Origin: an uncultured delta proteobacterium
GTDB taxonomy: Bacteria > Desulfobacterota > Desulfovibrionia > Desulfovibrionales > Desulfovibrionaceae
Direction of reading: 5' to 3'
NCBI GenBank assembly: GCA_903843965.1
Contig: CAIMRY010000017.1
Span: 124,001-188,000 of the forward strand
Length of the DNA: 64,000 nucleotides
Positions 1 through 64,000 of this stretch are shown in pieces. The notes below the pieces were generated by a model. That model saw only the letters and a program-made list of their open reading frames with translations. It ran no database searches and had not been told where the DNA came from. A program made the position numbers and the translations under genes. How positions within the stretch are numbered: the stretch's first letter is position 1; each line of letters begins with the position of its first letter.

Positions 1-816
1 CACGAGCGGGACCTCCATCTTCAGCCCGGCGGGCCGGATGGAGCGCACGGCCAGCATGCGCATCTCGCCTGTGGACAGCGCCCTGCCGCTGAAGATGCTT
101 GCCTCCTGACCGCTTTGCATGTGCTGGGTGAAGAAGGACCCCGGCTGGGCCAGGTTCTTGCCCGCCACGCCCTGGCGCTCCGGGATGCTGATGAAGACGG
201 AGCCCGCGCCGTGGGCCAGGTGCGCCCACATGTCCGGCGCGTAGAGGATGGAGCCCAAGAGCGGGGCGAAATACTTCGGGTCCAGGGCGGCGGTGACCAG
301 ACCGTTGAACTCGCCCTGCGGCCCCGGGATCATCCGCCCCACATTCAGGGTGAATGCGCCGAGGGTGCTCCAAAACGGCGGGGACACATACAGCATTCCC
401 GGATCAGGGGCCTGCTGCGCGTTCATGAAATAGGCGCGCTTGCTGAAATTCCGACCGATCAGCTCGGGCCGGTTGCTCACCTGTATGGTGCCCTGGACGT
501 CCATGATGGTGATGGTGCGCACGCCGGGCATGCCGTCGACCAGGGTCCGCAGCCGGGCGTTGAAGTCCCGGTCCTTTTTCTGGTTGGCCCAATCCTCGCT
601 CAAGGAGCCGAGCACATCGTTGAGCGACGTGAGAGCCTCGTTGAGGATCAGCTGGACAACCCGGGACTGGGCCAGGAGGCGCTCCTGCTCCCTGGCCTCC
701 ACACGGCGTTGTTCAAGCTCCAGGCTGAAGCCCAAGGCAGCGGCCAAGCCAAGAACAAGAATCGCCAAGGTCAGCCAGGAGGCACTCATGTTTGCGAGGA
801 ATCGGCGCGTCTGCAT
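1..816 (-). CDS. Membrane sensor protein with dCache-type periplasmic domain (3' part missing)
   Basis: The reading frame is open from an ATG at 816 to the window edge (272 codons). A short basic N-terminus is followed by one hydrophobic segment (about residues 13-31), then an extracytoplasmic domain. The run with IGRNFSKRAYF and, further on, LYVSPPFW and GRMIPGPQGEF has the usual pattern of double-Cache (PDC fold) sensors of histidine kinases, diguanylate cyclases and chemoreceptors. The second membrane segment and the output domain lie beyond position 1, so the signalling type cannot be told. A second in-frame ATG at 789 would remove nine residues. The ligand is unknown. Family assignment is from pattern recognition only. 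Confidence 0.75.
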   Translation of the reverse strand, partial: MQTRRFLANMSASWLTLAILVLGLAAALGFSLELEQRRVEAREQERLLAQSRVVQLILNEALTSLNDVLGSLSEDWANQKKDRDFNARLRTLVDGMPGVRTITIMDVQGTIQVSNRPELIGRNFSKRAYFMNAQQAPDPGMLYVSPPFWSTLGAFTLNVGRMIPGPQGEFNGLVTAALDPKYFAPLLGSILYAPDMWAHLAHGAGSVFISIPERQGVAGKNLAQPGSFFTQHMQSGQEASIFSGRALSTGEMRMLAVRSIRPAGLKMEVPLV

Positions 817-1083
817 AAGTCTCCCGCCCTGGGCGGCAACGGGTTTGTCTGGCTCCCTGACGGGCCGGGACTATTCCGACTTTGGAAACGGTACAGCACT
901 CTCAACCGCTTATGCAAGCACGTATGCCAAGACGGGCCCGTAAAACTGCCGGCGCGCCCGCCAACAACCGGCCCCAGAGCTGACGTGTGCGCCAAGTTGC
1001 GTATTCAAGACGCATTGACAGACCCGCAGCGCCATGCGTACATTCCCCGGCGAGAAGAAACCCGAACCGGAGTCTGCCCCCAC

Positions 1084-1611
1084 ATGCGCATCACCAGCCT
1101 GCTCATCGTTTCCCTGCTGCTTCTGCCCCTGCTGCTGCTGTCCGCCCTGTCGGCCCAGGCGACGGAGTCCGCGCCGGACGACCAGACCCAGCTCCAGGCT
1201 CCCACGGTTGCGCCGGACGGGCAAAGCCAGCTCCAGGCCCCGGCAGATGCTGCGCCTGTGGACAGCGAGCTGGAGCGCGAGCATCAGCGGTTCTCGCAGT
1301 TCGCCCGGCAGCAGGTGGAACGCATGAACGCCACCATCCTGGGCGGCAGGAACAGCATGCGCGTCTACAAGGGCTCCGACGGGCTGTACCACGCCAGCTA
1401 CAAGGCCATCGACCTGGGCGAGGTGGTCTGCCGGGTGCGCCGGGCCGAGCACGATCCCCACTACTTTGTGGGCGACATCGTCTACAAGGAGCTTGTGCTG
1501 GAGAGCACCGGCCAGACCGCAGAGGCCTGCCGCAAGGGCTCCTTTGCGCCGGTCTCCGAAAAATCCAACCGCGTCATCTACTCCTCCCAGCGCGGCGGCG
1601 GCTGGAAATAG
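1084..1611 (+). CDS. Exported protein of unknown function
   Basis: This 175-residue protein starts with a classic signal peptide: MRITS, a leucine-rich core to about residue 21, then ALSAQA as a likely signal peptidase I site. Residues 25-55 are a low-complexity linker with a twice-repeated QLQAP element. The rest is a small charged domain with two cysteines, VVC near residue 120 and EAC near residue 151, which could form one disulfide in the periplasm. I do not recognise the family. The frame is open further upstream, but only the ATG at 1084 gives a signal peptide and the upstream part has no protein-like composition. It stands alone, divergent from the sensor gene to its left. Confidence 0.7.
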   Translation: MRITSLLIVSLLLLPLLLLSALSAQATESAPDDQTQLQAPTVAPDGQSQLQAPADAAPVDSELEREHQRFSQFARQQVERMNATILGGRNSMRVYKGSDGLYHASYKAIDLGEVVCRVRRAEHDPHYFVGDIVYKELVLESTGQTAEACRKGSFAPVSEKSNRVIYSSQRGGGWK

Positions 1612-1694
1612 CCTCGAAGGCCCGAACAACCACACGACGGCTTGTTTTGCCCTCCACTGGCCCGCCGGCTCATGTCATGACAGCGCATCTCCCT

Positions 1695-1714
1695 GCTGGG
1701 CTGCGGGGCCCAGC
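1695..1714 (+). terminator. GC-rich hairpin, possible weak terminator
   Basis: GCTGGGC and GCCCAGC form a 7-bp stem about 85 bases after the stop of the exported-protein gene. A second small stem, AGCGGC/GCCGCT, follows directly. There is no T-run, so termination would be inefficient or Rho-dependent. The intergenic stretch 1612-1932 otherwise holds only the tandem repeat and the minus-strand terminator listed separately. Confidence 0.3.
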
Positions 1715-1783
1715 GGCCTGAAGCCGCTGCCGGAACACCCACGGCGGCGCACGCCTTGAACGCGGCCTGGCGCAGGCGGCAGG

Positions 1784-1857
1784 TCATCCTGCTACGCGAT
1801 TCATCCTGCTCCCACTTCATCCTGCTCCCACTTCGTCCTGCTCCCACTTCATCCTGC
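1784..1857. repeat. Tandem repeat, 16-bp unit, about 4.5 copies
   Basis: The unit TCATCCTGCTCCCACT is present at 1801, 1817 and 1833 (one A-to-G change in the last) and again partially at 1849. A degenerate 17-base copy precedes them at 1784. The array lies between two convergent genes and encodes nothing recognisable. Confidence 0.9.
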
Positions 1858-1862
1858 GCACG

Positions 1863-1892
1863 AAAAAAGGGTTGCGGCAAACACCGCAACCC
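1863..1892 (-). terminator. Rho-independent terminator
   Basis: On the minus strand a perfect 9-bp stem (GGGTTGCGG/CCGCAACCC, loop of 6) is followed by six T residues. It lies 40 bases after the stop codon of the secreted-repeat gene at 1933-2355 and should end that transcript. Its sequence closely resembles the terminator at 3909-3941. Confidence 0.85.
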
Positions 1893-1932
1893 CTGCGTTC
1901 AGGCAATGGGGCTCAAAACGCCCCGGCCCCGC

Positions 1933-2355
1933 CTACTTCTTCGGCGGGAAGGCTGCGGGGTTGACGACGAACCAGACGCCGCCCACGCCCTGGCCATTGG
2001 TGTCACCGGGCTTCAGGTCCTTGAAGAAATAATACAGCGGGGCGCCCTTGTAGGTCACCTGGGACTTGCCGTCCGTGCGCTTGATGGACCCGAAGTCCTT
2101 GGCCTCAAGCCCGGCCTGGGGCTCGACCTTGTCGGCGGTGTACAGGGGCCATTTCTGCACGCATTCGCCCAGGCACACGGACGTGCCGTCCGCATCCTTC
2201 GTGAAGTAATACAGCGTCATGCCTTTTGCGTCCGCAATGTAGGCTCCCAGCCCGTCCTTGGTCATGATCTTGGCCTTGTGGTGGTCGGCCAAGGCCGGAA
2301 GCGCAACGAGAAGAACCCCCAAGAGAACGGCTGCAAAGCTGAATTTCTTGAACAT
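1933..2355 (-). CDS. Exported COG4315-like protein with PF03640 'secreted repeat' pattern
   Basis: This 140-residue protein begins MFKKFSFAAVLLGVLLVALP and has a signal-peptidase site after PALA. The start at 2355 is fixed by an AGGGAG ribosome site eight bases upstream. The mature part holds two copies of the secreted-repeat signature: first LYYFTKD, then the cysteine pair in SVCLGECVQKWP, and later APLYYFFKD with GDTNGQG. This family (predicted lipoproteins, COG4315) occurs in many environmental bacteria and its biochemical role is unknown. No lipobox cysteine follows the signal peptide here, so the protein is probably soluble in the periplasm. It is a single-gene unit ended by the hairpin at 1863-1892. 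Confidence 0.85.
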   Translation of the reverse strand: MFKKFSFAAVLLGVLLVALPALADHHKAKIMTKDGLGAYIADAKGMTLYYFTKDADGTSVCLGECVQKWPLYTADKVEPQAGLEAKDFGSIKRTDGKSQVTYKGAPLYYFFKDLKPGDTNGQGVGGVWFVVNPAAFPPKK

Positions 2356-2885
2356 CTCAAGCTCCCTTTGTGACGAGTTGGGGCAGATGCGCCTGCCCGG
2401 CGCGCGGCAGCGACAAACCGCGATGTTTGTTCTGTACGCACGTCGGCGAACCTGGTCAATCCCCTGCCGCACGGACCAGCGCACCCGGGTGGAATGCCGC
2501 ACTGTCCCTTTGCGAAAGATGTCAGAGGACGGCGGCGGGGAAGTCCCCGGTGCGCCCACGAATACTTGTGTATTTCTGTAGTGTTGCTTCACTTCAACGC
2601 AGTGATGGCACGGACACGTCTGATGCAATCTTGTCTTGACAGCTTTTCTTCAGTTAATGAATGTATAATCCCAAAAATAGTCTTGATTACCTTGCTGGAA
2701 TCCTGGCCAAGAGGCTGTCGCTCAATTATGGCATGTAAGCTTTCAACCTGCATTTCCCATCAACTGACGGAAGGGAGGGCCGTCCGAGTGCAGGAACAGG
2801 CGCTTTCTGCCAAAGTCCCTAGATGTATATGTGTCTCTTCATTCGGATGTGCTTCATGAAATATAACCATGTTCCCGTAAATAAG
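2356..2885. other. Intergenic region between divergent genes, AT-richer than its surroundings
   Basis: No convincing gene is seen. The right half (about 2580-2880) is clearly lower in GC than the rest of the window and leads into the equally atypical gene at 2886. It contains a perfect TATAAT at 2664-2669. The nearest TTGACA is at 2636-2641, giving a 22-base spacer, which is too long for a normal sigma-70 promoter. Promoters for both flanking genes must lie here, but I cannot place them with confidence. Confidence 0.4.
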
Positions 2886-3503
2886 ATGCGGATAGCCAGC
2901 CAGACATTCCTCCTTTTGGCAATCGCCAGTATCCTCGCGCGCTTTGTTCCGGCAGCAGCCAAGCAAGGCATCCAGATACAGAAAGCGGTCTATGGTGTTG
3001 TCCCTCACGGTCCGAGTCGCGACGCGACAGCGGCAATGCGCCAGCAATGCAACTGCAAAGAGGGCTGCTGTGTCTACGCCGACCAAATGTACTTGTGGCC
3101 TGACCCGGCCTTCAGGAAACTCAAGTCGCTTGTGGTGACGTATAGCTGTAACGGCAAAGTTGAGACGTTGTCCTTTCCAGACACTGCGCAAGCCGTATTG
3201 AAGTGCAGCGGCGGGGCCAGTGGTTCTTCTGAAACAGGCGCAACGCCAGCTACGGCTGCAGCGGTGAAGTTCAATAATCAGGTGTTCAACAACACCGCTT
3301 GGCGTGTCCAAGGAGATGCCAAGAACTTGTGGCTCATCCGGCCCAATGGCACGACCCAGGACGAGAAGGGGACCTGGACTGGCACGTGGACCCGTGAAGG
3401 GAGCGGGATGCGGCTCCACATGAAGTTCAAGGCCGGGTACGATCAGGAATATGTGATTGTTTTTCGCAAGACTGCAGTGCCTTCAAGGCCAATCGAGGCA
3501 TGA
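2886..3503 (+). CDS. Exported protein with weak resemblance to DUF3395
   Basis: This is about 205 residues if the ATG at 2886 is used, giving MRIASQTFLLLAIASILARF and a signal cleavage after PAAA. An in-frame ATG at 2856 would add ten residues; neither has a good ribosome site. After the signal peptide, the pattern IQKAVYGV, then LWPDP, then LKSLVVTYSCNGK recalls DUF3395 (seen in DnaJC11-type proteins), where YG, DP and a V-Y strand recur. Four cysteines (CNC and CC near residues 50-55) could bind metal or form disulfides. The C-terminal 90 residues form a separate beta-rich region (TWTGTWTREG) that looks like a lipocalin or DUF-type barrel. Codon use is less GC-rich than in the neighbours, which suggests transfer. 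The function is unknown. Confidence 0.65.
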   Translation: MRIASQTFLLLAIASILARFVPAAAKQGIQIQKAVYGVVPHGPSRDATAAMRQQCNCKEGCCVYADQMYLWPDPAFRKLKSLVVTYSCNGKVETLSFPDTAQAVLKCSGGASGSSETGATPATAAAVKFNNQVFNNTAWRVQGDAKNLWLIRPNGTTQDEKGTWTGTWTREGSGMRLHMKFKAGYDQEYVIVFRKTAVPSRPIEA

Positions 3504-3908
3504 GCTTCGTGTACGAGGCCGCGCGGGTTCGCTGAACGGGTCTTTCCGCCCCCGTGTTCAGCCACGGTTTGGACCCATCGCCACTCGCACTGTAGAGGCG
3601 CACGTTAGAGGCGCACGTTTGGACCAGAGGCTCCGCTCACGAGACCAAGGGGTTGGGATAAACGTCCTGGCCCCTTTCCGTGCGCGCCCATTCCCAATCA
3701 CCCATATGGCTTATGTCTGGCAGGAACGGATTTTTGCCCTCGCTTTGCCGCTGGCGCCGGAGTCTTCCGCCCCTGCCTGTCCCGCAATATCGCGCCCTGT
3801 CCCGGCGCCCCTGGGCAAGTCTCCCAGCGTGGCGCACCAAACCGGGCTTCCTCCGCCAAAGGGTGAAGGTGCGGGGTGCATGTTCAGATTTTGACCTGCT
3901 TTTGGGCG
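3504..3908. other. Intergenic region with a hairpin and a small direct repeat
   Basis: No gene is recognised. A bulged hairpin built on GCTGAAC/GTTCAGC lies just downstream of the stop at 3503 and may mark transcript end, but it has no T-run. The 13-bp sequence TAGAGGCGCACGT is directly repeated at 3593-3605 and 3606-3618, and a GTTTGGACC motif occurs on both sides of it. The remainder, to the tRNA terminator, shows nothing recognisable. Confidence 0.4.
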
Positions 3909-3941
3909 CAAAAAAGGGGCTGCGGCGTGCACCGCAACCCC
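3909..3941 (-). terminator. Rho-independent terminator of tRNA-Ser
   Basis: On the minus strand CAAGGGGTTGCGG pairs with CCGCAGCCCC (one mismatch near the middle, loop of 6) and runs into six T residues. It begins ten bases after the CCA end of the tRNA. Confidence 0.8.
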
Positions 3942-3950
3942 TTGATCTAC

Positions 3951-4044
3951 TGGCGGAGAGGGAGGGATTCGAACCCTCGATGGGCTTTTAAGGCCCATAC
4001 CCGCTTAGCAGGCGAGCGCCTTCGGCCGACTCGGCCACCTCTCC
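3951..4044 (-). tRNA. tRNA-Ser (anticodon GCU)
   Basis: The minus-strand sequence folds as a class II tRNA. GGAGAGG pairs with CCTCTCC at the acceptor stem. The anticodon loop CTGCTAA has anticodon GCT, and a long variable arm (GGGC...GCCC) and GGTTCGAATCC T arm follow. The discriminator base is G and CCA is encoded. It decodes AGC/AGU serine codons. Confidence 0.96.
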
Positions 4045-4075
4045 TTGAAAACGCGCCGAAACAGCGCGGTTGGAC

Positions 4076-4105
4076 TCTCTACCCTCTGGCGGCGTCCGCT
4101 GTCAA
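4076..4105 (-). promoter_or_regulatory. Probable sigma-70 promoter of tRNA-Ser
   Basis: On the minus strand a consensus TTGACA (4105-4100) is followed after 18 bases by TAGAGA (4081-4076), about 32 bases ahead of the mature tRNA 5' end. The -35 box is perfect and the -10 box is weak. Confidence 0.5.
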
Positions 4106-4120
4106 GGTGCCCGTTACGCC

Positions 4121-5653
4121 TCAGCCCTTTTTGCGCGGCGCGGCGGGCTTTCCGGGCTTGCTCCCAGGCTTGCCGCCGGGCCCCACTCCCGCCTTCCCCC
4201 CGGGTTTTGACGGCGAATCGACCCAGTGCTTCTTGCTGGCGGCGGTCTTGGCGTCCATGGCTTGGCGCGACTTGCCCAGCCTGGGCGTGCGGGTCTTGAG
4301 CACGCGTTCCGGCTCCTTCTTCTCGTGGCTGGAGCGGAACACGGCCGAGAGCGGGGCCATGCGGATGCCCAGCAGCTTGCGCAGCTGGCTTTCCAGGTAG
4401 CGCGCGTAGGCGGGCTTGACCAGCTCGGCGTCGTTGACGAAGAAGACGAAGGTCGGCGGATCCTCGTCGGCCTGGGTCATGTAGTAGAACTTGGCCCGGC
4501 GGCGGTTGATGACCGGGGGCATGTGCCGGGTGGTGGCCTCGGTCATGGCCCGGTTGAGCGCCCCGGTGCCGATGCGGATGGTGCACTCGGCGCGGATGTC
4601 CTCGGCCAGGGTGAGCACCTTTTGCAGGCCCAGTCCGGTCAGGGCCGAGACGTACAGCGTGGGCACATACGGCGCGATGCGCAGGGCCTCCTCGTAGGTC
4701 TCGCGCAGGGCCTTCAGGTGCTGCTTGGGCACCAGGTCGATCTTGTTCACGGCCACGAAGAACGGCGTGCGCTCACTGGCCAGGTAGTCGATGAGCCGCT
4801 TGTCCTGGCGCGACAGGCCTTCCAGGGCGTCGAGCACCAGGATGGTCACGTCGGCGCGTTTGCTGCTGGCCAGGGCCCGGTACACGGACATCTTCTCCAG
4901 CGAGTCGTGGATGTTGGCCTTGCGGCGCACGCCCGCAGTGTCCACGAAGACATAGCGCTTGCCGCCGATGTCGTAGGTGATCTGCACGGAGTCGCGCGTG
5001 GTTCCGGCCACGTCGCTGACAATTTGCCTGCCCTGGCCCACGAGCGCGTTGACCATGGACGACTTGCCCGCGTTGGGCCGGCCCAGCATGCAGATCTTGA
5101 GCCCGCGTTCGGGCGCGTCCGGGTCTTCCGGCCCCTGCGCGATGAGCGGCCGGGCCAGCTCGGCGATGCGCGCGCGCAGGGTGTTCAGCCCGAAGCCGTG
5201 GGCTGCGGAGACCGGCGCTATCTCCAGGCCCAGGGCGTGGAAGTCCGTGGTGGCCTTGGCCTCCTGCTCGGGCCCGTCGATCTTGTTGACCACCAGCAGG
5301 ATGGGCTTGCCAGCGGCGCGCACGAGTTCGCTCACGGATTCGTCCAGGCCGGTGATGCCCTCGCGCCCGTCGACCACGAACAGCAGGATGTCGGCCTCCT
5401 CCATGGCCTCGGCCGCCTGCTCGAAGACGCTCCGGTCGATGCCGTCGTTGTCCTCTAAGGCGGCATCCGGCAGCATGCCGCCGGTGTCGACCACGGCCAC
5501 GCGCACCTCGTCGTCGACCATCTCGCCGTAGATGCGGTCGCGGGTCACGCCGGGCATGTCGTGGGTGATGGCTTTATTTTTGCGGATCAGGCGGTTGAAC
5601 AGGCTGCTTTTGCCAACGTTGGGGCGGCCTAAAAGAGCGATGATTGGGAGCAT
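4121..5653 (-). CDS. der: Ribosome biogenesis GTPase Der (EngA)
   Basis: Der is a double-GTPase protein needed for 50S subunit maturation. This 510-residue copy has GTPase domain 1 (GRPNVGKSS at about residue 9, DTGG, NKID) and domain 2 (GRPNAGKSS at about residue 190, DTAGVRRK, NKIDLVP). The C-terminal KH-like domain follows, with RRAKFYY and FFVND. The last 60 or so residues, after the usual family end, are a lysine/glycine/proline-rich tail (GPGGKPGSKPGK); this is longer than in E. coli Der (490) and is probably disordered and RNA-binding. It follows thi4 by 63 bases on the same strand, and tRNA-Ser lies downstream. Confidence 0.96.
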   Translation of the reverse strand: MLPIIALLGRPNVGKSSLFNRLIRKNKAITHDMPGVTRDRIYGEMVDDEVRVAVVDTGGMLPDAALEDNDGIDRSVFEQAAEAMEEADILLFVVDGREGITGLDESVSELVRAAGKPILLVVNKIDGPEQEAKATTDFHALGLEIAPVSAAHGFGLNTLRARIAELARPLIAQGPEDPDAPERGLKICMLGRPNAGKSSMVNALVGQGRQIVSDVAGTTRDSVQITYDIGGKRYVFVDTAGVRRKANIHDSLEKMSVYRALASSKRADVTILVLDALEGLSRQDKRLIDYLASERTPFFVAVNKIDLVPKQHLKALRETYEEALRIAPYVPTLYVSALTGLGLQKVLTLAEDIRAECTIRIGTGALNRAMTEATTRHMPPVINRRRAKFYYMTQADEDPPTFVFFVNDAELVKPAYARYLESQLRKLLGIRMAPLSAVFRSSHEKKEPERVLKTRTPRLGKSRQAMDAKTAASKKHWVDSPSKPGGKAGVGPGGKPGSKPGKPAAPRKKG

Positions 5654-5667
5654 GTCGTTTTCCAGAT

Positions 5668-5701
5668 GCCCGCCCCCTTCGGGGTGTCAAAGGAGGCGGG
5701 C
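5668..5701 (-). other. Hairpin in the thi4-der gap
   Basis: On the minus strand GCCCGCCTCC pairs with GGGGGCGGGC (one mismatch) between the thi4 stop and the der ribosome site. No T-run follows in that direction, so it is more likely a leader stem or partial terminator than a strong stop. Confidence 0.4.
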
Positions 5702-5716
5702 TTTATCTCTACAGGT

Positions 5717-6502
5717 TTACAATCTGGCGTTGATCTCCTCGGCGACCTTGACGCCGGACAGGAGCATGCCGCCGAAAATCGGCCCCATGCGGTAGGAGCC
5801 GTAGGTGGCGTTGGCGGCCATGCCCGCCACCCACACGCCGGGGAACACCTCCCGCGTGTGGCGCACGGTGTTGGCCTCGGCCACGTCGGCCCACATGGAC
5901 TGCTCGCCCTCGATGCCGCCGGAGGGCGTGTTCAGCCTGACGCCGTTCTTGCGCACCAGGGTTTTGAGCATCTCCACAGCGTGTCCGGTGCATTCTACGG
6001 CATGTTTGCAGTGGAGCACAAGCGGGTCCACGTGCAGCCGCGCCATTTCAACGGGGCTGGAATTCACCACCAGGCCCATGACGCGTTTGACGCCGTCCTT
6101 CTCGCGCAGCACCACGTCCTCCACGCTCATGCAGTTGAAGACCTGCGCGCCCGCCTTGGTGGCCCGGTAGGCCAAGGCGGCGGTGGCGGCCACGGAGTCG
6201 GCCACGAAATAGCCCGGCTTGTACTCAGACAGCGCGCAGCCCGCGTCCTCCAGGATGCCCTTGGCCTCCTCCTGCACCACGATATAATTCCAGGTCATGC
6301 CGCCGCCCCACATGCCGCCGCCCACGCTGAGCTTGCGCTCGAACAGGGCGACCTTTCGCCCGGCCTCGGCCAATTTCCAGGCGGCTGTGAGCCCCGAAGG
6401 CCCGCCGCCCACAATGGCCACGTCCAGGTCCAGGCAGCTTTTGAACTTGTCAAAGTAGGCGCTGGCAATGGCCTCGGTCACGATGCGTTCGTCAATGATC
6501 AT
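5717..6502 (-). CDS. thi4: Thi4-type thiazole synthase, sulfide-dependent (histidine) form
   Basis: This enzyme makes adenylated thiazole for thiamine from NAD and glycine. The 261-residue protein has the dinucleotide-binding motif VGGGPSGLTAAW near residue 30, GGGMWGGGM, and the C-terminal MGPIFGGML. At the position of the yeast sulfur-donating cysteine it has LHVDP. By comparison with archaeal Thi4, histidine there means that free sulfide is used catalytically instead of the enzyme being sacrificed. The start at 6502 is chosen because AGGAGG lies five bases upstream; the frame is open slightly further upstream only through a TTG. The gene is controlled by the TPP riboswitch and terminator directly upstream. 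Confidence 0.93.
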   Translation of the reverse strand: MIIDERIVTEAIASAYFDKFKSCLDLDVAIVGGGPSGLTAAWKLAEAGRKVALFERKLSVGGGMWGGGMTWNYIVVQEEAKGILEDAGCALSEYKPGYFVADSVAATAALAYRATKAGAQVFNCMSVEDVVLREKDGVKRVMGLVVNSSPVEMARLHVDPLVLHCKHAVECTGHAVEMLKTLVRKNGVRLNTPSGGIEGEQSMWADVAEANTVRHTREVFPGVWVAGMAANATYGSYRMGPIFGGMLLSGVKVAEEINARL

Positions 6503-6550
6503 CTCATCCTCCTGCAACTGTTGCGGTTCTCGTCAAAACGCACCTCAAAC

Positions 6551-6578
6551 GAAAAGCCGTCCACAGAAGGGACGGCTT
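6551..6578 (-). terminator. Riboswitch-controlled terminator (expression platform)
   Basis: On the minus strand AAGCCGTCC pairs perfectly with GGACGGCTT (loop of 7) and is followed by TTTTCG and TTT. It sits between the TPP aptamer and the thi4 ribosome site. In the usual design, thiamine pyrophosphate binding favours this terminator and shuts off thi4. Confidence 0.8.
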
Positions 6579-6590
6579 CTCGCGTTGCAG

Positions 6591-6686
6591 TGTTCCCTTC
6601 GTCGGCATTACCCGGACAGGTTCAACGGTCGACCCCACAGCACATGGCAAGGGATCCTCTCAGCCCGGTTTCTCCGAGCTCCCGCA
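6591..6686 (-). promoter_or_regulatory. TPP riboswitch (THI element)
   Basis: The minus strand shows the conserved THI-box pieces in order: CGGGAGC, then CCGGGCTGAGAGG, then GACCGTTGAACCTGTCCGG, then GTAATGCCGACGAAGGGAA. These form the pyrimidine- and pyrophosphate-sensor arms of the aptamer. It lies in the 209 bases between mtnA and thi4, so thi4 is controlled separately from the genes upstream. Confidence 0.95.
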
Positions 6687-6711
6687 GGACGGCTTGTTCC
6701 TTAAAACGGAA

Positions 6712-7758
6712 CTATTTAAAAAGCTTGGCTATGGCCTCCGTGTAGGGTGCGGTCAGCACGCCGCGCTCGGTGATGATGCCGTGGATGAGCCGGGCCGGGG
6801 TCACGTCAAAGGCGTAGTTGAACACGCCCACGCCATCCGGGGTGATCTGGGTGGTGCCCACGTGGGTCACCTCGCGCGGGGTGCGGTCCTCGATGGGGAT
6901 GAGCGAGCCCTCGGCGGTCTCCGGGTCGATGGTCGACACCGGGGCGGCCACGTAGAACGGGATGCCGAACTCGTGCGCCAAAAGCGCCACGCCAAAGGTG
7001 CCGATCTTGTTGGCCGCGTCGCCGTTGGCGGCGATGCGGTCGGCCCCGACGATGACCTTCTGCACCAGGCCGCGCTGCATCAGAAGGGCGCAGGCATTGT
7101 CGCAGGCCACCTTCACCGGGATGCCGTCGCGGTAAAGCTCATAGGCGGTGAGGCGCGCGCCCTGGAGAAAAGGCCGGGTCTCGTTGGCGATGACCTGGAT
7201 CTTCTTGCCCTGCGCAACCGCCGCGCGGATGGGCGCCAGAGCCGTGCCGTAGCCTGCGGTGGCCAGGGCCCCGGCGTTGCAGTGGGTCATGACCGTGTCG
7301 CCGTCACTCAGCAGGTCCATGCCCGCCTGGCCGATGACCATGCAGGTCTTGATGTCCTCGGCGTGCACAACCTTGGCCTTGGCCAGCCAGAAGGCCGAAA
7401 GCTCGTCCAGGCTGAACTCCGGGCGCTTGGCCCATTCAGCCTGCATGAGGCGCACGGCCCAGCGCAGGTTCACCGCCGTGGGCCGGGCCAGGGCGATCTG
7501 CTCCAGCTTGGCCGCAAGCAGGGACTTCCAGTCGCCGTCGGCAGGAACAAGGCCCTTGACCTCGCGCGCGGCCAGGTAGCAGCCATAGGCCGCAGTGACG
7601 CCGATGGCGGGCGCGCCGCGCACAACCATGACCACCAGCGCCTCGCAGATGTCGTTGACCGTCTTGCAGACGAACCATTCCTCGCGCGTGGGCAAATAAC
7701 GCTGATCCAGCAGGACGAGGGCGTCCTTTTCCGGCGAATACTGAATATGCTCGGTCAT
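6712..7758 (-). CDS. mtnA: S-methyl-5-thioribose-1-phosphate isomerase
   Basis: MtnA converts methylthioribose-1-phosphate to methylthioribulose-1-phosphate in methionine salvage. The 348-residue protein has the family landmarks [13 protein letters not shown] near residue 47, the active-site cysteine in [17 protein letters not shown] near residue 158, and the catalytic aspartate in [17 protein letters not shown]. No other salvage gene (mtnN, mtnP, mtnB) is adjacent, so it may act in the shorter salvage or purine/autoinducer shunt known in other anaerobes, or the rest lie elsewhere. GGAAAGGAC precedes the ATG. The gatB stop lies 25 bases upstream, which suggests cotranscription. Confidence 0.95.
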
Positions 7759-7783
7759 GTCCTTTCCTTCAGAGCTGTGCGGA

Positions 7784-9214
7784 CTATTTCAGCTTCTCGG
7801 CGAGGAGCTGGTTGACGACGGCCGGGTTGGCCTGGCCCTTGGTGCGGCGCATGATCTGGCCCACGAAAAAGCCCATGAGCTTGGTCTTGCCCGCGCGAAA
7901 GTCGGCCAGCTCCTTGGGGTTCTCGGCCAGCACGGCGTCCACGTCGGCCTCCAGGGCCGAGGTGTCGGAGATCTGCACCAGGCCCTTGGCCTTGACCAGC
8001 GCCTCGGGGTCGTCACCGGTGGCCAGCAGCTCGGGCAGGATGTCCTTGCCGCTCTTGGCGCTTATTGACCCCTCCTCCACCAGGCGCACCAGGGTGGCCA
8101 GGCTCTGCGGGGAAAGCTTCAAGTCCGCCGCGCGGCCGCCGGTCTGGTTCAGCTCGCGCAGGATGTCGGTCATGATCCAGTTGGCGATCTTCTTGGGCTC
8201 GCCGTAAGCGCCCACTGCGGCCTCGAAGTATTCGGCCAGGTCGCGCTCGGCGGTGAGCAGCACGGCGTCGTCCACGGACAGGCCGTACTGGGCGGCGAAG
8301 CGTTGCCCGCGCGCCTTGGGCAGCTCCGGCAGCTCGGCGCGCCACTGGTCGAGCCAGGCCTGCTCCAGCACCAGCGGAACAAGGTCCGGACAGGGGAAGT
8401 AGCGGTAGTCGTGGGCTTCTTCCTTCCCGCGCATGGAGTGCGTGGTGCCCTTGGCGGCGTCGTACAGGCGCGTCTCCTGGACCACCTTTTCGCCGTCCTC
8501 CACCAGGTCGATCTGGCGCTCCACCTCGTAGTCGATGGCCTTTTGCACGTGCTTGAAGGAGTTCAGGTTCTTCAGCTCCGCACGGGTGCCGAAGGCCTCC
8601 TGGCCAAAGGGCCGCACGCTGACGTTGGCGTCGCAGCGGAAACTGCCCTCCTCCATGTTGCCGTCGCAGATGTCGAGGTAGACCAGGATGCTGCGCAGGG
8701 CCTTCAAGTAGGCCACGGCCTCCTCGGCGTTGCGCATGTCCGGCTCGCTCACGATCTCGATCAAGGGCACGCAGGAGCGGTTCAGGTCCACGTAGCTCGC
8801 GTTGTCCTGGACCGAGTGGATGTTCTTGCCCGCGTCCTCCTCCATGTGGATGCGCGTGACGCCCACCCGCTTGGGGCCCTTGGCGGTCACGATGTCCACA
8901 TGGCCGAACTCGCAGATGGGCAGCTCGAACTGCGAGGTCTGGTAGCCCTTGGGCAGGTCCGGGTAGAAGTAGTTCTTGCGCGCGAACACGCTCTTCATGT
9001 TGATGTGGCTGTCGATGGCCAGGCCCATCTTGGCGGCGTACTCCACCACCTTGCGGTTGAGCACGGGCAGAACGCCAGGCATGCCGGAGCACACCGGGCA
9101 GACGTTCTCGTTCGGCTCCGCGCCAAACTGGGTGGAGCAGGAGCAGAAGATCTTGGATCTGGTCTTGAGCTGGGCATGCACCTCAAGGCCGATGACGGTT
9201 TCGTACCTGGTCAT
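7784..9214 (-). CDS. gatB: Aspartyl/glutamyl-tRNA(Asn/Gln) amidotransferase subunit B
   Basis: GatB is the kinase and tRNA-binding subunit of GatCAB, which amidates misacylated Glu-tRNA(Gln) or Asp-tRNA(Asn). The 476 residues match the family length. Visible motifs are IGLEVHAQL at the start, the zinc-site cysteines in FCSCS and [27 protein letters not shown] and YRYFPCPDL, followed by the C-terminal helical/YqeY tail. The partner genes gatA and gatC are not in the window. It follows the DUF4254 gene by 24 bases on the same strand. Confidence 0.96.
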
Positions 9215-9238
9215 GAGCCCTCCCCTTTCCCGGCGACT

Positions 9239-9907
9239 TTAGACCCCGGACCTGCGGCTGTACAGCTCCGGGTTCAGGCGCGGATCATTGTACATCTTGA
9301 ACTGGTAGTAGACCTTGGGCCGTTTCTGGCCCTGGGCGTAGTCGTCCACGAGGTCCCTGACGGACTGCAAAAGATCCACGCGCTGCTCCTGGAGCACGTT
9401 GAGCTTGCGGCGGCACTCGCTGGCCAGGTCTTCGCCCGCGCCCTTGCGCTCCACCTGCTCCAGCATGTGGAAGCTCTTCAGCGCCAGGATCGAGCCACGG
9501 TCGAGCGCCCCGCCCAGGGCTTCGGTGTTGTGGCGCGGGCGCAGGCCCTCGGCTTGGGTCGGCAGGATGGGCTCAAGGGCGCGCACCAGGAACAGGTCCA
9601 GGCGCTCGATCAGATCGTTGCGCTCCTGGTTCAGCTTGTTGATGGCGAACGTGCAGTCCGCGATGAGCTCCGCCCCGGCATCCTTGCGGCGCGCGCGGTC
9701 CTCCACGTGCCAGCGGCAAAAGTTGGCCCAGTGCTGGCGCAGCACCAGCTCCGCAAAGCCTTCGGCGTCGGTCGCGGCGCTGGTCGCGTTCATGATGTCC
9801 GGGGAGAAGACCGGCTCCTGCCGGTGCCAGGGCCCGCAGGCCTGGTCCTGATCCACAAAAGCCCGCGTGAGGAGCGCGCGGATGTCGTCAAAGCTGAGAT
9901 CGGTCAT
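9239..9907 (-). CDS. DUF4254 family protein
   Basis: The sequence carries the DUF4254 pattern: NFCRWHVEDRARR near residue 75, NKLNQERNDLIERLD near residue 105, then LDRGSILALKSFHM, and the ending YYQFKMYNDPRLNPELYS. This is a mostly helical cytosolic family of unknown biochemistry; in other bacteria it is often near cell-surface sugar genes. Here it lies 28 bases after mltA and 24 before gatB. I chose the ATG at 9907 because GAGAG precedes it; ATGs at 9925 and 9931 would add 6-8 residues without a ribosome site. The length of 222 residues is normal for the family. Confidence 0.8.
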   Translation of the reverse strand: MTDLSFDDIRALLTRAFVDQDQACGPWHRQEPVFSPDIMNATSAATDAEGFAELVLRQHWANFCRWHVEDRARRKDAGAELIADCTFAINKLNQERNDLIERLDLFLVRALEPILPTQAEGLRPRHNTEALGGALDRGSILALKSFHMLEQVERKGAGEDLASECRRKLNVLQEQRVDLLQSVRDLVDDYAQGQKRPKVYYQFKMYNDPRLNPELYSRRSGV

Positions 9908-9935
9908 TGAGCTCTCTTGGTTCATGGCCATGATG

Positions 9936-11264
9936 TCATTGTCTGGCCCGCAACGCGGCCTTGCTCACGAGCAGGCGCACTGTGGCGGGCGAACGCAAAT
10001 TCGCCACCAGGCGTTCGGCCCGTTCGCCGCTGCCCAGGTACAGGTCGAGCCTGGGGCCCTGGATGTCCGCGCCGCAGTCCTGGGCCAGCACGATCCCGCG
10101 CAGGGAGCCTGTTCCGGCCTGGCCCGGCAAGGCGCCGGACGACGAGACAGGCAGGGGCGCATCAAGCGCCGCCACCGCGCCAAGCGGCAGGAGACTTGGG
10201 TCTGTAGCCAGACTGACAAGCGGCGTCAACGGTTTTCCAAGCGAGCCCTCGCTTGCGCCACGGGTGAAGCGGAAGAACACGTAGCTCTGGTTCGCGGCCA
10301 TAAGCTCCAGCGCGCGGGCGGGGTTGGCCGCGCACCAGGAGCGGATGGACTCCCTGCTCAGGCGTTCCTTGGGCAGGGCCCCGGCCTCCAGAAGAATCTG
10401 CCCCAGGCCCTTGAAGGGCAGGCCGTTGCCCCCGGCAAAGTGCACCCCGCGCACAGAGCCGTCCTGCAGGCGCAGGGAGCCGCCGCCCTCGGTCTGCATC
10501 AAAAATGGGTCGGCCGGATTCCTGAACCAGGCCAGCTCCAGCCCGCGCCCTCCCAGCGCCCGGCCCTGGTCCACGGCGCGGCGGCTGTAGCCGCCCGGAT
10601 GCGCGGCCAGGTCCGGCGGGGGGGCGTAGAGCGGATAGTCGTAGCCCGGGGCGCGCGCCAGGCTGGCCTCCATCTCCGGCGAATAGTAGCCCGTGAGCAG
10701 CGGGGCCGGGGTCAGCTCATACCAGACAAAGCGCTCGGCAAGCAGGCCGGGGTCCGCGTCCAGGCCGGGCAGCAGGGCCAGCAGCTCCTCGGCGCTCTGG
10801 CGCAGCATGCCCCAGGAGAGCGAGCCGCCGGGCTGCACCAGGGCCGGGGCGTCCTGGGGCTGGCGCGAGAGGTGCTCCAGGCTGATGCGCAGGGGCCCGG
10901 TCAGGTCGGTGAAGGAGCGCAGGGACTGCGAGGCCGGGGACAGCTGGCGGGCCAAGAGCTGGGCCTCGGACCCGCGCAGGGCGGTCCACCTGGCCGAAGT
11001 CTGCGCCGGGCGGTAGTCCTGGTCCGTTTGCGCTGGCGACGACGACGGGGCGGAAACGCGCGGACGCTGCGCCGGGGCCGGGCGGCCCCCGCCCCCGGAA
11101 GAAGGGGAACCGGGCCAGGGGACATAGTCGCCCACGCCGCAGCCAAAGAGCGCCAGGGCCAGGGCCGCAAGCAAGACCGCAACGCGCGGCGCGCCGCCAC
11201 GCGGGACACGCGTTTCATGCGGTTCATGTGGACGTGGGCCGCCGGTCCTTGCCTTGGCCCTCAC
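9936..11264 (-). CDS. mltA: Membrane-bound lytic murein transglycosylase A (lipoprotein)
   Basis: MltA cleaves peptidoglycan glycan strands, leaving 1,6-anhydromuramic ends, at the outer membrane. The lipobox LALALFGC marks the mature cysteine. The MltA barrel follows (LTGYYSPEMEAS, YDYPLYAPP), then the 3D domain QDCGADIQGPRLDLYLGSG, whose aspartates are catalytic in the family. The N-terminus is problematic. The frame is open to an ATG at 11411, but that stretch is tandem repeat. I placed the start at a GTG (11264) after AGGGCAGGG. An ATG at 11227 in another frame gives MNRMKRVSRVAARR, which would make a better signal n-region, so an indel near 11180 is possible. Confidence 0.85.
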   Translation of the reverse strand: MRAKARTGGPRPHEPHETRVPRGGAPRVAVLLAALALALFGCGVGDYVPWPGSPSSGGGGRPAPAQRPRVSAPSSSPAQTDQDYRPAQTSARWTALRGSEAQLLARQLSPASQSLRSFTDLTGPLRISLEHLSRQPQDAPALVQPGGSLSWGMLRQSAEELLALLPGLDADPGLLAERFVWYELTPAPLLTGYYSPEMEASLARAPGYDYPLYAPPPDLAAHPGGYSRRAVDQGRALGGRGLELAWFRNPADPFLMQTEGGGSLRLQDGSVRGVHFAGGNGLPFKGLGQILLEAGALPKERLSRESIRSWCAANPARALELMAANQSYVFFRFTRGASEGSLGKPLTPLVSLATDPSLLPLGAVAALDAPLPVSSSGALPGQAGTGSLRGIVLAQDCGADIQGPRLDLYLGSGERAERLVANLRSPATVRLLVSKAALRARQ

Positions 11265-11300
11265 AGCCGCCCTGCCCTGCGCGCAGGAATCCCGCCGCGC

Positions 11301-11405
11301 CGCCCTGCCCGCATTGGCCGGGCTGTCCGCATTGATCGCCCTACCCGCGCTGGCCGGGCTGGCCGGGCTGTCCGCATTGGCCGACCTATCCACACTGATC
11401 AATGG
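11301..11405. repeat. 45-bp tandem repeat crossing the stop codon of the DUF89-like gene
   Basis: The 18-mer GGCCGGGCTGTCCGCATT occurs at 11316-11333 and 11361-11378. The 45-bp unit behind it is imperfectly repeated; the second copy runs through the stop codon (11388-11386, minus strand) into the last codons of the gene. A further shorter-period similarity (CGCCCT-CCCGC-TGGCCGGG) links 11301 and 11337. The array fills the mltA upstream region. Confidence 0.8.
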
Positions 11406-13137
11406 ACGCATCGCAGTACTTGCCCACCCCGTACTCCCGGCGGCGCAGAAACTTCTCCGGGCTGGGGCCGATGATCTGCAGCTCCGGCTGGCGCTTCTGC
11501 ACCGAGAGCGCGATGTTCATCTCCTTGGTGCAGCCCGTGGAATAGGTGGAGTCCTTGCCCGCCCATGCCGGCGGCACCTTCTTGCCCATGAGTTCGAAGC
11601 TCTTCTCGATGTCCGTGTCGGTCTGGAAGCGCCAGACGTTCAAAAAGCCGCTTCTCTGCACGCGCTCCCACATGTACATCAGGTCGTCGGCGTCCAGGCC
11701 CTCCTCGAAATACTCGCCGGGATTGATGATGAAGGTGCCCTCCAGGCGCGAGCGCAAATGCGCCACAAAGGTGTTCAGCACCTCGATGGCCAGCTTGACC
11801 TGGCCGGGGATGCTGCCCACGATGGCGCTGTAGAACATCACCGTCTTGCCTGCGGCGCGCGCCCGGCGCATCTGGCTGATGATGCCGTCGGCCTTGGTCA
11901 GGATGGCCTCCTCGCTGAACTTGTGCACGTGGGCGGCCTTGGGCTTGCAGTACATGCGGAACTTGCCCTGGGAGTCGGTGAAGAAGACCAGCACGTCGCG
12001 GGTGAACTCGTGGCTGGTGTTGATGAAGCGGCGGTAGTAGGCCTCGCCCTTGGCCAGCACCAGGTCCGACTCCTTCCAGGCCCGGGCGAAGGTGACGGAG
12101 GTGCGGTAGGGGTTGAAGCGCTCGCGGGTGCCGTCGGAGATGACCACCAACTGGTGCTCGCGGGTGGCCTGCAAAAGTTCGTTCTTGGTGGCGCGGTGGT
12201 TCTGGATGAAGAACGCGTCCTTGAACTCCGCCGCCAGGATGGGGTCGCTGTCCAGGTCCCAGACCGTGGGGCTGTCGAAGTAGAAGCCCTCCTTCAGGGC
12301 CAGGATGACGCGGTGGCCCTGGCGCAGCAGGGCGCGCACCACCTTGAGGTCCAGGATGATGCCGCCGCTGGCCCTGGGCAGGTACAGGATGCGCAGGGGG
12401 CCGCGCTCCGGGGCGAACAGGCCGCGCAGGGGCGAGAAGTCCACGGGCGCGAGCGAGGCGGCCAGCGCCTCGGGGTCCAGGCTGGCGCCGGGGTCGTCCA
12501 CGGTCCAGCAGCTCTTGCAGGTGGAGAGCAGAAGCAGCCGCTCCATCTCCAGCAGGTCCAGCTCGAAGCGCAGCTGGGCGATGCTTGCGCATTGCAGGCG
12601 CGCCTCCGGGCAGACGTTGACCAGCCGGGCGTAAAACGGGCTGTCCACAAAGTTGCGCGCGCGGCGGTTCATCTGCCGCTTGAGGGTGCGGAAGGGGTCG
12701 TCCAGGCCGCTCTGGGTCAGGATGATGGTCAGCATGCGCTTGAGCAGGCGCGAGGGGATGAGGATGGGCGCGGCGAGCACCATGCGGAACTTGTGGCGGC
12801 ACAGGTGCAGGATGCGCTTGCGCGGCAGGGGCTCGCGCACGTGGTCCCGGATGAGCCGCACCAGAAGCCGCCACTGCTGGCCGTATTCCGCCGCCAGGTC
12901 CCTGCCCAGCTTGGCCTTGAGCAGAAAGTGCAGCATCCAGTCGCCGCAGGGGGCGTAGAAGCTGTCCTCGTCCAGCGCCACCATGAAGCGTATCTGCTCC
13001 GGCGAGGCGTTCTTCACCGGATCAATGGAGTGCTCCAGGTTGTTCTCGGTCATGAAGTGCAAGAGCAGCGCGTCCAGCACCGGGTCCTTGCCGTACTTGA
13101 TGTCCCGGGCGCTCTCGAAGGAAAAGTTCAGGGGCAC
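11386..13137 (-). CDS. DUF89/ARMT1-like protein of unknown function
   Basis: This is a 583-residue cytosolic protein. Residues 1-230 are helical and unrecognised. Residues about 260-400 look like a divergent DUF89 (metal-dependent phosphatase/ARMT1) core: LRILYLPRASGGIILDLKVV aligns with the family's strand-DNAGE-strand, followed by VVISDGT and ESDLVLAKGEAYYRRF, which matches the ADLVIAKGQGN motif. The metal-binding Asp-Asn pair of the family is replaced by Pro-Arg, so ordinary DUF89 chemistry is doubtful. A third part (about 400-583) has CTKEMNIALSVQKR and a C-terminal CG. The gene starts 3 bases after nadK and is almost certainly cotranslated with it. The family call is by eye and tentative. 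Confidence 0.6.
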   Translation of the reverse strand: MPLNFSFESARDIKYGKDPVLDALLLHFMTENNLEHSIDPVKNASPEQIRFMVALDEDSFYAPCGDWMLHFLLKAKLGRDLAAEYGQQWRLLVRLIRDHVREPLPRKRILHLCRHKFRMVLAAPILIPSRLLKRMLTIILTQSGLDDPFRTLKRQMNRRARNFVDSPFYARLVNVCPEARLQCASIAQLRFELDLLEMERLLLLSTCKSCWTVDDPGASLDPEALAASLAPVDFSPLRGLFAPERGPLRILYLPRASGGIILDLKVVRALLRQGHRVILALKEGFYFDSPTVWDLDSDPILAAEFKDAFFIQNHRATKNELLQATREHQLVVISDGTRERFNPYRTSVTFARAWKESDLVLAKGEAYYRRFINTSHEFTRDVLVFFTDSQGKFRMYCKPKAAHVHKFSEEAILTKADGIISQMRRARAAGKTVMFYSAIVGSIPGQVKLAIEVLNTFVAHLRSRLEGTFIINPGEYFEEGLDADDLMYMWERVQRSGFLNVWRFQTDTDIEKSFELMGKKVPPAWAGKDSTYSTGCTKEMNIALSVQKRQPELQIIGPSPEKFLRRREYGVGKYCDASIDQCG

Positions 13138-13140
13138 GGG

Positions 13141-13992
13141 TCACCTCTCGGTAAAGAAGCCTTTGCTCGCCAGCTTGGCGAAATAGCTCGTTTTGTCCGT
13201 CTCGGCCAGGATCAGGTCGTCCGGGGCGCGGCGCACGCGCACCACATCCCCCGGCTCCAGCGCAAAGGAGCGCTGCCCGTCTACGGACAGGCGCACCTCG
13301 CCCGCCTGGTCCTCCACCACCACGCTGAGCTCGCCTGCGGCGGGCAGCACCACCGGGCGGAAATTGTTCAGGAAGGGGCACACCGGCGTCAGGCAGATGG
13401 CCTCCATCTCCGGGTAGACCAGCGGGCCGCCAGCAGAGAAGCCATAGGCCGTGGAGCCCGTGGGCGTGGAGATAATCAGCCCGTCGGAGCGCATGGCCCC
13501 CACCCGCTCGCCGTCGCGCTGGACCAGCAGGCGGATGAGCCGGGCCAGCTCGCCCCGGCTGACCACCAGGTCGTTGATGGCCAGGCCGGAGCACACGCTG
13601 CCGCCGCCGCGCTTCACATCATAGGACAGGCAGACCCGCCGGGACAGGGTGTAGGTTCCGGCCAACAAAGCCGAAAGGCTGCGCCGCCAGTCCCCGGCCG
13701 GCTCGGCCAGGAAGCCCACCCGGCCCAGGTTCAGCCCCAGAAGCGGCCTGCCCTGGCCCAGGCTGGCGCGGGCCACGCCGATGAAGGTGCCGTCGCCCCC
13801 GAGGACCAGCACCACGTCGAACGCGCCCTCCGGAACCCTGCAGCCGCAGTCGCCCCGGGTCGAGAGATGTTCGCACACGGTGGCGTGGGCCCCGCGCGGC
13901 TCAAGCCAGGCCGAAACATCCTGCCCCAGGCTGCGGGCGGCGGCATCGCCCGAGCGCGTCATCACCAGGAAAGACTTGAGTTGCCTGTTCAT
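13141..13992 (-). CDS. nadK: NAD kinase
   Basis: NadK phosphorylates NAD to NADP using ATP. The 283-residue protein has the GGDGT motif (LGGDGTFIGVAR near residue 65), the NE/D-type NDLVV, and the second signature TPTGSTAYGFSAGGP near residue 160. It is the first gene of a minus-strand group that continues with the DUF89-like gene, mltA, the DUF4254 gene, gatB and mtnA. No good ribosome site precedes the ATG; AGCTG lies directly before it. Confidence 0.95.
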   Translation of the reverse strand: MNRQLKSFLVMTRSGDAAARSLGQDVSAWLEPRGAHATVCEHLSTRGDCGCRVPEGAFDVVLVLGGDGTFIGVARASLGQGRPLLGLNLGRVGFLAEPAGDWRRSLSALLAGTYTLSRRVCLSYDVKRGGGSVCSGLAINDLVVSRGELARLIRLLVQRDGERVGAMRSDGLIISTPTGSTAYGFSAGGPLVYPEMEAICLTPVCPFLNNFRPVVLPAAGELSVVVEDQAGEVRLSVDGQRSFALEPGDVVRVRRAPDDLILAETDKTSYFAKLASKGFFTER

Positions 13993-14082
13993 CAGCTGAT
14001 ACTAGTCAAATCTATGGAAACATACAACACGACGCTGGAGCGAGAAAAATCGGGAAATATGACATTTCTTCGCCCGCACCCC

Positions 14083-14110
14083 TAAAGTTATTTCCCCATG
14101 CTGACGATAA
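14083..14110 (+). promoter_or_regulatory. Sigma-28 (FliA) promoter
   Basis: TAAAGTTA (14083-14090), twelve bases, then GACGATAA (14103-14110) closely match the FliA consensus TAAAGTTT-N11-GCCGATAA. It lies 26 bases ahead of the gene at 14136 and thus drives the FlgM pair as late flagellar genes. Confidence 0.8.
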
Positions 14111-14135
14111 AGGAGTCAAGCTAGGAGTATATGAG

Positions 14136-14552
14136 ATGGTTGTTCACCCGGTGAATGTTCGCCTGATGCTGCGCACTTACGGAAGGCAGCTCACCAGCGC
14201 CAAGCGGCTGGCCCGCTTCAAGAGGGCGCTCGTGCTTTCAGGCGCGCAGGACCAGCTGGACATCTCACGCGAGGCCAAGCGCCGAGAGCTGGTGGAGCGC
14301 ATCAGCCAGGAGGTCATCGAGAATCTGCTGGTCAACGGGCAGGGAAATCCGGTGGTCGCAAGCGTGCTTGAGGATTTGGAACAGGATTTGGGTGAACGGG
14401 TGCTGTTCGACTATCCCCTGGAAGGCGGCGAGGTGCAGATTCTGCGCCAGACCGAGGGGGGACCGCAGGAGGTCGACCCGGACGAGAAGATGCGCATCCT
14501 GCGCAGGCTCTGGGAAATAACCCTGGACAGGGTCGACGGCACCATGCTTTGA
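14136..14552 (+). CDS. DVU0524-family FlgM-associated protein
   Basis: This is a 138-residue soluble protein rich in charged helices (SAKRLARFKRAL, AKRRELVERISQEVIENLL). It has no signal peptide or known catalytic motif. A gene of this kind precedes flgM in Desulfovibrio species, and I recognise it from that position and general sequence rather than from a defined domain. Its location behind a sigma-28 promoter and 27 bases before flgM suggests a role in late flagellar control, for example as a FlgM or FliA partner; that is inference. Confidence 0.7.
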   Translation: MVVHPVNVRLMLRTYGRQLTSAKRLARFKRALVLSGAQDQLDISREAKRRELVERISQEVIENLLVNGQGNPVVASVLEDLEQDLGERVLFDYPLEGGEVQILRQTEGGPQEVDPDEKMRILRRLWEITLDRVDGTML

Positions 14553-14579
14553 TACCCCGAACACGGGGGGGGAGGCGTC

Positions 14580-14894
14580 ATGGAGATCAAGAAGGTTTAC
14601 GGAGGACTGGACCCCTACGCCGCGCAGCGGCTGCAGGAAAACCAGCGTGCGCAGCAGGATCAGGCTGTGGGCCGACAGAACGGCGCGGCGGACCCGCTGG
14701 CCGGCGACAAGGTCGCCCTCTCGCCCGAGGCCAGGCTGCTGGGCGCCACGATGACCGCGGCCAACGCGGCCCCGGACACGCGCGCTGAAAAGGTGCGCAC
14801 CCTGAAGGAACAGGTGCAGAGCGGCACCTACAAGCCGGACATTAAGAAGGCCGCAGCCAACCTGATCCGCGAGGACATCGACCTCATCAGATAG
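14580..14894 (+). CDS. flgM: Anti-sigma-28 factor FlgM
   Basis: FlgM binds FliA (sigma-28) and holds late flagellar genes off until the hook-basal body is complete, when it is exported. The 104 residues fit the family: a disordered, glutamine-rich N-terminal half, DKVALSPEARLL near residue 43, then the sigma-binding helices RAEKVRTLKEQVQSGTYKPD and AAANLIREDIDLIR. A strong ribosome site (GGGGGGGAGGCGTC) precedes the ATG. Transcription from the sigma-28 promoter upstream gives the usual feedback loop. It converges with the flgF-to-fliW operon. Confidence 0.93.
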   Translation: MEIKKVYGGLDPYAAQRLQENQRAQQDQAVGRQNGAADPLAGDKVALSPEARLLGATMTAANAAPDTRAEKVRTLKEQVQSGTYKPDIKKAAANLIREDIDLIR

Positions 14895-14938
14895 CTCCGC
14901 GTGCCGGGATCGCCCCGGCACAGGCGGGAAAGATGGAG

Positions 14939-14970
14939 GCTCCCCAGGCAGAAGGCTGCCAGGGGGGGCT
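14939..14970 (+). terminator. Rho-independent terminator after flgM
   Basis: GCTCCCCAGGCAG pairs with CTGCCAGGGGGGC (12 of 13 pairs, loop AAGG), followed by TTTGTGTTTTG. It lies 45 bases after the flgM stop. Confidence 0.8.
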
Positions 14971-15011
14971 TTGTGTTTTGTGGACGGGGTGCGGCGGGCG
15001 GAAAAAAAACG

Positions 15012-15485
15012 CTATTCCGGCGCGGGCTTCTGGGCGCGCTGCGCGTCCACCAGGCGAAAATGCGTGGGGTGGTCGGCGTCCATCTGCGGGGCCTGCAGGC
15101 CCAGGCGCGCATTGGTGTTCAGGATGATCGGGCCGGAAAGGTTCAGGGTGGTCTCCTGCGGGCTGTCCTTGGGAATGGTCACGGTGACGAGCACGGCGAT
15201 CTGGCGGATGCTCTCCACGCACAAGATCTTCTTCTCCGGCCCTTCGAGCTTAACGTTGTAGCTGGGCAGGAAGGGATAGGGGTCGGCCACGAGCAGGCCC
15301 AGGCCCGGATCGGTGACGCACTGCAAGAGCAGGAACGGGGAGTTCTCGCGCACCTGGATCAGGACAAACTCGCGCTTGTCGTCCAGGCCGATGAGCCCGT
15401 GCGGGAAATAAATGATGCTGTCACGCGCGATTTCCCGCTCGCCCAGCTTCGTCCGGATGATTATTTTTTTGCTTCTTCCTGCCAT
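15012..15485 (-). CDS. fliW: Flagellar assembly factor FliW
   Basis: FliW binds flagellin and also antagonises CsrA, linking flagellin level to translation of its mRNA. The 157-residue protein shows the family core: [23 protein letters not shown], then [25 protein letters not shown] and the closing strands [12 protein letters not shown]. Its ATG lies inside csrA (25-base overlap), so the two antagonists are translationally coupled. It is the last gene of the flgF operon. Confidence 0.95.
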
Positions 15486-15700
15486 AACGACGCCGCCGCG
15501 AGCAGATCCTGCTGACTGGCCTCCAGGGCCAGGCTGTTCTGCTCTTTGATCTTGAGGTACACTTCTTCCCTGTACACCGTCATGTCTTCGGGCACTTCAA
15601 GCCCGAGCTTGATCTGCTTTCCCTGGATGCTCAACACCTTGAGCTTTATGTTTTCGCCCAGATAGAGGCTTTCTCCGGGCCGCCGTGTGAGGATGAGCAT
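15461..15700 (-). CDS. csrA: Carbon storage/translation regulator CsrA
   Basis: CsrA is a small dimeric RNA-binding protein that blocks ribosome sites containing GGA, typically in the flagellin mRNA. The protein has 79 residues, beginning [15 protein letters not shown], with the conserved [19 protein letters not shown] that carries the RNA-binding arginine. The tail is slightly longer than in E. coli CsrA (61). GAGGAAAC precedes the ATG at 15700. It lies between flgL and fliW, the arrangement in which FliW sequesters CsrA. Confidence 0.96.
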
Positions 15701-15804
15701 GTTTCCTCGAATCTCCGCTTGTCGTTTCAGGATGCCAGGCCAGCAGGCTGCGGCTGGTGGCAAGCTATCTGAGGGCTGGGGGAAAGTCCAGCCCGGAACG
15801 AGCG

Positions 15805-17460
15805 TTATAAGTACGACATCAAATTCATCTGCATGATCATGGACGAGGACTTGAGCACGGCCTGGTAGACCGTCTGCTGCATGGAGAGCTTGGTCATGAG
15901 CTCGCCGATGTCGATGTCCTCCTCCGCGCTGATGCGCTCGTTTTCGTTCAGCGTCAGGTTCGACAAGATGTTCGAGGTGATGTTGAGCCGGTTCTCGCGG
16001 CCGCCCACGCTGGCCACGCTGGTCAGTATCTGCTGCTGCGAGGTCTTGAGGCTGGCCAGGCACTGCTGCACGCCGGTCTGGGTGTTGGTCTCCAAAAAGG
16101 CCACCAGGTTGCCCATGGTCTCGAATAGATTCTTGGTGACCACCCCGCTGTTGCTGGTGATGAAGTTCGTGGAATTGGCGTCGAACACCGCAGCGGCGTT
16201 GCTGCTGGTGAGCGCCAGGCGATTCCCGCCGTTGCCCGACACCAGGTCCGGGTTCTGGTAGATGCCGCCGAAGATGTCCTTGCCCACGTCGTTGATGCGC
16301 ACGGTCTCGCTGACGTTCACCTGCAGGGTGATGGCGGCGGAGCGCGGCGAGATCACAAACTGCGCCCCGGCCTGGAGCGCGTTTCCGCCGTTTGAGTTCA
16401 GCGTGAGCACGCCGCCCCCGGCCACGTTGAGCAGGGCGTTGCTGGCGGTGGAGTCCGCGGCCACGGTGTTGCCCGTGACCCAGGACAGACCGTTGTCCAT
16501 GCTGTAGGAATAGTTGATGTTGCCATCCAGGGTGGTGGTGTTGTCGATGCGCACCAGCGTGCTGCCAGGAAATGCCCCGGAAGCCTGGCTCTTGATCGAC
16601 TCGGTGCCGGCGCCCATGGAGGTGACCTTGATGGCGTCGGCGTCGTCGCCCTGATACACGGCCGAGGGCCGCAGCCAGAGCCAGGAGCCCTTGGCGTCGT
16701 TGGTGTCGGCGGTGCTGGTGACGCGCACCTGGGCGTCGTGGTCGAAGGTCACCGAGGCTCCGCTCTTGGGCAGGGTCAGCAGCACCTTGCCGGTGGTGGG
16801 GTCCGTGGTCACGGTGCCGTCGGTCAGGAAGGTTTTGCCGCCGTCGATGCTGTAGCGCACGCGGGTGTTCGGGTCGCTCATGTTGATCTTTCCGCCCGAC
16901 GCCGTTGCGCCGGTGGAGTCGGTGAACTGCACCAGGGTGGTCTGCTTGGAGAAGCCGTCGATCTGGAAGCTGTTGCCTGATGTCAGCGTGGAATCGTTGG
17001 TGGTCATCCAAAGCACTTCGCGGAAGGCGTTCTGGTCGGTCTTCTGCCCGGCGTAGATGCTCTTGTTCTCGTACTGCATGTTGCTCAGCTCAAGAAGCTG
17101 GTCGAAGAGCTGGCGCGCCTCGTAGCTGATCTGCTGGCGGTTGTCCGCGGAAACGGTGCCGGTGGAGGCCTCCTCGGCCAGTTCCTTGGCCCGGGAGATG
17201 ATGGTCGAAACCTGGGACAGGGTGGAGTCGCTCATGTTGAGCCAGCCCGTGGCCGTGTCCAGGTTGGTCTGGTACTGGCCGTAGGCGGCCAAGGTATCGC
17301 GGTGGTCCATGATGCGCGCCGTGGCCGTGGGGTCGTCCGAGGGCTTGTTCACGCGCTTCTGGGTCTGCGCCTGCAGGTTCGACTCGACAAGGCTGCTGAG
17401 CGAACCGTTCATGCCCCTGAGGTACTGGCTGTACAGCTGATTCTGCGAGATGCGGAACAT
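15805..17460 (-). CDS. flgL: Flagellar hook-associated protein FlgL (HAP3), enlarged
   Basis: FlgL is the second hook-filament junction protein. The N-terminal helix [36 protein letters not shown] and the C-terminal coiled segment ([20 protein letters not shown]) are typical of flagellin-fold proteins. At 551 residues it is much longer than E. coli FlgL (317). The extra part, about residues 145-450, is rich in threonine, serine and aspartate with repeated strand patterns ([27 protein letters not shown]) that suggest surface-exposed beta domains. GGAGGAAC precedes the ATG. It follows flgK by 15 bases. Confidence 0.93.
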
Positions 17461-17475
17461 GTTGTTCCTCCTGGC

Positions 17476-19614
17476 CTAGGACTTCATTCCAAGCAGTGTT
17501 TGCAGCATCTGGTCTGCGGTGGTGATGAGCTTGGCTGCGGCCGTGTAGGCATGCTGGTACTTGACCAGGGCTGCCATTTCTTCGTCCAGGTTGACGCCGG
17601 CGACAGACTGCTGGCGGTCGTCGAGGTCTCCCGCCAGGGTCTTCTTGTACTTGTAGTTGTACTGCGCCGTGGAGGTGTCCGAGCCGACGGTGGCCACTAG
17701 GCTGTCGTAGTACTTGACCACGCTCTGGCTCACGGTGCCGCCGCGCACGGTGGTTATGTCGATTTTCGTGTCGCGCAGGTCGGAAATGGACGTGGCCGTT
17801 GTGGCGTCGCCCTGGTTGGCCTCTCCCGCGCCGTTCACGTGCCCGGTGCAGAGGTTGTCCTGATCCGTGATGATCTTGCTGTTCACCTCAATGTCGCTGC
17901 AGCTGGAGCCGTCCAGGAAGGTGTTCAGCCCCAGGGCCGCCACCAGGCCAGAGGAGTCCGTGCCGAAGGCGAAGTTGCAGTCGACGCCGGGCTTGGTCGA
18001 AATGGTCAGCTTGTGGTTGATCACCGAAGCCGTGAGGTAGTTGCCGAAGGTGCGGTTCACGGCGGCGCTGACGTCGCCTATGGTCGTGGTGGCGGGGTCG
18101 AAGTTCTGCTGGCCGGCCGCGTCGCTGAAGTCCAGGGCCGCGCCGGAGATGAGCAGGCCGGTGCTGGCGTTGTAGATGTACAGGTTGGCGCTGCCAGCGG
18201 TGAGCTTGCTGCCGTAATCCAGGCCGGAGGAGGCGCTGGCCAGGGCGCGGTTGTCGTTGGCCACGGAGTAAGTGCCCTGCACGTCGGTCAGCTTCTGTAG
18301 ACCCACACCCTGGCTGTGGCGGCGGTTGATCTCCCAGATCAGGCTTTCGGCGGTGGCGTCCAGGGTCTCGCGGTACTTGCCCACGTAGTCGTCCTTGAAA
18401 TTGCACAGGCCCGCAAGGCTGCCGCCGGAGAGCCTTGAGGGGTTGTCCACGCCGCTCAGGCTGGTCGCGGGCGAAATGATCTCCTTGGTGGAGGTGTTCT
18501 CGTTCCAGTACACGGCCTTCTTGGGCACGATGGTGAAGCGGTCGCCCTTGGTGAAGGTCGTGTCGGGCGTCACGGAAGAGTCCTTGCCGCTGCCGAACCA
18601 GATCTGGATGTTGCCCACCTGGACCATGTTGTCCTCGGGCCGGGCGTAGAACTGCTGGTCCGAGCCGTCGGAGTTCTTGAGCCAGGTCTTGCCGCCGTCC
18701 ACAGAAACGCGGAAGGTGGCGGCGGCGGCGGCGTTGCTGACCGTGAAGTTGGTTGCGGCGTTGCTGGTTATCTCCAGGGTGTACTCAAGGTTGTCGCTGC
18801 CCGAGAAATACACGTTGCCGTCAAATTTCGAATCCGACTTGAGCGCTGCGGTGGCCTGCGGGGCCTCGTAGGACAGGGAGAAGTACTGCTCGTTGTCCAC
18901 CAGGGTCTGGCCGGCCTCGGTGGTGATGGTGACGTTGCCGTTGCCCTTGTCGATGTAGTTGATGTCCACGATCTGCGCCAGGTCGCGCACGAGCTGGCTG
19001 CGCTGGTCCATGAGCTGGTTGGCGTTGTTTGAGTCGGACGCGCTGTGGATCTTGATCTGCGTGTTCAAGTCCGCGATCTGCTTCATGATGTCATTGGTGT
19101 TGGACACTTCCTGGGTGATGGCCGTGTCGGTCTTCAGCTGCATCTGGGACAGGTCGGCGTCGGCCTGGCGCAGGGTGGAGACCAGGGTCTGGGCGCTCTC
19201 AATGACCTGGCTGCGGCTGCCCGAATCCTCGGGCCTCTGGGTCAGGTTCTCCCAGTTGTCGAAAAATGTGGACAGGCTCGAACTCAAGCCATAGCCCTGG
19301 GACTCGTTGAACAGACTCTCCGTGCCCTGAAGCTGGGTGTAGAGCGCGTCCCAGCGGTCGCGCTGGGTGGCTTGGCTGTAGTACTGGCTTTCCACGTACT
19401 GGTCGAAGTTGCGCTGGATCGCCGCGACCTGCACGCCCGTGCCGATCTGGCCGACGCTGGAGTTGATGTTGTAGCCTTCGGCCAGGCGGACGGTGCGGCG
19501 GCTGTAGCCCTCGGTGCTGACGTTGGCGATGTTCTCGCCTGTCACCGAGATGGCGGCCTGGGCGGCAGAGAGCGCTGTGCGCCCGATGTCGAGAATGGAG
19601 TTGGCTCCGAACAT
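17476..19614 (-). CDS. flgK: Flagellar hook-associated protein FlgK (HAP1)
   Basis: FlgK is the first hook-filament junction protein, exported by the flagellar type III system. The N-terminus MFGANSILDIGRTALSAAQ with SVTGENIANVSTEGYSRR is the rod/hook/HAP signature, and the C-terminus (VNLDEEMAALVKYQHAYTAAAKLI) is the matching helix. The 712-residue length exceeds E. coli FlgK (547). The middle has strand-rich regions such as FRVSVDGGKTWLKNSDGS, whose DGGKTWL resembles the FlgL insert, suggesting related exposed domains. It starts directly at the base after the flgN stop, using a GGGAGG ribosome site inside flgN. Confidence 0.95.
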   Translation of the reverse strand: MFGANSILDIGRTALSAAQAAISVTGENIANVSTEGYSRRTVRLAEGYNINSSVGQIGTGVQVAAIQRNFDQYVESQYYSQATQRDRWDALYTQLQGTESLFNESQGYGLSSSLSTFFDNWENLTQRPEDSGSRSQVIESAQTLVSTLRQADADLSQMQLKTDTAITQEVSNTNDIMKQIADLNTQIKIHSASDSNNANQLMDQRSQLVRDLAQIVDINYIDKGNGNVTITTEAGQTLVDNEQYFSLSYEAPQATAALKSDSKFDGNVYFSGSDNLEYTLEITSNAATNFTVSNAAAAATFRVSVDGGKTWLKNSDGSDQQFYARPEDNMVQVGNIQIWFGSGKDSSVTPDTTFTKGDRFTIVPKKAVYWNENTSTKEIISPATSLSGVDNPSRLSGGSLAGLCNFKDDYVGKYRETLDATAESLIWEINRRHSQGVGLQKLTDVQGTYSVANDNRALASASSGLDYGSKLTAGSANLYIYNASTGLLISGAALDFSDAAGQQNFDPATTTIGDVSAAVNRTFGNYLTASVINHKLTISTKPGVDCNFAFGTDSSGLVAALGLNTFLDGSSCSDIEVNSKIITDQDNLCTGHVNGAGEANQGDATTATSISDLRDTKIDITTVRGGTVSQSVVKYYDSLVATVGSDTSTAQYNYKYKKTLAGDLDDRQQSVAGVNLDEEMAALVKYQHAYTAAAKLITTADQMLQTLLGMKS

Positions 19615-20097
19615 CTAAAGCCTCCCGCTGAAGAAGCTGGCCTGGGCCTGGGGCGGCTTGGCGTAGCGTCCGCGCTTGCCGTACACGTCGCCCCGGCTGG
19701 GCTGGATGGCCGTGTGCAGATGCGTCAAAAGCTGCATGCTCTGGTCGTAGAGGCCCAGGGCCAACTGGCGGTTCTTGTCGGCCTGCATGGCGCACAGCTG
19801 CTCGGTCTTGTCCAGTTCGGCCAGGTCGGCGCTGATCTTGGCGGCGGTTTCGGCCGGGAGCTTCGCCATCACGTCGCGCAGGCGCTCCAGCCCGGGAAAG
19901 CCCCTGCCGATGAAGCGCCTGAGCTGCAGACGCTCGATCATGAGTTGGCGCATCAGATCCTGCACGGAGATCTCAAGGACGCTCACGTCCTGGGGGCGCC
20001 GATCCATGAGTGCGGCAAATTCTTCTTCAAGCAGGGTGGCAAGAAGCTCCAGCGCATGAACCTGGCGGGACAAATTTTCCTGGATGAGTTGCAGCAT
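19615..20097 (-). CDS. flgN: FlgN-type flagellar chaperone
   Basis: FlgN family proteins are cytosolic chaperones that keep FlgK and FlgL export-competent. The 160-residue protein is all-helical (LIQENLSRQVHALELLATLLEEEFAAL, then a second long helix around LDKTEQLCAMQADKN) as in the FlgN fold, and it sits immediately before flgK and flgL, its expected clients. The start at 20097 is chosen because GGGAGGAGG lies just upstream; the frame extends nine codons further. The sequence family is weakly conserved, so the call rests on both fold and position. Confidence 0.85.
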   Translation of the reverse strand: MLQLIQENLSRQVHALELLATLLEEEFAALMDRRPQDVSVLEISVQDLMRQLMIERLQLRRFIGRGFPGLERLRDVMAKLPAETAAKISADLAELDKTEQLCAMQADKNRQLALGLYDQSMQLLTHLHTAIQPSRGDVYGKRGRYAKPPQAQASFFSGRL

Positions 20098-20185
20098 GGC
20101 GGCCTCCTCCCTTTCCTGTAACATGTTTGAACTTCAGCATTCTCAACAAGCTAACGCATCCTGGCCAAAGGCGGCGGGACCTGTT

Positions 20186-20848
20186 CTAGCCAATCACTGC
20201 AAATCTGCGGCCAGTGGCCGCGCCACCGCTGCCTGCGGACTGGGCCCGGCGGTCGTAGGCATCCTCGATGCGCTTGGCCAGAGCCTCGACATCAGGCATG
20301 ACATCCCCCGACACCGAGGCCGGGCCGGTCGGAGCCGCAGCCTGCGTGCGCTTGGGCAGGGGGTTGAGCGGCTTTGCTCCAAGCGTCGTGGCCGTCCCGG
20401 CGGTCTGCGTCGTGGCGGCGCTCTCTGTGGCCGCGTCCTGCCCCGCAACCGCCGTTCCCGCCGCCACGGAGGCCGCGCCATCGGATTTGGTGGTCTTGGC
20501 GGTGTTGTTGAGCTGGCCCTTGAGCTGGCCGTAGAGCATGTCGCCCAGGCCGATGCCGCCGTCCTTGGCCAGCTTTTCGGAAAAATCCCGGTCGAACATG
20601 GAGCGGTACATGTCTTCCTGGGGCGAATTCAGGTAGCCGTTCTTGGGCACTGTGGCGCGCATCTGCTCCCAAAGCTTGCTGATGAACACGGCCTCGAATT
20701 TGGTGCAGGCCTCACGCAGCTTCTTTTCCTTGGAGACTCCGGGGGTCAGGTCGCTGCGCAGGCGGTTCACCTGGGTCTGGAGCTGCACCAGTTCGCTGTC
20801 CTGGGCCTTCTTGGACGCCAGGTTCGCGTCCATGGTCAAGTCCGCCAT
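20186..20848 (-). CDS. flgJ: Rod-binding protein, FlgJ N-terminal domain only
   Basis: The 220-residue protein contains the FlgJ rod-binding domain: REACTKFEAVFISKLWEQMRATVP near residue 45, then EDMYRSMFDRDFSEKLAKDGGIGLGDMLYGQL. It caps the growing rod in the periplasm. No muramidase domain is present; the C-terminal half (about residue 115 on) is an alanine/threonine-rich linker (TAGTATTLGAKPLNPLPKR) with a short terminal helix. A separate peptidoglycan hydrolase must open the wall. The ATG lies two bases after the flgI stop, with GGAGG inside the flgI end, so the pair is coupled. Confidence 0.9.
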   Translation of the reverse strand: MADLTMDANLASKKAQDSELVQLQTQVNRLRSDLTPGVSKEKKLREACTKFEAVFISKLWEQMRATVPKNGYLNSPQEDMYRSMFDRDFSEKLAKDGGIGLGDMLYGQLKGQLNNTAKTTKSDGAASVAAGTAVAGQDAATESAATTQTAGTATTLGAKPLNPLPKRTQAAAPTGPASVSGDVMPDVEALAKRIEDAYDRRAQSAGSGGAATGRRFAVIG

Positions 20849-20849
20849 G

Positions 20850-21995
20850 TTAGAGGACCTCCAGGTCTGCATGCAGGGAGCCGGCGGTCTTGAGGCTGCG
20901 CAACACCGAGATCAGGTCGCGCGGGGTGGCCCCCACGGAGTTCAGGCCGTCCACCAGCTCCTGCAGGGTCGCGCCCTCCATGAGCAGCAGGCGGTTGTTC
21001 TGCTCCTTGATCTTCACGTTGGTTTCCGGGGTCACCTGGGTGGTGCCGCCGGAGAAGGCGTTTGGCTGGCTCACGTTGGGGGTCTCGGCCACCACGATCT
21101 GCAGGTTGCCGTGGGCCACGGCGACCCTGGTCAGGCGCACGTTGCCGCCCAGGACCACGGTGCCGGTCTTCTCGTCCACCACCACCTTGGCGCGGGAGTC
21201 GGGCGAGATCTCCAGGTTCTCCAGCGAGGCCATGAGTGGCACCAGGTTGCCCTGGAACCGGGAGGGGACCGCCAGCTTGATGGTGGCGCCGTCCAGGGCC
21301 TTGGCCACGTTGCCGCCAATGGCGGCGTTGATGCGGTTGACCACCTGCATGGCCGTGCCGAAGTCCGGCGTGCCGGAAAGGTTGATGGTCAGCCCCTCCT
21401 GCTTGTTGAACTCGAAGGGCACCTCGCGCTCCACGGTTGCGCCATTTGGAATGTTGGCCACGGTGGTGATGTTCTTTTGGGTCGATGCGGCCTGGCCCTC
21501 GGCCGAGTAGCCGCCCAGGGTCATGGAGCCCTGGGCCACGGCGTAGACATTGCCATCCAGCCCGCGCAGGGGCGTGATGAGCAGCACGCCGCCGAACAGG
21601 CTCTTGGCGTCGCCCACGCTGGACACGGTGACGTCGATGGGCGAACCGGGCCGCGTCGAGGCGGGCATCTTGGCCGTGACCATGACTGCTGCGGTGTTCT
21701 TGGGCTTCAGGTTGGCCGGGTTTACGCTCACGCCCATCTTCTCCAGCATGTTGGTCATGGAGCGGATGGTGAACTCGTTGGTGGTGCCGTCGCCCGTGCC
21801 GGAGAGGCCGACCACCAGGCCGTAACCCACCAGCTCGTTGTTGCGCACGCCGGAAAAGCTGGCGATGTCCTTCAGCCGCACGGCGCGGGCCGGTTCGGTC
21901 CCGGCGATGATGAGCACGGCCAGGCAAAGCAGAATCAGGGCCAGGGTGCGGGCCAGTTCCTTGCGGCGGCTTATGGTGCGTGCGTCGTTGGTCAT
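20850..21995 (-). CDS. flgI: Flagellar P-ring protein FlgI
   Basis: FlgI builds the peptidoglycan-embedded P-ring of the basal body. The 381-residue protein has a signal peptide (basic start, then [14 protein letters not shown], cleavage after ARA). The mature start [20 protein letters not shown] is typical, with [33 protein letters not shown] and the C-terminal [27 protein letters not shown] precedes the ATG. It lies between flgH and flgJ, as in most flagellar operons. Confidence 0.97.
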
Positions 21996-22017
21996 GAGAG
22001 TCTCCCTTGTGGCGCGG

Positions 22018-22713
22018 CTAGAAAGGCCAGACGTTGTCCAGAAGCCTGGACAGCCAGCCGGCGCGCTGCTTGTCGGTGAGCATGCCCTGCCCGTAGACTT
22101 CGATCTTGGCGTCGGCCAGGGCCGAGGAGGCAACGGTGTTCTTGGAGTCGATGTCGCGCTGGCGCACCAGGCCGCGCACAACCAGGATCTGGGTCTCGGC
22201 GTTGATGCGGATCTGGCGCGCGCCCTCCACCTGCATGACCTTGCCCGGCAGCATGCGGATGACCCGGGCGGCCACGGTGGTGGTCAGCGAGGTCTCCTGC
22301 TTGGTCTCGCCCGTGCTCACGAAATTGCTCACGCTGCTGGCGCCCACCCCGGGGTTGCCCACAGCCGTCACGCCGGGCACCACCTTGCCCAGGGCGCCGT
22401 AAAGGCCGGTGCTGGGCATGGCGGTGATGCCATAGGTGTTGGTGTTGGACTTCTGGGCCGTGGTGTCGGACTTGTTCTTGCCGTTGGTCGTCTCGGTGAC
22501 GAGAACCATGACGATGTCGCCCACCTTGTTGGCCCGGTTGTCATCAAACAGGAAGTCTGACTGCCCGGCCTCGTAGAGCGAGGCCGGGTTGTTCACCGGC
22601 TCGGCCTCGATGGCGTTCGGGTTCGTCAGAATGGGCGCGGGCATGGGCCTGTTCTCCACGGCGCAGCCGGGCAGAACGGAAACCAGGGCCAGGATCAGCA
22701 GAATTTTCTTCAT
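22018..22713 (-). CDS. flgH: Flagellar L-ring protein FlgH (lipoprotein)
   Basis: FlgH forms the outer-membrane L-ring. [18 protein letters not shown] has a clear lipobox with cysteine at about residue 17. The mature protein shows [28 protein letters not shown], the serine/threonine-rich middle, [35 protein letters not shown] split over the usual strands, and the ending [18 protein letters not shown]. The 231-residue length is normal. The ATG at 22713 follows AGAGGATGCGACC. Confidence 0.96.
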
Positions 22714-22748
22714 GGTCGCATCCTCTAATAATAGAAGCCGTAAACAGG

Positions 22749-23804
22749 CTAGTGGACCAGCACGGTCTCGGAATCCAGCACGGTTCCCGTTATGTTCCTG
22801 TTGCTTTGCACATTGCGCACCTGGACCAGCTGGCCTATGCCCGCGTCGGCCAGGGCCACGGCCTTCACGGTCAGGCGGATGTTGGTGCCCTCGTACACGA
22901 GGTTCACCTGCCCGCCCTTGGCGATGACCGGCACCGGCTCGATGCTCTCGATGGTGATGACCTGGTCCGTGCCCACGCTTTTGGCCACGCGCCAGGGGCC
23001 GCCGCTGCCGTCCCAGGCCTTCTGCTGGTAAGCCATGTTCTTGCGCTTGAAGGTAACCATGTCCGGGGTCAAAAGCTCCAGGCGGTTGATGGGTCTGGTG
23101 GCGCAGGGCACGGGCCGCCAAAGGTTCACAAAGGCCGACCCGGCGAAGCGGCGCGTGGCCTTGCCCTCGCCGGAGATGACCTCGAAGATCAGGTTGTTGC
23201 GGCCCGGCCGCACGGCCCCGTCCATGGTCACGTTCAGGTGGTCGCCGGGGTGCGGCAGAAAGACATAGTCCGGGGTGCGCAGATCGTTGATCTCCAGATC
23301 GCCGCGCTGGCCGGCCGCCCCGGCTGTCAAAAAGTCAACGGTCTTGCGCGCCAGGGTGACGCCATCCACTGCCTTGCCCCCGCGCTGCACCACAAGCTGC
23401 TGCGGCAGCCCAAAGGTTCCGGCCACATCGCCCAGGTAGTGGCGCAGCATGCCCAGCAGCCGCTCGCGGGTCAGGGCCGTCTGGTGACCGGCCTTTTCCG
23501 GTGCGGGCCACAAAGGCTTGGTGGAGAGCTCCTTCCACAATTCAGAAGGGATGTTGTGGCTGGCCTCGGCTATCTCGCCCAGGTGGACCACCGCTCCGGA
23601 CACGCAGGCGGCGTTGCGCACCTGGATGCGCCAGTCCTGAGCTGTTTGCGCCGCAGCGGGGCTGGCGGCCAGCAGCAGCACGGCCAGGGCCAGGAAGGAC
23701 ACGGCCAGGGCGGCCAGGGCGGACGACCTCGGCGCGGCGGCGCGCACCAGGCCCGGCTCCGGGCCGGGGCCGGATGGGCGGTGTTGCTCGTGTGCGCAGT
23801 GCAT
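22749..23804 (-). CDS. flgA: Flagellar P-ring assembly chaperone FlgA
   Basis: FlgA is the periplasmic chaperone for FlgI. The 351-residue protein has an unusually long n-region (about 28 residues) before the hydrophobic core LAALAVSFLALAVLLLAAS and cleavage near AAAQ. The C-terminal half carries the SAF/ChapFlgA pattern (NRLELLTPDMVTFKR, VGTDQVITIESIEPVPVIAKGG, then VRNVQSNRNITGTVLDSETV). GGGGAGGCG precedes the ATG. It sits 21 bases after flgG and 35 before flgH. Confidence 0.93.
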   Translation of the reverse strand: MHCAHEQHRPSGPGPEPGLVRAAAPRSSALAALAVSFLALAVLLLAASPAAAQTAQDWRIQVRNAACVSGAVVHLGEIAEASHNIPSELWKELSTKPLWPAPEKAGHQTALTRERLLGMLRHYLGDVAGTFGLPQQLVVQRGGKAVDGVTLARKTVDFLTAGAAGQRGDLEINDLRTPDYVFLPHPGDHLNVTMDGAVRPGRNNLIFEVISGEGKATRRFAGSAFVNLWRPVPCATRPINRLELLTPDMVTFKRKNMAYQQKAWDGSGGPWRVAKSVGTDQVITIESIEPVPVIAKGGQVNLVYEGTNIRLTVKAVALADAGIGQLVQVRNVQSNRNITGTVLDSETVLVH

Positions 23805-23825
23805 GGTCGCCTCCCCTTGTCAGTC

Positions 23826-24608
23826 CTAGCGCTTCACGTTGATAGCGGTCTGGAGCATGGTGTCTGCGGTGGTCAGGGCCTTGGAGTTCACTTCATAGGC
23901 GCGCTGGCCGATGATGAGCCCAACCATTTCGTCCACCATCTCCACGTTGGAGCTTTCCAAAAAGCCCTGGGCCAGGGTGCCGAAGTTGGTGTCGCCGGGT
24001 GTGCCCGAGGTGGCCGCGCCGCTTCCGTCAGACTCGGTGTAGAGGTTGCGGCCCTGGGCGGTCAGGCCGGAGGGGTTGGCGAAGTTGTAGATGGTGATGT
24101 CGGTCCCGGCCAGTTCGGTGCCGGCCTTGTCCATGGCCGAGAGGTGGCCCTTCTCGGTGATGACCACGGTGGAGGTGCCCGAGGGCACGGTGAACTCCGG
24201 CTGCAGGGGGTAGCCGTTGGCGTTGACGATGCGGCCGTTGTTGTCGAGCTTGAAGTTGCCCGCGCGGGTGTACACGTCGTTGCCGTTCTGGTTCAGTTTG
24301 AAGAAACCCTGGCCCTCGATGGAGATGTCCAGCTGGTTGCCGGTGTTCTGGAAGGACCCCTGGGAGAAGAACTTGTGCACGGTGACCGGGCGCACGCCCA
24401 TGCCGACCTGGAAGCCCGTGGGCAGGCGGTTGCCGCCCTCATTGAGCGTGCCGGCGATGCTCATGGTCTGGTACATGAGGTCCTCGAACTCGGCGCGGCT
24501 TTTCTTGAAGCCGACGGTGTTCACGTTGGCCAGGTTGTTCGAGAGCACATCGATGTGGGTCTGCTGGGCGATCATGCCGGTGGCGGCGGTCCAAAGCGAA
24601 CGCATCAT
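23826..24608 (-). CDS. flgG: Flagellar distal rod protein FlgG
   Basis: FlgG forms the distal rod. The 260 residues start MMRSLWTAATGM and have the rod/hook signature DVLSNNLANVNTVGFKKSRAEFEDL, the FlgG hallmark GVRPVTVHKFFSQGSFQNTGN and the C-terminal NVEMVDEMVGLIIGQRAYEVNSK. AGGAGG precedes the double ATG (24608/24605). It is the second gene of the flgF operon. Confidence 0.97.
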   Translation of the reverse strand: MMRSLWTAATGMIAQQTHIDVLSNNLANVNTVGFKKSRAEFEDLMYQTMSIAGTLNEGGNRLPTGFQVGMGVRPVTVHKFFSQGSFQNTGNQLDISIEGQGFFKLNQNGNDVYTRAGNFKLDNNGRIVNANGYPLQPEFTVPSGTSTVVITEKGHLSAMDKAGTELAGTDITIYNFANPSGLTAQGRNLYTESDGSGAATSGTPGDTNFGTLAQGFLESSNVEMVDEMVGLIIGQRAYEVNSKALTTADTMLQTAINVKR

Positions 24609-24637
24609 AACTGTTATCCTCCTGAAATAATGACAGC

Positions 24638-25417
24638 CTAGCCAGCCTGGCCGACCTTGTTGATGACGAGGGATTCCATGCCGTCCGTGGTGGTCATGAT
24701 CTTCTGGTTGATTTCAAAGGCCCGCTGGGCCTCCATCATGTTCACCATCTCGCCCACGATCTCCACGTTGGACTTTTCCAGGTAGCCCTGCTGGACCTGC
24801 AGATTATCAGCCGGCGCCTCCGTGGCCTTGCTGCCCTTGCGGATCTGGAACAGGTTCTTGCCGACCTTTTCGATGGACTTGGGGTCGGAGACGTTGACCA
24901 GGTCAAGGGTGCCGACCTGGTTGCCGTCCACGCTGATGACCCCTTTGGCGTCGATGTCTATCTTGTTGTCGCGCGGCAGGGTGATGGCGCTGCCGCCGCC
25001 CAGGACCTCGAAGCCCTGCTCGGTGATGAGCCGGCCATCAGAGGAAAGGGTGAAGCTGCCGTTTCTGGTCATGAAGTCGCCCGTGGGGGTGCGCACCTTG
25101 AAGAACCCATCGCCCACCAGGGCGATGTCCAGGGAATTCCCCGTGGGCTGCATGCTGCCCTGGGACATGTCGGAAAACTGGCCGCTCATCCTGGTGCGCG
25201 CCTCGATGTAGGGCTTGGGAAAGATGTTTTCGGCGCGCACGTAGGGCTTGTTGTCGACCAGATAGTCGTGGGCGAAGCGCTGGAACGTATCCTGAAAGGC
25301 GTACGAGTCCTTCTTGTAGCCGTTGGTGCTCGCATTCGCCAGATTATTGGCGATGACGTCGAGCCGGTGCTCGTTGGTCATGGCTCCAAAAAGAGCGCTG
25401 CTCATGCTTTCGCGCAT
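24638..25417 (-). CDS. flgF: Flagellar proximal rod protein FlgF
   Basis: FlgF is a proximal rod component. The 259-residue protein has DVIANNLANASTNGYKKDSYAFQDT near the N-terminus, the central SLDIALVGDGFFKVRTPTGDFMTRNG, and the C-terminal NVEIVGEMVNMMEAQRAFEINQK. The start at 25417 is set by AGGAGG five bases upstream; the ATG immediately before it is also possible. It is the first gene of the operon behind the sigma-54 promoter at 25444-25460. Confidence 0.95.
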   Translation of the reverse strand: MRESMSSALFGAMTNEHRLDVIANNLANASTNGYKKDSYAFQDTFQRFAHDYLVDNKPYVRAENIFPKPYIEARTRMSGQFSDMSQGSMQPTGNSLDIALVGDGFFKVRTPTGDFMTRNGSFTLSSDGRLITEQGFEVLGGGSAITLPRDNKIDIDAKGVISVDGNQVGTLDLVNVSDPKSIEKVGKNLFQIRKGSKATEAPADNLQVQQGYLEKSNVEIVGEMVNMMEAQRAFEINQKIMTTTDGMESLVINKVGQAG

Positions 25418-25443
25418 CATGTCCTCCTGTGCTGCCCACATTC

Positions 25444-25460
25444 ATGCAAGTTGTGAGCCA
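25444..25460 (-). promoter_or_regulatory. Sigma-54 promoter of the flgF operon
   Basis: The minus-strand sequence TGGCTCACAACTTGCAT matches TGGCAC-N5-TTGCA, with GG and GC at the required spacing. Transcription would start about 15-20 bases before the flgF ATG. An NtrC-type activator would be needed; none is encoded in the window. Confidence 0.82.
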
Positions 25461-25580
25461 GAAAATCGGCCAAACGCCCCCCGCCAGACCCGCCACGACC
25501 CGGCCACGGCCCTGGGCCACCCGGTGAAAATACCCGGCTGACGCGGCCCGAAGAAATGCTTGCGCACAACCGCTTTTCCG

Positions 25581-25609
25581 TTGACAATGGCATAACGCGC
25601 GACTAGATA
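25581..25609 (+). promoter_or_regulatory. Sigma-70 promoter of tRNA-Gly
   Basis: A perfect TTGACA (25581-25586), a 17-base spacer and TAGATA (25604-25609) lie 11 bases ahead of the tRNA. Confidence 0.65.
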
Positions 25610-25620
25610 GGGCCGTGCGG

Positions 25621-25695
25621 GCGGGTGTAGCTCAACGGTAGAGTACGAGCTTCCCAAGCTCGGTGTTGCGAGTTCGATCCTCGTCACCCGCTCCA
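25621..25695 (+). tRNA. tRNA-Gly (anticodon CCC)
   Basis: GCGGGTG pairs with CACCCGC at the acceptor stem. The D arm is AGCTCAACGGTAGAGT, the anticodon arm CGAGC-TTCCCAA-GCTCG reads CCC, and the T arm is GCGAGTTCGATCCTCGT. The discriminator base is T and CCA is encoded. It decodes GGG. Confidence 0.96.
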
Positions 25696-25745
25696 TGGCC
25701 TTAAGGGATTTGACCGCCTGAACCTCGTTGGTTCCTCGAGAGATG

Positions 25746-25775
25746 GTGGGCCTTTTGGTCCACTTTTTTGTTTTC
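25746..25775 (+). terminator. Rho-independent terminator after tRNA-Gly
   Basis: GTGGGCC pairs with GGTCCAC (one G-T pair, loop TTTT) and is followed by TTTTTTGTTTT. It lies 50 bases after the tRNA and 28 before rimP, so it separates the tRNA from the rimP operon or attenuates read-through into it. Confidence 0.85.
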
Positions 25776-25802
25776 AGGAACCGGGATCGGAGACGCACAG
25801 GC

Positions 25803-26363
25803 ATGACGAAAACACCCCTCGCAGAAAGGCTCACCGGGATCATCGGCCCGGCGGTGAGCACCCTTGGGGTTGAGCTCTGGGGTGTTGAGTTCGCCTCAGC
25901 CGGCAGCCGCATGGTCGTCCGGGTGTACATCGACGCTCCGGCTGTCGCCGAATCCACAGAGTCCACCAGGGTCGGGGAAGGCGAGGCCGAGCTGGACGGC
26001 GGGGCGCAGCGCACGGGCGTTATCCCCGGCGTGACCATCGCCGCCTGCGCCCAGGTCAGCCGCCATCTGGGCGCCGTGCTGGAGGCCGAGGACGCCGTGC
26101 CTGGCGCGTATGTGCTGGAGGTTTCCTCCCCCGGGCTGGAGCGCCGCTTTTTCTCCCCGGGGCAGCTTGAAGCCTACCTGGGCCGCACCGTGGATGTGCG
26201 CCTGCACCAGCCCCAGGACTCCCGCCGCCACCTGCGCGGGATTCTGGCCGAGGCAGGACCGGATTTTCTTGTGGTGGACGAGGTCGGCGTGCGCACCCGC
26301 GTGGCGTGGGAGCATGTGAAGACCGCCCACCTCGTGCATGAATTTCCAGGCGCAAGCGCATAG
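25803..26363 (+). CDS. rimP: Ribosome maturation factor RimP
   Basis: RimP assists 30S subunit assembly. The protein has 186 residues: LGVELWGVEFASAGSRMVVRVYIDA as the first domain strand pair, then CAQVSRHLGAVLEAED and YVLEVSSPGLERRFF, the family signature, followed by the SH3-like C-terminal domain. A linker of about 30 residues (roughly 48-77, glutamate- and glycine-rich) inside the N-terminal domain is longer than in E. coli RimP. It heads the nusA-infB operon in the standard order. Confidence 0.94.
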   Translation: MTKTPLAERLTGIIGPAVSTLGVELWGVEFASAGSRMVVRVYIDAPAVAESTESTRVGEGEAELDGGAQRTGVIPGVTIAACAQVSRHLGAVLEAEDAVPGAYVLEVSSPGLERRFFSPGQLEAYLGRTVDVRLHQPQDSRRHLRGILAEAGPDFLVVDEVGVRTRVAWEHVKTAHLVHEFPGASA

Positions 26364-26512
26364 GGGCTGGCGCCGCAAACGTGTTTTCATCCACCACCGC
26401 CTGAGCGCGGCCTTTGAAAGGGCCTTCGCGGGCGGCGGAAACAGACGCATTATCTCTCGCCCACGCGCGCCGGACTCAAAACCGGACGCCGGGCGGCACC
26501 GGAGGGAGCGCC

Positions 26513-27805
<1,293 letters not shown>

Positions 27806-27814
27806 GCGGCCCTG

Positions 27815-28093
27815 ATGTCCGGAGACGGACAACAGGCTGTGGAGTCCGAAAACGGACGGGCGAAGAGCGTTGCCGGGCCGGTGCGCATGTGCTGCATCTG
27901 CAGACGCCGCCTGCCGCAAGCCCAGCTGCTCCGGCATGTCCGGGCGGCCAAGGCCGGAGAGGAACAGGACGCGGGGAACGGGTTTGTGCCCGATCCCCGG
28001 CGCAGGATGCCCGGAAAAGGGCTGTACGTCTGCGACCAGGCCGAATGCCGCGAGAGATTTCTCCGCCGAGGCGACGGGCGGAAGAAGCGTTAA
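27815..28093 (+). CDS. rnpM: YlxR family RNA-binding protein (DUF448/RnpM)
   Basis: This small (92-residue) basic protein is found between nusA and infB in many bacteria. In Bacillus and Streptococcus relatives it binds nucleic acid, including RNase P RNA. The core RMCCICRRRLPQAQLLR, then GKGLYVCDQAECRERFLRR, is the DUF448 pattern. The four cysteines may bind a metal ion. The first 22 residues are an acidic extension not seen in the core family. Confidence 0.9.
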   Translation: MSGDGQQAVESENGRAKSVAGPVRMCCICRRRLPQAQLLRHVRAAKAGEEQDAGNGFVPDPRRRMPGKGLYVCDQAECRERFLRRGDGRKKR

Positions 28094-28107
28094 CAAGGGG
28101 AACATGA

Positions 28108-31100
28108 ATGGTGACAAAGCTCAAAGTGAAGGACCTGGCGGCCGAACTTGGCATCGGCCACAAGGAGATCCTGCAGCAGCTGCGGGACATGGACATCCAG
28201 GTTAAAACCTTCATGAGCACCTTGGAGGACGAGGAGGCCGACAGGCTCCGTCAATCTCTGCGCGGCCAGCCCGCCGCCAAGAACGAGGTCGTGCGCCGCG
28301 AGGTGGGCGACGTCATCGTGCGCAGCCGCAAGGCCAAGCCCGGCGAGCAGGAGTCTACACCTGCGGCGGCCGATAAGGCGGCCAATAGCGCCGAGGCCCC
28401 GGCCCCGAGCGCTGCGGCGAAACCTGCGGCACAGCCATCGGCGCAGCACCCTGGGGACGAGACGCCCGCTGTGGCCGCCCAGGCCGTGCAGCCGGAAGCC
28501 GAGGCCCCCAAGCCCGCCCGCGTGGTCGAGGCCGCCGACAAGCCCGCAGACAAACCCGTGGACAAGCCCGCGCGCATCATCAGCCGCCAGGAGACCCCGG
28601 TCGATGCGAAGGCCGAGCCCAAGGCCGAAACCGAGGCCAAGGCCCCGGAAGCGGCGCCTGAAGCCAAGGCCGAACCCCAGACCGCCAGGATCGTGGCTAG
28701 GCCGGAGCCCCAGCCGGAGCCCCAGGCCAATGTCCGCGCCGAAGCGCTCGTGGAGGCTGTGGCGGAAGCCGCTGCCCAGCCGCAAGCCCCGGTGGACAAG
28801 CCTGCGGCATCCCCCGTGGCCGAGGCCAAGGCCAAACCCGCCGGGACCGAGTCCCCTGCCCCGGCATCTTCTGCCGAAGGGTCCCTGTCCGCAACGCCCC
28901 CGTCCGCGACGTCCGACGCTTCGTCCGAGCCCAAGGCCGCCCAGCCCAGCCCGACCGAAGAGCTGGACGAGGACGGCAAGCGCAAGCGCAAGCCCAAGCG
29001 CGAGGTCATCGTTCCCGCCGCGCCCCAGGTGCGCATCATCTCCCGGCCCGAGCCCGGCAGCACTCCGCCGCCGCCGCAGCCCGCGTCCAGGCGTCCTGAA
29101 TTCTCCGCCGGCCATGACGGCGGCGCACGGCCCTACACCCCGCACCCCGGCGGCGTTCGCCCCCAGGCCGACGGCCCTCGCGGCGGCGGCTACGGCGGCG
29201 GCGCGCAGGGTCAGCGTCCGCCCGCACCAGGCGGCTACCAGCGTCCGCCCAGCAGCGCCCCAGGCAGCAGCTACGGCCAGCAGCGACCGCCCAGCAGCGC
29301 TCCTGGCAGCAGCTACGGCCAGCAGCGTCCTGCCGCTCCAGGCGGGGCTGGCATCGCGCCGGTGGTTCCGCCCAAGGAAGGCGAGGACCGCGCCCGCAGA
29401 AAGCCGCATCGCGTGGTGGAATTCACCCCGGGCGGCGGCAGCGAAGAGGATCGCCGCAAGGCCGCAGGCGCGGCCGCCAAGAAGAAGACCAACTTCGCCC
29501 CTGCGCCCGTTGTGTCCGAGGACGGCGAGTCGCCCATGCGCCTCAAGTCCTCGCGCCGGGGCAAGAAGCACCGCGGCGGCGTGGAGCAGCGCGAGGAGAT
29601 CAAGCCCGTCGGCAAGCGCAAGATCCGCATCGACGAGCACATCCGACTGTCCGACCTGGCGCACCAGATGGGCGTCAAGGCCCAGGCCATCATCAAGGCC
29701 CTGTTCGCCATGGGCGTCATGGCCACCATCAACCAGGCGCTGGACATGGACACCGCCACCCTGCTCGCCAACGAGTTCGGGCACGAGGTGGAGAACGTCT
29801 CCTTTGATGAGCAGGAGTTCCTGTCCGCCAGCAGCCCGGACACCGTGGAGGACCTGAAGCCCAGGCCGCCGGTGGTCACCATCATGGGCCACGTCGACCA
29901 CGGCAAGACCTCGCTTTTGGACGCCATCCGCATGACCAGCATCGCCTCGGGCGAGGCGGGCGGCATCACCCAGCACATCGGCGCGTACCACGTGGCCACC
30001 ACACGGGGCGAGGTCGTGTTCCTCGACACCCCGGGCCACGAGGCCTTCACCGCCATGCGCGCCCGCGGCGCACAGGTGACGGACATCGTGGTGCTCGTGG
30101 TCGCCGCCGACGACGGCGTGATGGACCAGACCCGCGAGGCCGTGAACCACGCCAAGGCCGCAGGCGTGCCCATCGTGGTCGCGGTGAACAAGATCGACAA
30201 GGAAGGCGCCAACCCCGACCGCGTGAAGCGCGAGCTGGCCGAGTTCGACCTCGTGCCGGAAGAATGGGGCGGCACCACCATCTTCGCCAATGTCTCGGCC
30301 AAGCAGCGCATCGGCCTGGACGAACTGCTCGAAATGATCGTGCTCCAGGCCGAGGTGCTGGAGCTCAAGGCCAACCCGGCCAAGCCCGCGCGCGGGCACA
30401 TCGTGGAGGCCAAGCTGGACAAGGGACGCGGCCCGCTGGGCACCGTGCTCATCCAGGACGGCACCCTGAAGAACGGCGACGCCTTTGTCTGCGGCACCGT
30501 GCACGGCAAGGTGCGCGCCATGTTCAACGACCAGGGCCGCAAGATCAAGCAGGCCGGACCGGCGATTCCCGTCGAGATCCAGGGCTTTGACGTGGTGCCC
30601 GAGGCCGGCGACGAGTTCGTGGTCGTGGCCGACGACAAGGTGGCCCGCCGCATCGCCGAGACCAGGGCCGCCAAGCAGCGCGAAAAGGACATGGTTGGCA
30701 AGAGCAAGCTCACGCTGGAGTCCTTCCTGCTGTCCAAGCCCGCCAACGAGGTCAAGACGCTCAACCTGGTGCTCAAGGCCGACGTGCAGGGCTCGCTGGA
30801 GGCCATCACCGAGGCGGTGAACAAGCTCTCCACCGAAGAGGTCAAGATCCAGGTGGTGCACGGCGCAACCGGCGGCCTCACCGAGTCGGACATCCTGCTG
30901 GCCACGGCCTCCCAGGCCATCATCATCGGCTTCAACGTGCGTCCCACGGCCAAGGTCAAGGACATGGCCGACAGCGAGCACGTGGAGATCCGCTTCTACG
31001 ACATCATCTACAAGCTTGTGGGCGAGATCAAGGACGCCATGAGCGGCATGCTGACCCCGGACATCCTGGAGGTCTACCTGGGCCAGGCCGAGGTGCGCGA

Positions 31101-31368
31101 GACCTTCAGCGTGCCCAAGGTGGGCATGGTGGCCGGCTGCGGCGTGGTCGACGGCAAGCTGACCCGCCAGGCCAAGGTGCGCCTGCTGCGCGACGGCATC
31201 GTCATCTACACGGGTGCGCTCAGCTCGCTCAAGCGCTTCAAGGACGACGCCAAGGAAGTGGCCAAGGGCTACGAATGCGGCGTGGGCCTGGAGAACTTCA
31301 ACGACATCAAGATCGGCGACGTCATCGAGGCCTTCGAGACCAAGGAAGTCGCCAGGACGCTCGAATAG
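28108..31368 (+). CDS. infB: Translation initiation factor IF-2
   Basis: IF-2 is the GTPase that recruits initiator tRNA to the 30S subunit. The 1086-residue protein starts with an IF2N helix-turn domain ([18 protein letters not shown]). A very long alanine/proline-rich linker follows (about residues 75-480), including a 14-residue repeat encoded at 29239-29322. A second IF2N domain comes next ([18 protein letters not shown]), then the G domain with [20 protein letters not shown] and NKIDKEG, and domains II-IV. E. coli IF-2 has 890 residues; the excess is in the linker. AAGGGG precedes the ATG; a GTG one codon later is an alternative start. Confidence 0.97.
29239..29325 (+). repeat. 42-bp in-frame repeat in the infB linker
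   Basis: Two copies (29239-29280 and 29281-29322) of a 42-bp unit encode [14 protein letters not shown]-type repeats, and a third degenerate copy begins at 29323. The repeat falls in the disordered linker of IF-2. Confidence 0.85.
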
Positions 31369-31408
31369 GGCCTGCGCCGGAGCGTAATAGGACTGAATAC
31401 GGGGTCGC

Positions 31409-31708
31409 ATGATCATCGGCGTGATGACGCTTGAATTCCGCCTGCACGGCAACGACTCGCTGAAGGGCAAGCGCCAGGTGGCCCAGAGCCTGAAGCAGAA
31501 GCTGCGCAACACCTTCAACTGCGCCGTGGGCGAGGTTGAGGCCCAGGAGGCCCACCAAAAGTTGGTGCTGGCCGTGGTCACCGTGTCCGGGGAGACTGCC
31601 AGGGTGGAAAGCAGCCTGGCCAAGGCGCTCGCCATGGTCGAGGCCATTTCCCCGGCGGAGCTTGTGCGTTGCGACACGGAAGTGTTCAGCAGCAGCGGGG
31701 AGGAGTAA
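31409..31708 (+). CDS. DUF503 (YlxP-like) protein
   Basis: This is a 99-residue alpha/beta protein of the family found between infB and rbfA. GVMTLEFRLHGNDSLKGKRQVAQSLKQKLRNTFNCAVGEVE is split over the signature helix and strand, and VTVSGETARVESSL follows. Its function is not established; the position suggests ribosome or translation work. Its stop codon abuts the rbfA start, and GAGGAG at its end serves as the rbfA ribosome site. Confidence 0.88.
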   Translation: MIIGVMTLEFRLHGNDSLKGKRQVAQSLKQKLRNTFNCAVGEVEAQEAHQKLVLAVVTVSGETARVESSLAKALAMVEAISPAELVRCDTEVFSSSGEE

Positions 31709-32053
31709 ATGAAAAGTTCAGGCAGCAGGCGGTCCATCCGCCTGGCCGATCTCATCCTGCGGGAGCTGGCTACCATGCTCCTGGAGGAGGTCGCGGATCC
31801 GCGCCTGGAGCTGGTCAGCCTCACCGGGGTCAAGCTCAACGCGGACATCAGCATCGCTCTGGTGAGCTTCACCGTGGGCGGCGGCGAAGAGCGCCGCAAA
31901 GAGGCCCTGGACGGCCTGACCAAGGCCAAGGGCTTTTTGCGTTCCGGCCTGGCCCGGCGGCTGAACATGCGCTCCCTGCCGGACCTGCGCTTCGCCCACG
32001 ACGACTTTCTTGAGGACATGGTCTATGCAAAGCCCGATCACCCAGATAGCTGA
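31709..32053 (+). CDS. rbfA: Ribosome-binding factor A
   Basis: RbfA helps 16S rRNA 5' end maturation on the 30S subunit. The 114-residue KH-type protein shows RLADLILRELATMLLEEVADPRL, a short VSLTGVKLNADISIALVSFTV strand region, and LRSGLARRLNMRSLPDLRFAHDD, the family signature near the end. Its last 29 bases overlap the start of nrnA, implying translational coupling. Confidence 0.95.
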   Translation: MKSSGSRRSIRLADLILRELATMLLEEVADPRLELVSLTGVKLNADISIALVSFTVGGGEERRKEALDGLTKAKGFLRSGLARRLNMRSLPDLRFAHDDFLEDMVYAKPDHPDS

Positions 32054-32993
32054 CCTGATCCGCAGGACGGACAGCTTTCTGGTGGCCTCGCACGCCAACC
32101 CGGACGGCGACGCCATCGGCTCCACCGTGGCCCTGGGCTACATTCTGGAGCACATGGGCAAGGAGTTCAGCCTGTACAACCGCTCCGGCCTGCCGCACCA
32201 GTTCGACTGGCTGCCCCTGCCCGGACCCATCCACGACACCTTGGCCGGGGCCGAGGGCAACTGGATCTTCGTGCTGGACTGCGGCAGCCCGAACCGCGTG
32301 GGCGACGAGCTTTCCCGGGTCATGGCCTCCCGGCCCATCGCCAATGTGGACCATCACCTGGGCAACCCCATGTTCGGCCAGTTCAACTGGGTGGACGACA
32401 GGTACCCGGCCGTGTGCGCCATGATCGCCGACCTGGCCTACGAGCTTGAGGTTCCCATGGTCGGCCCCCTGGCCGAGGCCATCTATCTCGGCATCGTCAC
32501 GGACACGGGCTTCTTCACCTTTGACAACACCACTCCGGCTGTGATGGAGTTGGCGGCGCGGCTCATCCGCCAGGGGCTGAACCCCGGGGCGGTCAACGCC
32601 AAGATCCGCAACCAGTGGAGCGTGAACCGCTTCCGCCTGTGGGGGGAAAGCTTCGCCACCACCGAGCTGTTTTATGACGGCCAGGTGGCCGTGGCCATTG
32701 TCACCCAGGGCATGATGGAGCGCACCGGCACAAGCGCGGCCGACTGCGAGGAGATCGTCAACTTCCTGCGGCGGCTGCGCGGGGCGCGGGCTGCGGTCAT
32801 ATTGCGCGAGGAGCCGGACGGCGGCTTCAAGTTCAGCATGCGCTCCTCCGGTGCGGACAATGTGCAGTCCGTGGCCGCGCTGTTCGGCGGCGGCGGACAC
32901 CGCAACGCCTCCGGCGGCACCATCAGCGCCGACATCCTCTCGGCCAAGGTGCGCCTCATCGAAGCCCTTGGCGAAAGCCTCGGACTGGTGTAG
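32025..32993 (+). CDS. nrnA: DHH-family bifunctional oligoribonuclease/PAP phosphatase NrnA
   Basis: NrnA degrades nanoRNAs to mononucleotides and hydrolyses 3'-phosphoadenosine 5'-phosphate. The 322-residue protein has SHANPDGDAIGS near residue 27, VLDCG, the DHH motif in NVDHHLGNPMFG, DTGFFTFDNT, and the DHHA1 domain ending FGGGGHRNASGGTI. The ATG at 32025 follows GAGG inside rbfA. Its position in the rbfA-truB interval is common in bacteria. Confidence 0.94.
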   Translation: MQSPITQIADLIRRTDSFLVASHANPDGDAIGSTVALGYILEHMGKEFSLYNRSGLPHQFDWLPLPGPIHDTLAGAEGNWIFVLDCGSPNRVGDELSRVMASRPIANVDHHLGNPMFGQFNWVDDRYPAVCAMIADLAYELEVPMVGPLAEAIYLGIVTDTGFFTFDNTTPAVMELAARLIRQGLNPGAVNAKIRNQWSVNRFRLWGESFATTELFYDGQVAVAIVTQGMMERTGTSAADCEEIVNFLRRLRGARAAVILREEPDGGFKFSMRSSGADNVQSVAALFGGGGHRNASGGTISADILSAKVRLIEALGESLGLV

Positions 32994-32996
32994 ACG

Positions 32997-33950
32997 GTGG
33001 GCAGACGCAGCAAGAGAAGCGAGGGCCAGCTGGACGGGCTGCTGGTGCTGAACAAGCCCAGCGGGCCGACCTCCGCCGGGTGCCTGAACAGCATCAAGCA
33101 CGGCCTGGGCCAGGGCAAGATCGGCCACGCCGGTACCCTGGACCCCCTGGCCGAGGGCGTGCTGCTGGTGCTGCTTGGCCGGGGCACAAAGCTGGCCGGG
33201 TATCTGACCAGCGGCAACAAGGTCTATTCCGGGCAGATGCGCCTGGGCCTGACCACCGACACCTTCGACATGGAAGGCAAGGTGGTGGCCGAAGCGCCGC
33301 TCGACCATATTTCGCAAGACGATGTGCGGACCGCCATCCTGTCCTGGAAGGACCTCACGGAACAGGTGGTGCCCGCATACTCCGCGGCCAAGCACGAGGG
33401 CAGGCCCCTCTACGAACTCGCCCGCAAGGGCGAGGACGTGCCGGTCAAGGAGAAGACCATTGAGATACACGAGGTTGAACCGCTGGACATTGAGCTTCCC
33501 ACAGCACGATTCAGGGTGCGGTGCCAGGCAGGCACGTACATTCGATCCCTGGTCCACAGCTTGGGGATACGGCTAGGTTGCGGAGCAGCCCTGGCCCAGC
33601 TCACGCGGGAAGCCTGCGAGCCCTACCGGCTTGCAGACGCCCACAGCCTGGATGCGGTTCTTGGCGAGCCGGAGCGTTTTGCCCAGCGGGTCATACCGCT
33701 GGCCAAGATGCTCCCGCACTGGCACACCATCGTGCTTTCCCCCACCCTGGCGGGCCTCGTGAAGAACGGGGCCTGGCTGCCGGTGGGCGGACCAAGCGGA
33801 CAAGAGCTTCTGGGGCAGCCCGGGGAGCAGGTCATGCTGGTCGAGGAAAGCGGCGAACCGGTTGCGCTGGCGCAGGCGACCCCCAAGGACGGCATGCTGC
33901 GCTGGATGATTCTGCGTGGACTGTGGCCGGAAGGCGACGCGACGACCTGA
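32997..33950 (+). CDS. truB: tRNA pseudouridine(55) synthase
   Basis: TruB makes pseudouridine 55 in the T loop of tRNAs. The protein has 317 residues with LLVLNKPSGPTSAGC at the N-terminus, the catalytic aspartate in GHAGTLDPLAEGVLLV near residue 46, and the thumb region QVVPAYSAAKHEGRPLYELAR. A C-terminal PUA-like part follows (AWLPVGGPSGQELL). It starts with GTG, three bases after the nrnA stop. Confidence 0.96.
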   Translation: MGRRSKRSEGQLDGLLVLNKPSGPTSAGCLNSIKHGLGQGKIGHAGTLDPLAEGVLLVLLGRGTKLAGYLTSGNKVYSGQMRLGLTTDTFDMEGKVVAEAPLDHISQDDVRTAILSWKDLTEQVVPAYSAAKHEGRPLYELARKGEDVPVKEKTIEIHEVEPLDIELPTARFRVRCQAGTYIRSLVHSLGIRLGCGAALAQLTREACEPYRLADAHSLDAVLGEPERFAQRVIPLAKMLPHWHTIVLSPTLAGLVKNGAWLPVGGPSGQELLGQPGEQVMLVEESGEPVALAQATPKDGMLRWMILRGLWPEGDATT

Positions 33951-34016
33951 TCGGGGAAGCTCCCGGCATTACCCGGATACCGCTTTGATCGGCATCCGGC
34001 AAAGGAGGACACTGCT

Positions 34017-34286
34017 GTGGTCATGACGCCTGAAGGAAAGACCAAGGTCATCGAGGACTACAAGACCCACGATGGCGACACCGGCTCCCCGGAGGTGCAG
34101 GTTGCGCTTTTGACCGAGCGCATCACCTATCTCACCGAGCACTTCAAGGTGCACAAGAAGGACTTCCACTCCAAGACCGGCCTGCTGCGCATGGTCGGCC
34201 AGCGCAGGAAGCTTCTGAAGTATCTGAAGAGCAAGGATGTCCAGCGCTACCGCGAGCTTATCGAGCGCCTGGGTCTCCGCAAGTAG
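34017..34286 (+). CDS. rpsO: 30S ribosomal protein S15
   Basis: S15 is a primary binder of the 16S rRNA central domain. The 89-residue protein has the signature [20 protein letters not shown] and [20 protein letters not shown]. The GTG start at 34017 lies eight bases after AAAGGAGG; the ATG two codons later is too far from it. It is followed by a hairpin and then pnp, the classic rpsO-pnp pair. Confidence 0.97.
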
Positions 34287-34307
34287 GACCACGTACAACG
34301 ACCCGTG

Positions 34308-34333
34308 CGGGCGGGGGTTTCGGCCCCTGCCCG
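34308..34333 (+). other. Hairpin between rpsO and pnp
   Basis: CGGGCGGGGG pairs with CCCCTGCCCG (one mismatch, loop about 6) 22 bases after the rpsO stop. There is no T-run. In E. coli a stem in the same position is cut by RNase III in PNPase autoregulation. A comparable role is inferred here from position only. The rest of the 258-base gap shows nothing else recognisable. Confidence 0.45.
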
Positions 34334-34544
34334 TGCGGACCAACCACCACGGGCGCGGAGGTCGCGTCCGCGTAAACCTCGCCCATGACGCAGGACTCAC
34401 CTAAGCCCCCCTTTAGTTGGCTGCGGAAAGTGTTTTTGCGCGCACAAGAGCCATGAACCGGCCCGGCGCGCAACAGCCCTTCCCCAAGCTGGCTAAAATT
34501 CCGGGCACGAGCAGCGTCAGGGCGGCAAATCGATAGGAGCTTCA

Positions 34545-36761
34545 ATGCTAGTACCCTTTGCACCCACTCGCCTCACCACAAAGGTCGGCGGCCTTGACGT
34601 CATCATGGAGACCGGGAAAATGGCCAAGCAGGCCAGCGGCAGCGTCTGGGTCCAGTCCGGCGGCACCGTCGTGCACGTCACAGCCGTGAACCAGCACCTG
34701 GAGATCGACCGCGGCTTCTTCCCGCTCACCGTCAACTACCAGGAGATGTCGTACGCCGCAGGCCGCATCCCCGGCAGCTACTTCCGCCGCGAGATAGGCC
34801 GCCCCAGCGAGCGCGAGACCCTGGTCTCCCGCCTGATCGACCGGCCCATCCGCCCGCTGTTCAAGAAGGGCTTCCGCGACGAGGTCCAGATCATCGCCAC
34901 GGTCCTCTCCGCCGACGACACCATCAACCCCGACGTGCTGGCCATCACCGGCGCCTCGACCGCGCTGCACCTCTCGCACATGCCCTTTGAGGGCCCCATC
35001 TGCGGCGCGCGCGTGGGTTACGTGAACGGCGAGTTCGTGCTCTTCCCCAGCTACAAGCAGATCACCAACGAGAGCAGCCTGAACCTCATCTTCGCCGCCA
35101 CCCGCGAGGCCATCGTCATGGTCGAGGGCGGCGCGAATTTCGTGAGCGAGGAGCTGGTAGTCGACGCCCTGGAATGGGCCCACAAGCAGCTCACCCCGAT
35201 GTTCGACATCCAGGACGAGCTGCGGGGGCTGGTGGGCAAGCCCAAGCTTGAAGTGGTGGCCCCTGTTGTCGACGAGGCCGTGCAGGCCATTGTCGAGGAG
35301 ATCGCCACCCCGGGCCTCAAGGCCGCCTTCGCCATGATTGAGAAAGGCCCGCGCCGCGAGGCCAAGTCCGTCGCCAAGGTCCTGGCCATGGACGCCGTGG
35401 CCGCCAAGTTCCCGGACGACTCCGAGGCCCTGCGCCAGGCTGGAAACATCATCGGCACCCTGGAGAAGAAGATCGTGCGCGAGCGCGTGCGGACCGAAAA
35501 GATCCGCATCGACGGCCGCGACACCACCACCGTGCGCCCCCTGTCCATCGAGGCGGGCACCCTGCCCATGACCCACGGCTCGGCCCTGTTCACCCGCGGC
35601 GAGACCACGGCCCTGGCCGTCGTCACCCTGGGCAGCAGCCGCGACGAGCAGCGCATCGAGACCCTGGTGGGCGAAGACACAAAGCGCTTCATGCTGCACT
35701 ACAACTTCCCGCCGTACTGCGTGGGCGAAGTGCGCATCCTGCGCGGGCCCAGCCGCCGCGACATCGGCCACGGCGCACTGGCCGAGCGCTCCATCCTCCC
35801 GGTGCTGCCCAACCCTGACGACTTCCCGTTCACCCTGCGCGTGGTCTCTGAGGTCATGGACTCCAACGGCTCCTCCTCCATGGCCACCATCTGCGGCGCG
35901 AGCATTGCGCTCATGGACGCGGGCGTGCCCATCAAGGAGCCTGTGGCGGGCATCGCCATGGGCCTGATGAAGGAAGGCGACGAGTACATCGTGCTGACCG
36001 ACATCCTCGGCGACGAGGACGCGCTCGGCGACATGGACTTCAAGGTGGCCGGCAGCGCCCGCGGCATCACCGGCATCCAGATGGACATCAAGATCATGAG
36101 CGGCATCCCCTACGACGTGCTGCGCCGCGCCCTGGCCCAGAGCCGCGACGCCCGCCAGCACATCCTGGAGCACATGGCCATGTGCCTGGCCGCGCCCCGG
36201 CCCCAGCTCTCCGAGCTGGCCCCGCAGATGGAGGTGGTGTTCATCAATCCCGAAAAGATCAGGAGCGTTATTGGACCTGGCGGAAAAAACATTAAAGCCA
36301 TCACCGCCGAGACCGGCGCGTCCATCGACATCGAGGATTCCGGTAAGGTGGCCATCTTCGCCCCCACCAGCGAGAGCCTGAAGAAGGCCAAGGCCATGGT
36401 GCAATACTACGACCAGACCCCGGAGCCGGGCCGCAACTACCTGGGCACCGTGCGCAAGATCCTGGAAGTGGGCGCCCTGGTGGAGATTCTGCCCGGAGCC
36501 GAGGGCATGCTGCACGTGTCCCAGATGGACATGGAGCGTGTGGAGCGCGTGGAGGACCTGCTGCAGCTGGGCCAGGAGGTCTGGGTCAAGGTCATTGAGC
36601 TGGAGGCCAATGGCCGCATCCGTCTCTCGCGCAAGGCCTGGCTCATGGAGCAGGCTGGCGAGACCGTCAACATCGACGATTTCCGCCGCCCGCCCGCGCG
36701 TGAAGGCGACCGCGACCGTGGCCGTGGCGGCGACCGCGACCGTGGCCGTCCCCGGCGCTAG
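34545..36761 (+). CDS. pnp: Polyribonucleotide nucleotidyltransferase
   Basis: PNPase degrades RNA 3' to 5' by phosphorolysis and is a degradosome subunit. The 738 residues cover two RNase PH domains (QEMSYAAGRIPGSYFRREIGR in the first; THGSALFTRGETTALAVVTLG in the second), the KH domain (IRSVIGPGGKNIKAITAETG) and the S1 domain (LEVGALVEILPGAEGMLHVSQ). The last 20 residues are an Arg/Asp/Gly tail encoded by a 24-bp repeat (copies near 36705 and 36729), probably RNA-binding. AGGAG precedes the ATG. Confidence 0.97.
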   Translation: MLVPFAPTRLTTKVGGLDVIMETGKMAKQASGSVWVQSGGTVVHVTAVNQHLEIDRGFFPLTVNYQEMSYAAGRIPGSYFRREIGRPSERETLVSRLIDRPIRPLFKKGFRDEVQIIATVLSADDTINPDVLAITGASTALHLSHMPFEGPICGARVGYVNGEFVLFPSYKQITNESSLNLIFAATREAIVMVEGGANFVSEELVVDALEWAHKQLTPMFDIQDELRGLVGKPKLEVVAPVVDEAVQAIVEEIATPGLKAAFAMIEKGPRREAKSVAKVLAMDAVAAKFPDDSEALRQAGNIIGTLEKKIVRERVRTEKIRIDGRDTTTVRPLSIEAGTLPMTHGSALFTRGETTALAVVTLGSSRDEQRIETLVGEDTKRFMLHYNFPPYCVGEVRILRGPSRRDIGHGALAERSILPVLPNPDDFPFTLRVVSEVMDSNGSSSMATICGASIALMDAGVPIKEPVAGIAMGLMKEGDEYIVLTDILGDEDALGDMDFKVAGSARGITGIQMDIKIMSGIPYDVLRRALAQSRDARQHILEHMAMCLAAPRPQLSELAPQMEVVFINPEKIRSVIGPGGKNIKAITAETGASIDIEDSGKVAIFAPTSESLKKAKAMVQYYDQTPEPGRNYLGTVRKILEVGALVEILPGAEGMLHVSQMDMERVERVEDLLQLGQEVWVKVIELEANGRIRLSRKAWLMEQAGETVNIDDFRRPPAREGDRDRGRGGDRDRGRPRR

Positions 36762-36776
36762 ATAAGACAACGCAAC

Positions 36777-36838
36777 GGGGCTGCCCCTGGCGTCCGCAAG
36801 CTGTTAAAGCCCGGACGCCGAGGGCAGCCCCTTTTCTT
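36777..36838 (+). terminator. Strong terminator of the rimP-pnp operon
   Basis: GGGGCTGCCC pairs with GGGCAGCCCC, extended inward by GGCGTCCG/CGGACGCC, and is followed by TTTTCTTTG. It lies 15 bases after the pnp stop. Confidence 0.92.
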
Positions 36839-36885
36839 TGCTCTTGGTTCTTTGATTCAGGTTCTTTGCTGCTGGCGCTGGGGAG

Positions 36886-37305
36886 CTAGACGCCGGGCTC
36901 CTCAATGGCGGGGCTGACGGCAAAGCCCTTGATGTCCCAGGGCAGGTGCTGCCGGGCGCGGGCCAGGGCGAACTCCTCCACCTCGTGGTGCCAGACGGCG
37001 AAGTCGCGCACCAGATCACCCGCCAATGGGGTCAGCTCATAGCCCTTTCGTCCGCTGGCCTTGACCAGCAGCGGCTGGCCCAGGGCCTGCTCGGTGCGTT
37101 TGATGCGCCCCCAGGCCGCGCGGTAGCTCATGCCCAGAACCTTGGCGGCCTGGTTGAGCGAGCCGTGCAGCGCCACCATTTCCAGCAGCTGCGCCCGGCC
37201 CAGGCCGAAAAGCATGCCGCCCTCGGACTCCAGCCAAAGATGGACGCGCAGGACCGGCTTGTCAGGATTCCCGCTACCCTGTGCGGATGTGCTTGTGCGG
37301 CTCAT
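36886..37305 (-). CDS. Single-domain ModE-type winged-helix regulator
   Basis: This 139-residue protein consists of the LysR/ModE-like N-terminal domain alone. LNQAAKVLGMSYRAAWGRIKRTEQ is split into the two HTH helices, followed by LLVKASGRKGYELTPLA, the wing typical of ModE. The molybdate-binding TOBE/MOP part of E. coli ModE (262 residues) is absent. Sulfate reducers have one-domain regulators of this kind for tungstate/molybdate genes, but no transporter is adjacent here. The ATG at 37305 follows GGAGGGACC. It is divergent from the MATE gene and may control it. Confidence 0.82.
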   Translation of the reverse strand: MSRTSTSAQGSGNPDKPVLRVHLWLESEGGMLFGLGRAQLLEMVALHGSLNQAAKVLGMSYRAAWGRIKRTEQALGQPLLVKASGRKGYELTPLAGDLVRDFAVWHHEVEEFALARARQHLPWDIKGFAVSPAIEEPGV

Positions 37306-37497
37306 GGTCCCTCCGTTGTCTGGCGCTTTGTTCTGCAGAGTACATAGCGTGTGGCGCCAGTTGTGCTTTTTGTAGCATAGCACTATTTCCAGGCAAAGAA
37401 AATCCCGCCAAGGCCCCTTGGCAGACCGCGATTCGTGCCTACATTACCCGCTTGCGCCCAGACGCGGCAGCAATACACCCCCAAACCCACGGACCCC

Positions 37498-38871
37498 ATG
37501 CAGACCGAACCCGCCCAGAGCACCTCCCGCCTCATCTGGACCCTGTCCTGGCCGCAGATGCTGATGATGGTCTTCCACTTCCTCATCGGGTTCGTGGACG
37601 TCTGGGTGGCCGGGCAGATCGACCACCGGCTGCAGGCGGCGCTGGGCATCATCACCCAGTCCCTGTTCTTCTTCCTGGTCATCGCCACGGCTGTGGCGGG
37701 CGGCGGCGTGGCGGCCATCAGCCAGTCGCTGGGCGCGGGCCGAAAGCTGCGCGCCGAACGCTACATCGGCCTGTGCCTGCTCGTGTCCCTGGTCTTCGGG
37801 CTCGTCTTCCCGCTGGTCGGGCTGCCGACCAAGGGCCTGTTCGTGCGCCTGCTCCAGGTGCCCCAAGACATCGCCCCCCTGACCGAATACGTGCTCAAGG
37901 TGTTCATGTACACCCTGCCGCCCTACTACATGCTCATCGTGCAGAACGCCGTGTTCCGCTCGCGCAAGAAGGTCATGATTCCGCTCTACGCCATGATCCT
38001 GGTCACCGTGGTGAACACCCTGGGCGACCTGGGCTTCGGCCTGGGCTGGTTCGGCCTGCCCAGGCTCGGGGTTACGGGCGTGGTCTGGTCCACCTTCTGG
38101 TCCATCAGCCTGGGCATGGTTTACGGATTGTACATGCTGCGCCGCGACGGCACCCTGCGCCGCCAGATCTTCGCGCCGTGGCGCTGGGTGCGCTGCGCCT
38201 ACCCCTACCTGTTCAAGGTGGCCTGGCCTGCCGGGCTCATGCAGATCGTTTGGCATTCCGGCTACCTGGTGCTTTTCGCCATCACTGCCAGCCTGCCCGA
38301 GGGCAGCGTCATGGCCCTGGCGGGCATGGCCGCAGGCACGCGCATCGAGTCCCTGCTCTTTTTGCCCGCCTTTGCCCTGAACCTCACGGCCAGCATCCTG
38401 GTGGGTCATTTTCTGGGCGCAGGCAGGCCAGACGAGGCCCGGCGCGTGGGCCTGCGCATCCTGGGCATCGGGCTGGTGGGCATCTGCGCCTTCACGCTGC
38501 TGCTGTGGACCGTGCTCGGCCCCCTGACCGGATTTTTGGCGCCCAACCCCGAGGTCAAGGCCCAGGCCCTGGACTACCTGACCTGGAACATGCTGGCCAT
38601 CCCCTTCACCCTCACGACCATGATCCTGGCCGGGGCGCTGGGCGGGGCCGGGGCCACGCTGTACAACCTGCTGGGCATGGGCGCGGGCACCTGGCTGGTG
38701 CGCCTGCCCCTGGCCTACATCCTGGGGCACCTGGTGCTGGGCCGGGCCACGGGCGTGTGGATCTCCATGCTGGCCTCCCAGGCTGTCCAGGCGGCAATCC
38801 TGCTGTACATCTTCACCCGCTGGGACTGGCAGCGCTTCGCCATGCCCGGCAAACGCAACGGAAACACCTGA
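37498..38871 (+). CDS. MATE family efflux transporter
   Basis: This is a 12-helix inner-membrane exporter of about 457 residues. The first helices run WTLSWPQMLMMVFHFLIGFVD and SLFFFLVIATAVAGGGVAAIS; the QSLGAGR loop recurs in the second half as VGHFLGAGRPDEARR, the internal duplication of MATE proteins. Substrates are usually organic cations or natural products in exchange for Na+ or H+; none can be inferred here. The ATG at 37498 has a poor ribosome site, and a GTG at 37435 could add 21 residues. Its TGA overlaps the next ATG by one base. Confidence 0.9.
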   Translation: MQTEPAQSTSRLIWTLSWPQMLMMVFHFLIGFVDVWVAGQIDHRLQAALGIITQSLFFFLVIATAVAGGGVAAISQSLGAGRKLRAERYIGLCLLVSLVFGLVFPLVGLPTKGLFVRLLQVPQDIAPLTEYVLKVFMYTLPPYYMLIVQNAVFRSRKKVMIPLYAMILVTVVNTLGDLGFGLGWFGLPRLGVTGVVWSTFWSISLGMVYGLYMLRRDGTLRRQIFAPWRWVRCAYPYLFKVAWPAGLMQIVWHSGYLVLFAITASLPEGSVMALAGMAAGTRIESLLFLPAFALNLTASILVGHFLGAGRPDEARRVGLRILGIGLVGICAFTLLLWTVLGPLTGFLAPNPEVKAQALDYLTWNMLAIPFTLTTMILAGALGGAGATLYNLLGMGAGTWLVRLPLAYILGHLVLGRATGVWISMLASQAVQAAILLYIFTRWDWQRFAMPGKRNGNT

Positions 38872-39749
38872 TGAGCAACTGCGAGCCTTTCGAACACATC
38901 TGCCTGAAGCACCAGGACGCCTTCAAGACCGCCCTGTGCGCCTGTCCCGAGGTGACCTCGGACTACGCCTTCGCCAACCTCTACGGCTGGGCCGAGCACT
39001 ACGGCCTTGCGTGGCGCTTCGAGGGCGGCCTGGTGTGGATCAAGCAGACCCTGCCCCAGGAGATGTTCTGGGCCCCGGTGGGTGACTGGACCAAGGTGGA
39101 CTGGGCCGCTCTGCCCTGCCTGGCCGGGCCGCAGCGCTTCATCCGCGTGCCCGAGACCCTGCTCGGCATCTGGCGGCAGGCCTTTGGCCCGCGCCTGCGC
39201 GCCGTGGAGGCCCGCGACCACTTCGACTACGTCTATTCCGTGCCGGATCTGGTCGAGCTCAAGGGCAACAAGTTCCACAAGAAAAAGAATCTGTTGAACC
39301 AGTTCGAAAAGGCCAACATGTTCGAGTACACGCCCATGCAGGCCGACTGCGTGGAGGAGGTGCTGGACATGCAGGCCGAGTGGCACGGCTGGCAGGAGCA
39401 CCCCTCCGAGGCCCTGGTGGCCGAAAACCAGGCCATCTCCCGCGTGCTCAAAAATTTCGACCGCCTGGGGCACCTCACGGGCGGCACCATCCGCGTGGGT
39501 GGCAAGGTCATCGCCTATACCGTGGGCGAATGCCTGAACCAAAACACCATCGTCATCCACTTTGAAAAGGGCGACACGCGCTTCAAGGGCATCTACCAGG
39601 CCATCAACAAGCATTTCCTGGCCGCCCAGGAGGACCGCTTCAGCTTGGTGAACCGCGAACAGGACCTGGGCGACGAAGGCCTGCGCAAGGCCAAGCTGTC
39701 GTACAACCCGGTGTCGTTCATGCAGAAATATGAAGTGGAGCTGGTGTAG
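38871..39749 (+). CDS. DUF2156 protein (GNAT-like, phosphatidylglycerol lysyltransferase C-domain family)
   Basis: The 292-residue protein matches DUF2156: an N-terminal region with DYAFANLYGWAEHYGLAW, the central KGNKFHKKKNLLNQFEK, and GGTIRVGGKVIAYTVGE with FKGIYQAINKHF near the end, a double GNAT fold. In MprF the related domain transfers aminoacyl groups to lipids, while stand-alone bacterial DUF2156 proteins have no settled substrate. There are no membrane helices. ATGA overlap with the MATE gene shows translational coupling, which suggests related jobs. Confidence 0.85.
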   Translation: MSNCEPFEHICLKHQDAFKTALCACPEVTSDYAFANLYGWAEHYGLAWRFEGGLVWIKQTLPQEMFWAPVGDWTKVDWAALPCLAGPQRFIRVPETLLGIWRQAFGPRLRAVEARDHFDYVYSVPDLVELKGNKFHKKKNLLNQFEKANMFEYTPMQADCVEEVLDMQAEWHGWQEHPSEALVAENQAISRVLKNFDRLGHLTGGTIRVGGKVIAYTVGECLNQNTIVIHFEKGDTRFKGIYQAINKHFLAAQEDRFSLVNREQDLGDEGLRKAKLSYNPVSFMQKYEVELV

Positions 39750-39761
39750 AGTGGAGAATGT

Positions 39762-39848
39762 CCCTCCGGGGGCCAAAGGGCCTGAGGCCCTTTGGAATCC
39801 CCATTTGGGGGGTCCCAGGGGGCCTCAGGCCCCCTGGCCCCCGGAGGG
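39762..39848. repeat. Large composite inverted repeat with cloverleaf potential
   Basis: A perfect 14-bp outer stem joins CCCTCCGGGGGCCA (39762-39775) to TGGCCCCCGGAGGG (39835-39848). Inside are two near-identical 10-bp hairpins, CCAAAGGGCC/GGCCCTTTGG (39773-39795) and CCAGGGGGCC/GGCCCCCTGG (39815-39837), flanking a small CCCC/GGGG stem. The hairpins share bases with the outer stem, so the structure could switch. It lies between the DUF2156 and phosphatase-like genes. Confidence 0.88.
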
Positions 39849-39911
39849 TATACCTTTCATTGCCGCTGGCTTGGCCGCCGGAGGCTGTCCTTCCACCACC
39901 GGCAGCAAGCC

Positions 39912-41234
39912 ATGAACCGTTCGCGCCTGCTCGTCCTCGGCCTGGACGGCCTGCCGCTGCGCCTGGCCAAGGCCCTCGCCAGCAACTATCCGGAACGCCT
40001 GCCGAACCTGGCGCGCCTGGCGGCCTTTGCGGGCGGCATCGAAGCCGAGCTGCCCGAGCTTTCGCCCGTCAACTGGACGAGCTTCTTCACCGGAGTCGGC
40101 CCCGGCGAGCACGGGGTGTACGGCTTCACGCTCCTGGACCCGGCCAGCTACGGCTTGCGCATCGCCAATTTCAGCGACGTGCGCGCGCCGACCATTTTTG
40201 ACCGCCTGGGCGAGCGCGGGCTGGTCTCCCGGGTGCTGAACCTGCCGAACATGGCCCCGGCCAGGCCCTTGCGCGGCATGCTCGTGGCCGGGTTCGTGGC
40301 CCCCAGCCTGGATGCCGCCGTGTACCCGCCGTTCCTGCTCGGCCCGCTCAAGGCCGCTGGCTACCGCATCGAGGGCGACACAACGCGCGGCTCAAGCGAC
40401 CCCGGCTATCTGCTGGGCCAGTTGCGGCAGTCGCTGGACGCGCGCCGGGCCGCGCTGAACCTGCTCTGGCCGGACCTGGCCTGGGACCTGTTCGTCTGCG
40501 TGCTCACCGAGACCGACCGGCTGTTCCACTTCCTGTTCCCGGCGGTGGAGCGCCCCGGCCACCCGCTGCACGCGGCCTGCCTGGCCTTCCTGGTCCAGTG
40601 GGACGCGCTCATCGGCGCGGTGCTGGAGCGCTTTGACGCCCTGCCCGGCCCCAAGCGTCTGCTGGTGCTGGCGGACCACGGCTTCTGCTCCCTGGTCCAG
40701 GAGGTGGACCTCAACCGCGTGCTCCTGGACGCCGGGTTCCTGCGCCTCTCCCGTCCGGGCCGCGACGAGTGGGACGCGGGCGTGATCAGCGCGGACAGCC
40801 GGGCCTTTGCCCTGGACCCTGGCCGGGTGTACCTGCACAGCCACGACCGCTTCTCACGAGGACGCGTGGCCGAGGCCGACGAGCACGCGCTCAAGCGCGA
40901 CCTGACCGCCCTGCTCCTGGGGTTGACCTGGGAGGGCCAGCGGGTCATGAACAGGGTGCTCGACGGTCGCGAACTGTACGCCACGGCGTCCACAGGCCCA
41001 GCGCCGAGCGGACAGCCGGATCTGGTCTGCGTGCCGGAGCCGGGCTTTGACCTCAAGGCCAAGTTCGACCGCCGGGGAATCTACGGCCTGTGCGGGCGTT
41101 TCGGCATGCACCGGCCCGAGGACGCCATTTTCTGCGACACCGGCGGGGCCACGCCAGCGCGCGTGCGCGACGTGGGCCAGCTCGTCCTGGAGCATTTTGG
41201 CGCGGGCGGGCATTTTGGCGGGATCGTCGCGTAG
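39912..41234 (+). CDS. Alkaline-phosphatase-superfamily (type I phosphodiesterase-like) protein
   Basis: This 440-residue protein shows the superfamily metal motifs: LVLGLDGLPLRLA at the start, LSPVNWTSFFTGVGPGEHGVYGF (nucleophile Thr/Ser region, near residue 55), TETDRLFHFLFP, and LVLADHGFCSL with a late CGRFGMHRPEDAIF. Members hydrolyse phosphodiesters, phosphates or sulfates on nucleotides, lipids or sugars. No signal peptide or membrane segment is seen, so it is probably cytosolic. The ATG at 39912 is the first with the correct N-terminal strand. It may be cotranscribed with the MATE and DUF2156 genes through the inverted repeat. Confidence 0.85.
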   Translation: MNRSRLLVLGLDGLPLRLAKALASNYPERLPNLARLAAFAGGIEAELPELSPVNWTSFFTGVGPGEHGVYGFTLLDPASYGLRIANFSDVRAPTIFDRLGERGLVSRVLNLPNMAPARPLRGMLVAGFVAPSLDAAVYPPFLLGPLKAAGYRIEGDTTRGSSDPGYLLGQLRQSLDARRAALNLLWPDLAWDLFVCVLTETDRLFHFLFPAVERPGHPLHAACLAFLVQWDALIGAVLERFDALPGPKRLLVLADHGFCSLVQEVDLNRVLLDAGFLRLSRPGRDEWDAGVISADSRAFALDPGRVYLHSHDRFSRGRVAEADEHALKRDLTALLLGLTWEGQRVMNRVLDGRELYATASTGPAPSGQPDLVCVPEPGFDLKAKFDRRGIYGLCGRFGMHRPEDAIFCDTGGATPARVRDVGQLVLEHFGAGGHFGGIVA

Positions 41235-41245
41235 GCGGTTACTCA

Positions 41246-41340
41246 CTGGCGTTGATACGCTAACGCTGGCAGACTGGCACCGGCACGCTGGCGTTGACCT
41301 TTTGGCGCTGATTTTTTGGCGTTGATCGTTTGGCGCTGAC
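41246..41340. repeat. Degenerate tandem repeats after the phosphatase-like gene
   Basis: CTGGCGTTGA occurs at 41246 and 41288, and TTTGGCG(C/T)TGA(T/C) recurs three times between 41301 and 41340 with a period of 13-16 bases. Related TTTTGGCG copies lie within the last codons of the gene that ends at 41234. Confidence 0.75.
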
Positions 41341-41484
41341 CCGCGCGCGACAACACATGGGCGTCGACACCCGGACGGAAACCCTTCGCGGCAACGCAGC
41401 GCGAAGACGTACGCGCAACGACGCACAACGCACACGCATGAACGGACCCCCGGCGAACCAGCGGCGGCACAGGGGCAGGAACGC

Positions 41485-43752
41485 ATGAGCATAAATTTTG
41501 AGCGCGAGCTGAACCCGGCCCAGCTGGAGGCTGTGATGCACGTGCACGGCCCCATGCTGTGCATCGCGGGCGCGGGCAGCGGGAAAACGCGCACCATCGT
41601 CTACCGGCTGGCCCGGCTGGCTCAGGAGCACGTCTCGCCGGAAAACATCCTGCTGCTGACCTTCACCCGGCGCGCCTCCCTGGAGATGCTGCACCGGGCC
41701 GGGAGCATCATGGGCCGCCCGCTCACCGGGGCCAGCGGCGGCACCTTCCACTCCTTCGCCTACGGCGTGCTGCGCCGCCACGCCCTGGAGGCCGGGTATC
41801 CCCAGGGCCTGACGCTGATGGACCGGGGCGACTGCGAGGATCTTCTCGGCGAACTCAAAGCCCACCTGGACCTGGGCCGGGGCGACCGCTCCTATCCCAA
41901 GCGCGCCACCCTGGCCGACACCATCACCAAGTCCCGCAACAAGGAGCTTTCCATCGCGGCCATCCTGGACCGCGAGGCCTACCACCTGCTGCCCTACCAG
42001 GCGGACATCGAGCGCCTGGCCGGGGAATACGAAAAGGCCAAGCGCAGCCAGGGGCTCATGGACTACGACGACCTGCTCTTCGGCCTGGAGAATCTCCTGG
42101 TGGCGCACCCGGAGATCAAGGACTCCTTACGCCGCCGCTATCCCTTTGTCATGGTCGACGAGTACCAGGACACCAACCTGGTGCAGGCCCGGCTGGTGCG
42201 CCTGCTGGCTGGCCGCAGCGGCAACGTCATGGCCGTGGGCGACGACGCCCAGTCCATCTACGCCTTTCGCGGGGCCGTTGTGGCCAACATTCTGGAGTTC
42301 CCGCAGATCTTCAAGGACGTCAAACTCATCCGCCTGGAGAAGAACTACCGCTCGGTGCAGCCCATCCTCGACCTGACCAACTGCGTGCTCTCCGGCGCGG
42401 CGCACAAGTTCGACAAGCATCTCTACGCCGCCCGCACCGGTGGGACGCGGCCGCGCATCATCCAGACCCACAGCGACCAGTCCCAGGCCGCCCAGGCCGT
42501 CAGCCTCATCGCGGACATGGCCGGCCGCCACCCCCTGCACGAGATCGCCGTGCTCTTCCGCGCCGGGTACCAGTCCTATTCCCTGGAAGTGGCGCTGACC
42601 CGCGCTGGCCTGCCCTATCGCAAGTACGGCGGGGTGCGCTTCCACGAGGCCGCGCACATCAAGGACGTCTTGTGCTACCTGCGCCTGGCCGCCAATGGCG
42701 CGGACATGCTGGCCTGGCAGCGCGTGCTGGGCCTGCTCAAGGGCGTGGGCGGCAAGACCGCGTCCAAGATTGCGCAGGCCGTGGTGGCGGGCGAGGCCAA
42801 GGCCCTGGAGGCGCTGGCCCGGCGGTTCCCGGACCTGCCCGGCCTCTTGGCCGAGCTGGACGCCCTGCGCCGCCTGAACCACGCCCCGGCGGCGGCCCTG
42901 GACCGGGCCATGAGCCACTATGCCCCGCTGCTCATCCAGACCTACCCGGACGACTACCCCAAGCGCCAGGCGGGCCTGGAGCAGCTGGCCCAGATTGCGG
43001 TGAACTACCAGACCATCGAGGAGTTCCTGGCCGACCTGTGCCTGGACGGCTCGCCCTCGGAGGACGAGGACGCGTCGAACGCGGTGGTGCTCTCCACCGT
43101 ACACTCGGCCAAGGGCCTGGAGTGGCGCGCGGTGATCATCATCGACCTGGTGGAGGAGCGCTTCCCGTCCAAAAAGGCCATGCAGCGCCAGGAGGACATG
43201 GAGGAGGAGCGCAGGCTGATGTACGTGGCCTGCACCCGGGCCAAGGATGAGCTGGCGCTTTTGGTGCCCGGCACCCTGTACAACCGCTTCAACAACTGCC
43301 GCGAACCGGCCCAGCCCAGCCCCTTTGTGCAGGAGCTGCCGGATTCCGTCGCTGAGCGTCTGGTGGAGACCTTCACCGGCGGGCTGCGCCGCAGGGACGA
43401 GCGCGTGCTCTCGGTGCTGGAATCCGGGGCCGGAGACAGCGCCGGAGACAGGTTCATCGACAGGTCCGACGAGCGCCTGGCGCCGGTGGTGCTGCCGGTT
43501 CCGCCCCAGCGCCCGGCCTACGCGCCCGGAGCGCGGCCCATCAGCGCGGCGGCCGCCCCGCACACGGCCTATGCCGCCGCACCCGCGCCGAAATCGGCCA
43601 TGGATGGCGCGACCACCAAGCTCGGCCTATGCGAGCACAAGATCTTCGGGCAGGGGAAAATCATCGCCGAGATTCCGCCGGACAAGTTCCGCGTGAACTT
43701 TCCCGGCTTCGGGCTCAAGGTCATCGTCAAGACCTATTTGAAGCTGCTGTAG
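41485..43752 (+). CDS. UvrD/PcrA-type ATP-dependent DNA helicase
   Basis: This superfamily 1A 3'-5' helicase has 755 residues. The motifs in order are QLEAVMHVHGPMLCIAGAGSGKTR (Q motif and Walker A split over residues 13-36), LTFTRRAS, FVMVDEYQDTN, VMAVGDDAQSIYAFRGA, LEKNYRS, VVLSTVHSAKGLEW and RLMYVACTRAKDEL. The end, HKIFGQGKIIAEIPPDKFRVNF, is the Tudor-like RNA-polymerase-binding tail of PcrA/UvrD. It probably acts in repair and transcription-replication conflict. Whether it is the main UvrD or a paralogue cannot be told. A perfect terminator follows. Confidence 0.93.
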   Translation: MSINFERELNPAQLEAVMHVHGPMLCIAGAGSGKTRTIVYRLARLAQEHVSPENILLLTFTRRASLEMLHRAGSIMGRPLTGASGGTFHSFAYGVLRRHALEAGYPQGLTLMDRGDCEDLLGELKAHLDLGRGDRSYPKRATLADTITKSRNKELSIAAILDREAYHLLPYQADIERLAGEYEKAKRSQGLMDYDDLLFGLENLLVAHPEIKDSLRRRYPFVMVDEYQDTNLVQARLVRLLAGRSGNVMAVGDDAQSIYAFRGAVVANILEFPQIFKDVKLIRLEKNYRSVQPILDLTNCVLSGAAHKFDKHLYAARTGGTRPRIIQTHSDQSQAAQAVSLIADMAGRHPLHEIAVLFRAGYQSYSLEVALTRAGLPYRKYGGVRFHEAAHIKDVLCYLRLAANGADMLAWQRVLGLLKGVGGKTASKIAQAVVAGEAKALEALARRFPDLPGLLAELDALRRLNHAPAAALDRAMSHYAPLLIQTYPDDYPKRQAGLEQLAQIAVNYQTIEEFLADLCLDGSPSEDEDASNAVVLSTVHSAKGLEWRAVIIIDLVEERFPSKKAMQRQEDMEEERRLMYVACTRAKDELALLVPGTLYNRFNNCREPAQPSPFVQELPDSVAERLVETFTGGLRRRDERVLSVLESGAGDSAGDRFIDRSDERLAPVVLPVPPQRPAYAPGARPISAAAAPHTAYAAAPAPKSAMDGATTKLGLCEHKIFGQGKIIAEIPPDKFRVNFPGFGLKVIVKTYLKLL

Positions 43753-43780
43753 CCCGCTCAAGGCGGGTCGCCGCACACGC

Positions 43781-43815
43781 AAAAGCCAGCGGGTTCGCCC
43801 GCTGGCTTTTCTTTT
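43781..43815 (+). terminator. Terminator of the helicase gene
   Basis: A perfect 13-bp stem, AAAAGCCAGCGGG/CCCGCTGGCTTTT, with TTCG tetraloop, followed by CTTTT, lies 28 bases after the stop. A degenerate copy exists at 44613-44646. Confidence 0.93.
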
Positions 43816-43908
43816 GGCTCTTGATCTACCGCGGCGCGGGCTAACCTTACTTGGCTGCGCCCTCCGTTGTGGACGACGCAGGCGCTACGCGCGGCGCTGG
43901 CGTATCAT

Positions 43909-44166
43909 TCAATAGTGGTACCGGCATTGCAGAATGACAAGCCGCTCGCCATCCACCAGATACACCAGCCGGTGTTCGGCGTTGATGCGGCGGGACCACT
44001 TGCCCGCCAGGTCGAACCGTAGCGCCTCGGGCTTGCCCAGGCCTGCAAACGGCGTGCGCAAGGCCTCCTGGACCAGCGTGTTGATTTTCCGCACCATGGC
44101 CTTGTCATGGGCCTGCCAGTAGAGGTAGTCCTCCCAGGCGTTGGGGGTCCAGGCCAGGAGCTTCAC
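43909..44166 (-). CDS. yoeB: YoeB family toxin (ribosome-dependent mRNA interferase)
   Basis: YoeB cleaves mRNA in the ribosomal A site. The 85-residue protein aligns along its length with E. coli YoeB (84): AWEDYLYWQAHDKAMVRKIN, then FAGLGKPEALRFDLAGKWSRRI and EHRLVYLVDG, ending CRYHY. The catalytic Glu (GKPEAL), Arg (WSRRI) and terminal His-Tyr are all kept. It starts with GTG, overlapping the antitoxin stop (GTGA), so toxin synthesis depends on antitoxin translation. Confidence 0.94.
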   Translation of the reverse strand: MKLLAWTPNAWEDYLYWQAHDKAMVRKINTLVQEALRTPFAGLGKPEALRFDLAGKWSRRINAEHRLVYLVDGERLVILQCRYHY

Positions 44167-44465
44167 GGCTTTGTCAATGGCACCGTCAATTGCACCGGCA
44201 ATGGCTCCGGCAATGGCTCCGGCAGGGGGCGGGCCACGGCCTGCCCCGACTCGGCCTGGCTGATGCTCTCCCGCAGGCGCGCGGCGTTGGCCGGGCTGCG
44301 CAGCAGATAGGCCGTCTCCTCGATGGCGCCATAGTCCTCCAGGCTCATCATGACCACGGGCCGGGCGTTGCGCCGGGTCACGATGATGGGCTCGTGGCTG
44401 TCGCACACGCGCTCCATGGTCTCGACAAGCTTCTTGCGGGCGGCGGAATAGGTGATGGCGTCCAT
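44163..44465 (-). CDS. yefM: YefM/Phd family antitoxin with repeat-derived C-terminal extension
   Basis: YefM neutralises YoeB and represses the operon. Residues 1-80 are the family core: MDAITYSAARKKLVETMERV, the DNA-binding and dimer part with EPIIVTRRNARPVVMMSLEDY, then the YoeB-wrapping helix TAYLLRSPANAARLRESI. The final 20 residues, proline/leucine-rich (PLPEPLPEPLP), come from four 12-bp repeats at 44175-44222 and are not part of the normal family. AGGAGG precedes the ATG. Total length is 100 residues against 83-92 in relatives. Confidence 0.92.
   Translation of the reverse strand: MDAITYSAARKKLVETMERVCDSHEPIIVTRRNARPVVMMSLEDYGAIEETAYLLRSPANAARLRESISQAESGQAVARPLPEPLPEPLPVQLTVPLTKP
44175..44222. 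repeat. 12-bp in-frame tandem repeat, 4 copies (yefM 3' end)
   Basis: Units begin at 44175, 44187, 44199 and 44211; the last two are identical (CAATGGCTCCGG) and the first two differ by 1-3 bases. They encode the proline-leucine tail of the antitoxin. Confidence 0.92.
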
Positions 44466-44486
44466 GGCGGGCCTCCTTTCTCAGCC

Positions 44487-44514
44487 GACTTGTACCAGTA
44501 GTCGTACACAAGTC
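44487..44514 (-). promoter_or_regulatory. Inverted-repeat operator of the yefM-yoeB operon
   Basis: GACTTGT (44487-44493) and ACAAGTC (44508-44514) form an exact inverted repeat about 22 bases upstream of the yefM ATG. Each arm carries a near-copy of TGTACA (TTGTACC and CGTACAC), the core bound by E. coli YefM. Autoregulation is inferred from this. Confidence 0.65.
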
Positions 44515-44534
44515 AAGCGGAGCGGAAGCAGAGG

Positions 44535-44646
44535 TCCGGCTCTGGAGTCAAGGTCAGCGTCAAGACGTGCCTGAAGCTGCTGTAACCAGGGCGTAGCGGG
44601 CAGCATCCACTCAGCCAGCCGGGCAACCCGCTGGCTTTTCTTTTGG
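44535..44646 (+). pseudogene. Duplicated remnant of the helicase gene 3' end and terminator
   Basis: Positions 44535-44585 encode SGSGVKVSVKTCLKLL-stop, matching the helicase ending GFGLKVIVKTYLKLL-stop codon for codon. Downstream, 44613-44646 is a degenerate copy of the helicase terminator, and CTGGCTTTTCTTTTGGCTCT is identical to the sequence at 43802-43821. No upstream helicase sequence accompanies the copy. The toxin-antitoxin pair lies between the true end and this remnant. Confidence 0.8.
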
Positions 44647-44734
44647 CTCTTGGTCCGCAGGTGCGCGGGCTCACCGGCGCAAGACCGTCAGGAGGCCGCC
44701 GGGCTGAAACGACCGGCCCTGGCCTGTGCGCGCC

Positions 44735-46519
44735 CTAGCCCTTGGCCGGGGCGGCGTCGCCTGCCGGTGCGGTTGTCGGAGCGCCTGCCGGTGCTGGCGG
44801 CGGGCCGCCCGGCATGGGCACCTCGTCGCGCTGCTCGGGCTTCAGGTGCGCCTCGGCGTAGTCCTTGTACACCCCGCTTTCAAGGAACAGCCCGAACACG
44901 TCCGCGTCCACGTGCTTGTCCTTGACCATGAAGCCCAGAATCTTCACGGCCTGGGACAGCTTCATGGGCTGCTTGTAGGGCCGGTCCGCAGCGGTGAGCG
45001 CCTCGAACACGTCGGCCACGGCCAGGATGCGCGCCTGCAGCGACAGGGCGTCCCCGCCGATGTGGTTGGGGTAGCCGGTGCCGTCAAGCTTTTCGTGGTG
45101 GCTGCCGGCAAATTCCGGGATGCGCGACAGGCGCTTGGGAAAGGGCAGGCGTCCCAGCATGTCCATGGTGACCACGGTGTGGTCTTCGATGATCTTGCGC
45201 TCGGCATCGTTGAGGGAGCCCTTGCGGATGCAGAGGTTCATGACCTCGTTCTCGGAGAGCCAGGGCTTCTGCTCACCGCCGTCGTCGTATGTGCGCGCGG
45301 CGATGTCCTTGACCCGGGTGATGCGCTCGTCGCTCATGAATTCGCCGGGCTTGTTGCAGGACTCGATGAACGCGAGGTCCTCCTCCAGGTCTTGGCGGCG
45401 CTTCTCCATCTCCTCGGTCACGGCGAACATCTCCGTGCGCGCGGCCCCGCGCCCGGCCATCTCCAGCAGCTTCTCCAAAAGCTCGGCCTGCAGGGCCTTG
45501 CCGATGAACTTGAAGCGCGTGCGGATGAAGTCGATGCGGTCGACAATGGCCTCCAGCTTGGTGGACTTGTCCACCACGTGCACCGGCGTGGTGATCTTCC
45601 CCACGTCGTGCATCCAGGCCGCCAGCTTCAGCTCCTCCATCTCGTCGACGCTGAAGTGCACGCCGGCATACGGCCCGCTGTCCTGGGCGTTGATGGTCTC
45701 GGCGATGCGCATGGTCAGGTCCACCACGCGGTCGATGTGGCCCTTGGTGTAGGGGCTCTTGGCGTCGATGGCGGCGGCGATGGACTGCATGAAGGAGTAC
45801 AACAGGGCCTTGAGCCCGTTGATGAGCTGGGTGTTGGTCAGGGCCACGGCGGCCTGGGAGGCCAGGGAGCGCACGGCCTCCAGCCGCTCCTGGGAAAAGC
45901 CCACCACCTGTCCGGTGTCCTTGTCCTTGGCGTTCAAGAGCTGCAGCACGCCGATGATCTCGTGCTCGTGGTTCTCCATGGGCATGACCAGCATGGACTG
46001 GGAGCGGTAGCCCGTGGACTTGTCGTAGCCGCGCGTGCCGGTGAAGTCGAAGCCCTCCGCGCAGTAGACGTCGTCGATGTTGACGTACTCGCGGGTCAGG
46101 GCCACGTGGGAGGAGACGTTGGCGTGGTTGGGCTCGCCGCCCTCCTTGTACAGCGACACCGGGGGCAGGGTCACGGGATTGCCGCTGGTGCCGCCCAGGC
46201 GCACGTTCATGGTGTCGTTCTGGAGCACCACGAACTCCAGTTTTTTGCCCGTGGGGTCCACGATGTACAGGGTGCCCGCATCGGCATAGGTGAGGTTGCG
46301 CGCCAGCTCCACGATCATCTCCAGGAGCCGGTTGCGGTCCTGCTCGGCCGAGAGGGCCAGGCCGATCTCCGAAAGCCGGTGCATCTGCCGGTTCAGCCGG
46401 TTGACCTGCTCGCGCAGATCCTCCACCGTGGCCGTCTCCAGCCCCGGCGCTGGCCCGGCGCACGCGCTCGGCGAACCGTTCGGCTCATCAATGATCTCAT
46501 CAATGGGCTCATCAATCAT
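44735..46519 (-). CDS. GAF-HD-GYP protein (probable cyclic di-GMP phosphodiesterase)
   Basis: This cytosolic protein has 594 residues. After a short repeat-encoded start (MIDEPIDEIIDEP) there is a helical segment, then a GAF domain (about residues 50-215; ADAGTLYIVDPTGKKLEF and GVLQLLNAKDKDTGQVVGF). The HD-GYP domain follows: GHIDRV and AAWMHDVGKITTP carry the HD residues, and HHEKLDGTGYP carries the GYP motif. A helical insertion of about 130 residues separates these two parts. HD-GYP domains hydrolyse cyclic di-GMP; the GAF ligand is unknown. The tail is proline/alanine-rich. The ATG at 46519 follows GGGGTG. It is divergent from cdsA. Confidence 0.9.
   Translation of the reverse strand: MIDEPIDEIIDEPNGSPSACAGPAPGLETATVEDLREQVNRLNRQMHRLSEIGLALSAEQDRNRLLEMIVELARNLTYADAGTLYIVDPTGKKLEFVVLQNDTMNVRLGGTSGNPVTLPPVSLYKEGGEPNHANVSSHVALTREYVNIDDVYCAEGFDFTGTRGYDKSTGYRSQSMLVMPMENHEHEIIGVLQLLNAKDKDTGQVVGFSQERLEAVRSLASQAAVALTNTQLINGLKALLYSFMQSIAAAIDAKSPYTKGHIDRVVDLTMRIAETINAQDSGPYAGVHFSVDEMEELKLAAWMHDVGKITTPVHVVDKSTKLEAIVDRIDFIRTRFKFIGKALQAELLEKLLEMAGRGAARTEMFAVTEEMEKRRQDLEEDLAFIESCNKPGEFMSDERITRVKDIAARTYDDGGEQKPWLSENEVMNLCIRKGSLNDAERKIIEDHTVVTMDMLGRLPFPKRLSRIPEFAGSHHEKLDGTGYPNHIGGDALSLQARILAVADVFEALTAADRPYKQPMKLSQAVKILGFMVKDKHVDADVFGLFLESGVYKDYAEAHLKPEQRDEVPMPGGPPPAPAGAPTTAPAGDAAPAKG
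46484..46517. repeat. 12-bp in-frame tandem repeat, 3 copies (HD-GYP gene 5' end)
   Basis: CTCATCAATG or CTCATCAATC occurs at 46484, 46496 and 46508, exact 12-base spacing. On the coding strand this gives the IDEP/IDEI repeats at residues 2-13. Confidence 0.9.
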
Positions 46520-46694
46520 GCGCACCCCACAAAAACGTCTGCTTGGCGGTAAAGGTCACGAAGGTTCGCACCCACATATACGTACCACACCAACGTGGCA
46601 GAAGGAAAGAGGAAAGCCCCAGGTTGCCCGCAGCAACAGAATCGCGTACACAGGGCTGGCGCGACCGGGCGCTTATCCCCTACCAGGAGTTTTC

Positions 46695-47525
46695 GTGCAG
46701 GCGACACCGCACCAGCAACGCATCCTTACCGCAGGCCTCGCTGTGGCCCTTGTGACCTTGGCCCTGTGGCAGGGCGGCGTGCTGGTCACGCTGCTGCTTC
46801 TGGCCCTGTGCGGCCTTGGCCAGTGGGAGTTCACGGCCATGTTCCGGCCCGGAGCCGGGCACACGAACCTGCGCATCACCGCCGTGGCCCTGGGCGCGGC
46901 CATGGTCCTGGCGGCCCAGGCGGGCGGCCCGACCGCCGCCCTGTGGGCCTTTGCCGCCTGCTTCTGGATCCTGGCCCTGCGCTTTCTCGTGCGCTACAGC
47001 CGGGCCCAGAGGCGCGGGGAGCCAGGCGCGCGCGCCGCACAATTCACCGACGAGCTGATCCTGCTCTGCTCCCTGGCTTACCTGCCGCTCATGCTCCAGT
47101 TCTTCCTGCTGCTCTCCACCCGCGAGATCATCCTGGTTGTGCTCTCGACCACCGTGTCCGACACGGCGGCCTTCTATGTCGGAACCTGGCTGGGCAAACG
47201 CAGGATCTGGCCCCAGGTGAGCCCCAAGAAGTCCTGGGCCGGGAGCATCGGCGGGCTGGCCGGATGCATGCTGGCCGTGGCGGCCTATGGCCTGCGCCTG
47301 GGCCAGGCCCCGCTGTGGGCCTGGCTGGTCCTGGGCGCGCTCCTCAACATCTCCGCCCAGATGGGCGACTTCTTCGAGTCCGCGCTCAAGCGCAGCCTGG
47401 CGGTCAAGGACTCGGGCGCGCTTCTGCCCGGCCACGGCGGCCTGCTCGACCGCATCGACAGCCTGCTGTTGGCCCTGCCCTGCTACGTGCTGCTGCGGCT
47501 GGCCCTGCCCTTTTTCCCCCAATAA
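46695..47525 (+). CDS. cdsA: Phosphatidate cytidylyltransferase
   Basis: CdsA makes CDP-diacylglycerol in the inner membrane for all phospholipid synthesis. The 276-residue protein has about eight membrane segments and the C-terminal signature KRSLAVKDSGALLPGHGGLLDRIDS. The GTG start at 46695 is chosen for AGGAG five bases upstream. It heads the cdsA-dxr-rseP-tsaB group; uppS, its common neighbour, is not here. Confidence 0.95.
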   Translation: MQATPHQQRILTAGLAVALVTLALWQGGVLVTLLLLALCGLGQWEFTAMFRPGAGHTNLRITAVALGAAMVLAAQAGGPTAALWAFAACFWILALRFLVRYSRAQRRGEPGARAAQFTDELILLCSLAYLPLMLQFFLLLSTREIILVVLSTTVSDTAAFYVGTWLGKRRIWPQVSPKKSWAGSIGGLAGCMLAVAAYGLRLGQAPLWAWLVLGALLNISAQMGDFFESALKRSLAVKDSGALLPGHGGLLDRIDSLLLALPCYVLLRLALPFFPQ

Positions 47526-47534
47526 GGCCCTGAC

Positions 47535-48743
47535 GTGAAGACGTACATCTCCCTCTGGCCCACGCACGCGCCCGAGCTGCCCTTTCCCCGCAGCCTGGCC
47601 ATCCTGGGCTCCACCGGCTCCATCGGGGTCAGCGCCCTGTCCGTGGTGGCCCAGCACCCGGCCCTGTTCCGCGTGGCCGCGCTCACCGGAGGCAAAAACG
47701 CCGCGCGCCTGGCCGAACAGGCCGCAGCCTTCCTCCCCGGCGTGCTGGCCGTGCTCGACGAGGCCGCAGCCGCCAAACTCAAGGGCCTGCTGCCTGCGGG
47801 CTACGCGCCGGAGATACTGGTCGGCCCCTCGGCCTTTGAGGACGTGGCGGCCATGGCCGGGGTCGATCTGGTGCTTTCGGCCATTGTGGGCGCGGCGGGC
47901 TTTCTGCCCACCCTTGCCGCCGCCAAGGCGGGCAAGCGCATCGCGCTGGCCAACAAGGAGAGCCTGGTCCTGGGCGGTCGGCTCATCCGCAATGCCTGCC
48001 GGGCCTCGGGCGCTGTCATCCTGCCCGTGGACTCCGAGCACAACGCGCTGTTCCAAGCCCTGTGCGGGCATAACGGCGACGAGGACCTGGCCCGGCTCAT
48101 CCTCACGGCCTCGGGCGGGCCCTTTCACGGACGCGACGCGGCCTTCCTCGCCGCCGTCACCCCGGCCCAGGCGCTGAAGCACCCCAACTGGAGCATGGGC
48201 GCCAAGATCTCCATCGACTCGGCCACGCTGATGAACAAGGGCCTGGAGGTCATCGAGGCCTGCCACCTGTATGGCCTGCCCGTCAGCCGCGTGGACGTGC
48301 TGGTGCACCCGCAGAGCATCGTGCACTCCCTGGTGGAGTACGTGGACGGCTCGCAGCTGGCGCACCTGGGCGTGCCGGACATGCGCATCCCCATCGCCCA
48401 CAGCCTGTGCTTCCCGCGCCGCGTGGCCCTGGCCATGCCCCGGCTGGACCTGGCGAACGCGCCGAACTTGACATTCGAGGCCCCTGACGAGATTCTGTTC
48501 CCCTGCCTGGGCCTGGCCAAGGCGGCCTTTGCGGCCAGCCACAGCCACCCTGTGGCCCTCAACGCCGCCAACGAGGTGGCTGTTGACCTGTTTTTGAAGG
48601 GACGCATCCGCTTTCTCGACATCCCCCGGCTCATCGAGGCTGCCCTGGCCCGGCACGCGGCCTTGCCGGAACACTGCGGCGCGGCGGAACTCATCAACGC
48701 CGACGCCGACACGCGGCGCGAGACCCTTGCCGCCGCCGACTGA
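47535..48743 (+). CDS. dxr: 1-deoxy-D-xylulose-5-phosphate reductoisomerase
   Basis: Dxr makes methylerythritol phosphate, the committed step of the MEP isoprenoid route. The 402-residue protein has the NADPH motif LAILGSTGSIGVSALSV near residue 22, ALANKESLVLGG, the metal-site DSEHNALFQ, the flexible loop HPNWSMGAKISIDSATLMNKG, and EVIEACHLY with NEVAV. The GTG start follows the cdsA stop by nine bases. Confidence 0.96.
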   Translation: MKTYISLWPTHAPELPFPRSLAILGSTGSIGVSALSVVAQHPALFRVAALTGGKNAARLAEQAAAFLPGVLAVLDEAAAAKLKGLLPAGYAPEILVGPSAFEDVAAMAGVDLVLSAIVGAAGFLPTLAAAKAGKRIALANKESLVLGGRLIRNACRASGAVILPVDSEHNALFQALCGHNGDEDLARLILTASGGPFHGRDAAFLAAVTPAQALKHPNWSMGAKISIDSATLMNKGLEVIEACHLYGLPVSRVDVLVHPQSIVHSLVEYVDGSQLAHLGVPDMRIPIAHSLCFPRRVALAMPRLDLANAPNLTFEAPDEILFPCLGLAKAAFAASHSHPVALNAANEVAVDLFLKGRIRFLDIPRLIEAALARHAALPEHCGAAELINADADTRRETLAAAD

Positions 48744-48787
48744 ACAGTTGAACAAGGCGTCCCGCCCGGACGCACGAGGAGTTGCAC

Positions 48788-49849
48788 GTGGGAGCCATTG
48801 CCGTTCTTCTGGTCCTGGGGGGCCTCATCTTTTTCCATGAACTCGGGCACTTCCTCATGGCCCGCAGCCTTGGCATCGGGGTCAAGGCCTTTGCCCTGGG
48901 CTTCGGCCCCAAGATCTTCTCCTTCACCTGGGGCATGACCGAGTACCGGCTCTGCGCCGTGCCGCTCGGCGGCTACGTCATGCTGGCCGGAGAATCCCCG
49001 GACAATGAGGAGGACCCGGCCTTCCCCAAGGCGCTGCTCTTTTCCGCCCGGCCGGTGTGGCAGCGCATGGCCGTGGTGGCCTCCGGACCAATCGCCAACT
49101 TCCTGCTGGCCTGGGGCCTGTTCTGGGTGCTTTTCGCCACCCAGGGACAGATGGGCCTGGCCCCGGACGTCGATCAGGTCCTGCCCGACTCCCCGGCGGC
49201 CCAGTCCGGCATCCTCCCGGGCGACAGCGTGCTCGCCGTGGACGGCCATCCCATCACCTTCTGGGAGGACCTGACTGAACGGGTCCAGGGCTCCCAGGGC
49301 CACAGCCTGGTGCTGGAGCTCCTGCGCGGCAAGCAGCGCATCACCCTGAGCGTGACCCCGGAAATGCGCCCGCGCAAAAACATCTTTGGCGAAACCGTGT
49401 CCACGCCCATGATGGGCATCGTGGCGGCCAAGAAGATCGTCACCCTGGAGCTGGGCGCGGCCCAGAGCCTCCAGGTTTCCGGCAAGGAGACCTGGCGGGC
49501 CGTGGTGAACATGGTCACCGCGCTGATCAAGATGATCGAGCGGGTCATCCCGGCCGACTCCATCGGCGGGCCCATCCTCATCGCCCAGCTCATCAGCCGC
49601 GAGGCCCAGAGCGGCATTGTCGGGCTCATCGCCCTCACGGCCGCCCTTTCGGCCAACCTGGGCTTTGTGAACCTGCTGCCCATCCCGGTGCTCGACGGCG
49701 GGCACCTGGTCATCTTCGGCCTGGAGGCCGTGACGCGCAGGCCGCTAGGCGTGCGGGCGCGTTCCGCAGCCATCCGCGTGGGCATCGCCATGCTGGCGGC
49801 GCTCATGATCCTGGCGACCTACAATGACCTGCGCCGACTGCTTGAGTGA
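48788..49849 (+). CDS. rseP: Site-2 intramembrane protease RseP
   Basis: RseP is a zinc metalloprotease that cleaves transmembrane anti-sigma factors and signal peptides. The 353-residue protein has HEXXH in FFHELGHFLMA near residue 18, one PDZ domain (VLPDSPAAQSGILPGDSVLAVDG), and the second metal motif NLLPIPVLDGGHLVIF near residue 300. E. coli RseP has two PDZ domains and 450 residues, so this is the shorter single-PDZ form. The GTG at 48788 follows GAGGAG by six bases. Confidence 0.94.
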   Translation: MGAIAVLLVLGGLIFFHELGHFLMARSLGIGVKAFALGFGPKIFSFTWGMTEYRLCAVPLGGYVMLAGESPDNEEDPAFPKALLFSARPVWQRMAVVASGPIANFLLAWGLFWVLFATQGQMGLAPDVDQVLPDSPAAQSGILPGDSVLAVDGHPITFWEDLTERVQGSQGHSLVLELLRGKQRITLSVTPEMRPRKNIFGETVSTPMMGIVAAKKIVTLELGAAQSLQVSGKETWRAVVNMVTALIKMIERVIPADSIGGPILIAQLISREAQSGIVGLIALTAALSANLGFVNLLPIPVLDGGHLVIFGLEAVTRRPLGVRARSAAIRVGIAMLAALMILATYNDLRRLLE

Positions 49850-50705
49850 GCCCGGCCTGCTGCTGGCCCTGAACGGGGCCGACGAGCGCCTGCAGCTGGC
49901 CCTGGGCCGCATCGCGCCCGGCGGCCTGGATGACGGGGGCGGGGACGAAAGCGTTGCGCCTCTGGCCGCGCAGGAATGGACCGTGCCCGGCAGCGCCGTG
50001 CGCTTCCTGGCCCCGGGCATCCGCCAGGTGCTGGACAGCCTGGGCCTGGCCGCGCGGGACATCCGGCGCATCGCCTGCGTTGTGGGCCCCGGCAGCTTCA
50101 CGGGCCTGCGCATGTCCCTGGCCCTGGCCCAGGGCCTGGCCGCCGGAACCGACGCGGAGCTGGCCGGGCTGAACCACTTGGAGCTTTTGGCCTGCGAGGC
50201 CGCACAATGCAGCGGGGAAGCCAGCGGTCAAGGCGCCGCGCAAGGCGCCGGGCAAGGCGGGGGGCAAGGCGGAGGCTCTGTGGCCGCCCTGGTCTGGTCG
50301 CGGCGGGGGCAGGTCTATGCCCAGGCCTTCAGCGGCGGCGGGGACCAGGCCCTGCCCCTTGGCCCGGCCCAGGTGTTGGCCCTTGCGGCCCTGCCGGAAT
50401 TCCTTGCGGCCCTGCCCCGGCCAGTGCGCCTGCTGGGCGGCGGCCTGCGCCGGAACCTGCCCTTTTTCGAGGAGCTGGCCGGGCGGGATCCTGGCCTGCG
50501 CCTGCTGCCCGCCCTTTGGGACGCCCCGCGCCCATCCGCCCTGCTCGACCTGGCCAGCCGCGCGGCCTATGGGCTCCAAGCCCTTGAGCCCGTGTATCTG
50601 CGCGCCTCCGACGCCGAGGACAACCTCGCGGCCATCGCCGCCGGACGCGGCCTGGACGCGGTCGAGGCCCAGGCCGTCCTCGATCGGGGCAGCCGAGCGG
50701 TCTGA
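49824..50705 (+). CDS. tsaB: tRNA threonylcarbamoyladenosine biosynthesis protein TsaB
   Basis: TsaB is the scaffold that, with TsaD and TsaE, transfers threonylcarbamoyl to A37 of ANN-decoding tRNAs. The signature CVVGPGSFTGLRMSLALAQGLA near residue 85 is clear, in an ASKHA fold. At 293 residues it exceeds E. coli TsaB (231). Part of the excess is a Gly-Gln run (SGQGAAQGAGQGGGQGGGS) encoded by four 12-bp repeats at 50229-50276, in a loop before the strand VAALVWSRRG. Its start overlaps the rseP end by 26 bases. Confidence 0.93.
   Translation: MTCADCLSEPGLLLALNGADERLQLALGRIAPGGLDDGGGDESVAPLAAQEWTVPGSAVRFLAPGIRQVLDSLGLAARDIRRIACVVGPGSFTGLRMSLALAQGLAAGTDAELAGLNHLELLACEAAQCSGEASGQGAAQGAGQGGGQGGGSVAALVWSRRGQVYAQAFSGGGDQALPLGPAQVLALAALPEFLAALPRPVRLLGGGLRRNLPFFEELAGRDPGLRLLPALWDAPRPSALLDLASRAAYGLQALEPVYLRASDAEDNLAAIAAGRGLDAVEAQAVLDRGSRAV
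50229..50276. repeat. 12-bp in-frame tandem repeat, 4 copies (inside tsaB)
   Basis: Units start at 50229, 50241, 50253 and 50265, each beginning CAAGGCG. They encode a Gly/Gln/Ala loop. Confidence 0.92.
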
Positions 50706-50758
50706 CAGGCGGCGCACCGGCTGACAGGCGGCCCTCCGGCTGGCAGGCGGCGCTCCGG
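50702..50758. repeat. 19-bp tandem repeat, 3 copies, starting at the tsaB stop codon
   Basis: Copies at 50702-50720, 50721-50739 and 50740-50758 follow CTGACAGGCGGCGCACCGG with 2-3 changes each. The tsaB TGA (50703-50705) is inside the first copy. Confidence 0.92.
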
Positions 50759-50835
50759 CTGACGCGTTCGGCAATCCGTTTCAGCAATCCACTGATGTTC
50801 GGCCGGAAAAACGGCCTGTGAAAGGGCGACGCCGA

Positions 50836-52182
50836 CTAGACCAGGAGACGGTCCACGGTGTTGCCGATCTGCCTGCCCAGCGGGGTCTGGTGGGCGATTT
50901 CGCGCTCCACCTGGATGATGCCCTTGAGCACCGTGGAGTGCTTGCGGCCCAGGCGGTCGCCGATGGCGGCCAGGGAGAGATCCGTGTGGCGGCGGCACAG
51001 GTAGAAGGCGGTGTTGCGGGCCAGCACGGTCTGCTGGCTGCGGCTTTTGGACTTCAGCTCGTTCTCGTCGATGCCGTAGGTCTTGCAGACAAAGGCCACG
51101 ATGCGCTCCAGGCCGGGCGTGGGGGTCTGCACGGCGTAGTTCTCCAGCACCTGCCAGGCCAGCTCCTCGGTGATCTGCTGGCCCAGCAGCCGGGCCTTGA
51201 GCACCAGATTGTTCAAACAGCTCTCCAGCTGGCGGATGTCCGTGGTCAGCCGCTCGGCCAAGAGCCCGGTGACGTTGTCCGGCACCTGGACCTGGAGGGC
51301 CTTGGACTTGCGGCGGATGATCTCCTCGCGGGTGGCGTAGTCCGGGGCCTGCATCAGGGCCATGAAACCCGAGGCGAAGCAGGACACGAGCTGCGGGTCC
51401 ACGTCGGAGAGCTCGCGCGGGAGGAACGAGCTGGTGAGCACCACCTTGCAGCCGCGCTGCTGCAGGGCCTTCAGTGTCAGCAAGAGCTCCTCCTGGAGCT
51501 TGCCCTTGCCCTGGAAGAAGTGGATGTCCTCCAGGAGCAGCACGTCCACGGACTCGCGGAATTCGGCCTTGAAGCGCGCGGCCTCGCGGGCCTTGATGGC
51601 CAGCACCAGGCGCGTGGTGAACTCCTCGGCCGAGAGGCAGGCGATGGACACCCGGCTGCGGTTGGAACGCTCGGCCAAGTGGCGGCCGATGGCGTGCAGC
51701 AGGTGGGTCTTGCCCAGGCCCGGCCCGGCGCTGAGGAACAGGTGGTCCGTGTCCAGGGAGTCGTTGCAGATGCCCTTGGCCGCGGCGCAGGCCAGCTCGT
51801 TGCACGGGCCGACCACAAAGTCGTCGAAGCGGAAGCGCCAGCGGTTCAGAGACTCGACCCGGGGCGCATGGCCCAGGGGCAGGGCCAGATGCTCCACCGC
51901 CGGGCGGGCCGGGGTCTGCGCCGGGGTCTGGAGCACCGGGCGGCGCGGGTCCACGCTGACCAGGATCTCGGGGCGGCGGCCCGTGAGTTCGAGCACCGCC
52001 TCGCGGATGGTCTCCAGCAGGCGGTCGCGCACCCAGGCGGCAACGAACTCGTTGGGGGCGGACAGGTGCAGGACGTTGTCCACGACCTTGGCGTCAAGCG
52101 GCTTGATCCAGAGGGTGAATAATCCCTGGTCGAGTCGATTTTCGAGGATAAGAAGCAATTTTGGCCAGAGGTCCGCGTTCAT
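50836..52182 (-). CDS. dnaA: DnaA-family replication initiator
   Basis: The 448-residue protein has all four DnaA domains: an N-terminal domain (LWPKLLLILENRLDQGLFTLWI), a linker, the AAA+ domain with GPGLGKTHLLHAIG near residue 150 and LLLEDIHFF, and the C-terminal DNA-binding domain. In the last, the usual DHTTV recognition motif reads KHSTV, and the following position is Gly where Ser or Ala is usual. The conserved Arg of the first DNA-contact helix is kept. No dnaN or gyrB is adjacent; Desulfovibrio genomes can carry a second dnaA, and this may be that copy. No clear ribosome site precedes the ATG. Confidence 0.9.
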   Translation of the reverse strand: MNADLWPKLLLILENRLDQGLFTLWIKPLDAKVVDNVLHLSAPNEFVAAWVRDRLLETIREAVLELTGRRPEILVSVDPRRPVLQTPAQTPARPAVEHLALPLGHAPRVESLNRWRFRFDDFVVGPCNELACAAAKGICNDSLDTDHLFLSAGPGLGKTHLLHAIGRHLAERSNRSRVSIACLSAEEFTTRLVLAIKAREAARFKAEFRESVDVLLLEDIHFFQGKGKLQEELLLTLKALQQRGCKVVLTSSFLPRELSDVDPQLVSCFASGFMALMQAPDYATREEIIRRKSKALQVQVPDNVTGLLAERLTTDIRQLESCLNNLVLKARLLGQQITEELAWQVLENYAVQTPTPGLERIVAFVCKTYGIDENELKSKSRSQQTVLARNTAFYLCRRHTDLSLAAIGDRLGRKHSTVLKGIIQVEREIAHQTPLGRQIGNTVDRLLV

Positions 52183-52802
52183 GGAGGCAGGTCTACGCTT
52201 TGGGCGGGTCCAGGACAACGCTGGCTCAGGCCGGAAGCAGCCCAGGACAGACCGCTGTTCTCTACAACATAACCTGCCGACTTCATTGCATTCATGAAAA
52301 CAAAAAGCAGTCCGAGGCAAAACGCTGCATACGCGGAACGCTTGCGCCGCCTAGGTTAATCCTCGCATCAAGGCATTGCCGAGGCAACCTGTGTAAAGAT
52401 TTCTGCACAGGCACGGGTTCGTTTTTCGCCGGATTACTCAAAATAAGACGGGATTTCAGCACTGATCATTTCCGCACCCTGCATGAAACCTGTGAAACAT
52501 CTGGACCCATGGACACCGCAACAGCCAGTCTGCGCCTGCCCAGGCTTGGTTGCATGCGACCCTTCCAGACCGAATTTTCAGGGTTCCCACAGACCAGCGG
52601 CCTGCGCCCGGAAAGGCGTGGCGGCAGGTCGCTTTACGTAGTTTCCGACTACGAACATCTACAACCATATGCAATGCTGGTTGATTTTCTGGTTGACTAG
52701 CCGGAGGCCTTGGGCTGCGGGCATCCGCTCGCAGGTGAAAAAGAATAATGGACTGAATTGGTTCCGTGTGCGCAACCGGGGAAGCCCCGTTTGCTGACTG
52801 GG
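52183..52802. other. Long intergenic region upstream of dnaA
   Basis: This holds about 620 bases, with lower GC than the flanks in 52240-52500. Features seen are an inverted repeat CCTGTG/CACAGG (52388-52393, 52406-52411), another CCTGTGAAA at 52489, and a stem CGTAG/CTACG near 52640. Three sites match 6-7 of 9 bases of the DnaA box, too weak to call an origin. A 62-codon frame (52509-52697) has no recognisable product. Confidence 0.4.
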
Positions 52803-53291
52803 CTAGTCCAGCAGCAGGATGCGCCGGGCCGGGGCCGCCGGGCGGCGCTTGGGCACGGTGACGGTCAGAAGCCCCTCGCGCAGGACAGCGCTGATGCCCT
52901 CGCCGTGCGCATCCTCCGGCAAGGGAAAGCGCCGGGCAAAGGCGCCGTGGGCGCGCTCCATCAGATGATAGACCGTGTCCGCGTCATCGCTGACCCCGGA
53001 GCCGGCGCGGGAGTCGGCGCGGGAATCGGCATCGGGCGGGCGCTCTCCGCGCACCACCAGCGCGCCGTCGGCCACCTCGACCAGCACCTGCTCCTGCGCC
53101 ACCCCGGGCAGTTCGATGCGCAGCACGAGCGCTACGGCCGTCTCGATGATATCAGCCAGGGGCATCCAGACATAGCCCTGACTTGTTCCCGCAGACAGGG
53201 TCGGTCCCTGCCCGACTCGGTCAAGCATCCGGTCCATCTGCTCGCGAAACTCGTCCGTGCCCCGCCACTGGTTCCACTGGCTCTTGCCCAT
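52803..53291 (-). CDS. Small heat-shock protein (Hsp20/alpha-crystallin family)
   Basis: Hsp20 proteins are ATP-independent holdases in the cytosol. The 162-residue protein has an N-terminal helical part, then the alpha-crystallin domain: DIIETAVALVLRIELPGVAQEQVLVEV, LVVRGERP, FARRFPLPED and the end signature VLREGLLTVTVPKR. A disordered insert after RGERP (DSRADSRAGSGVSDDAD) comes from 12-bp repeats at 53004-53027. GGAGG lies eight bases before the ATG. No CIRCE or clear sigma-32 promoter is seen upstream. Confidence 0.92.
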   Translation of the reverse strand: MGKSQWNQWRGTDEFREQMDRMLDRVGQGPTLSAGTSQGYVWMPLADIIETAVALVLRIELPGVAQEQVLVEVADGALVVRGERPPDADSRADSRAGSGVSDDADTVYHLMERAHGAFARRFPLPEDAHGEGISAVLREGLLTVTVPKRRPAAPARRILLLD

Positions 53292-53426
53292 CTTTACCAC
53301 CTCCAACGGTTGACATGTAGTATGATATTCATCCCGGCCATGCAAGGCTGCCGCGTAAAGGGCGTTGCAATCTTTCCTGATCTTGGTACTAGATTTGTGT
53401 TGATTAAATTTTCGAGCTTCGATACT

Positions 53427-53441
53427 AGGAACTATTCCTAA
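53427..53441 (+). promoter_or_regulatory. Inverted repeat upstream of cydAB, possible operator
   Basis: TAGGAA and TTCCTA arms separated by CTA lie 22 bases before the cydA ATG in an AT-rich stretch. TACTAG is also directly repeated at 53387 and 53424. No known regulator site is matched. Confidence 0.4.
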
Positions 53442-53462
53442 TCTTTTAGTGGGAGGGGTCTC

Positions 53463-54767
53463 ATGGATGTTCTCATGCTTTCGCGGCTGCAATTCGCTGC
53501 CGCCACCATGTTCCACTTTTTGTTCGTGCCGCTGACGCTGGGCATCTCGGTGCTCATCGCCTGCATGGAGACGGCCTACGTGCGTACGGGCAAGGATGTC
53601 TACAAACGCATGGCCAGGTTCTGGGGCAAGCTGTTCCTCATCAATTTCACCCTGGGCGTGGTCACCGGCATCACCCTGGAATTCCAGTTCGGCACCAACT
53701 GGTCGCGCTACTCGGCCTATGTGGGTGACATCTTCGGGTCGCTTCTGGCCATCGAGGCCACGGCGGCGTTTTTCCTCGAATCCACCTTCATCGGCGTCTG
53801 GCACTTCGGCTGGGACAAGCTTTCGCCCAGGGCCCACGCCATTTCCGCCTGGCTGGTGGCCGGGGCCAGCAATCTCTCCGCCGTCTGGATCCTCATCGCC
53901 AACGGGTTCATGCAGAACCCGCTGGGCTTTGAGCTCAGAAACGGCCGCGCCGAGCTGACCGACTTCGTGGCCGTCATCACCAACCCCTGGGCCTGGAACC
54001 AGTTCGTGCACGTGGTGGCGGCCTCGTTCTGCGTGGCCACGTTCTTCATCATGGGCATCAGCGCCTGGCACCTGTTGCGCAAGCAGAATGAGGAGTTCTT
54101 CCAGAAGTCCTTCCGCCTGGCGCTCTACGTGGGCATGGCGGCCACGGCCATCGTGGTGGTGCAGGGCCATTTGCACGGCAACCTGGTGGCCCAGCTCCAG
54201 CCGGCCAAGCTGGCGGCCATGGAGTCCCACTGGGAGACCCAGAAGAACGCGCCCATGTACCTGTTGCAGATCCCCGATGAAAAGGGCGAAAAGAACCTGG
54301 TGCAGGCCGTGGCCGTTCCCAGCCTGCTGAGCATCCTGGCCTTCAACGATCCGGACGCCGAGGTCAAGGGGCTGAAGGACTTCCCCGCCGCTGACCGCCC
54401 GCCCGTGACCATCACCTTCCTGGCCTTCCGCATCATGGTCGGCATCGGCACCCTCATGCCGCTGCTCATGCTCTTCGGCCTCTTCAAGCGCGACACGCTG
54501 GCCCAGTATCCGCTGTACCTGAAGGCCATGGTCTGGGCCATGCCGCTGCCCTACCTGGGCATGCAGGCGGGCTGGGCCGTGGCCGAGGTGGGCCGCCAGC
54601 CCTGGATCGTCTATGGGCTGATGCGCACCACGGACGCGGTGTCGCCCATCGCGGCCAGCCAGGCCGGGGTCTCGCTGGTGGCCATGGTGCTGTTGTACAC
54701 CCTGCTCGGCGCGGCCGGGGCCTACCTCATGGTCACCTTCGCCCGCAAGGGCCCTGTGGACGCCTAA
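53463..54767 (+). CDS. cydA: Cytochrome bd ubiquinol oxidase subunit I
   Basis: CydA is the quinol-oxidising, haem-binding subunit of the bd oxidase in the inner membrane. In sulfate reducers this enzyme consumes oxygen. The 434-residue protein has the haem ligand His in ATMFHFLFVPLTLG near residue 18, a second His in QFVHVVAASF near residue 185, VVQGHLHG, and GWAVAEVGRQPWIVYGLMRT. E. coli CydA has 522 residues; this is the short Q-loop form. GGGAGGGG precedes the ATG. It is cotranscribed with cydB. Confidence 0.97.
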   Translation: MDVLMLSRLQFAAATMFHFLFVPLTLGISVLIACMETAYVRTGKDVYKRMARFWGKLFLINFTLGVVTGITLEFQFGTNWSRYSAYVGDIFGSLLAIEATAAFFLESTFIGVWHFGWDKLSPRAHAISAWLVAGASNLSAVWILIANGFMQNPLGFELRNGRAELTDFVAVITNPWAWNQFVHVVAASFCVATFFIMGISAWHLLRKQNEEFFQKSFRLALYVGMAATAIVVVQGHLHGNLVAQLQPAKLAAMESHWETQKNAPMYLLQIPDEKGEKNLVQAVAVPSLLSILAFNDPDAEVKGLKDFPAADRPPVTITFLAFRIMVGIGTLMPLLMLFGLFKRDTLAQYPLYLKAMVWAMPLPYLGMQAGWAVAEVGRQPWIVYGLMRTTDAVSPIAASQAGVSLVAMVLLYTLLGAAGAYLMVTFARKGPVDA

Positions 54768-54804
54768 GCCGTCCGCACCAGTAGCCAACACAAGGGAGTC
54801 TGCT

Positions 54805-55821
54805 ATGCTCGAATCAATATGGTTTCTGCTCTGGGGAGTGCTCTGGGCCGTCTACTTCGTGCTGGACGGGTTTGACCTGGGCATCGGCACGCTCATGCCC
54901 TTTCTGGCCAAGAACGAGTACGAGAAACGCGTCATGTACAACGCCGGGGGCCCCTTCTGGGACGGCAACGAGGTCTGGCTGCTGTCCGCTGGCGGCGTGA
55001 CCTTCGCGGCCTTCCCCCAGGCCTATGCCACCATGTTCAGCGGCCTGTACTCGGCGCTGATGCTCCTGCTCTTCGCCCTGATCCTGCGCGGGGTCTCCTT
55101 CGAGTTCCGGGGCAAGGTGGACAGCGACTCCTGGCGCAAGGTCTGGGACGGCTGCCAGGTGGCCGGAAGCTTCCTGCCCGCGCTGCTCCTCGGCGTGGCC
55201 TTCGCCAACCTGTTCCACGGCCTGCCCATCAACCAGGCCCACGTGAACACCGGCGGGCTGTTCGACCTGCTGAACCCCTACGGCCTGCTGGGCGGGGTGT
55301 TCTTTGTGGCCATGTTCTGCCTGCACGGGGCGCTGTGGCTGTCCATCCGCGCCACGGGCGAACTGAAGGAGCGCGCCATGGCCACGGCGAGCAGGCTCTG
55401 GCCCCTGGTGCTGGTGCTGGTGCTGGCCTTTTTGGCGTACAGCTACGTGAACACCCAGCTCTTCGGCAACTTCCGCAAGAGCCCGCACCTGTTCCTGATC
55501 CTGGCGGCTGCGGTGGCCGGGCTGCTGCTTTCGCGGCTGTACCTGGCCCAGGGCCAGGCCTGGAAAGCCTGGGGCGGTTCGGCGGTGTTCATCGCCTGCG
55601 TGGCGCTGTTCGGCGTGGTGGGCCTGTACCCGGCCATCATCATCTCCACCCTGAACCCGGCCTGGAGCCTGACCATCTACAACGCCTCGTCCTCGCCGCT
55701 GACGCTGAAGATCATGCTTGGCGTGGCCCTGGTCTTTGTGCCCGTGGTCATCGGCTACCAGGTCTGGTCGCTTTTGACCTTCGGCAAGGCAATCACGGGC
55801 GAGCACGACCTGGAGTACTAG
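54805..55821 (+). CDS. cydB: Cytochrome bd ubiquinol oxidase subunit II
   Basis: CydB is the structural partner of CydA. The 338-residue protein has the N-terminal LWAVYFVLDGFDLGIGTLMPF, then GPFWDGNEVWLL, both conserved, and about eight membrane helices. It follows cydA by 37 bases and is closed by a strong terminator. No cydX-type small subunit or cydDC is seen nearby. Confidence 0.97.
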   Translation: MLESIWFLLWGVLWAVYFVLDGFDLGIGTLMPFLAKNEYEKRVMYNAGGPFWDGNEVWLLSAGGVTFAAFPQAYATMFSGLYSALMLLLFALILRGVSFEFRGKVDSDSWRKVWDGCQVAGSFLPALLLGVAFANLFHGLPINQAHVNTGGLFDLLNPYGLLGGVFFVAMFCLHGALWLSIRATGELKERAMATASRLWPLVLVLVLAFLAYSYVNTQLFGNFRKSPHLFLILAAAVAGLLLSRLYLAQGQAWKAWGGSAVFIACVALFGVVGLYPAIIISTLNPAWSLTIYNASSSPLTLKIMLGVALVFVPVVIGYQVWSLLTFGKAITGEHDLEY

Positions 55822-55861
55822 GCCCCGAAAGCCAGCCTTCGACCAATACCACCAACACAAA

Positions 55862-55900
55862 GGGCCGCTTCCGACAGACGGAGGCGGCCCTTCTTCATTT
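55862..55900 (+). terminator. Terminator of cydAB
   Basis: GGGCCGCTTCCG pairs fully with CGGAGGCGGCCC (one T-G pair, loop ACAGA), followed by TTCTTCATTTC. Confidence 0.85.
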
Positions 55901-55921
55901 CGTCATTTCGTCGGAAGAGCT

Positions 55922-56440
55922 TTACGACACGCTCTTGCGCAAGGACAGGGCCAGGGCCGTGGTCAGCTTGACCACCTCGGAATTGGAGCGGCGGATGGTG
56001 GCGGCCATGCGCCTGCCCAGGGTGAGCAGCAGCTTCACGCCCAGCTCCGGCTCGCGCCCGGCCAGGTCGAAGAACTGCGCGCGGATGGTGACCAGGAAGG
56101 TGGCGTCCGTGATGGCCGTCACCGTGGCCGAGCGCTGGTCCGAGTCGATGAGCGCGACCTCGCCGAACACGGGGTAGCCAGAATCGTCCAGGGTGGCCAG
56201 CACCTTGCGCGGGGAGGCCATGTTCAGAAGGGGCACGCTCATGCCCGCCAAGAGCATGGCCTTGGACACCTGCACCCGACCGCGCACCAGGATGTACATT
56301 TCTTCCCCGGTCTGGCCCTCGGTCACGACAACGCTTCCGGCGGGCCGCGTCTCCTCGTGGAAGATGGCCTCGACCTTGCCCAGCTCCGCAGGGGTGAGCC
56401 CCAGAAACATTGGGATGGCGGAGAGGTCCCGGCCGTTCAT
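55922..56440 (-). CDS. Stand-alone cyclic-nucleotide-binding domain protein
   Basis: The 172-residue protein is a single cNMP-binding domain (Crp/CAP sensor fold) without HTH or catalytic part. Visible are GSVVVTEGQTGEEMYILVRGRVQV and the phosphate-binding cassette VFGEVALIDSDQRSATVTA, which retains the Arg-Ser-Ala contact to the cyclic phosphate. A loop of about 25 residues (SVPLLNMASPRKVLATLDD) sits before the cassette. A C-terminal helix follows (VKLLLTLGRRMAATIRRSN). Its ATG overlaps the stop of the K+ channel gene (ATGA), so the two are probably made together and may form one complex. Confidence 0.88.
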   Translation of the reverse strand: MNGRDLSAIPMFLGLTPAELGKVEAIFHEETRPAGSVVVTEGQTGEEMYILVRGRVQVSKAMLLAGMSVPLLNMASPRKVLATLDDSGYPVFGEVALIDSDQRSATVTAITDATFLVTIRAQFFDLAGREPELGVKLLLTLGRRMAATIRRSNSEVVKLTTALALSLRKSVS

Positions 56441-57591
56441 GACCGCTCCCCGGCGGGCCCGGAACGCAGCAGCAGCACGCCGTCGTAGCCGGCCAGGGGC
56501 TGGCTGTCCGGGGGGTTCACCAAAAGGCCCGCGCCCTGGTCGCCCAGCTTGGTTTCCCGCCCGTGGGACTGGAACAGCTCCAGGATGAACTGGTCCAGTG
56601 CGGAGCCCGCGTCCAGGATGTCCTCCAGGGCCAGGCTGCGCGCGGTCTGGCACAGGGCCAGGCCCAGGCTGCCGTCGCGGCGGCGCAGATCCCCGCAGAA
56701 ATCGCCCCAGAGCATGGCCTTGTCCTCATCCGAAAGCGGCCGCAGGGCCAGGCCAGGGCGCCCATGCAGCCCGAGCATGGCCTGGAGCAGGCGCCAGGCC
56801 GGGGGCGCGGTGCCCAGCAGGGCAAGCACGCCGCTTGATATCTCGCCCCGGTCGATGAGCTCGGTGACGCCCGCGCGCAGCAGGTGCACGCGGTTCTCCA
56901 CCTGGGCCGCCTCGGCGTAGATGGGGACCTTGGGGGCCATGCTGCGCACGGTGAGCGCGGCGTAGATGCTCTGCTGGTCGGACTCGTGCGGGGGCATGTC
57001 GTCCTGGCGCAGGATGTAGACAAGCGCGGCGTGGTCCGGCCTGGCCTTGTGCACCACGTTTTCCTGGGCGATCTTGCCCGCCACGAAAAACAGCCGCTCG
57101 CCCAGGTCGAGCTGGAAGGCGATCTCGTCGCGCCGTTCCTGGGGCAGGTCGGTCACCAGCACCAGCCCGTCCCGCTCCAGCAGGCCGCTCTCGCGCAGGC
57201 CGCGCACCAGGCCGGGGACCGAGGAGTTCCAACCAAGAATGATGACATGCCCGGAGATCTTCACTTCCAGAAGCCCCTTGCGTTTCTTGGCCTTGCGCTC
57301 CACCAGCAGCGAGGCCAGGTTGCCGGTGAGGGTGGAGACCAGGCCGATGCCGCTGACCATGACCAGGATGCCGATGACCTTGCCGGAGTTGGTGGCGGGC
57401 ACGATGTCGCCGTAGCCCACAGTGGTCATGGTGACCACGCTCCACCACAGGGCCTCGAACAGGCCCGGCACAATGTCGCGGTTCTCCAGAAAATAGATGC
57501 TCACGGTGCTCAAGGACAAAAGCACCACGATGGCCAGGGCGAGCTTGAAGGTGCCGCCCCGCATCCAGTCAGGCAGCGGGAGTTTTTTCAC
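56437..57591 (-). CDS. Two-helix potassium channel with RCK-like domains
   Basis: The 384-residue protein has two membrane helices around a pore with selectivity filter TMTTVGYGD (near residue 57). A cytosolic Rossmann (RCK/TrkA-N-like) part starts GHVIILGWNSSVPGLVRGLRE, as in Kch/MthK-type channels, and a second, weaker regulatory domain extends to the end. The start is uncertain: GTG at 57591 follows AAGGAAG, while a TTG at 57663 would add 24 residues. It is coupled by ATGA to the cyclic-nucleotide-binding gene downstream. Confidence 0.88.
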   Translation of the reverse strand: MKKLPLPDWMRGGTFKLALAIVVLLSLSTVSIYFLENRDIVPGLFEALWWSVVTMTTVGYGDIVPATNSGKVIGILVMVSGIGLVSTLTGNLASLLVERKAKKRKGLLEVKISGHVIILGWNSSVPGLVRGLRESGLLERDGLVLVTDLPQERRDEIAFQLDLGERLFFVAGKIAQENVVHKARPDHAALVYILRQDDMPPHESDQQSIYAALTVRSMAPKVPIYAEAAQVENRVHLLRAGVTELIDRGEISSGVLALLGTAPPAWRLLQAMLGLHGRPGLALRPLSDEDKAMLWGDFCGDLRRRDGSLGLALCQTARSLALEDILDAGSALDQFILELFQSHGRETKLGDQGAGLLVNPPDSQPLAGYDGVLLLRSGPAGERS

Positions 57592-57693
57592 AGCGCCGGG
57601 TGCTTCCTTATACAAACGACTGAAACTACACTGCGACTGTATCAGAGGTTGCGCAGGAATCAAGGCGGAAATGGCGGGGAGCCTGCGGCGGCC

Positions 57694-59136
57694 TCAGGCG
57701 TCCTTGCGCACCTCGCGGTGCACATGACCGACGGGCACCCGGAACATGCCGCGCCGATGGAGGGACAGGCAGCCCGCCACGAAGGCGAGCACCGCACCGG
57801 AGGTCAGCGCCGCGCGGAAGCCGCTGCTGAAGGCGGCCACCCGGTCCAGGCCCAGGGCTGCGGCGTGTCCCTGGACCACGCCGAACACGCTGATGGCCAC
57901 AGCGATGCCGGAGACCATGCCCACGTTGCGCACCAGGGCCAGAAATCCGCCCACCAGGCCGATCTTGTCCTGGGGGGCGCTGGTGAGCACGGAGTTATTG
58001 TTGGGCGACATGTAGATGCCCACACCCAGGCCAAGAACCACCTGACTCAGGAAGACCCGCCACAGCGGCGTGGCGGGCACGAACAGCGACTGGCCCAGAA
58101 GCGCCGAGCAGATGACGCCCAGGCCGATGGTGGTCAGGGTGGCGAAGTTCACGCGCTCGGACAGATAGCCGCTGATCGGGGCGGCCACGGCCATGACCAG
58201 CGGCAGGGTGGAGAGCACGATGCCGGTCATCAGCGGCGTCAGGTGCTGCTGCCCCTGCAGGTAGAACGGCAGCAGAATGGCGTTGGCGAACATGGACATG
58301 AAGGTCAGGAAGGCCACGATGTTGCCCGAGAGGAACGGCCAGATGCCAAAGAGCGAGAGGTCGATCATGGGATGGTCGGTGCGGCGCTCCCAAAGCACGA
58401 AGCAGGGAAAGGCCACAACAGCCAGGGTCAGGCAGACCAGCACCTGCGGCGAGGCCCAGCCCCAGTCGCGGCCATGGGTCATGGCCAGGAGCATGCCGGT
58501 CATGGCCACGGCGAAAAGCCCCGCCCCCGCCAGATCCAGGGTTTCGTCGTGCAGGCGCTCCACTGTGGACAAGAAACGGCGGGTGAGCCACAGCCCGAAC
58601 AGGCCGATGGGCAGGTTCACGTAAAACACGCAGCGCCAGCCAAAGGACTGGATGAGCAGGCCGCCCAGGCCCGGACCCGTGAGCGAGCCCAGGGCCACGG
58701 TCATGCCGAGCATGCCGAGCGCACGGCCCCTGGTGGTGCCGGGAAAGGCGGCCATGATGATGGCCGGCCCGTTGGCCATGAGCATGGCCGCGCCCACGCC
58801 CTGGAGCACGCGCGCGCCGATGAGGGCCAGCAGGCTCGGGGCCGCGCCGCAGAGCATGGACGAGATTGTGAAGGCGATGAACCCGAGCGAGTACAGACGC
58901 CTGCGGCCATACATGTCGCCCATGCGCCCGAACAGGGGCAACAGGCAGGAGATGACCAGAAAATACGCCGCCACGAGCCACTGGACCTCCGGCAGGCTGG
59001 CCGCAAAGTCATGGGCGATGGTGGGCAGCGCCGTGTTCACGATGCCCGCGTCGAGCGTAGCCATGAAGGTGCCGGACGCGGCCACGCAAAAGGCCCGCCA
59101 GTCGCCCGCGCTCTCGATTATTCCGTCCTGTCCCAT
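57694..59136 (-). CDS. MFS multidrug transporter, DHA2 (EmrB/QacA) type
   Basis: This is a 480-residue, 14-helix drug:H+ antiporter. ATLDAGIVNTALPTIAHDF, motif A GRMGDMYGRRRLY, motif B ARVLQGVGAAMLMANGPAI and motif C GSLTGPGLGGLL are all clear. The ATG at 59136 follows GGGAGG. It is divergent from the TetR gene over 112 bases with overlapping promoter-like boxes, so TetR may repress both sides. Confidence 0.92.
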   Translation of the reverse strand: MGQDGIIESAGDWRAFCVAASGTFMATLDAGIVNTALPTIAHDFAASLPEVQWLVAAYFLVISCLLPLFGRMGDMYGRRRLYSLGFIAFTISSMLCGAAPSLLALIGARVLQGVGAAMLMANGPAIIMAAFPGTTRGRALGMLGMTVALGSLTGPGLGGLLIQSFGWRCVFYVNLPIGLFGLWLTRRFLSTVERLHDETLDLAGAGLFAVAMTGMLLAMTHGRDWGWASPQVLVCLTLAVVAFPCFVLWERRTDHPMIDLSLFGIWPFLSGNIVAFLTFMSMFANAILLPFYLQGQQHLTPLMTGIVLSTLPLVMAVAAPISGYLSERVNFATLTTIGLGVICSALLGQSLFVPATPLWRVFLSQVVLGLGVGIYMSPNNNSVLTSAPQDKIGLVGGFLALVRNVGMVSGIAVAISVFGVVQGHAAALGLDRVAAFSSGFRAALTSGAVLAFVAGCLSLHRRGMFRVPVGHVHREVRKDA

Positions 59137-59189
59137 AGTCCTCCCGTCGGCCGGTCGCCGATTGCCATGGCCTGGAATTGGTATTCCAT

Positions 59190-59218
59190 TTGACACCCTC
59201 AATCAAGCGTTTTAATCT
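59190..59218 (+). promoter_or_regulatory. Sigma-70 promoter of the tetR operon
   Basis: TTGACA (59190-59195), 17 bases, TAATCT (59213-59218). AGCGTTT-type half-sites recur at 59206 and 59219, a possible repressor site overlapping the -10 box. Confidence 0.6.
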
Positions 59219-59248
59219 AGCGTTTCATCCAGCGACAAGGAGATGCGC

Positions 59249-59920
59249 ATGACCCAGGATTCCGGCGACGACACCAAACGGCGGCTCTTGGACGCCGCCG
59301 GGGAAGTGTTTTCCAGGCACGGCTTCAAGGCCGCTACGGTGCGCACCATCTGCCGCATGGCTCACGCCAACGTGGCTGCGGTGCACTACCACTTCGGCGG
59401 CAAGGAGGGGCTGTACGAGGCCCTCTTGTCCGAGGCCTTTGCGAACGGTCTGCGGCGCCACCCGCCGGACATGGGGCTGCCCGCTTCCGCCCCGGCGGAG
59501 GAGCGCCTCTTCGCCTTCATCCATTCCTTTTTGCTGCGCATGCTGGGCGACGGCAAAAGCGCCTGGTGCGGCAAGCTCATGGCCAGGGAGATGTTCGAGC
59601 CCACCCAGGCCCTGGACCAGATGGTGGACCGCCACATCCTGCCCCTGTCGGCCTATCTGCGCGCCATTGTTGCGGAAATAATTGGCAACGGCGCCGGGCC
59701 GGAGGACGCCCTGAGCCGCCAATGCGGCATGAGCATCGTGGGCCAGTGCCAGTACATCTTCCGCTCCCGGGTCATCATCGACCGCCTGGCCCCGGAGATG
59801 CGTTTCGACGCGGCAGGAATCCGCGCATTGGCTGAACATATCACGCGTTTTTCCCTCTGCGCCCTGAAGAACTTTTCGGAATGCGCCGAAAAAGCAGGCG
59901 CGGTCGCGAGCGCACCCTAG
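59249..59920 (+). CDS. TetR/AcrR family regulator
   Basis: The 223-residue protein has the TetR HTH near residues 10-55: KRRLLDAAGEVFSRHGFKAAT, then VAAVHYHFGGKEGLYEAL. The C-terminal ligand domain, with SAWCGKLMAREMFEPTQALD, resembles the DUF1956/CerR type often found before RND pumps. The ATG at 59249 is six bases after AAGGAG; the ATG at 59243 is too close. It probably represses itself and the efflux genes that follow 38 bases downstream. Confidence 0.9.
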   Translation: MTQDSGDDTKRRLLDAAGEVFSRHGFKAATVRTICRMAHANVAAVHYHFGGKEGLYEALLSEAFANGLRRHPPDMGLPASAPAEERLFAFIHSFLLRMLGDGKSAWCGKLMAREMFEPTQALDQMVDRHILPLSAYLRAIVAEIIGNGAGPEDALSRQCGMSIVGQCQYIFRSRVIIDRLAPEMRFDAAGIRALAEHITRFSLCALKNFSECAEKAGAVASAP

Positions 59921-59958
59921 GCGCACGGCCCAATACTCTCTCCAAAGGACATCCCCGG

Positions 59959-61221
59959 ATGACCCAGAGCGCCCCCCCCGCCCGTCTCGTCCGCAATAGC
60001 AGCCTGCAGCCCCTGGCCCTGGGCCTGATCCTAGTCCTGACCCTGGCGGTCCTGCTGCTGACTCTTCCGGCCTGCGGACGCGGCGACGACAAAAACGCCA
60101 AGGGCAAACGGCCCGTGGCCGTGGCTGTGGCCGTGGCCGCAGTCAAAAACGTGCCCGTGCTGGTGCTGGCCGTGGGCAATGTCGAGGCGTACGCCAGCGT
60201 CGTCATCAAGCCCCAGGTCAGCGGCGTCATCGCCAAGCAACTGGTGCGCGACGGCCAGGATGTGGTCCGCGACCAGCCCCTGTTTTTCATCGACCCGCGC
60301 ACTTACAAGGCTGCCATGCAGGAGGCCCAGGCCCGCATGCAGAAGGACCAGGCCCAGGCCAAGAAGGCCGAGGACGACCTCACGCGCTTCCAGGCCCTGT
60401 TCGAGCAGGGGGCTGTGAGCCGCGACCAGCTGGAGCAGATGCAGACCAACGTGGGCACCCTGCGCGCCAGCCTGGCGCTGGACCGGGCCCAGGTGGAGCA
60501 GGCCCGCCTGCAGCTGGAATACGCCACCATCACCGCGCCCATCGCCGGGCGCGTGGGGCAGGTGCTGGTGCACGAGGGCAACGTGGTGGGCAAGTCCAAC
60601 GACGACCGCACCCTGGTGGTCATCAACCAGATCGAGCCCATCTTCGTCAGCTTCTCCGTGCCGGAGCGCCATCTGCCGGAGATCCAGAAGCAGGCCGCCC
60701 TGGGCCCCCTTCGCGTTGAGGCCCAGACCGCCGAGGGAGTGGTGCTGGACACCGGCCAGCTGGCCAGCATCGACAACGCTGTGGACAAGGCCACCGGCAC
60801 CATCCGGCTCAAGGCCGTGTTCGCCAACAAGGGCCGCGCCCTGTGGCCCGGGCAGTTCGTGCGCGCCTTTCTGCGCCTGGCCGAGCGGGAGAGCGCCGTG
60901 GTCATTCCGGCCCAGGCCGTGCAGACAGGCGTGTCCGGCCCGTATGTCTTCGTGGTCAAGGACGACCTGAGCGTGGACATGCGCCCCGTCACCATCAGCC
61001 CGGCCCCGGATCAGGCCGTGGTGGTGGACACAGGCGTGGCCCCCGGCGAAAAGGTCGTGGTCGATGGCCAGGTCATGCTCGTGCCCGGCGCAAAGGTGGA
61101 GCTCAAGGCCGCCCCGGCGGCCCAGGCCAACGCCTCGGCAAACGCCACGGCGGGCCAGACCAGCACACCGGCCCAGGCCGCCCCGGCCCCGGCAGCCACT
61201 AGCGCCGGGGCAAAGCCGTGA
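59959..61221 (+). CDS. RND efflux periplasmic adaptor (membrane fusion protein, lipoprotein)
   Basis: The 420-residue protein has a signal peptide with lipobox LLTLPACG (Cys near residue 39). The adaptor order is visible: barrel-sandwich half VVIKPQVSGVIAKQLVRDGQDV, coiled-coil hairpin (ARMQKDQAQAKKAEDDLTRFQALFEQGAVS), second lipoyl half TITAPIAGRVGQVLVHEGNVV, and beta-barrel PIFVSFSVPERHLPEI. An Ala/Thr/Pro-rich tail ends it. It is of the MdtA/AcrA family. Its TGA overlaps the GTG of the pump gene (GTGA). Confidence 0.94.
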   Translation: MTQSAPPARLVRNSSLQPLALGLILVLTLAVLLLTLPACGRGDDKNAKGKRPVAVAVAVAAVKNVPVLVLAVGNVEAYASVVIKPQVSGVIAKQLVRDGQDVVRDQPLFFIDPRTYKAAMQEAQARMQKDQAQAKKAEDDLTRFQALFEQGAVSRDQLEQMQTNVGTLRASLALDRAQVEQARLQLEYATITAPIAGRVGQVLVHEGNVVGKSNDDRTLVVINQIEPIFVSFSVPERHLPEIQKQAALGPLRVEAQTAEGVVLDTGQLASIDNAVDKATGTIRLKAVFANKGRALWPGQFVRAFLRLAERESAVVIPAQAVQTGVSGPYVFVVKDDLSVDMRPVTISPAPDQAVVVDTGVAPGEKVVVDGQVMLVPGAKVELKAAPAAQANASANATAGQTSTPAQAAPAPAATSAGAKP

Positions 61222-64000
61222 ACCCGGCCAGGATCTTCATCGAACGCCCGGTCATGACCACCCTGGTCATGACCGCCATCCTCATCTTCGGTGTCATGGC
61301 CTATTTCAAGCTGCCCGTGAGCGACCTGCCCAACGTGGACTTCCCCACCCTGCAGGTTTCGGCCAGCATGCCCGGGGCCAGCCCGGAGACCATGGCGGCA
61401 AGCATCGCCACCCCGCTGGAGAAGGAATTCTCCAACATCTCCGGCATCGACTCCATGACCTCCACCAACACGCTGGGCAACACGCGCATCACCCTGCAGT
61501 TCAGCCTGGAGCGCAACATCGACGCCGCAGCCCAGGACGTGCAGGCGGCCATCGCCTCGGCCGCGCGCAACCTGCCCGCAGACCTGCCCACCCCCCCGGT
61601 GCTGCGCAAGGTCAACCCGGCGGACCAGCCCATCCTGTATCTGGCCGTGTCCTCGCCCACGCAGCCGCTGTACCAGGTCAGCGAATACGCGGAAACGCTC
61701 TTGGCCCAGCGCATCTCCATGATCAGCGGCGTGGCCCAGGTCATGATCTACGGCCAGCAGAAATACGCCGTGCGCGTGCAGCTCGACCCCAACCAGCTGG
61801 CCAGCCGGGAGATCGGCGTGGACGAGGTGGCCGAGGCCGTGCGCAAGGGCAACGCCAACATCGCCACCGGCACGCTCACCGGGCCCATGCGCGAATACAC
61901 CGTGCAGGCCAGCGGCCAGCTGAACGACGCCAAGGCCTACCGACCGCTCATCGTGGCCTACCGGGGCGGCGCGCCCGTGCGGCTTTCCGACGTGGGCGAC
62001 GCCATCGACTCCGCCGAGAACAACAAGCGGGCCAACCGCTTCAACCGCGTGCCCGCCCTGATCCTGGCCGTGCAGCGCCAGCCCGGCACCAACACCGTGG
62101 GCGTGGTCGACGCCATCAACAAGGTCCTGCCGGGCTACGTGCGCCAGCTGCCCGCCTCGGTGAAGGTGGAGACCCTGATCGACCGCTCGGAATCCATCCG
62201 CGAGAGCGTGGACGACGTGAAGTTCACCCTGGTGCTTACGGTTTTCCTGGTGGTGCTGGTGATCTTCCTGTTCCTCAGAAACGTCTCGGCCACCTTCATC
62301 CCCAGCCTGGCCCTGCCCATGAGCGTCATCGGCACCTTCGCCTGCATGCTCCAGTTCCGGTTCAACCTGGACAACATCTCGCTCATGGCCCTGACCCTGG
62401 CCGTGGGCTTCGTGGTCGACGACGCCATCGTGGTGCTGGAGAACATCGTGCGCCACACCGAGGCCGGGATGCTCCCGCGCGAGGCCGCGCTCCAGGGCTC
62501 CCAGGAGATCGGCTTCACCATCGTGTCCATGACCATTTCGCTGGCCGCCGTGTTCCTGCCGGTGCTGTTCATGGGCGGGGTGGTGGGCCGGCTGTTCAAC
62601 GAGTTCGCCGTGACCATCGTGGCGGCCATCCTTTTGTCCGGGTTCGTGTCCTTGAGCCTGACGCCCATGCTGGCCAGCCTGATGCTGAAGCAAGGCGCGC
62701 ACGCCGAGCACGGGAAGTTCTATGCCATCACCGAGCGCGGCTTCCAGGCCATCCTGCGGTTCTACGACAGCACCCTCAAGTGGACCCTGCGCCACCGGCG
62801 CATCACGCTCGGCTTCTCCCTGGCGCTGCTCGGCCTCACCGCCGCGCTCTTCGTCACCATCCCCAAGGGCTTCATCCCCAGCGAAGACATCGGCCAGCTC
62901 ACCGGCGTCACCGAGGCCGAACAGGGCATCTCGCTGGAGTACATGCTGGAGCACCAGAACCGCGTGGCCGACATCATCGCCAGCGACCCGAACGTCGAAA
63001 GCTTCATGTCCCTGGTGGGCGCGGGCGGGCCGAACCCGGCGGGCAACTCCGGCCGCCTGCTCATCCGCCTGAAGCCCCGCCGCCAGCGCACCATGACCGC
63101 CGACGAGGTGCTCCAGTCCCTGCGCAGAAAGCTGGCCAACGTCGTGGGCATCAAGACCTTCTTGCAGAACCCGCCGCCCATCAACCTGGGCGCGAACTAC
63201 ACCAAGGCCGAGTACCAGTTCACCCTGCAAAGCCCGAACACGGCGGAGCTGTTCCAGTTCTCCCAAGCCCTGGAGGCCAACCTGCGCGAGCTGCCGGAAC
63301 TCCAGGACGTGAACAGCGACCTGCAGCTGAAAAACCCGCAGCTCAACCTGACCATCGACCGCGACAAGACCGCCGCCCTGGGCCTCACGGCCATGCAGAT
63401 CGAGGACGCGCTCGGCATCGCCTATGGCCCGCGCGAGGTGTCGACGATCTTCGCGCCGAACAACTCCTACAAGGTGCTGGTGGAGCTGGCCCCGGCCTTC
63501 CAGCGCGACGAGCAGGCCATCAACATGCTGTACGTGCGCGCCGCCTCGGGCAAGCTGGTGCCCTTCTCCACCCTGGTGCGCCAGGAGCTGGGCGTGGGGC
63601 CCATGGCCGTGAACCACTCCGGCCAGCTGCCCTCGGTGACCATCTCCTTCAACCTGCGGCCCGGCGTGTCCTTAAGCCAGGCCGTGGACAAGGTGCAGAG
63701 CGCGGCCCGGGACATGCTCCCGGCCGGGTTCAGCACCACCTTCCAGGGCACGGCCCAGGCCTTCCAGTCGTCCTTCAAGGGTCTGTGGGTGCTGCTCGTC
63801 GTGTCCATCGTGGTCATCTACATCGTGCTGGGCATCCTGTACGAGAGCTTCATCCACCCCCTGACCATCCTCTCGGGCCTGCCCAGCGCAGGCGCGGGCG
63901 CGCTGTTGACCCTGATGCTCTTCGGGCTGGACCTGAACCTGTACGGATTCGTCGGCATCATCATGCTCATCGGCATCGTCAAGAAAAACGCCATCATGAT
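61218..64000 (+). CDS. RND efflux pump inner-membrane subunit, MdtB/MdtC-like (3' end missing)
   Basis: The frame is open from GTG 61218 to the window edge (927 codons). NPARIFIERPVMTTLVMTAI and LPVSDLPNVDFPTLQVSA are typical HAE1-RND starts, and the SDLPNVDFPT loop is characteristic of the MdtB/C branch. The proton-relay Asp pair is in LAVGFVVDDAIVVLENIV. The second half is present to GFVGIIMLIGIVKKNAIM. About 100 residues are missing at the right edge. An outer-membrane channel gene might follow outside the window. Confidence 0.95.
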   Translation, partial: MNPARIFIERPVMTTLVMTAILIFGVMAYFKLPVSDLPNVDFPTLQVSASMPGASPETMAASIATPLEKEFSNISGIDSMTSTNTLGNTRITLQFSLERNIDAAAQDVQAAIASAARNLPADLPTPPVLRKVNPADQPILYLAVSSPTQPLYQVSEYAETLLAQRISMISGVAQVMIYGQQKYAVRVQLDPNQLASREIGVDEVAEAVRKGNANIATGTLTGPMREYTVQASGQLNDAKAYRPLIVAYRGGAPVRLSDVGDAIDSAENNKRANRFNRVPALILAVQRQPGTNTVGVVDAINKVLPGYVRQLPASVKVETLIDRSESIRESVDDVKFTLVLTVFLVVLVIFLFLRNVSATFIPSLALPMSVIGTFACMLQFRFNLDNISLMALTLAVGFVVDDAIVVLENIVRHTEAGMLPREAALQGSQEIGFTIVSMTISLAAVFLPVLFMGGVVGRLFNEFAVTIVAAILLSGFVSLSLTPMLASLMLKQGAHAEHGKFYAITERGFQAILRFYDSTLKWTLRHRRITLGFSLALLGLTAALFVTIPKGFIPSEDIGQLTGVTEAEQGISLEYMLEHQNRVADIIASDPNVESFMSLVGAGGPNPAGNSGRLLIRLKPRRQRTMTADEVLQSLRRKLANVVGIKTFLQNPPPINLGANYTKAEYQFTLQSPNTAELFQFSQALEANLRELPELQDVNSDLQLKNPQLNLTIDRDKTAALGLTAMQIEDALGIAYGPREVSTIFAPNNSYKVLVELAPAFQRDEQAINMLYVRAASGKLVPFSTLVRQELGVGPMAVNHSGQLPSVTISFNLRPGVSLSQAVDKVQSAARDMLPAGFSTTFQGTAQAFQSSFKGLWVLLVVSIVVIYIVLGILYESFIHPLTILSGLPSAGAGALLTLMLFGLDLNLYGFVGIIMLIGIVKKNAIM

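Follow-up and report, generated by a model that had tools for sequence, protein, structure and literature searches.

A YefM-YoeB toxin-antitoxin pair between two copies of a helicase gene end, with empty sites in related Desulfovibrionales genomes

In the genome of an uncultured delta proteobacterium, a YefM-YoeB toxin-antitoxin operon lies between two direct copies of the 3' end of a UvrD-type helicase gene (Table 1; the window is the whole 64,000-nucleotide stretch of DNA that was analysed). Half of the genus loci with a complete junction (7/14) have a short interval between the helicase and HD-GYP genes, with one tail and neither YoeB nor YefM, and one relative carries the same module between two tails. 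We consider it likely that the module entered once, in an ancestor common to the window genome and that relative, the metagenome-assembled genome (MAG) GWA2_65_9, and that its entry duplicated the helicase gene end. We infer that duplication and insertion were one event, happening once; their ages agree roughly.

Results

The end of the helicase gene and its terminator (43703-43846) are repeated at 44536-44675, with 24.1% differences over 141 compared columns and only two gaps, of 1 nt and 3 nt. A repeat scan of 43400-44900 found direct repeats at 43703-43767/44536-44600 (75%) and 43784-43846/44613-44675 (81%). Self-comparison of the window (plus strand, low-complexity filter on, at least 40 nt, copies more than 100 bp apart and at most 5 kb from start to start, E<=0.001) returned the tail pair at E 1.5e-17 and a single other, weaker pair (23856/24677), and a 201-bp query around the tail had exactly two matches genome-wide at E<=0.001, both being the known tail copies. 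All three results bear out the recurrence of the helicase tail that the initial annotation had read from the letters, and the second copy does read SGSGVKVSVKTCLKLL-stop. Its end, previously placed at 44660, has to be moved: the duplicated block continues for ~94 nt beyond the helicase stop, includes the terminator and ends near 44675. The identical stretch noted in the terminator exists and is longer than the 20 nt claimed, the longest exact run common to both tails being 26 nt (CCCGCTGGCTTTTCTTTTGGCTCTTG).

The helicase part of copy 2 is limited to the final ~50 nt of the gene; its left edge is abrupt, and no helicase sequence lies beyond it. Copy 2 matches the tail profile at model positions 26-74 (E 7.7e-8) and carries amino-acid changes found in none of 14 first copies. 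Given this edge and the presence of just one helicase gene in each of 14 fetched genus loci, we abandon the earlier suggestion of a tandem helicase copy later replaced by the module. At the repeat's left edge, folding gives an unremarkable hairpin (z -0.29).

Table 1. Features of the helicase/HD-GYP junction, in window positions
Feature	Position	Strand	Evidence and remarks
UvrD/PcrA-type helicase gene, 755 aa	41485..43752	+	PF00580 E 1.9e-68, PF13361 E 1.8e-52; complete, working 3' end
Tail copy 1	43702..43846	+	Last 51 nt of helicase gene, terminator, ~36 nt more; direct repeat with 44535-44675
Terminator 1	43781..43810	+	Pattern scan, folding; nearly symmetric hairpin, 13-bp stem, A run before, T run after
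YoeB toxin, 85 aa	43909..44166	-	PF06769 E 4.1e-38; PHROG RelE-like toxin; GTG start overlapping yefM stop
YefM antitoxin, 100 aa	44163..44465	-	PF02604 E 1.4e-24
Operator-like site upstream of yefM	44490..44509		Sequence (TTGTAC...GTACAC); similar sequence in GWA2_65_9
Tail copy 2	44535..44675	+	Decayed 51-nt helicase 3' end (SGSGVKVSVKTCLKLL-stop) and weaker terminator
GAF / HD-domain (HD-GYP type) gene	44735..46525	-	PF13487, PF01590; convergent with helicase; right-hand border of insertion site

Terminator 1 has a folding energy of -23.7 kcal/mol (z -4.67) on the plus strand and -25.1 (z -3.94) on the minus strand and, judged by this symmetry, could serve the helicase gene and the toxin-antitoxin operon alike. 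Terminator 2, within tail copy 2, is weaker (-16.3, z -2.3) and has its T run on the plus strand only, and therefore does not face the HD-GYP gene; the pattern scan found 2 terminators against 0.9 expected in shuffles. The proposal that read-through is blocked from either side is partly supported.

Between the tails the operon is complete and lies on the opposite strand, as first described: both genes are intact on the minus strand and match their families. PF02604 and PF06769 score above their curated cut-offs and the antitoxin precedes the toxin with a 4-nt gene overlap, which assigns the pair to the YefM-YoeB family by sequence. Both proteins cover nearly the whole of their profiles, and the YefM of the window genome differs from the family in a short, repeat-rich C-terminal extension. 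The operator-like site is a candidate match to TGTACA, the core of YefM operators. The two genes are the only recognisable ones between the tails in the window, with no transposase or integrase. Outside relatives resemble the insert at the DNA level over the two genes plus a few tens of nucleotides at most; the other fetched YefM-YoeB loci, tried as donors, gave no helicase-tail match below E 0.4.

The helicase was matched in all 59 genomes searched (59/59), a few matches being weak or partial, and the HD-GYP gene adjoins it in 13/14 fetched genus loci (in G011 the HD-GYP gene is fragmented; in the fourteenth, G007, the contig ends inside the helicase gene, and in G003 a run of N splits the helicase into two matches). 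Spacers at the seven empty junctions measure ~5-176 bp and the inserts at the other seven 773-2378 bp, lengths that are approximate and were taken between alignment ends. Such one-tail, module-free sites are what the initial annotation had proposed to look for, and together with the relative carrying the same module between two tails they uphold a gene-end duplication linked to module entry. Ahead of a gap in E-values, a profile search of 15 genus loci recovered first tails in 14 cases and second tails in four; all lie on the plus strand and begin at model positions 21-26 (of 75). Across 199 genomes of the family, a scan with a stricter filter, which missed G008, found a second match within 5 kb of the helicase tail only in G000, G003 and G013; in G144 a single contig has three weak tail matches, separated by more than 500 kb. 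None of 37 usable loci from other genera (38 fetched) had a tail duplication in its 0.7-12 kb of downstream sequence.

The second carrier, GWA2_65_9 (G003; locus L125, the same as L063), was assembled independently, which rules out an assembly artefact. Its YoeB and YefM are 89% and 82% identical to those of the window and lie between two tails, and the distance from the yefM start to tail 2 is 70-71 bp in both genomes, matching within 1 nt. Tail 2 adjoins the end of the HD-GYP gene directly, like the single tails in some empty sites; there is no evident similarity between the two genomes from tail 1 to yoeB, and the terminator, duplicated in the window, is absent from both sides in GWA2_65_9. 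At 4-fold sites the two genomes have a corrected divergence of 0.249 over seven flanking genes (n=1601), and of 0.28 over the module (n=77). With module and flanks about equally diverged, the insertion probably dates from roughly the time when the two genomes split. The two tails differ by 0.29 in the window and 0.15 in GWA2_65_9, and their dating is rough, based on 51-141 sites. GWA2_65_9 is nearer to the empty-site genome G002 (0.212) than to the window genome, and the branches around the two module carriers have 29-56% support, so that later precise loss of the module, or its transfer, among these lineages is possible and perhaps needed.

Decayed second tails that start within 5 nt of the same place surround different genes in G013, where the case is convincing by position, and in G008, where it is weak (genome-wide E 0.126). 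Relatives with both tails and no toxin-antitoxin pair had been named in advance as evidence against the proposed duplication; these two are literally such relatives, yet other genes sit between their tails. Counting the module carriers, the left edge of the second tail agrees (model positions 21-26) in four genomes, two of the copies being weak and two probably stemming from one event. As codon 11 of the tail, the window genome and GWA2_65_9 have a Thr codon (ACN) in both copies, and G002, G005 and G009 have one in their first tails; G013 has GGC in its second tail and GAC in its first. This pattern argues for separate events. A 312-aa gene occupies the junction in G008, G010 and G004, with a detectable second tail only in G008, and no second tail accompanies the inserts of G014 (GGDEF), G010 or G004. 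No integrase or recombinase was present among the larger ORFs of seven inserts (window, G003, G013, G008, G014, G010, G004; outside the window pair, ORFs above 60-100 aa). The DksA-like protein matches the phage family phrog_54 (E 5.9e-15). When 150 candidates were scored in each of 15 genus genomes, weak ones by score alone, no further tail-like copy stood out.

Of 108 YefM-YoeB loci, 9 had flanks that were too short and 3 were duplicates; at the remaining 96 distinct loci the left flank was compared with the right. Strong repeats (score >=50) flank 7/96, two of them the window and GWA2_65_9, and 8/917 and 7/646 control positions, which overlap and are not independent; we treat general enrichment as no more than a lead. 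The repeats at two of the other five loci resemble duplicated pieces of genes: the 3' part of a sigma-factor gene in L077 (Parapedobacter tibetensis) and the 5' part of an rfbF-like gene in L057 (G114), both named from reading the translation. The L208 repeat resembles what is presumably a dispersed repeat, and those at L102 and L221 fall in no recognisable gene, within the extent inspected.

Discussion

According to the explanation we favour, a bare YefM-YoeB module of ~0.6-0.7 kb, without a mobility gene, would have entered between the helicase gene and the HD-GYP gene convergent with it, in the ancestor of the window genome and GWA2_65_9. Its entry would have duplicated the helicase gene's final ~51 nt or more and, in the window, ~141 nt including the terminator. 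Copy 1 would leave the helicase with a complete 3' end, and copy 2, free of selection, would decay. Against this explanation stand the two tails without the module in G013 and G008, the unequal tail divergence of the two carriers, the terminator duplicated in the window only, the dissimilar sequence between tail 1 and yoeB and the weakly supported branching with G002 nearer to GWA2_65_9. The molecular step may have been one-sided homologous pairing with end joining, or repair of a staggered break, at somewhat less than even chances; a recombinase acting in trans on the gene end is ranked about equal, with marginally less confidence.

Insertion with long target duplication has reportedly been described for restriction-modification genes by Nobusato and colleagues in 2000 and by Furuta and colleagues in 2010. 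Section 7 of a 2013 review (PMC3874152) describes how restriction-modification genes move without a mobile element and with long target duplications, and does not there extend this to toxin-antitoxin genes; passages of further papers treat the same process (PMC1643837, PMC3031569, PMC4978471). Compared with what these passages describe, our locus likewise has addiction-type genes with no linked mobile element (neither transposase nor integrase), flanking direct repeats of the target, an insert-free, one-copy allele in relatives (7/14) and a target duplication of variable length, on the order of 100 bp. It differs in its type II toxin-antitoxin cargo, in its host, a Desulfovibrionales genus, and in that the same gene end is seemingly bracketed again around another gene. 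Our search of the literature found no case of insertion with long target duplication of a bare toxin-antitoxin pair.

An alternative that we hold to be rather unlikely is a true attB, at which a recombinase integrates elements that bring along the final ~51 nt of the helicase gene. Today's inserts would then be remnants or recombinase-less cassettes between attL, with the gene restored, and attR, the orphan tail, and their cargos would be YefM-YoeB, a DksA/TraR-like zinc-finger gene and perhaps the 312-aa gene. Such a site would agree with the restored helicase gene, as at 3'-end att sites, with a left edge shared within 5 nt by four genomes and three different cargos, and with the phage-family match of the DksA-like protein. 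It is opposed by the lack of an integrase among the larger ORFs of the seven inserts, by the lack of a further tail-like copy that stood out among the 150 candidates scored in each of the 15 genus genomes and of any in the 37 loci from other genera, by the 0 matches of an exact pattern scan of viral contigs for an element carrying the tail, and by the 312-aa gene, present in three genomes yet accompanied by a detectable, weak second tail in only one. The island SGI1 reportedly integrates at the 3' end of trmE (PMC8409611); our locus shares the 3' end of a protein gene and, possibly, reuse of one site, but it has no integrase, an insert of <1 kb and an att function that is only putative.

Sequence comparison with G013, and weakly with G008, suggests that the helicase gene end is a favoured landing place, and their brackets suggest a repeated landing site, an older duplication with swapped cargo being less likely. 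Bolder, and a little less probable than the attB, is the idea that the last ~51 nt of the helicase gene are a sequence-specific landing site for small recombinase-less cassettes in this genus. If so, each arrival would restore the gene and leave an orphan tail, and a toxin-antitoxin pair, a DksA/TraR-like regulator and perhaps another gene would have been captured at one spot without a visible mobile element. The 312-aa gene, being also present at the G010 and G004 junctions without a second tail, slightly lowers the odds of such a landing site, of an attB and of one entry.

We think it improbable that the tail was duplicated once, early on, with genes then swapped between the repeats by homologous recombination and the empty sites arising by deletion between repeats. 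The same left edge in all four genomes and the different genes bracketed would follow naturally, and E. coli offers a reported precedent, an island that is lost by deletion between short direct repeats although it lacks a recombinase of its own; however, codon 11 shows second copies tracking their own lineage, a pattern that gene conversion could mimic. The precedent is H47, a recombinase-less mobile genomic island whose excision between short direct repeats was detected by PCR (PMC5426353). It resembles our locus as a small island with direct repeats and no site-specific recombinase of its own, and differs in its PCR-detected excision, our locus being known from sequence; the integration of H47 is also unexplained. 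Chance, or selection for a terminator-like element, deserves practically no credence in place of duplication: the longest common run does fall in the terminator, but the coding tail is similar too and not, as a counter-test in the initial annotation had envisaged, at chance level outside the terminator (E 1.5e-17 in the window), and we judge this explanation refuted by GWA2_65_9, an independent assembly with coding-tail similarity and no terminator.

The spread of bare toxin-antitoxin pairs without a carrier mobile element is not well explained. This locus supplies insert and empty alleles and a rough date for one such pair, and since other cargo may have used the same gene end again, a sequence-specific mechanism can be put to the test.

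Results

In the window, the YefM-YoeB operon and a second tail of the helicase gene (a tail being the last ~51 nt of that gene) both lie between the helicase gene and the GAF/HD-domain (HD-GYP) gene. As the initial annotation had claimed, the helicase gene end recurs past the toxin-antitoxin pair, the two copies being 24% different over 141 columns of a one-block alignment. They form the strongest direct repeat no more than 5 kb apart in a self-comparison of the window at the settings used (E 1.5e-17), and a 201-bp query around the tail found no match in the genome beyond these copies at E<=0.001. The repeat and the insertion are solid.

Features of the locus and other repeats in the window
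Feature	Position	Strand	Remark
UvrD-type helicase gene	41485-43752	plus	convergent with GAF/HD-domain gene
Helicase gene-end repeat, copy 1	43703-43846		direct repeat
yoeB	43909-44166	minus	Pfam match; complete operon with yefM
yefM	44163-44465	minus	Pfam match; complete operon with yoeB
Tandem units in yefM	44173-44220		four 12-nt units, giving a PEPLPEPLP-type C-terminal extension
Helicase gene-end repeat, copy 2	44536-44675		direct repeat
GAF/HD-domain gene	44735-46525	minus	
Only other direct repeat in self-comparison	23856-23969 / 24677-24790		~114 nt, 72%, 821 bp apart; weaker

The helicase was searched in 59 genomes and 14 same-genus loci were fetched; the gene order helicase, HD-GYP gene, CdsA, Dxr, RseP was conserved wherever the fetched locus was long enough. 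Complete junctions numbered 14 (the window and 13 fetched loci, with the cut G007 excluded), and the helicase-HD-GYP gap, taken between alignment ends and accurate only to ~12 nt, spanned 5-176 bp at seven junctions and 773-2378 bp at the other seven. Every short-gap locus has a single tail and lacks toxin-antitoxin genes (sequences inspected for six loci, plus G012), so that empty sites, which the initial annotation had proposed to seek among relatives, make up half of the complete genus junctions. At one short-gap locus, G011 (L118:5380-5919), the HD-GYP gene is reduced to fragments with three separate matches. Other junction inserts (L120-L124) hold a GGDEF-domain protein in G014, a phosphorylase-superfamily protein in G004 and CorA in G008; a DksA/TraR-like gene lies at the G013 junction, and a 312-aa protein is common to those of G008, G010 and G004. 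Near the helicase of G022 is a 1.47-kb direct duplication, 89% identical (L133:3642-6891).

The same module is carried by G003, whose sequence is identical to the MAG Desulfovibrionales bacterium GWA2_65_9 (MGTN01000181.1) and whose contig has a 53-base N run that interrupts the helicase gene upstream of the region considered here. Its YoeB and YefM are 89% and 82% identical to those of the window, the YefM match stopping at residue 84 of 100, and the yefM start lies 70-71 bp from the second tail in both genomes. The GWA2_65_9 second tail directly abuts the HD-GYP end, like the single tail of some empty sites. First tails are coding-constrained (PGFGLKVIVK in 14/14 seen) and second tails have amino-acid changes, a pattern that identifies copy 1 as the working helicase gene end.

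At corrected four-fold sites, the window and GWA2_65_9 differ by 0.249 over seven genes around the site and by 0.28 in the module (77 sites); over the seven genes, the window differs by 0.264 from the empty-site genome G002 and by 0.263 from G005. Between tails 1 and 2 the divergence is 0.29 for the window and 0.15 for GWA2_65_9. On the simplest reading, a single insertion preceded the split of the two lineages. Precise loss via the repeats, or interspecies transfer, is possible, since the marker tree leaves the branching around the module carriers unsettled (support 29-56%) and G002, at 0.212, is slightly closer to GWA2_65_9 than the window genome is.

A first-tail profile (last ~75 nt; 13 rows with sequence, that of G013 being empty and those of G005, G009, G001 and G008 ending 3-12 nt before the stop) was searched against 15 genus loci (501,806 residues) and recovered 14 first tails and then, ahead of noise (next match 0.11), four second tails: GWA2_65_9 (E 4.5e-10), the window (7.7e-8), G008 (2.1e-4) and G013 (1.7e-3). 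All four start at model position 21-26, ~50 nt before the stop. Between its tails G013 has an 83-aa DksA/TraR-like zinc-finger protein (PF01258, E 9e-9; phrog_54), and G008 the 312-aa protein, without clear family. With a second model, made from 14 first tails plus two second tails (the window's and that of GWA2_65_9) and run genome-wide over 15 genomes, the G013 copy was the best match after the model's own tails (E 7e-4, next 0.0019), and the G008 copy fell within noise (0.126) and counts by position only. The first-tail profile found no second tail in the G004, G010 and G014 inserts, and none was seen at 37 usable loci of other genera. The case for G008 as a separate arrival is weakened because homologues of the gene for its 312-aa protein also occur in G004 (61% identical) and G010 (66%). 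In both tails codon 11 tracks lineage, encoding Thr in the window and GWA2_65_9 and reading GAC (first tail) and GGC (second tail) in G013; this argues for tail duplications that arose separately. Other cargo may have reused this helicase gene end.

Terminator 1, a near-symmetric 13-bp hairpin flanked by A and T runs, could stop transcription of the helicase gene as well as of the toxin-antitoxin operon. Terminator 2 is the weaker of the two, and its only T run is on the plus strand. The earlier proposal of blocked read-through on both sides is therefore only half supported.

Of 96 distinct YefM-YoeB loci, 7 (the window and GWA2_65_9 among them) have strong flanking repeats, versus ~1% of control positions, and outside the genus only two resemble duplicated gene pieces; for YefM-YoeB loci generally, we regard such repeats as a lead. 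In Parapedobacter tibetensis a 96-bp segment of what reads as the 3' part of a sigma-factor gene is present on each side of the pair (L077:3261-3356 / 4374-4469). In G114 (L057:399-512 / 2086-2194) an intact rfbF-like gene is followed by the pair and then by a broken piece of the rfbF-like start.

Discussion

The empty sites and the GWA2_65_9 module between two tails indicate that a gene-end duplication on module entry, as first suggested for this locus, was right in kind: entry of the module probably duplicated its target, the helicase gene end. No integrase or transposase was found among the ORFs examined in any of the seven junction inserts, and similarity of the insert DNA to modules elsewhere is limited to the two genes plus a few tens of nt. 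Long target duplication, an insertion type described for restriction-modification genes in PMC3874152, is also treated in passages of PMC1643837, PMC3031569 and PMC4978471, the last of which proposes site-specific entry in a Helicobacter pylori case. Passages of PMC3874152, PMC2654758 and PMC3031569 make no such claim for toxin-antitoxin genes, and in the literature searched, mostly outside subscription papers, nothing was found on partial duplication of a flanking gene. A bare toxin-antitoxin pair would fit long target duplication, a point that we consider new, its priority not being proven. Other new points are the roughly dated alleles, both with the insert and empty, and a possible repeated use of one gene end by other cargo.
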